Of a stretch of 17,861 nucleotides of DNA, positions 1-17,861 are shown one piece after another. The first letter of the stretch is position 1. Each line of letters starts with the position of its first letter. Source of the stretch: a bacterium (GTDB lineage: Bacteria; T1Sed10-126); assembly GCA_003557545.1 (NCBI GenBank), contig PWOD01000183.1, positions 1-17,861 on the forward strand, written 5' to 3'. The notes under the pieces were generated by a model that saw only the letters and a list, made by a program, of their open reading frames with translations, made no database searches and was not told the origin of the DNA. A program made the position numbers and the translations under genes.

Positions 1-1
1 T

Positions 2-73
2 GAATATTACCAGTGGAAAGCAAAACAGAACAAAGGAAAAAACGATTCTAAAAAAGAAAAGAAAGCAGCTTAA
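2..73 (+). CDS. C-terminal end of an unidentified plus-strand protein (partial)
   Basis: An open frame enters from the left edge and ends at a TAA at 71-73, giving the last 23 residues of a possible protein. The tail starts EYYQWKAKQ and is very lysine-rich (ending KKEKKAA), like the basic disordered tail of many small proteins. It would be the only plus-strand gene in the window and would converge on the minus-strand rlmN. Too little is visible to name a family. A chance open frame of 24 codons is quite possible, so confidence is low. Confidence 0.35.
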   Translation, partial: EYYQWKAKQNKGKNDSKKEKKAA

Positions 74-292
74 TGATGCTTTCGCCGGAGGACACTTTTA
101 CACAATATATCGGACTTGACCGCTCAATGAAATGAAAACATTAGTAACCCTGGCTAAAACCGATTATCCTATGACTAAGGACTAAATTAAATTACTGCAC
201 ACAATCAGTTTACTCCGGTATATGAGCCATCTTTATTGATAAAACAAGTATTACACATACAGTTTACGCGATGCTAAACAAGCAACAAAAGT

Positions 293-1291
293 TTATTTAG
301 ATGAATCACAGGCAAGCTGACCACAGGCGGCTTTGATCTTCTGCCCAAAACTTCTCCTTATTCCTACATTTAAACCAGCTTTTTCAAGCTGGTGTTTGAA
401 CTCCTGCAATCTTGTCGCCGAAACACTGATAAATCTTTCAGTCGGATTATAGGGAATCAAATTAAGAAAATGCATCCGTTCCCTCAAAAGTCCGACAAGT
501 TTTCGAATATCTTTCTCACCATCATTTATTCCCTTCAACAATATATATTCGAACATAACTTTCCGATTTGTTTTTGCAATGTAATAATCTATAGCATGAA
601 AAAGTTCAACAAGCGGGTATTGACGATTTACAGGCATTAGTGAACTACGTGTTTGATCATCAGCGGCATTCAAAGAAATAGCCAAATTTACTTGTATATT
701 TTCCTCGGCAAAAAGTTTAATTCCGGGAACAATTCCGGCAGTCGAAACCGACATATTTCTGGCACCAATGTTGAAATACTTTTCATTATTTAACAGACGT
801 AAAGCTTTCAAAGTTTCCCCGTAGTTTAAAAAAGGCTCTCCCATTCCCATAAAAACAACATTATCTATCCGTTCATCAGAAGGCAGCTTTCGGGAAAAAT
901 AGAGCACCTGGCTAATTATTTCCCCGGCTGTTAAATTTCTCTTAAATCCCATATCGCCCGTGGCGCAAAATTCACAGCCGAGAGAACACCCAACCTGGGT
1001 TGAAACACAAACTGTATTTCGACTATTGTCATAGCGCATCAAAACAGTCTCAACCTGAAGACCATCCGCAAGGTCCAGAACGGCCTTTGTCGTCTTACCA
1101 TCAGCCGTTGTTAAAAAACTACCAGGAAGGCGCAGGGGAAATTTTTGCTTAAGTTCCTGGCGAATTTTTTTGGGGAGAGTGGAAGCCTCATTCCAACTTC
1201 TAATTTTCTGTTGGAAAATAGCAGTTCGAGCCTGTTCCCAACGATAATCAGGATAGTCGTCAAAAAACTGTTTCAAATCATTTAAATTCAT
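293..1291 (-). CDS. rlmN: RlmN, 23S rRNA (adenine-2503-C2)-methyltransferase
   Basis: This radical-SAM enzyme methylates C2 of A2503 in 23S rRNA; family members also act on A37 of some tRNAs. The protein has 332 residues, slightly shorter than the usual 340-380. It shows the radical-SAM cluster motif GCSLGCEFCATG (Cys102, Cys106, Cys109), the preceding CVSTQVGC segment whose Cys95 matches the catalytic cysteine of E. coli RlmN, the MGMGEP glycine motif near residue 150, and the C-terminal AACGQL motif with Cys323, the cysteine that carries the transferred methyl group. Glu81 in VETVLMR fits the usual conserved Glu. The ATG at 1291 has no convincing Shine-Dalgarno sequence. The N-terminal helix bundle is somewhat divergent. 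Cfr, the C8-methylating relative, cannot be excluded by eye but is less likely for a chromosomal gene of this type. Confidence 0.93.
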   Translation of the reverse strand: MNLNDLKQFFDDYPDYRWEQARTAIFQQKIRSWNEASTLPKKIRQELKQKFPLRLPGSFLTTADGKTTKAVLDLADGLQVETVLMRYDNSRNTVCVSTQVGCSLGCEFCATGDMGFKRNLTAGEIISQVLYFSRKLPSDERIDNVVFMGMGEPFLNYGETLKALRLLNNEKYFNIGARNMSVSTAGIVPGIKLFAEENIQVNLAISLNAADDQTRSSLMPVNRQYPLVELFHAIDYYIAKTNRKVMFEYILLKGINDGEKDIRKLVGLLRERMHFLNLIPYNPTERFISVSATRLQEFKHQLEKAGLNVGIRRSFGQKIKAACGQLACDSSK

Positions 1292-1384
1292 AGAGAAAGT
1301 TTATCAATCAGACATAAAAAATTAAAGGCCTCCCCAAAAAACCTGCGCACAGATCGATAAATTTAATTGAATTTATTTGATTGC

Positions 1385-1416
1385 GATAATCCACCTGAGA
1401 TTATCAGACTTTTTTT
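1385..1416 (+). terminator. Terminator-like hairpin on the plus strand
   Basis: A perfect 7-bp stem (GATAATC at 1385-1391 pairing with GATTATC at 1399-1405, 7-base loop) is followed after four bases by seven T residues at 1410-1416. This reads as an intrinsic terminator only in the plus direction, yet no plus-strand gene lies upstream. The stem has only two G:C pairs, so it would be weak. On the minus strand, the direction of rlmN transcription, there is no U-run after the stem. Confidence 0.35.
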
Positions 1417-1450
1417 ATGATTTTCCCAAATACAATGGTTAGTCAATAAT

Positions 1451-1478
1451 CAACCCCCGTCCCAAATCAGGGGGATTG
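1451..1478 (-). other. GC-rich hairpin spanning the stop codon of the sugar dehydrogenase gene
   Basis: CAACCCCC at 1451-1458 pairs with GGGGG-A-TTG at 1470-1478 (one bulged base, 11-base loop). The stop codon of the dehydrogenase gene lies in the loop. On the minus strand no T-run follows, so it is not a classical intrinsic terminator. It could protect the mRNA 3' end or slow ribosome release; that is inference. Confidence 0.4.
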
Positions 1479-2702
1479 GTTTTTGGTGGGGAGCAGCCTG
1501 TATATGCCTGTTTGAGCTGCATCGACAAGTACATACAAATAGCCTGTGTCCGGGGCTTCTGCAACGTCTCGAATTCGCCAGCCGCGGGCATCGAGATGCG
1601 GGTCAAGTTCTTCTACATTAGTTCCATTAACATTAAATTGACCAAGATATTGCCCGGCGAGATTTCCAATAAACAAATCTCCCTGCCAGTTGGGAAAAGC
1701 ATCACCTGAGTAAAACGTTGCTCCAGCTGGCGGAAAACCACCACTCGTACATTCCCAGTAATATACAGGATTAAAAATATCGTCACGATCCTCAGGTCGC
1801 TCGCCCACCGGAATCTCGGTTCCATACTGACAGCCAGTATGAGCGACAGGCCAGCCATAGTTATTGCCGCGGCGAATAAGGTTGATCTCATCACCATCGC
1901 GCTCACCGTGTTCGCTAACCCAGATATCTCCGGTCTCCGGTTGAACTGTCATTCCCTGCACGTTACGATGACCATAGGTGTATATGGCATCTAAAACACC
2001 TTCCTCTTCTACAAAAGGATTGTCTTCAGGAATCTCACCCTCGGGAGTCAGCCGTAATATCGCCCCATGGCCGTTAGAGGTATCCTGGGCGATATGCTCA
2101 GGACCAAAATCCTTAAAACCTCGATCCCCGGTCGACATATACAGCATACCGTCTTCACCAAAAATAACCCGTGAACCATAGTGAGCGTTACTGGCAAAAT
2201 AGGGTTCGACCCGATAAAGAACTTGATAATTTTCCAGATGGGGAGCTCCGTTGTCCTCCGCCAGCACAAGCTCACCACGACCAAGATAGGTGGTCGACTG
2301 CCCCTGTTCGTTGGCACCCGAATAGGTTAAATAGATCCAGCGTTCTTCAGGAAAATCCGGATGAAGTTCAACATCCAGCAGCCCGCCCTGCCCCCGAACG
2401 TGGAGATCAGGTATTCCGCCGATATGTTGCACAGTTCCGTCCAGCCGGCTGATAAGATTCAATCTGCCTGCACGTTCAGTCAGAAGTGCATGTTCACCAT
2501 CGGGCAGAAAAGCAATCCCCCACGGATGTTCAAGCCCGTCTGCTATTTGATAAATATCATAGGTATGTCCGTTAGTTTTTACCGCCTGTTCTACCAGCTC
2601 AAGACTATTGGAGAGATTACCGGCTCCCTCTGTCACAGATCCACAACCAACCATAAAAAGACCAAATAGAACCAGAAAAAATAAACTGCGGACTTGTCCC
2701 AT
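1467..2702 (-). CDS. PQQ-dependent aldose sugar dehydrogenase-like lipoprotein
   Basis: This looks like a soluble-glucose-dehydrogenase (GSDH, YliI/Asd-type) six-bladed beta-propeller, a family that oxidises aldoses with pyrroloquinoline quinone in the periplasm or at the cell surface. The 411-residue protein begins with a hydrophobic signal and a lipobox-like MVGC (Cys20), so it is probably lipid-anchored. Family motifs are clear: HPWGIAFLPDG (59-69), HYGSR with His174 at the position of the catalytic base, DG-LY-STGDRG around 184-195, GHRNVQG (244-250), SEHGERDGDE (263-272) and GNNYGWP (279-285). Cys291 and Cys318 may form a disulfide. The ATG start has an AAGGGTGA ribosome binding site seven bases upstream. 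It lies 73 bases after the AIM24-family gene, possibly in the same transcript. No pqq synthesis genes are in the window, so the cofactor and substrate remain open. Confidence 0.88.
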   Translation of the reverse strand: MGQVRSLFFLVLFGLFMVGCGSVTEGAGNLSNSLELVEQAVKTNGHTYDIYQIADGLEHPWGIAFLPDGEHALLTERAGRLNLISRLDGTVQHIGGIPDLHVRGQGGLLDVELHPDFPEERWIYLTYSGANEQGQSTTYLGRGELVLAEDNGAPHLENYQVLYRVEPYFASNAHYGSRVIFGEDGMLYMSTGDRGFKDFGPEHIAQDTSNGHGAILRLTPEGEIPEDNPFVEEEGVLDAIYTYGHRNVQGMTVQPETGDIWVSEHGERDGDEINLIRRGNNYGWPVAHTGCQYGTEIPVGERPEDRDDIFNPVYYWECTSGGFPPAGATFYSGDAFPNWQGDLFIGNLAGQYLGQFNVNGTNVEELDPHLDARGWRIRDVAEAPDTGYLYVLVDAAQTGIYRLLPTKNQSP

Positions 2703-2775
2703 GATAAAATCACCCTTAAACTAGGTTTAATCCCTCAATTAGCAAATGAATATACAAACTTTGAAAAAAGTTTTT

Positions 2776-3451
2776 TTAATCATCTTTTTTATCTTTTTTA
2801 CGCTTGGTAAATGTTGGCAGGCTCTGAACAATCACCTTTCCCGGACCCTCTATTTCTGACAGGAACATCCCTTCACCACCAAACAACATGGTAAAGATAT
2901 TTCCTGAGCGTCTAATCTTATAACTCATCCCAGCGTCAAAAGCTGCCAGATGACTGGTGGCCACATCAAGTTTTTCTCCCACATCCAGCTGGTACTCAAT
3001 AATATCCCCGGGTACATGCAGCAACAGCTGACCGGGACCGGTCGCTTTCTGCAACACGACTCCTTCTCCACCAAAAAAAGCAAAACCAACACTACGGGAA
3101 AGTTCCAGATCAAATTCCACACTATCTTCAGCGCAAAGAAAAGCCCCCCGGGAACAGATAATACTCTGACCCGCTTCAAGACTATAAGCTTTAATCTTCC
3201 CCGGTTGTTTTCCTGAAACTCCGACAACACCGGAACCACCAGTTGCCTTAAAAGTTGTAAAAAAAGCTCCTTCACCACCTATATACCTTTTAATCATTCG
3301 TCCAATACCGCCAGCTCTAATACCCATTTCCACATTAGCTGTTTTGTAGTTCATAGCACCTGTCTGAGCTTTCAGCAGCTGACCTGACGCGAGCTTAATA
3401 CTGGCTATCTGTAAATTATCTCCCTGGATTTCGTACTCGAACCCCTGGCAT
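2776..3451 (-). CDS. AIM24 / TIGR00266-family protein with an apparent frameshift near the start
   Basis: The product belongs to the AIM24 family (TIGR00266), widespread beta-structured proteins of unknown function. Three copies of a G-G-E-G-centred unit are visible (full-length residues about 58-61, 127-130 and 191-194), matching the pseudo-threefold repeat of the family. The intact frame starts only at 3354 and gives 192 residues, short for the family. Upstream in the same frame, bases 3355-3445 encode a perfect family N-terminus (FEYEIQGDNLQ, then KAQTGAM), but this frame has no start codon. An ATG at 3451 with an AGGAGA site nine bases upstream is out of frame by one; removing one G from the G4 run at 3442-3445 joins them into a 224-residue protein starting MPGFEYEIQG. 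So this is either a sequencing or assembly error, a fresh frameshift mutation, or a slippage site. The lysine- and aspartate-rich tail is typical. Confidence 0.85.
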
Positions 3452-3719
3452 CGAAATCACTCTCCTGGTTAAATTATGACTGCTGAACCAACCGATTGAA
3501 CAGATTAAAAAGAAAGAATCCCCCCCCCGCAACTTAATTTTGATCTGCTGGTTAGTGAACCTTCTGCATTCTACACCATACAATCCTAAAAATTAAAGTG
3601 TTTTCTCCAGGTGGCTAAAATCAAGCTGAATTTCTTAATCAAAATCTATATCTTTCAGCAGCAGATAATTTGCCTTTTAAAAATTGATCAAATAGTTAAA
3701 TTTAACTGGATGGATTGAC
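3452..3719. other. Intergenic region upstream of the AIM24-family gene
   Basis: With no frame of its own, this stretch between the YibE/F gene and the AIM24 gene holds three visible things: the AGGAGA ribosome binding site of the AIM24 gene (3461-3466), a nine-C homopolymer at 3520-3528, and a perfect 14-base palindrome AGTTAAATTTAACT at 3694-3707, just after the YibE/F stop. A TAGAAT at 3568-3573 on the minus strand could be a -10 element for the AIM24 gene but lacks a good -35 partner. No convincing terminator was seen for the iron operon. Confidence 0.4.
3520..3528. repeat. Poly-C/G homopolymer tract (9 bases)
   Basis: Nine C residues on the plus strand (G9 on the minus strand) sit about 70 bases upstream of the AIM24 start, in the region where its 5' leader should lie. 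Homopolymers of this length in an otherwise AT-rich intergenic region are prone to slippage and can alter promoter or leader spacing. They are also a common site of sequencing error. Confidence 0.85.
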
Positions 3720-4823
3720 TTAGTATAAATTTTTACGAGGTAGTAAAGCGGCTGCCATGGCAGTTATCGGAATAGCTATTATAAGACCCAATGTGCCAGC
3801 CACACCACTTAAAATTTCAGCAGCGATAAAATCCATATTAATAATTCTTAACCAATGGATCTGATTGTGCATTAAAAGCAATAAAAAGGGAACTGCACCT
3901 CCCACATAGGCAAGAATCAATGTATTAGCCATGGTTCCCATAATATCACGACCAATCTCCATGGCGGCACTAAAAAGCTCCCAAAAAGTTATTTGTGGAT
4001 TGGTTTTTCTTAGCTGGTAAGCGCTGGAAGCAATCGACATACCGACATCAGTAACAGCACCTAAAGCACCGATTATAATGCCTGCATAAAGTAATCCCTG
4101 CATATCAAGAGTTTCCTGACCAACTGCCAGCATCTGCGCTTCCTGGGTTCCCAATCCGGTCAAGTTCGCTGTATTACCAACCAAATAAGCGACCAGACCG
4201 GCGATTAAAACCCCACCACCGGTTCCAAAAATGGCAGCTACTGTTTTACTATTAAATCCTCCAATGATAAGAAGGATGATAGAAATTATTAACAAAGCAC
4301 TAAATGTGGCCACAGGAATAGCCGGCCATCCGGCCAGCATTAAAGGAAGCATTAAATAAATTATTATGAAACCGGTCAGGCCAAGTGTCAGTAAGGTTTT
4401 AAGTCCTTTTAGTTTACCAATAAGAAGGATTGCCACAACCAGCAGTAAACCGGCCCACACCAGCCCGCGATCACGGGCAACATCCTGGAGATGAATCTGC
4501 AGCTCCCCGTTACGATAAAAACCCACCATAAGAACCGGCATTGATTCTTTAAGAATAATCGACATAAACCTATTACGCTCTTCAAAATGATTGGTTATGG
4601 TAACGGTTTCACCGGCCTTTGGTCCTCCAATCAGACGAATACGAGCAACCTGTGTAAGACCACGCCTATACTCTGATTGGGACACAATCTCTTCAACCTG
4701 GCCACGAAAATAATACCGTTCAACCTCTTCAGTTAAAGGATGATAACCTTCCCATGAGAGAGCGATTCCAGAATAAAATAACAGCATAATAATCGCAAAT
4801 AAAAGAGTAAATTTTTTAGACAC
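3720..4823 (-). CDS. YibE/F-family multi-pass membrane protein
   Basis: The protein has 367 residues from the chosen start. It has an N-terminal signal-like helix ending near SWEG, a soluble segment of about 80 residues, then about seven membrane helices. The segment GALGAVTDVGMSIASS is a hallmark of the YibE/F family (PF07907), whose transport or accessory function is not established. An upstream TTG at 4838 could extend the frame by five codons, but GGAGGA at 4831-4836 is ideally spaced (7-8 bases) for the GTG at 4821-4823, so I use GTG. The gene follows feoB by 42 bases in the same direction, so it is probably the last gene of the iron cluster. A role in metal transport or export is only suggested by this context. 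Confidence 0.88.
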   Translation of the reverse strand: MSKKFTLLFAIIMLLFYSGIALSWEGYHPLTEEVERYYFRGQVEEIVSQSEYRRGLTQVARIRLIGGPKAGETVTITNHFEERNRFMSIILKESMPVLMVGFYRNGELQIHLQDVARDRGLVWAGLLLVVAILLIGKLKGLKTLLTLGLTGFIIIYLMLPLMLAGWPAIPVATFSALLIISIILLIIGGFNSKTVAAIFGTGGGVLIAGLVAYLVGNTANLTGLGTQEAQMLAVGQETLDMQGLLYAGIIIGALGAVTDVGMSIASSAYQLRKTNPQITFWELFSAAMEIGRDIMGTMANTLILAYVGGAVPFLLLLMHNQIHWLRIINMDFIAAEILSGVAGTLGLIIAIPITAMAAALLPRKNLY

Positions 4824-4865
4824 TATAAGATCCTCCAAAAACCAGATTGAATAAAATTGGTTTGA

Positions 4866-6668
4866 TTAAATTAAAAGAGCAAACAACCTGCCAAGACGAA
4901 GGATAATCCCACCACCCAAAAATGCGGTTGTGGTAGTCAAAAGTAAAATTCCGAGGGCAATGCGTAATCCGTATTCCTTAGCCAGAGTGGCGATAACAGC
5001 AATACAGGGGACATAAAAAAGTCCCACAACAGATCCGACAAAAAGCTGGAGCATAGAGAGTTCCATGTCAAGTAAAGGAAGAACAGTTAACTCTCGGCGC
5101 ATAATTCCCAGAAGCAAAGGGGTGGCCGCCTCTTCGGGTAGACCCAACCAGCCATCGACCAGAGGTCTCATAAATTGAGCGATAAGATGCATTGTTCCGG
5201 TTTCATATAAAACAGCGGCGATCCCTACTCCAATCACCATGGGAACAGCCCCGTCAAAAATAAAATGTTTAAAACGTAACCAGATTTTTTTAGCAACAAC
5301 GGTCAGACGGGGCATTAATAGTTCTGGAAGCTCCAGGGTTATCGGCATAAGCTGTTCTGAAATAAAAAGATCCATGACCAATCCAGCCAACAAAATAATT
5401 ATCCATGAAAAAATGAACACCAGCGGAACCAGCCATACGGAGAACTCCGATAAAAGAGCAATGAAAGCACCGGTTTGAGCTATACAGGGGACTGCCAGAG
5501 AGATCATAATGGCAACCGTCAAACGCTCACGCCTGGTGGACATGGCGCGGGCAGCAAGAATTCCCGGAATTGCACAGCCGTATCCTAAAAGCAGCGGAAT
5601 AATGTTTCCACCAGAAAGACCAATTTTATTCAGAACACCATCCAATAAAATACCAAGCCGGGGCATATATCCACTATCTTCAAGGAGAGTCAAAGCCACG
5701 TAAAAACTCAAAACATAAGGCATAACAAGGGCAAACGGCCACTCCAACCCTTTAATCATGAAACCATATTCCCCAATCAAAATCTCTCTGAACAAACCGG
5801 GTGAGAGCAAAGCTGAAACAGTATTTTCTATAAAAGGAATAATAAAATTGTCAAATAGAGGAATTAACAAGAACTGCCTCAGGCCCATACCCAGACCAAC
5901 AATAATCATAAAAATCACAACTAATACCAGAAGTGCTATAGGAAATCCTGACCATGGTTCGATTAACAGCTGATCCCAACTCTCCTTAATCCCGGTACTA
6001 TCTTCCCCTATCTTCTCATAAGCAGTACGGGCCAGATCATCGGCCAGTTCCCAACGAGTTTCAGAACTGATATCAGACTCAAGCGCACGCTTAACGATAG
6101 GATTGGGAGTCGATGATTTTAAATCATCCGGACGATTCAAAAAGGAGACAATCTCCTGTTGAAGTTCATTCAACCCTTTTTTCTCGACAGCGACAGTCTG
6201 AATGATCGGTATATTTAACAATGAACCGAGGTATTCGATATCAACTTTTAAACCACTATTTTCCAACAGATCAATCCGATTGATCGCAACAACGGTTGGA
6301 ATCTTATATTCAAGAACCTGAAATAATAAATGCAGTGAACTATCAAGATTACGAGCATCCAGCACACAGATCACCAGGGTGGGTGATTGCCCAAGCATAT
6401 CAACCGCCACCTGTTCGGCGGCGTTAGTCGCTCGTAATGTGTAGGTACCGGGAACGTCGATAAAATTTACGGGTTGATCATCCAACTGTTCAGCAATAAA
6501 ATTTGCCCGGCCGGCAGTATAACTCACAGTAGTGCCAGGATAGTTCGCCATCCCCACGTTAAGGTCAGTAAAATGGTTAAATATAACACTCTTCCCTACA
6601 TTAGGTGGCCCAATTAAAAGAATCGTCGGCTGGTCTAAAAGCTGGTTGGTTGAGATCTCTTCAGTCAT
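4866..6668 (-). CDS. feoB: FeoB ferrous iron transporter
   Basis: FeoB is the GTPase-linked inner-membrane transporter for Fe(II). The 600-residue protein, at the short end of the family, has an N-terminal G domain with GPPNVGKS (G1, 20-27), the YPGTT switch (44-47), DVPG (G3, 71-74) and NRID (G4, 130-133, where NMxD is more usual). A helical linker follows, then the membrane part with two Gate-like regions; LLLGYGCAIPG carries the conserved pore cysteine, and VPCIAVIATLAKEYG the second gate motif. A longer frame opens at 6824, but its first 52 residues overlap FeoA-coding sequence and do not look like FeoB, so I start at ATG 6668. That ATG overlaps the stop of the methyltransferase-FeoA gene (ATGACTGA), a strong sign of translational coupling. 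There is no separate feoC. Confidence 0.96.
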   Translation of the reverse strand: MTEEISTNQLLDQPTILLIGPPNVGKSVIFNHFTDLNVGMANYPGTTVSYTAGRANFIAEQLDDQPVNFIDVPGTYTLRATNAAEQVAVDMLGQSPTLVICVLDARNLDSSLHLLFQVLEYKIPTVVAINRIDLLENSGLKVDIEYLGSLLNIPIIQTVAVEKKGLNELQQEIVSFLNRPDDLKSSTPNPIVKRALESDISSETRWELADDLARTAYEKIGEDSTGIKESWDQLLIEPWSGFPIALLVLVVIFMIIVGLGMGLRQFLLIPLFDNFIIPFIENTVSALLSPGLFREILIGEYGFMIKGLEWPFALVMPYVLSFYVALTLLEDSGYMPRLGILLDGVLNKIGLSGGNIIPLLLGYGCAIPGILAARAMSTRRERLTVAIMISLAVPCIAQTGAFIALLSEFSVWLVPLVFIFSWIIILLAGLVMDLFISEQLMPITLELPELLMPRLTVVAKKIWLRFKHFIFDGAVPMVIGVGIAAVLYETGTMHLIAQFMRPLVDGWLGLPEEAATPLLLGIMRRELTVLPLLDMELSMLQLFVGSVVGLFYVPCIAVIATLAKEYGLRIALGILLLTTTTAFLGGGIILRLGRLFALLI

Positions 6669-7569
6669 TGTTTTCACGTACCAGTTTAATATTATCCGCC
6701 AGGGACCTATCAACCGCGACCTTGCGCCCGGATGTTTCAACAACCAGCGGCCCCCCAAAACTTTCTCTGGCACGCAGACGAACCTTTCGACCAGGTCGTA
6801 AACCCAGAGGAGCCAGCAGATCATTTTGTGGTGTGTCGGTAATAACAGCCTGTTCTCCGTTATGCAGCTGATTAAGAGTTAAAATTTTTAACGGATTACC
6901 AGTACGATCATGATTCCACGAACTTTTCTGGGCTTTCTCGGGTAGCTTCTCTAAAACCAGCGACTGCTTACCCAACCAGCCTTTCACCCGTAAAGCTTTC
7001 AGATTATCGGCAATCATTTCTGGCTCCACCCGGGGATATAGCTTGGCCAACCACCCCCGTGGAGTTCGATATACTATACGTCCGCCGGGCGAAAGCTTTT
7101 TAAAAACTGATTTTAACACCTGAAGCTGTGGATAAACATGTAAAGATACCCAGACAGCCTGATAACCAGTACTATCAACCTGAGTGCCTTCGCCAAGTTC
7201 AAACTGTAAATCTCCAGATTCAACCAGCCTTTGAGATTTTGCAATTTTTCGAGCCGAGCGCAGTTGGGCAGAGCTATTTTCCAGTGCTGTAACCTGACAG
7301 CCAAATTCTACCAGAGCAAACGAGGTTAATGGCAAGGCACCACAGCCTATATGAAGAATTTTTTCTCCCGGTTTAATCCTGGCCAGCTCAATCTCGCGTG
7401 AAACTATTTTGTTATAAAACAAACGCCGATAAAGACGGGCAAACCCTGGTATATAGACACCAATTTTTTCAAGTTTACAGATAATATTTCTTACCATCCT
7501 GAAAAACGGAGTAGAAAGATCCTTAACAAACTCTTGAATTTCGGTATCCGATATCTTGTGATCTTTCAA
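6661..7569 (-). CDS. SAM-dependent methyltransferase-FeoA fusion protein
   Basis: The 302-residue product joins two domains. Residues about 35-210 form a class I SAM-binding fold: ILHIGCGALPLTS (71-83) is the glycine loop, VTALEN (93-98) carries the acidic ribose contact (Glu97), and LSPGGRIVYRTP (159-170) is a late strand typical of these enzymes. Residues about 227-299 are a FeoA SH3-like domain: LTLNQLHNGEQ at its start, then LGLRPGRKVRLRARESFGGP, ending in KLVRE. FeoA normally is a free small protein that binds FeoB on the cytoplasmic side. The gene overlaps feoB by 8 bases. The N-terminal domain is a paralogue of the methyltransferase at 8795-9343. The start is uncertain: TTG at 7569 has no ribosome binding site, and the same frame is open for 29 more codons (to 7656), overlapping the end of the preceding gene, without any ATG, GTG or TTG. 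Substrate unknown. Confidence 0.88.
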   Translation of the reverse strand: MKDHKISDTEIQEFVKDLSTPFFRMVRNIICKLEKIGVYIPGFARLYRRLFYNKIVSREIELARIKPGEKILHIGCGALPLTSFALVEFGCQVTALENSSAQLRSARKIAKSQRLVESGDLQFELGEGTQVDSTGYQAVWVSLHVYPQLQVLKSVFKKLSPGGRIVYRTPRGWLAKLYPRVEPEMIADNLKALRVKGWLGKQSLVLEKLPEKAQKSSWNHDRTGNPLKILTLNQLHNGEQAVITDTPQNDLLAPLGLRPGRKVRLRARESFGGPLVVETSGRKVAVDRSLADNIKLVRENND

Positions 7570-7627
7570 AACTATATCAATCCCATCTTTGAAAACTATC
7601 TGAGGAGCAAAAAGATTTTTTCCTGAT

Positions 7628-8629
7628 TCAACTATAACTGCTGCTGGGTCGAGATTTTAAAACCGGCCAGAACTGTTTCATTGTTAGAAGAGTTACGAAA
7701 CCTGAAATCAGCAGTGGAAACCAGAAGGTAACTGTACGGGAAACCAGTACTGTTCCCAACCCCTGCGAAGAGGAATATCCATTCAATACAAACAACATAA
7801 CTACAACAGATTCATAGCTACCCAGACCGCCCGGAAATAAAGGAACCATACTAACAAGATAAGCGGCATAAGTAACAAGCATAATAAAGAAAATATTGAG
7901 TTCAATATTAAGCAGTCGCGCAGCAATATAAAGTTTCAAAGGATAAAACAGCCAGATTAAAAAACTGATAGTGAACAGCCTGAATAACTGACCGGGTGCC
8001 AGGAGTTCCAGGGCCTGCTGGTAAGCCCGTATAAGAAACTGTTTAATTATCATCAGTTTCTGCTGAACTAATGAATAAGATTGATCGTTTTTATCGGAAA
8101 GGGCCTCATCGTATCCAGCGGCAAAATATCTACCAGCCCAAAACAGGGCCAGTAGAGAGAAGATAAAGAATGAAACCAAATAAAAAAATTGCCGGGGCAC
8201 TGAATAATAAAATGCACCAGACGTAAAAACTAACAAACAGAGAATAACCAGGGGAACAATAGAAATAAATTTTTGAGCCAGCAATACACCTACCACCCGT
8301 TTATAGCCCTGTTTAACCTGCTGTTCCAAAAGATATGTCCTGACTGCCTCACCACCAAATTTTACCGAGGGGGTAACACTTTCAACAAAACTTGAAATCA
8401 AAGATATTTTAGCAACAGTTAGATAACCCAGAGGACTACCACTGGACTCCAGGAGGCTATACCAGATGTAGTACTGCAGCGACAGGGTGAACAGCTGTAA
8501 TCCCAACAAAAATAGGAACAGCGGATTACCAAGCTGATCAACTACCGTAAGCAACTGCTGTGGGCCGGCCAAATAGATTAAAACTAATATCACAGACAGT
8601 CCAAAAAACCAACCAATAATATGCTTCAT
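7628..8629 (-). CDS. Lysylphosphatidylglycerol synthase TM region / UPF0104 family membrane protein
   Basis: The 333-residue protein is almost wholly made of membrane helices (roughly eight) and matches the UPF0104/LPG_synthase_TM family (PF03706), the flippase-like half of MprF and related stand-alone proteins. The motif FVESVTPSVKFGGEAVRTYLL (in full, residues about 80-100 of the protein) and PLFPGGLGSYE in the C-terminal half are characteristic. No LPG-synthase catalytic domain is attached, so aminoacylation of lipids is not implied. I chose the ATG at 8627-8629, 12 bases after an AGGAGAG site, over a TTG 11 codons upstream. It lies between two paralogous methyltransferases, so it may move or anchor a lipid or membrane product they modify; that is inference from context only. 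Confidence 0.87.
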   Translation of the reverse strand: MKHIIGWFFGLSVILVLIYLAGPQQLLTVVDQLGNPLFLFLLGLQLFTLSLQYYIWYSLLESSGSPLGYLTVAKISLISSFVESVTPSVKFGGEAVRTYLLEQQVKQGYKRVVGVLLAQKFISIVPLVILCLLVFTSGAFYYSVPRQFFYLVSFFIFSLLALFWAGRYFAAGYDEALSDKNDQSYSLVQQKLMIIKQFLIRAYQQALELLAPGQLFRLFTISFLIWLFYPLKLYIAARLLNIELNIFFIMLVTYAAYLVSMVPLFPGGLGSYESVVVMLFVLNGYSSSQGLGTVLVSRTVTFWFPLLISGFVTLLTMKQFWPVLKSRPSSSYS

Positions 8630-8677
8630 AAGAAGTTCATACTCTCCTGAATAAAATATCAACCTTAAAATTTCTAG

Positions 8678-8693
8678 CCGGTAAGAAAACCGG
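8678..8693. other. Small inverted repeat upstream of the UPF0104-family gene
   Basis: CCGGT at 8678-8682 and ACCGG at 8689-8693 flank a six-base loop, about 50 bases before the chosen start. It could be a leader hairpin or a protein binding site. No T-run follows in either direction. Confidence 0.35.
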
Positions 8694-8721
8694 AATTAAA
8701 AACAAAAAACTCCTGAACCCT

Positions 8722-8752
8722 AAAAAGCCAGCTTGCACGACCAAAAATGGCT
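8722..8752 (-). terminator. Weak terminator or attenuator between the small methyltransferase and UPF0104 genes
   Basis: On the minus strand AGCCA (8752-8748) can pair with TGGCT (8730-8726), followed directly by a run of T residues (AAAAA on the plus strand at 8722-8726). The stem is only five pairs with a 17-base loop, so termination would be partial at best and could lower expression of the downstream iron genes relative to the methyltransferase. Confidence 0.3.
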
Positions 8753-8794
8753 CTAACAGTTTAAAAAACTTCAGCGATATTATTAATTCACAAC

Positions 8795-9343
8795 TCACGC
8801 TGCCGTTAAATAAAGCACAGAACGATCAAAGGTTTTCATCGATTGCTCAACGCAGGCGGCCGGCGAAGGGGTCGAAGGAATATTGTCGTAATAGGCTTTG
8901 AAATCTGAACTGGGACAACGAAAAACAAGACGCTTTCTACCAGCAGATAGATCAACGAGATTATTAAATATAGCCAGTTTGGGCGCAGCCTGCAAAGCTA
9001 CAATCGAAACATCAAAATCGGAAAATTTTATCTCATGGCCCAGACCCTGAAAGAGATTTATTTTTCCATTCAGATCCCATCTTTCTACCTGTTTACGGGC
9101 TTTTTTCAGGGCAAAAGAATCCCCGTCAATTGCTGTTACTGAACAGCCAGTTTGTTCCACCAGTAACCTGGCTGTAAAAGGTACTGCTCCACAGCCAATA
9201 TTTAAAACTCGATCGGTCCGGGTAACTGAAGCCAGCTCAATTTCACGACGGACCACTTCCGAATAGATCCCGGAATAATATTTTGTAAACCAGGGCAAAT
9301 AACTAAGTCCCTTTTCAAACTTTGCAACAACCTGCGGTATCAT
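8795..9343 (-). CDS. Small class I SAM-dependent methyltransferase, paralogue of the FeoA-fused one
   Basis: The 182-residue protein contains the SAM loop RVLNIGCGAVPFT, the acidic strand end VTAIDGD, and a late strand RLVFRCP. Along its length it aligns with residues 34-210 of the methyltransferase-FeoA protein: shared features include an EK-x3-Y-x-P-x-F start, the string REIELA, the GCGA-x-P-x-T loop, LVE followed by GC-x-VTA, and ARK. It lacks the FeoA domain. I chose the ATG at 9341-9343 over one five codons upstream because GGGGGAG (9351-9357) is well placed for it. It is the first gene of the cluster that leads to feoB, with a candidate promoter just upstream. G-x-G-x-x-P-x-T loops also occur in nicotianamine synthase-like enzymes; a metal-ligand product is speculative, and the substrate is unknown. 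Confidence 0.8.
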   Translation of the reverse strand: MIPQVVAKFEKGLSYLPWFTKYYSGIYSEVVRREIELASVTRTDRVLNIGCGAVPFTARLLVEQTGCSVTAIDGDSFALKKARKQVERWDLNGKINLFQGLGHEIKFSDFDVSIVALQAAPKLAIFNNLVDLSAGRKRLVFRCPSSDFKAYYDNIPSTPSPAACVEQSMKTFDRSVLYLTAA

Positions 9344-9379
9344 TACAAACTCCCCCATCGTTATAATTAAACTTCAATA

Positions 9380-9409
9380 ACTATAACAAAGTTTTGGGGT
9401 GTTTGTAAA
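9380..9409 (-). promoter_or_regulatory. Candidate promoter for the methyltransferase-feo cluster
   Basis: On the minus strand TTTACA (9409-9404) and TATAGT (9385-9380) are 18 bases apart, close to the sigma-70-type consensus, and lie about 37 bases before the ATG at 9343. They fall in the 77-base gap after thiC. I saw no recognisable Fur-type box here. Confidence 0.5.
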
Positions 9410-9420
9410 GTTAAACGCAA

Positions 9421-10707
9421 CTAATTTTTTTGAACCGAACTGTTTTTAACGGCACACCAATCAGCCCCACACATCGAACAGTGTTGATCGTCCGATGACG
9501 GATCGGCCGAACTAAGATCGATGATTTTTTCCGGTTCATAACAGTATTTAAGCTGGCGCTTCCAATCAAGCGCCGCGCGGGCTCGAGAAAGCTCATGATC
9601 CAAACTATCCACGCCGGGAATTTCCCGAGCAATATCAGCTGCATGGGCAGCAATCTTAAAAGCAGCGCAACCCTCTTTCACAGCAGCTTCATCAGGTAAG
9701 CAAAGATGTTCAGTAGGAGTTACGTAGCAAAGTAAGGCAGCCCCATGACGAGCAGCTTCCGTCGCTCCGATAGCCCCGGTTATATGATCATATCCAGGAA
9801 AAATATCACTCACCAGGGGTCCCAGAACATAGAAAGGAGCATGGTTACAAAGCTGCTGCTGAAGCCGTACATTTTGAGCAATCTGATCAAAGGGAACGTG
9901 ACCTGGCCCTTCAACCATTACCTGTACCCCGGCTGACTGAGCCTGCTCTGTCAACTCCCCCAGAACCTCTAATTCGGCGAGTTGAGCAGCATCAGTGGCA
10001 TCAGCCAGACATCCGGGACGTAAAGCATCCCCCAATGAAATTGTCACATCATACTCGGCCAGCAAAGCAATTATTTCTGAAAAATATTGATAGAGAAAAT
10101 TTTCTTGATTATTACAACGCATCCAGCGAGCCAGTAAACTCCCCCCTCGACTAACAATTCCCCCAAGCCGTTTTTCAACAAGTGATAGATGGTCAAACAG
10201 CAAGCCTGAGTGAATGGTAAAAAAATCCACACCCTGAACTGCCTGTTTTTCCAACTCTTTAAGAAAAAGCTGAACTGTGAGATCTTCAGGAGAGCGATCC
10301 TGGACAAGTGAATAGAGCGGAACTGTACCGACCGGCACCGGGGAAGCCGAAACCATCTGTTTTCTCAACAGGGATAGATCGCCTCCAGTCGAAAGATCCA
10401 TCACAGTATCCGCACCTGCCTGCAGAGCTGCCGTCAATTTTTTCTGCTCTTCGGAAAGATCGGATGCATCGGCTGATGTGCCCAGATTAGCATTGATTTT
10501 AGTCAGGGCTCTCTCCCCTATCAAAACCGGATTTAATCCCATTTCAAGATGGAGAGGATTGGCCGGAATTATTGCCCGACCGGCAGCAATTTCAGCTGAA
10601 ATTTCTTGCGTTGTCAGATGTGATTCGCGTTCGGCAACCATTTCAACCTCAGGGGTTATCTGACCATTTCTGGCAGAGCTTAACTGAGTTTTACAAGCGG
10701 ATTTCAT
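9421..10707 (-). CDS. thiC: ThiC, phosphomethylpyrimidine synthase
   Basis: ThiC is a radical-SAM enzyme that rearranges 5-aminoimidazole ribotide to HMP phosphate, the pyrimidine half of thiamine. The 428-residue length fits the compact bacterial/archaeal form. Family marks are NPLHLEMGLNPVLIGE (the conserved N-terminal GxxxxVNANIG-like region is ALTKINANLGTS), MDLSTGGD, VGTVPLY, the region DALRPGCLADATDAAQ, MVEGPGHVP, YVTPTEHL and the C-terminal cluster motif CSMCGADWC (Cys410, Cys413, Cys418), the C-x2-C-x4-C signature of ThiC. The ATG start follows an AAGGTG site by about ten bases. It lies 101 bases behind the isochorismatase-like gene in the same direction and should be governed by the TPP riboswitch ahead of that gene. 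No other thi genes are in the window. Confidence 0.97.
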   Translation of the reverse strand: MKSACKTQLSSARNGQITPEVEMVAERESHLTTQEISAEIAAGRAIIPANPLHLEMGLNPVLIGERALTKINANLGTSADASDLSEEQKKLTAALQAGADTVMDLSTGGDLSLLRKQMVSASPVPVGTVPLYSLVQDRSPEDLTVQLFLKELEKQAVQGVDFFTIHSGLLFDHLSLVEKRLGGIVSRGGSLLARWMRCNNQENFLYQYFSEIIALLAEYDVTISLGDALRPGCLADATDAAQLAELEVLGELTEQAQSAGVQVMVEGPGHVPFDQIAQNVRLQQQLCNHAPFYVLGPLVSDIFPGYDHITGAIGATEAARHGAALLCYVTPTEHLCLPDEAAVKEGCAAFKIAAHAADIAREIPGVDSLDHELSRARAALDWKRQLKYCYEPEKIIDLSSADPSSDDQHCSMCGADWCAVKNSSVQKN

Positions 10708-10808
10708 AGGTTATCAACACCTTAAAAAATTTAATTGCTCCAGCAAAATGTTTCATATAAGTAAAGTAATTTCAAACAAACTTCTGCAACTCCCCGGTCA
10801 AGAAGCTC

Positions 10809-11318
10809 CTAAAAGAGAGTTTCTTCAAGCAACCCCCGTCTGGCCCAGCTGTGCAAACAGCTGGCATGTTCATCCTGCCGCTTTCCACAGGCCGCAACAC
10901 CCTGGGGTAATAATTTAACCGGCCAGTTGTTTTCAAGAAGATCATGCAGAGTAGCATTGACACAACGATGAGTACAAAAACCAGCTAAAAGCAGCGGACG
11001 GGGTTCAGTAAAAAACTGTTTCAGAACAAAATAACCAGTCTGCTGCTGTTTGATCAACTTCTTCCCTGCGGCAAGATGTGGATACCAGATCGAGCCGACC
11101 GGAGTAGAACAGAGCCCCGGCATATCAGTCCAACGGTGCGGATCGTAATTTGAGGCTATTCTCAAAATTTTCGGATATCCGAGGAGCTTCCTACACAGAT
11201 AAGAAAGAGCCGACTGGAAAGGAAAGATCGGACGACCGGCGCGAGCATAAATTCCGGCGGGATGGTAAAAATCAAACTGCAGATCTATTAAAACTACCCA
11301 GGGTAATGACAAAATCAT
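10809..11318 (-). CDS. Isochorismatase-family cysteine hydrolase in the TPP-riboswitch unit
   Basis: The 169-residue protein has the isochorismatase/nicotinamidase fold signature: LIDLQFDF near the start with catalytic Asp12, Lys90 in KLIKQQQTGYF, and the nucleophile Cys119 in GFCTHRCVNAT, completing the Asp-Lys-Cys triad. Members hydrolyse amides or vinyl ethers such as nicotinamide, isochorismate, N-carbamoyl compounds or ureidoacrylate. The nicotinamidase metal-site pattern (D-x-H-x-x-H) is not visible; PHRW at 60-63 sits near that region. The gene is the first one behind a TPP riboswitch and directly precedes thiC, so its reaction may belong to thiamine synthesis or salvage, for instance hydrolysis of a pyrimidine or thiazole breakdown product. 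That is inference. The ATG is only four bases after GGGAG, which the riboswitch may sequester. Confidence 0.85.
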   Translation of the reverse strand: MILSLPWVVLIDLQFDFYHPAGIYARAGRPIFPFQSALSYLCRKLLGYPKILRIASNYDPHRWTDMPGLCSTPVGSIWYPHLAAGKKLIKQQQTGYFVLKQFFTEPRPLLLAGFCTHRCVNATLHDLLENNWPVKLLPQGVAACGKRQDEHASCLHSWARRGLLEETLF

Positions 11319-11322
11319 CTAA

Positions 11323-11349
11323 CTCCCATAACAGTAAGACCACAGGGAG
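11323..11349 (-). promoter_or_regulatory. Possible ribosome-binding-site sequestering stem (riboswitch expression platform)
   Basis: On the minus strand CTCCC (11349-11345) can pair with GGGAG (11327-11323), the putative ribosome binding site of the hydrolase gene. No transcription terminator with a U-run lies between the aptamer and the gene, so control at translation initiation is the likelier mode. Confidence 0.45.
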
Positions 11350-11369
11350 CCGAAGGGTACCTATGAGGG

Positions 11370-11462
11370 TGAGAGCAATTTCCTACGCCGGTTTTAACCG
11401 GATCAGGTTCAAGGAGTATATCTCATGTTTCACAGCAGTGAAACAACCCCCATTGCTCCTGG
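11370..11462 (-). ncRNA. TPP riboswitch (THI element)
   Basis: On the minus strand the conserved TPP aptamer core is plain: ATGAGATATACTCCTTGAAC followed by CTGATCCGGTTAAAACCGG and CGTAGGAAATTG. The closing stem P1 pairs GAGCAAT (11458-11452) with ATTGCTC (11379-11373); P3 is the hairpin TTTCAC-tgct-GTGAAA; the P5 hairpin is CCGG-ttaaaa-CCGG. It lies about 50 bases before the isochorismatase-like gene, which is followed by thiC. Bound TPP would be expected to lower expression of both. Confidence 0.95.
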
Positions 11463-11483
11463 GTCATCATTTTATCTAATTTA

Positions 11484-11512
11484 ATTATCAAACATGCGCC
11501 CGACAGGCCCAA
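11484..11512 (-). promoter_or_regulatory. Candidate promoter of the TPP-riboswitch transcript
   Basis: On the minus strand GATAAT (11489-11484) is one base from the -10 consensus, with TTGGGC (11512-11507) 17 bases upstream as a poor -35. Transcription would begin just before the aptamer. Confidence 0.4.
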
Positions 11513-11584
11513 GCCTATCTAAGCTGTCCAGCTTCCAATAAATTATTTTCACTAATAGATTGTACTATCTACCCGGTTAATAAT

Positions 11585-11974
11585 TCAACCAAACAATAAC
11601 TCCATCAACACCCAAACTGATAAAAACAACCAGACAAGCCAAACCAGAGCATATTCAGACCAAAATCTATCCTGGTGAAATTTATCTTTAAAAGCTTCAA
11701 GTAGTTGTGGAGAAAAAGGCGCCATGGTAAAGGCGAACAAGAAAGATCCAAACAGCATCGAAGCATAAATCTTAACGACTGAAATTTCAATTAATAACAG
11801 ATAAAAAATTACTCCTCCCAACAGTAATAAAACCAGTTGAAGAAGCAGATTTTTACTGTGAATAAAGGTTGCCAGATTAACAGTTAGCCTGGGAAACAGC
11901 AAGAAAACAAAAAACTTTAAAATAACAAGAACAGCTAACAGTAAAGCGAAAAGCTCAATCAAACTCACAATCAT
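11585..11974 (-). CDS. Small hydrophobic membrane protein of unknown function
   Basis: The 129-residue product from the ATG at 11974 is nearly all hydrophobic and has about four membrane helices: residues about 4-26, 42-60, 64-90 and 106-127, the last ending in MELLFG. I do not recognise a family. A longer frame from 12049 would overlap the end of the TIGR03545 gene by 32 bases; I prefer the internal ATG, which begins after that gene's stop and has a modest GGGG site. It closes the run formed by the histidine kinase, TIGR03546 and TIGR03545 genes, so it may be an accessory of that membrane pair. No terminator with a U-run follows, only two small hairpins around 11500-11540. Confidence 0.6.
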   Translation of the reverse strand: MIVSLIELFALLLAVLVILKFFVFLLFPRLTVNLATFIHSKNLLLQLVLLLLGGVIFYLLLIEISVVKIYASMLFGSFLFAFTMAPFSPQLLEAFKDKFHQDRFWSEYALVWLVWLFLSVWVLMELLFG

Positions 11975-12017
11975 CAACCCCAATTTAAAAATTTGGACAA
12001 CAGTTACCTGTTCAGGG

Positions 12018-13952
12018 TTAAAACCCCCAACGCTGCCGCAGATCATCAATCTGGCGGTCTAATTTTTCGCCAGTGTGTTCCCGATAGCTTTCCTCTATAT
12101 CAATCAAACTGTCATCAATTAAAGATTCAATACGTTTTTCTAGCTGATTAAGCTTTTCACTATAGAGAGTTTCATGCCGAATAAGCTCTTGTTCAAGTTC
12201 ATTAATTTTCCCCAGATAAGCCCCTTCAAAAGCCTTTATGGCCTGCTCACGAGCATAATCTAAATCAGCCGAAAACTGCTCGCGGAGGATCTCAGTCAGC
12301 TGACTATCCAGATTAGAACTAACAGACCAGGAGCTCTGTGAATCGGTCGAACTACCGGCGGCCCGCAACTCGAGCTGATCAATCTGTCGAAAAGCATTTT
12401 TCAACCTATCAGTAACAGAGGATGACTGAGCATCGACGATAAATGAAAGATCAGTCAAATAAAAATCAAGTTCGACCGTTCTAACATCCCCCGCAGAATG
12501 AGCAGTAAATTTCATTTCCCCCCGGGCCTGCTGTATTCCCAGTTCAAGCAGATCACTATTAACAAACGGCCAATCAGTCAGATGATAATCCTCCAGCTGA
12601 ATTTCAATACTATCCCGGGGACGGGACTGGGATCGATCCAGCAGCAACTCCACCTGTAGATTTCCAATACCCCGCTCCGGAAAATTACCACTAAAATGTC
12701 CAATTGCCGGTTGCCCGACAGCAGGTGGGTAACTGGTGAAATTTAACAACTTCCCAACACCAGCTCTTCCCTTTTCAGTATCTACTGAAAAGTTTGCTTT
12801 TTGCAGCCAAAAATTAGGATATGCAGTAGAAATAGGAAAACTATAGTTCCTGCCCAGATCAGCCGGTTTAGAACTAACAGTTTTAGCTGTCTCATCATCC
12901 GAGTCCGGGCCAGTAGAATCTGGCAAATAGTCGTCAATCATAGAGAATGCCTCCACATACCAGCCAAATCGTTCATCCAGCATTTTTTTAATAATAGTTG
13001 TGCTAAAGTCGGCAAGTTCAAACTCCGGCAACTGAAATCTATCTGATAATTCTATCCGCTGTAAAGCTGCTTCATCCTGCAAACTATCCAGCTGATTTTT
13101 AAGCTGCCGGAATTTTCTCTCTGATAAACGGTAACTGTCGTTGAACTGCGATTTATAACGATTTAAATCTTCCTGTAAAAGCTGCAGCTGTCTGACAGCT
13201 CGCTGAACCTGTTGAGGAGATTCAGGGCGGGTTTGTTGAAGAGTTTTCAAATTCTGATCGATTTTCTGTAATTCAGTATCACCAGGCAAGTCTGCATATA
13301 GTTCTTCGACCAGTTGAAGATCACTCTCTAACTGCTCCTCAAAACGATCGATATCCCGGATTATTTGATGTTCTCCTACCAGTTGGTCCAACCCGGTAGT
13401 TTCATCCAACGCTGGAATAATATCAGCAAAAATCGTGCCTTCCAATTGCTCAATCGCCGCGTCAGAAAAATGAGGAGAAAAACTATCTGATGTCCAATCA
13501 ACCAACCGCTGTAACCATGAGGGTCCCGCTGCTCTATCAAGCTCCAAAATTTCACCCGGAGTAGTCCGCTCGGTAGAAAATTTAAGCTCCTCGACCGCCA
13601 GCTCCGTAATCAAAACCTTCCCCCTTAAAAGGGCATCCCAACTGAGACCAAAGGCAGTCCGGGAAAACTCAAAGGAGTTATGAGTGGGACGATTGCGATC
13701 AGTAAGTTCCAGACCATAAAGTTCCACAAGAGGTCGGCTGAATCTCAATTCGAGACGATCAATCGTTAACTCGGCCCGGGCCAGCCGGGTTCCAACTGCT
13801 TCAAGAAAGCTTTTCAGATTGGTTTCGAGAAGAAAATTTAGATAAAGAAAGAAAAGTAAAAAAACCAAACCCAGGGGCACTATAGCCCCAACTCTCAGAG
13901 AATCTTTAAATAGTTTCAAAAAACTTTTTAGTTTATCCAAATAATTTGTCAT
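12018..13952 (-). CDS. TIGR03545-family large envelope protein, AsmA-like
   Basis: The 644-residue protein has one N-terminal membrane anchor (about 19-42), followed by a segment with the AsmA-like pattern ARAELTIDRLELRFSRPLVE and GLELTDRNRPT, then a long coiled-coil stretch (about 245-305), a beta-rich middle, and a second strongly charged coiled coil at the C-terminus (about 570-640). Layout and partner gene fit TIGR03545, an uncharacterised family nearly always next to TIGR03546. Most of the protein should lie outside the cytoplasmic membrane. The start at ATG 13952 overlaps the end of the TIGR03546 gene by 20 bases, so the two are likely translated together; an in-frame extension to 14015 lies inside that gene and is rejected. 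AsmA-like proteins act in lipid traffic to the outer membrane, which suggests but does not show a similar role. Confidence 0.82.
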   Translation of the reverse strand: MTNYLDKLKSFLKLFKDSLRVGAIVPLGLVFLLFFLYLNFLLETNLKSFLEAVGTRLARAELTIDRLELRFSRPLVELYGLELTDRNRPTHNSFEFSRTAFGLSWDALLRGKVLITELAVEELKFSTERTTPGEILELDRAAGPSWLQRLVDWTSDSFSPHFSDAAIEQLEGTIFADIIPALDETTGLDQLVGEHQIIRDIDRFEEQLESDLQLVEELYADLPGDTELQKIDQNLKTLQQTRPESPQQVQRAVRQLQLLQEDLNRYKSQFNDSYRLSERKFRQLKNQLDSLQDEAALQRIELSDRFQLPEFELADFSTTIIKKMLDERFGWYVEAFSMIDDYLPDSTGPDSDDETAKTVSSKPADLGRNYSFPISTAYPNFWLQKANFSVDTEKGRAGVGKLLNFTSYPPAVGQPAIGHFSGNFPERGIGNLQVELLLDRSQSRPRDSIEIQLEDYHLTDWPFVNSDLLELGIQQARGEMKFTAHSAGDVRTVELDFYLTDLSFIVDAQSSSVTDRLKNAFRQIDQLELRAAGSSTDSQSSWSVSSNLDSQLTEILREQFSADLDYAREQAIKAFEGAYLGKINELEQELIRHETLYSEKLNQLEKRIESLIDDSLIDIEESYREHTGEKLDRQIDDLRQRWGF

Positions 13953-14463
13953 AGGTACGGTACCATTGATAAAATTTTGTTGTTTTCCAGAACTTCCAGA
14001 AATAAGTTTTTTCAAATTTTGCCACTATATAGTGACGATAATTTTCAATTAAATATAATGAAACAAAAAAGCTGACAGGGGCGATCAAGATCCCTAAAAC
14101 TCCAGCTCCCATAACTAAACTATTATAAAAACGGGTCAAAGGAAGGAGGGGAAGATTATAAAGATGACGAAACAAAGGCTGGAGTGGCTGGTTTTCAAGA
14201 ACTATTGAACCCAGAAAATGAAAAACTGGATTCAAAATAATAACTAAAAACTTAGAGAAAAATGCTGCCACAAAGGCCGCACCAATCTGGACTTTGAAAA
14301 TCACTATAATGATAATGACCAGTAATGACTGAATTGATATTACTGGCGAAAAACCAAGAATTATACCCAGAGCGATACCGGCCGCTATCTGCCGACTGCC
14401 GGTATCAGAATTGAGCAGCTTGAAAAATTTAAACAACTGTTTCAACAACAAAATTATCAACAA
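13933..14463 (-). CDS. TIGR03546-family (DUF2062-like) membrane protein
   Basis: The 176-residue protein has the segment LNSDTGSRQIAAGIALGIIL near its N-terminus followed by GFSP, the mark of TIGR03546/DUF2062-type membrane proteins, then hydrophobic stretches around residues 25-60, 63-85 and 115-140, and a basic, aromatic C-terminal tail. Its gene overlaps that of TIGR03545 by 20 bases, the conserved pairing of these two families. There is no ATG near the expected start; the frame opens at a TTG (14463) and several more TTG codons follow. Family members usually begin close to the LKQLF segment, so the true start may be the TTG at 14448 or 14445. No good ribosome binding site is visible; coupling to the upstream kinase gene, whose stop is 21 bases before, is likely. 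Confidence 0.82.
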   Translation of the reverse strand: MLIILLLKQLFKFFKLLNSDTGSRQIAAGIALGIILGFSPVISIQSLLVIIIIVIFKVQIGAAFVAAFFSKFLVIILNPVFHFLGSIVLENQPLQPLFRHLYNLPLLPLTRFYNSLVMGAGVLGILIAPVSFFVSLYLIENYRHYIVAKFEKTYFWKFWKTTKFYQWYRTYDKLFG

Positions 14464-14484
14464 CTTTCAAAATCGGATAGAAAT

Positions 14485-16356
14485 TTAAGCTGGCTCGACC
14501 GGAAAACTAATTTCAAACCGAGTCATATCACCACTACTGTAACTCAACTCACCTTTAAGCTGACGTCGAACCATGGTTTTAACCAGGTTAAGTCCTAAAG
14601 AAGACGGAGCTATATTATCCAGAGAAAAATCAGATCCCAGGCCGCGCCCATTATCCGCCACTATTAGCTGATAAAATCCATCTTTTAGTTTGAAACTGAC
14701 AATCAGCTCTCCCTGATCAGATCCGGCAAACCCATGACGCACCGAGTTGGTCAGCAACTCATTCACAATCAGACCACAGGGAATCATACGGTCCAGTGAT
14801 AAATGAGTTTCCTCGATATCAAAATGATAATTTAAACTCAATTCAGAATTTTTCAAAGTAGAAACAACCTCGGTAACCAGTTCTTTTAGAAAAGTCGAAA
14901 AAGAGATATTGGAAAGCTCTTCCCGGGCATATATATGTTTATGAACAAGGGCCATCGTCTGAAGCCGGTTCACTGCTTCTTCAAGAAGATTTTTAGTTTC
15001 GGTAGAATCAGAGCTTACCAGCTGCATTTCAAGAAAACTGACCATAGTAAAAAGATTATTTTTTACCCTGTGATGAACCTCTTTTAACAGTGTTTCCTTT
15101 TCCCGCAGCTGTTTTTTTAACTCTTTTTGAGCATCTTTCAAACCACTTATATCCTTCGCACCCGCCACAACCCCTGAAACATCTCCATGCTCATCCAGCA
15201 ATAAAGAGCCATTAAATGACATAGAAATCAGCTCGCCGTCCCGACGGCGATATTGAAGTTCCAGGTTACGGACATTCCCATTAATCTGAAAAGGCTGATA
15301 ATCACCTGTAAAAAACTGACGGACAGTAACCCTATCAGCGTTAGAAAAAATAGTTTCAATCGGTTTTCCAATAAGCTCTCTTTCCTGATAATCCAGCAGT
15401 TTAAGAGTCGCCTCGTTAATTTTTTCAATACGTCCTTCTATATCAGTAACAATAAGTGTATCAAGAAAATTACGGATAATATTTTCTGAATAATTTTTTT
15501 CCTGTTCTAACTCTTTCTCTGCCTGTTTCTGAGCGGTTATATCACGAATAACCCCAACAAGTAATTTTTCTGAAGATCCGGGCAGAGTAAAACAGGCTTT
15601 TTTAGTTGAAATAATATGCCTTTTACCCTGCGCATCAGTAAAATATTCTTCATTAAGATTTTCCTCACCAGTTTCAAAAACCAGATCATCTTTCTCCCAG
15701 AACACTTCAGCCTCTTCTTCGGGAAAGAACTGATAATCAGATTTGCCCAGTAAGGTTTCACGACTATATCCCATGAACTTACAGAAAGCCTGGTTAAACT
15801 CAATCCAGCGGTGCTGCCGGTCCTTAACAAAAATCGGGTCGGCCACAGCATTAATGATGGTTTTAAGAAAAAATTCAGCCCGTTCCTTCTCCTCAACCTC
15901 GGTTCTGAGCTGTCGTTCAATTGTCTCAAGCTGCAAATTTCGTTCGGTCAGAATACGATTTGTTTGTAACAACTGTTCTTCAACCTGTTTTCGCTGCGTA
16001 ATATCCCGGACAATAGCCTGAACTATAGGCTTATCATCAACCTTAAAAGTACTCAGAGTTACTTCAGCCGGAAACTCATGACCTTCCATATCTTTATGAA
16101 TCCAGTAAAAAGTAATCGACCCCTGTTCAAAAGCCTCAGAAATATACCCGAGGGCGGCCTTTTTAGAATCAGCTCCATCGGGCTGCCGGGCCGGCGAGAG
16201 ATCCCAGGGGGCGAGCCTATCAAACTGCTCAGAATCAGCTATTTTAAAAAGTTCAAGTGTAGCACGGTTACAATCAAAAAAACCCTGCCTGGTCAACAAC
16301 ATTATAGGATCGGATGTGGCTTCAAATATCTGCTGATACTGGAGTTGTCTTTTCAT
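14485..16356 (-). CDS. Soluble sensor histidine kinase with three PAS domains and HisKA_2 core
   Basis: From the chosen ATG the protein has 623 residues. Three PAS domains (about 7-125, 160-278 and 290-405) are separated by short coiled coils; each ends with the typical V-R-DIT or A-KDIS motif. The phosphotransfer motif LLKEVHHRVKNNL, with His429 as probable phosphorylation site, identifies the HisKA_2 subfamily. The ATPase domain shows NELLTNSVRHGF (N box), DNGRGLG (G1) and SSLGLNLV (G2). There are no membrane helices, so it should sense a cytoplasmic signal. No response regulator is adjacent; HisKA_2 kinases are often orphans. I chose the ATG at 16354-16356, six bases after GGTGGTG, over one five codons upstream. 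It sits ahead of the TIGR03546/TIGR03545 pair by 21 bases, so cotranscription is likely, though a functional link is uncertain. Confidence 0.93.
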   Translation of the reverse strand: MKRQLQYQQIFEATSDPIMLLTRQGFFDCNRATLELFKIADSEQFDRLAPWDLSPARQPDGADSKKAALGYISEAFEQGSITFYWIHKDMEGHEFPAEVTLSTFKVDDKPIVQAIVRDITQRKQVEEQLLQTNRILTERNLQLETIERQLRTEVEEKERAEFFLKTIINAVADPIFVKDRQHRWIEFNQAFCKFMGYSRETLLGKSDYQFFPEEEAEVFWEKDDLVFETGEENLNEEYFTDAQGKRHIISTKKACFTLPGSSEKLLVGVIRDITAQKQAEKELEQEKNYSENIIRNFLDTLIVTDIEGRIEKINEATLKLLDYQERELIGKPIETIFSNADRVTVRQFFTGDYQPFQINGNVRNLELQYRRRDGELISMSFNGSLLLDEHGDVSGVVAGAKDISGLKDAQKELKKQLREKETLLKEVHHRVKNNLFTMVSFLEMQLVSSDSTETKNLLEEAVNRLQTMALVHKHIYAREELSNISFSTFLKELVTEVVSTLKNSELSLNYHFDIEETHLSLDRMIPCGLIVNELLTNSVRHGFAGSDQGELIVSFKLKDGFYQLIVADNGRGLGSDFSLDNIAPSSLGLNLVKTMVRRQLKGELSYSSGDMTRFEISFPVEPA

Positions 16357-16372
16357 TAGAAACACCACCATA

Positions 16373-16388
16373 AGGTTTTTTAAAACCT
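16373..16388. other. Inverted repeat ahead of the histidine kinase gene
   Basis: AGGTTTT (16373-16379) and AAAACCT (16382-16388) form a near-perfect 16-base palindrome in the 59-base gap between the RudS-like gene and the kinase gene. It may be an operator or a remnant terminator; no T-run follows on the minus strand. Confidence 0.35.
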
Positions 16389-16415
16389 ACTTAATTCAGC
16401 CTTATAAATCTCCAG

Positions 16416-17384
16416 TTAAATATCAAGCCGACGACCCGAATCTTTCAATTCCAATAATTCAGCGGGAAATGGAGCGAGATAGTATTGATCTAAAAGATAA
16501 TCATTAGCATCTCTTAAAGCCCACGAGTGAATTATAGAAATGACCGATGATAACGGAATCCTTCCTTCTCGATAAAGTTCCAATGTTTCTAAAAAATAGG
16601 ACTTTTCACGCCGATTGTTAGTCTCAGAAAAATAGCCAAACATATGCATAAGGACATTTATGTTGGTTTTACGACTCGATTGGCCGGAAACAGCTTTAAA
16701 AAGATTGTTCTGATAATTTTCAGCCAGAGTTTCAAAGGGTATTTTTTCCTGATTGGCAGCGATTCGTCCCAGTTCTCTCATGCGACCTTCATTATAAGCC
16801 ATCAACAAAAATTTATGGCGGGCCTGAAACTCCACAAGTTGATTCATATCACCGCTCTGTTTGACCTGCCGGTAACGAGCCAGGGTAAAGATCTTAGTAT
16901 AAAAACGATAACGAATCCGATAATTTTTCAATCTACCCTCATCTTCCAGAGGAATGAATGGATGGCGTTTTTGGAGCTCTGAAGCAAATAAACCTGTTCC
17001 ACTACGCAGTGGTGCCACCTTGCCCAGAGAGGGATAGATTTTGACCTCTTTTTGACCACAGGAAGGAGAACGATGCTTCAATAAAAAACCATCAACAGGA
17101 CCCAGATCATCTAAAAATCTTTTACAGAAATCGAGGAATTTTTCAGTACAATCAAGCTCTGAATCGGACTGCATCAGTCTCAACTGATCATCTTGCTCAA
17201 CTATTCTGACGGGGAATCTTGGAACACCAAGGCCAATATCCACCTCCGGACAGGGTGTGATCGGCTCAATGTAGTCAACAAGCTGACGGATTAACTGATC
17301 ATTTATTAGCTGATCATTATATCGACAGGAATCAAATCCCAGACAGCGACTTACAACCAGACGTGGGGTCGGATAATCTTCCAT
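16416..17384 (-). CDS. TudS (DUF523)-DUF1722 fusion, RudS-like tRNA 4-thiouridine desulfidase
   Basis: The 322-residue protein combines an N-terminal TudS/DUF523 domain and a C-terminal DUF1722 domain. In the first, SRCLGFDSCRY (Cys14, Cys20), CPEVDIGLGVPR (Cys45, Glu47) and KHRSPSCG (Cys109) are the expected ligands and active-site residues for the [4Fe-4S] cluster used in non-redox desulfuration. The second (about 165-310) shows ARHKFLLMAYN, HMFGYF, EK-x2-FLETLELYREG-x-IPL and the ending YYLAPFPAELL. As I recall, TudS-type proteins desulfurate thiouracil or thiouridine monophosphate, and the DUF1722 fusion RudS removes sulfur from 4-thiouridine in tRNA; that is knowledge of the family, not of this protein. 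The ATG has a good AAAGGAG site. It stands between the cation efflux gene and the kinase, with no obvious partner. Confidence 0.9.
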   Translation of the reverse strand: MEDYPTPRLVVSRCLGFDSCRYNDQLINDQLIRQLVDYIEPITPCPEVDIGLGVPRFPVRIVEQDDQLRLMQSDSELDCTEKFLDFCKRFLDDLGPVDGFLLKHRSPSCGQKEVKIYPSLGKVAPLRSGTGLFASELQKRHPFIPLEDEGRLKNYRIRYRFYTKIFTLARYRQVKQSGDMNQLVEFQARHKFLLMAYNEGRMRELGRIAANQEKIPFETLAENYQNNLFKAVSGQSSRKTNINVLMHMFGYFSETNNRREKSYFLETLELYREGRIPLSSVISIIHSWALRDANDYLLDQYYLAPFPAELLELKDSGRRLDI

Positions 17385-17461
17385 AAATAACTCCTTTGAT
17401 AAGGTTTTTGGCTAGCAACAATAATATACGACAGTTTGGTGCGGCTTTCCACAGAAAAAGA

Positions 17462-17473
17462 TTTGCCGGCAAA
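17462..17473 (-). other. Short palindrome after the cation efflux gene
   Basis: The perfect 12-base palindrome TTTGCCGGCAAA lies just after the stop of the cation efflux gene; on the minus strand it is followed by TCTTTTTCTG. With essentially no loop it could make only a small stem, so it is at best a weak terminator. Confidence 0.3.
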
Positions 17474-17476
17474 GAT

Positions 17477-17842
17477 TTAATGCAAATTGTTCTCTCCACA
17501 ATCAACCGCTTCATACTGGAGGGTTACATGATAAATATTAAACTCCTGCGCCAGAATAGATTTGATCTGACCGGTAAGATCCTGGGTTTGACTGATTTTT
17601 ATATCAGGAACAACAAGGTGAGCCTCAAAAAAATAATCCCGCCCAGAAAGCGACCAGATATGTGTGTGGTGAACATCTCTTATTTGATCTAATTGCTGTA
17701 AAGATTGCTTGATATCGTTAATTTCCAACTCGTCCGGGGAACCCTGCATGATAATATGAATAGAGTCACGCAAAATTTTCAAAGACTCCCAGCCAATATA
17801 GATGGCAATAAACAGAGTGAACAGGGGATCCAACCAATATAT
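17477..17842 (-). CDS. Cation diffusion facilitator (CDF) metal efflux protein, C-terminal part
   Basis: What is visible is the end of a CDF transporter, which exports divalent metals such as Zn(II), Co(II), Mn(II) or Fe(II) in exchange for protons. The segment YWLDPLFTLFIAIYIGWESL is the last membrane helix region with the conserved Asp-Pro; VHHTHIWSLSGRDYFFEAHLVV belongs to the cytoplasmic dimerisation domain (about 25-110 of the visible part). The remaining N-terminal helices should lie beyond the window. However, the frame meets a TAA at 17843-17845, directly upstream of the Ile-Tyr-Trp-Leu-Asp-Pro start, next to an A8/T8 run. Either the gene is interrupted, or the last bases of the window are an unreliable contig end. 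The TTG at 17831-17833 is inside the conserved helix and is not a real start. Confidence 0.8.
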   Translation of the reverse strand: MYWLDPLFTLFIAIYIGWESLKILRDSIHIIMQGSPDELEINDIKQSLQQLDQIRDVHHTHIWSLSGRDYFFEAHLVVPDIKISQTQDLTGQIKSILAQEFNIYHVTLQYEAVDCGENNLH

Positions 17843-17861
17843 TTAAAAAAAATATATACCA

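Follow-up and report, generated by a model that had tools for sequence, protein, structure and literature searches.

A ferrous-iron transport operon with short nicotianamine synthase-like enzymes and a flippase-like protein, including a fusion of one such enzyme to FeoA

Introduction

Feo is the main bacterial system of Fe(II) uptake, while the role of FeoA and the way in which FeoB captures Fe(II) are still debated. In the stretch of bacterial DNA analysed here (the window, 17,861 nucleotides) FeoA is not a stand-alone small protein and forms the C-terminal domain of a 302-residue fusion protein whose gene runs into feoB. The locus thus raises the question of what enzyme has been joined to FeoA and what such an enzyme could do at a ferrous iron transporter.

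Feo operons, nicotianamine synthase (NAS)-like enzymes, and MprF-type flippases are each known, while their combination in one operon is apparently undescribed. In the open-licence literature no description was found of NAS together with FeoA/FeoB or of phosphatidylserine synthase (PssA) and a flippase together with FeoB, and one paper names both nicotianamine synthase and FeoA, each of them once. Two published surveys would pass over an operon of this kind, because CntM served as the search key in the survey of opine zincophores (PMC7438024) and the survey of FeoA fusions was confined to combinations of Feo domains, the fusions with non-Feo partners being removed (PMC8980893).

The Fusion Gene and Its Connection with feoB

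The features of the locus are collected in Table 1. The fusion gene is read as a single frame without internal stop, and its C-terminal part matches the FeoA profile PF04023 with 43.8 bits (cut-off 23), which bears out the C-terminal FeoA domain of the preliminary description. A profile search of the whole genome to which the window belongs (G000, a 2.15 Mb metagenome-assembled genome (MAG), 92% complete) gave no FeoA match besides the fusion protein. The coupling to feoB by an 8-base overlap, also claimed previously, was confirmed: the fusion frame ends with AAT GAC TGA and feoB starts with ATG ACT GAA at position 6668, the encoded FeoB scoring 306 bits against TIGR00437, slightly below the cut-off of 315.65.

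Table 1. Features of the window; positions are counted from its first nucleotide.
Feature	Position	Strand	Basis
YibE/F-like membrane protein, downstream of feoB	3720..4838	-	profile match
feoB, ferrous iron transporter, 600 aa	4866..6668	-	FeoB_N 142.6 bits, Gate 91.5
Short NAS-like domain (type A, NAS-A) fused to FeoA	6661..7569	-	302 aa, TTG start
Overlap of fusion stop and feoB start, 8 bases, ATGACTGA	6661..6668	-	sequence
FeoA domain, residues 231-295	6685..6879	-	PF04023
NAS PF03059 match, residues 66-187 (profile positions 120-248 of 276)	7009..7374	-	Pfam
Tyr52 codon, aligned with Tyr107 of MtNAS	7414..7416	-	HMMER alignments
Glu34 codon, aligned with the invariant NAS Glu (Glu81 of MtNAS)	7468..7470	-	alignment inference
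LPG_synthase_TM / TIGR00374 flippase-like membrane protein	7628..8662	-	profile matches
Second, stand-alone short NAS-like protein (type B, NAS-B), 187 aa	8795..9358	-	best matches MtNAS, CntL

The sole further genome of the same phylum in the sample is the sister genome G001 (contig PWHN01000039.1, isolate T1Sed10_126), where the gene order, the NAS-A::FeoA fusion (46-48% identity), and the 8-base overlap with feoB match those of the window. The fusion and the overlap are thereby confirmed as real and conserved between two species, and a missed stop or an assembly accident is ruled out, since G001 carries the same fusion and another genome, G156, a separate one.

The Enzyme Joined to FeoA

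The N-terminal domain is a short relative of nicotianamine synthase and not an ordinary methyltransferase, because the NAS profile PF03059 is matched above its cut-off, the archaeal thermonicotianamine synthase MtNAS ranks first by sequence and by predicted structure, and the NAS Glu/Tyr pair is invariant. The fusion protein scores 31.3 bits against PF03059 (cut-off 27.1) and its relatives score 38-52 bits, generic methyltransferase Pfam models also matching the fusion protein alongside. The closest solved structure by sequence is MtNAS (3fpe, E 7e-10), and a profile built from five sequences recovered MtNAS with E 3.5e-14 versus 5e-7 for the top non-NAS entry. The AlphaFold2 model of the fusion protein (mean pLDDT 83.9) had MtNAS as the top match both in Foldseek and in VIA-align (Z 19.8, 195 residues, 3.2 A), and in the latter CntL was the next fold match. 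According to these data the class I, Rossmann-type SAM fold proposed in the preliminary description is upheld by sequence and predicted model, while its designation as a methyltransferase has to be given up: the fold is common, yet NAS and CntL head both the sequence and the structure rankings, and an ordinary class I methyltransferase is disfavoured.

MtNAS and CntL use SAM as the donor of an aminocarboxypropyl (2-aminobutyrate) group, which they attach to an amine. In the mechanism proposed for MtNAS this amine is deprotonated by Glu81 and Tyr107, and AtNAS1 loses its activity through the corresponding changes E77Q and Y106F (PMC10491745, PMC10248798). In the window protein the counterpart of Glu81 was assigned from an alignment with six full-length NAS/CntL-like proteins, in which this Glu is invariant, and the equivalents of Glu34 and Tyr52 are kept in 15 out of 15 short relatives. 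About 50 residues precede Tyr52 in the fusion protein, the full N-terminal helical domain of NAS (about 100 residues) being absent, and because most of this domain is missing the enzymes are designated here as short NAS-like and not as NAS proper.

Accompanying Genes of the Locus

Upstream of the fusion gene lie two genes whose nature was not mentioned in the preliminary description, which was correct as to the fusion, the FeoB coupling, and the SAM fold. The first encodes a flippase-like membrane protein, which scores 37.9 bits against the MprF model (cut-off 600), and the second encodes NAS-B. The latter remains below the cut-off of PF03059 (17.3 bits) and scores 31.8 bits against the CntL equivalog model, whose cut-off is 350, but MtNAS and CntL are its closest solved structures and its predicted model matches MtNAS at Z 20.4. 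A CntM opine dehydrogenase was not present among those cluster neighbours that were scanned, which are only part of all neighbours, so that a standard staphylopine-type cluster is unsupported; this interpretation is kept as a rival because of one locus in another genome (L160, see below).

The YibE/F-like gene is probably a neighbour of the cluster, which it often follows, though less constant than the others. It recurs in this vicinity in L075 (27-1148), L080, L081 (1678-3003), L125 (7798-8964), L128 (4470-5600), and L021. On the other side, 62 bases upstream of NAS-B and on the same strand, the window contains a gene for ThiC, the thiamine pyrimidine synthase (9421-10707), which is probably a mere neighbour since it was not seen in the G001 cluster. 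Further upstream an open reading frame at 10809-11318 shows a weak isochorismatase-like match (24.1 bits, under the cut-off of 27).

Distribution and Gene Neighbourhood

A scan of GTDB contigs gave three further records in which NAS-A and FeoA are separate but close and are accompanied by NAS-B and feoB, two of the three also having the flippase-like gene. Matches were found in 25 of 97 genomes of the class holding these records and in 46 of 398 genomes of the same phylum (Bacillota in the record lineage), in the latter case with an E-value of 1e-14 or lower. Among 386 genomes of the relatives of G000, nearly all from other phyla, only G009 and G658 were added to G000 and G001, both with proteins of full NAS length; this sample gave no support for a wider spread among bacteria. 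In G009 no feo gene is present within the 3.5-kb locus, where the full-length NAS-like gene (L004, 1375-2627) stands beside an open reading frame that by eye resembles S-adenosylmethionine decarboxylase.

Gene maps were drawn for 70 loci, 38 of which extend 4 kb or more beyond the NAS genes in each direction, and a gene was counted as a neighbour when it was within 4 kb and on the same strand as the NAS genes. In these fully seen loci feoA and feoB adjoin the short NAS genes in 32 of 38, the homologues having been found by sequence and not by context, with search profiles that were built from feo-linked members; the chance of adjacency to a feoB was estimated as less than 1% per locus. The flippase-like gene is a neighbour in 30 of the 38, and feoB is absent from six. 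Thus, a ferrous-iron transporter, a NAS-like enzyme, a flippase-like protein, and often a phosphatidylserine synthase form a conserved operon.

Several loci show other surroundings. In L126 (G409, 5936-12227) a second NAS-like gene, scoring 48.4 bits against the CntL model, is flanked by a VTT-domain membrane protein on one side and by a Mn/Zn-type ABC transporter (ZnuA 269 bits, ABC-3, and ABC_tran) on the other, and an open reading frame adjoining this operon resembles MntR by eye; Mn/Zn import seems to be a further process that the NAS family serves. In L160 (G239, 7969-13099) a short NAS-like gene is grouped with the gene of an EamA transporter and with ABC genes of the Opp type, possibly as a soluble metallophore cluster, and in L137 (G210) the NAS-like gene has the flippase-like gene alone at its side. 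From these three contexts metal transport proteins and membrane lipid or efflux proteins emerge as recurrent partners of the family. A lone type A gene in L132 (G444, 3939-5307) adjoins a DUF4198 protein; proteins of this type are often encoded near nickel/cobalt transport genes. In L141 the flippase-like gene (4476-5489) is split into two open reading frames, likely by a frameshift or a sequencing error. The record of L028 is labelled Candidatus Sumerlaeota, while its genome G061 was matched in the Bacillota search and its FeoB groups there, and the label is probably wrong.

Origin of the Fusions

The tabulation of fused and separate domains and of adjacency to feoB, a check that had been suggested at the outset, gave besides the counts above NAS-A::FeoA fusions in the window/G001 pair and in G156 (L075, 2908-3810). 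A different fusion was found in G153 (L063, 8850-10565, on a 3.56-Mb contig), where NAS-A is the C-terminal part of a fusion with the flippase-like protein. The FeoB tree places the window pair with G444 and G486, and G156 with G155, G059, and G153. In G486 NAS-A and FeoA are separate neighbours, and G444 has a separate FeoA with NAS-A elsewhere. On account of these groupings a separate origin is the best reading for each of the two NAS-FeoA fusions, the fusion having arisen at least twice; the NAS-A tree added no further resolution of this history. The FeoB of the window nests within the Bacillota set, which is consistent with horizontal transfer into the little-known phylum of the window.

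According to the preliminary description, separate domains in related genomes would make the fusion a local accident or a missed stop. The domains are indeed separate in most relatives; the conclusion of an accident fails because the unfused genes remain operon neighbours and fusion occurred on at least two occasions.

Phosphatidylserine Synthase and Decarboxylase

A gene of a CDP-alcohol phosphatidyltransferase (PF01066) is often the last one of the operon in the second main clade of the FeoB tree. The nearest NCBIfam family of this gene is PssA (TIGR00473), which was the best-scoring family in all five proteins tested, with 137 bits in L082, 120 bits in L161, and 95-99 bits in the three others against a cut-off of 107. 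A gene of this PssA type (pssA in the following) lies within the operon in 19 genomes. In nine genomes checked the operon gene is the sole strong PssA match, G196 having a second, partial one.

Phosphatidylserine (PS) decarboxylase (PF02666, psd) was found in none of the 19 genomes with an operon pssA versus 11 of 12 genomes with pssA elsewhere (Fisher p 1.4e-7). When kinship is taken into account by the FeoB tree, four independent contrasts remain, all in the same direction, with p 0.125, their number alone being too small for significance. The exception is G244, with two pssA-like genes and no psd. A housekeeping pssA is weakened by this distribution, G244 excepted. Since the genomes with an operon pssA have no psd, PS is not routed to phosphatidylethanolamine (PE) in the usual way there, which fits its use as an acceptor by NAS-like enzymes.

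Neither PssA nor PS decarboxylase was matched in G000, G059, G060, G153, G156, G069, and G106, most of which carry the second enzyme NAS-A. Without PssA the acceptor in these seven would not be PS, unless the MAGs are incomplete; in particular, PS as the acceptor in the organism of the window is unsupported, as no pssA match occurs in its 92% complete MAG.

Possible Function and Alternative Explanations

It is very probable that the operon represents NAS-type SAM chemistry serving a metal transporter. By analogy with NAS and CntL, the NAS-like enzymes most likely take the aminocarboxypropyl group from SAM and attach it to an amine. For the acceptor, the flipping, and the delivery to FeoB we infer a route in which NAS-A, within the fusion, and NAS-B would load the 3-amino-3-carboxypropyl group from SAM onto an amine acceptor, probably a phospholipid head group, because the operon contains an MprF-type flippase-like protein and often a pssA without decarboxylase. 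This acceptor would be PS where pssA is present and another amino-lipid in the organism of the window. A lipid that chelates metal in the manner of nicotianamine would result, and the flippase-like protein would bring it to the outer leaflet, where it would concentrate Fe(II) close to the membrane for uptake by FeoB. The fusion with FeoA would tether the NAS-like enzyme to the transporter.

That the NAS product is a chelating lipid serving the Fe(II) supply of FeoB has, in our estimation, slightly less than an even chance. The complete proposal, in which a widespread undescribed operon makes a membrane-anchored metallophore (an aminocarboxypropylated phospholipid) that is flipped and feeds FeoB, with NAS joined to FeoA in some species, is offered tentatively. 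We know of no use of a lipid chelate by FeoB, and the G239 locus, where the NAS-like gene lies by an EamA exporter and Opp genes and fits a soluble metallophore, speaks against a lipid product. Also to be counted against the proposal are the small number of independent pssA/psd contrasts, the genomes without a PssA match, and the exception G244. In its favour are, besides the operon and its pssA, the MprF-like layout of the G153 fusion and the metal-transporter surroundings of the second NAS copy in G409. The earlier suggestion that a small iron ligand could be modified by the fused enzyme was on a good track.

A soluble product inside the cell is a doubtful alternative. Here a nicotianamine-like molecule at the cytosolic mouth of FeoB would receive and buffer incoming Fe(II), the FeoA fusion would place its synthesis at FeoB, and the membrane role of the flippase-like and PssA proteins would be a different one. 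The NAS-type sequence, fold, and catalytic pair agree with this explanation, with archaeal thermonicotianamine as a model product; MtNAS copurifies with thermonicotianamine (PMC10491745), and FeoA, a cytosolic protein, binds to the G domain of FeoB (PMC8980893). It leaves unexplained, however, the flippase-like gene, the decarboxylase-free operon pssA, and the flippase::NAS-A fusion of G153.

It is unlikely that the product is a secreted soluble metallophore of opine or nicotianamine type, exported by the TIGR00374-type protein and mobilising outside Fe(II) for FeoB. The closeness of NAS-B to CntL and the transporters of L160 point that way, EamA exporters being typical of opine zincophore clusters (PMC7438024). 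However, a CntM-type dehydrogenase was not seen among the scanned neighbours of the window cluster, FeoB is no importer of chelates, and the TIGR00374 family is tied to lipids and not to amino acid export.

The proposal of the preliminary description, a SAM sensor or an ordinary methyltransferase acting on FeoA, FeoB, or a small ligand, is highly improbable: the class I SAM fold and the matches of generic methyltransferase models accord with it, but searches by sequence and by structure place NAS and CntL above methyltransferases, the catalytic Glu of NAS is invariant despite its position outside the SAM-binding fold, and pure SAM sensing for FeoB gating leaves the lipid genes unexplained. A local accident without functional meaning, to which the separation of the domains in most relatives could be referred, hardly deserves consideration, as two species keep the fusion at 46-48% identity, G156 has a second one of its own, and separate NAS-A and FeoA genes are operon neighbours across the family.

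An operon that links FeoAB with metallophore-type chemistry and with lipid genes offers a testable new component of the Feo system. The membrane-anchored metallophore proposed above would add possible metal-binding lipids to the soluble metallophores of NAS enzymes and would account for the retention of phosphatidylserine synthase without decarboxylase in some bacteria.

Comparison with Known Systems

The closest known protein is MtNAS (PDB 3FPE/3FPG/3FPJ; PF03059), the best match by sequence and fold, with which the Glu81/Tyr107 pair, the glycine-rich SAM motif, and the core align; it differs in its length of 298 aa with a full N-terminal helical domain, while the window domain has about 210 aa, is fused to FeoA, and is encoded in a feo operon. 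CntL, the aminobutanoyltransferase of staphylopine biosynthesis, is the second-best fold match of the fusion model, and NAS-B matches the CntL model and CntL chains; the partners of CntL are CntK, CntM, and a peptide-type ABC importer, none of which was seen in the window cluster.

A precedent for moving the aminocarboxypropyl group of SAM to a lipid is the BtaA-type transfer in betaine lipids, although BtaA is apparently not homologous to NAS, MtNAS, or CntL and the likeness is one of chemistry alone (PMC10491745). Fusions that tie FeoA to another part of the Feo system have been described, as in Bacteroides fragilis (PMC8980893), but these join FeoA with FeoB or repeat FeoA, whereas in the window FeoA is joined to a NAS-like enzyme. 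Finally, MprF, the lysyl-phosphatidylglycerol synthase/flippase, combines a flippase-type membrane domain with a cytosolic domain that modifies the lipid head group, which is the layout of the G153 fusion, with the difference that MprF has a tRNA-dependent aminoacyl transferase as its synthase domain, the place of which is taken in the G153 fusion by a NAS-like domain.
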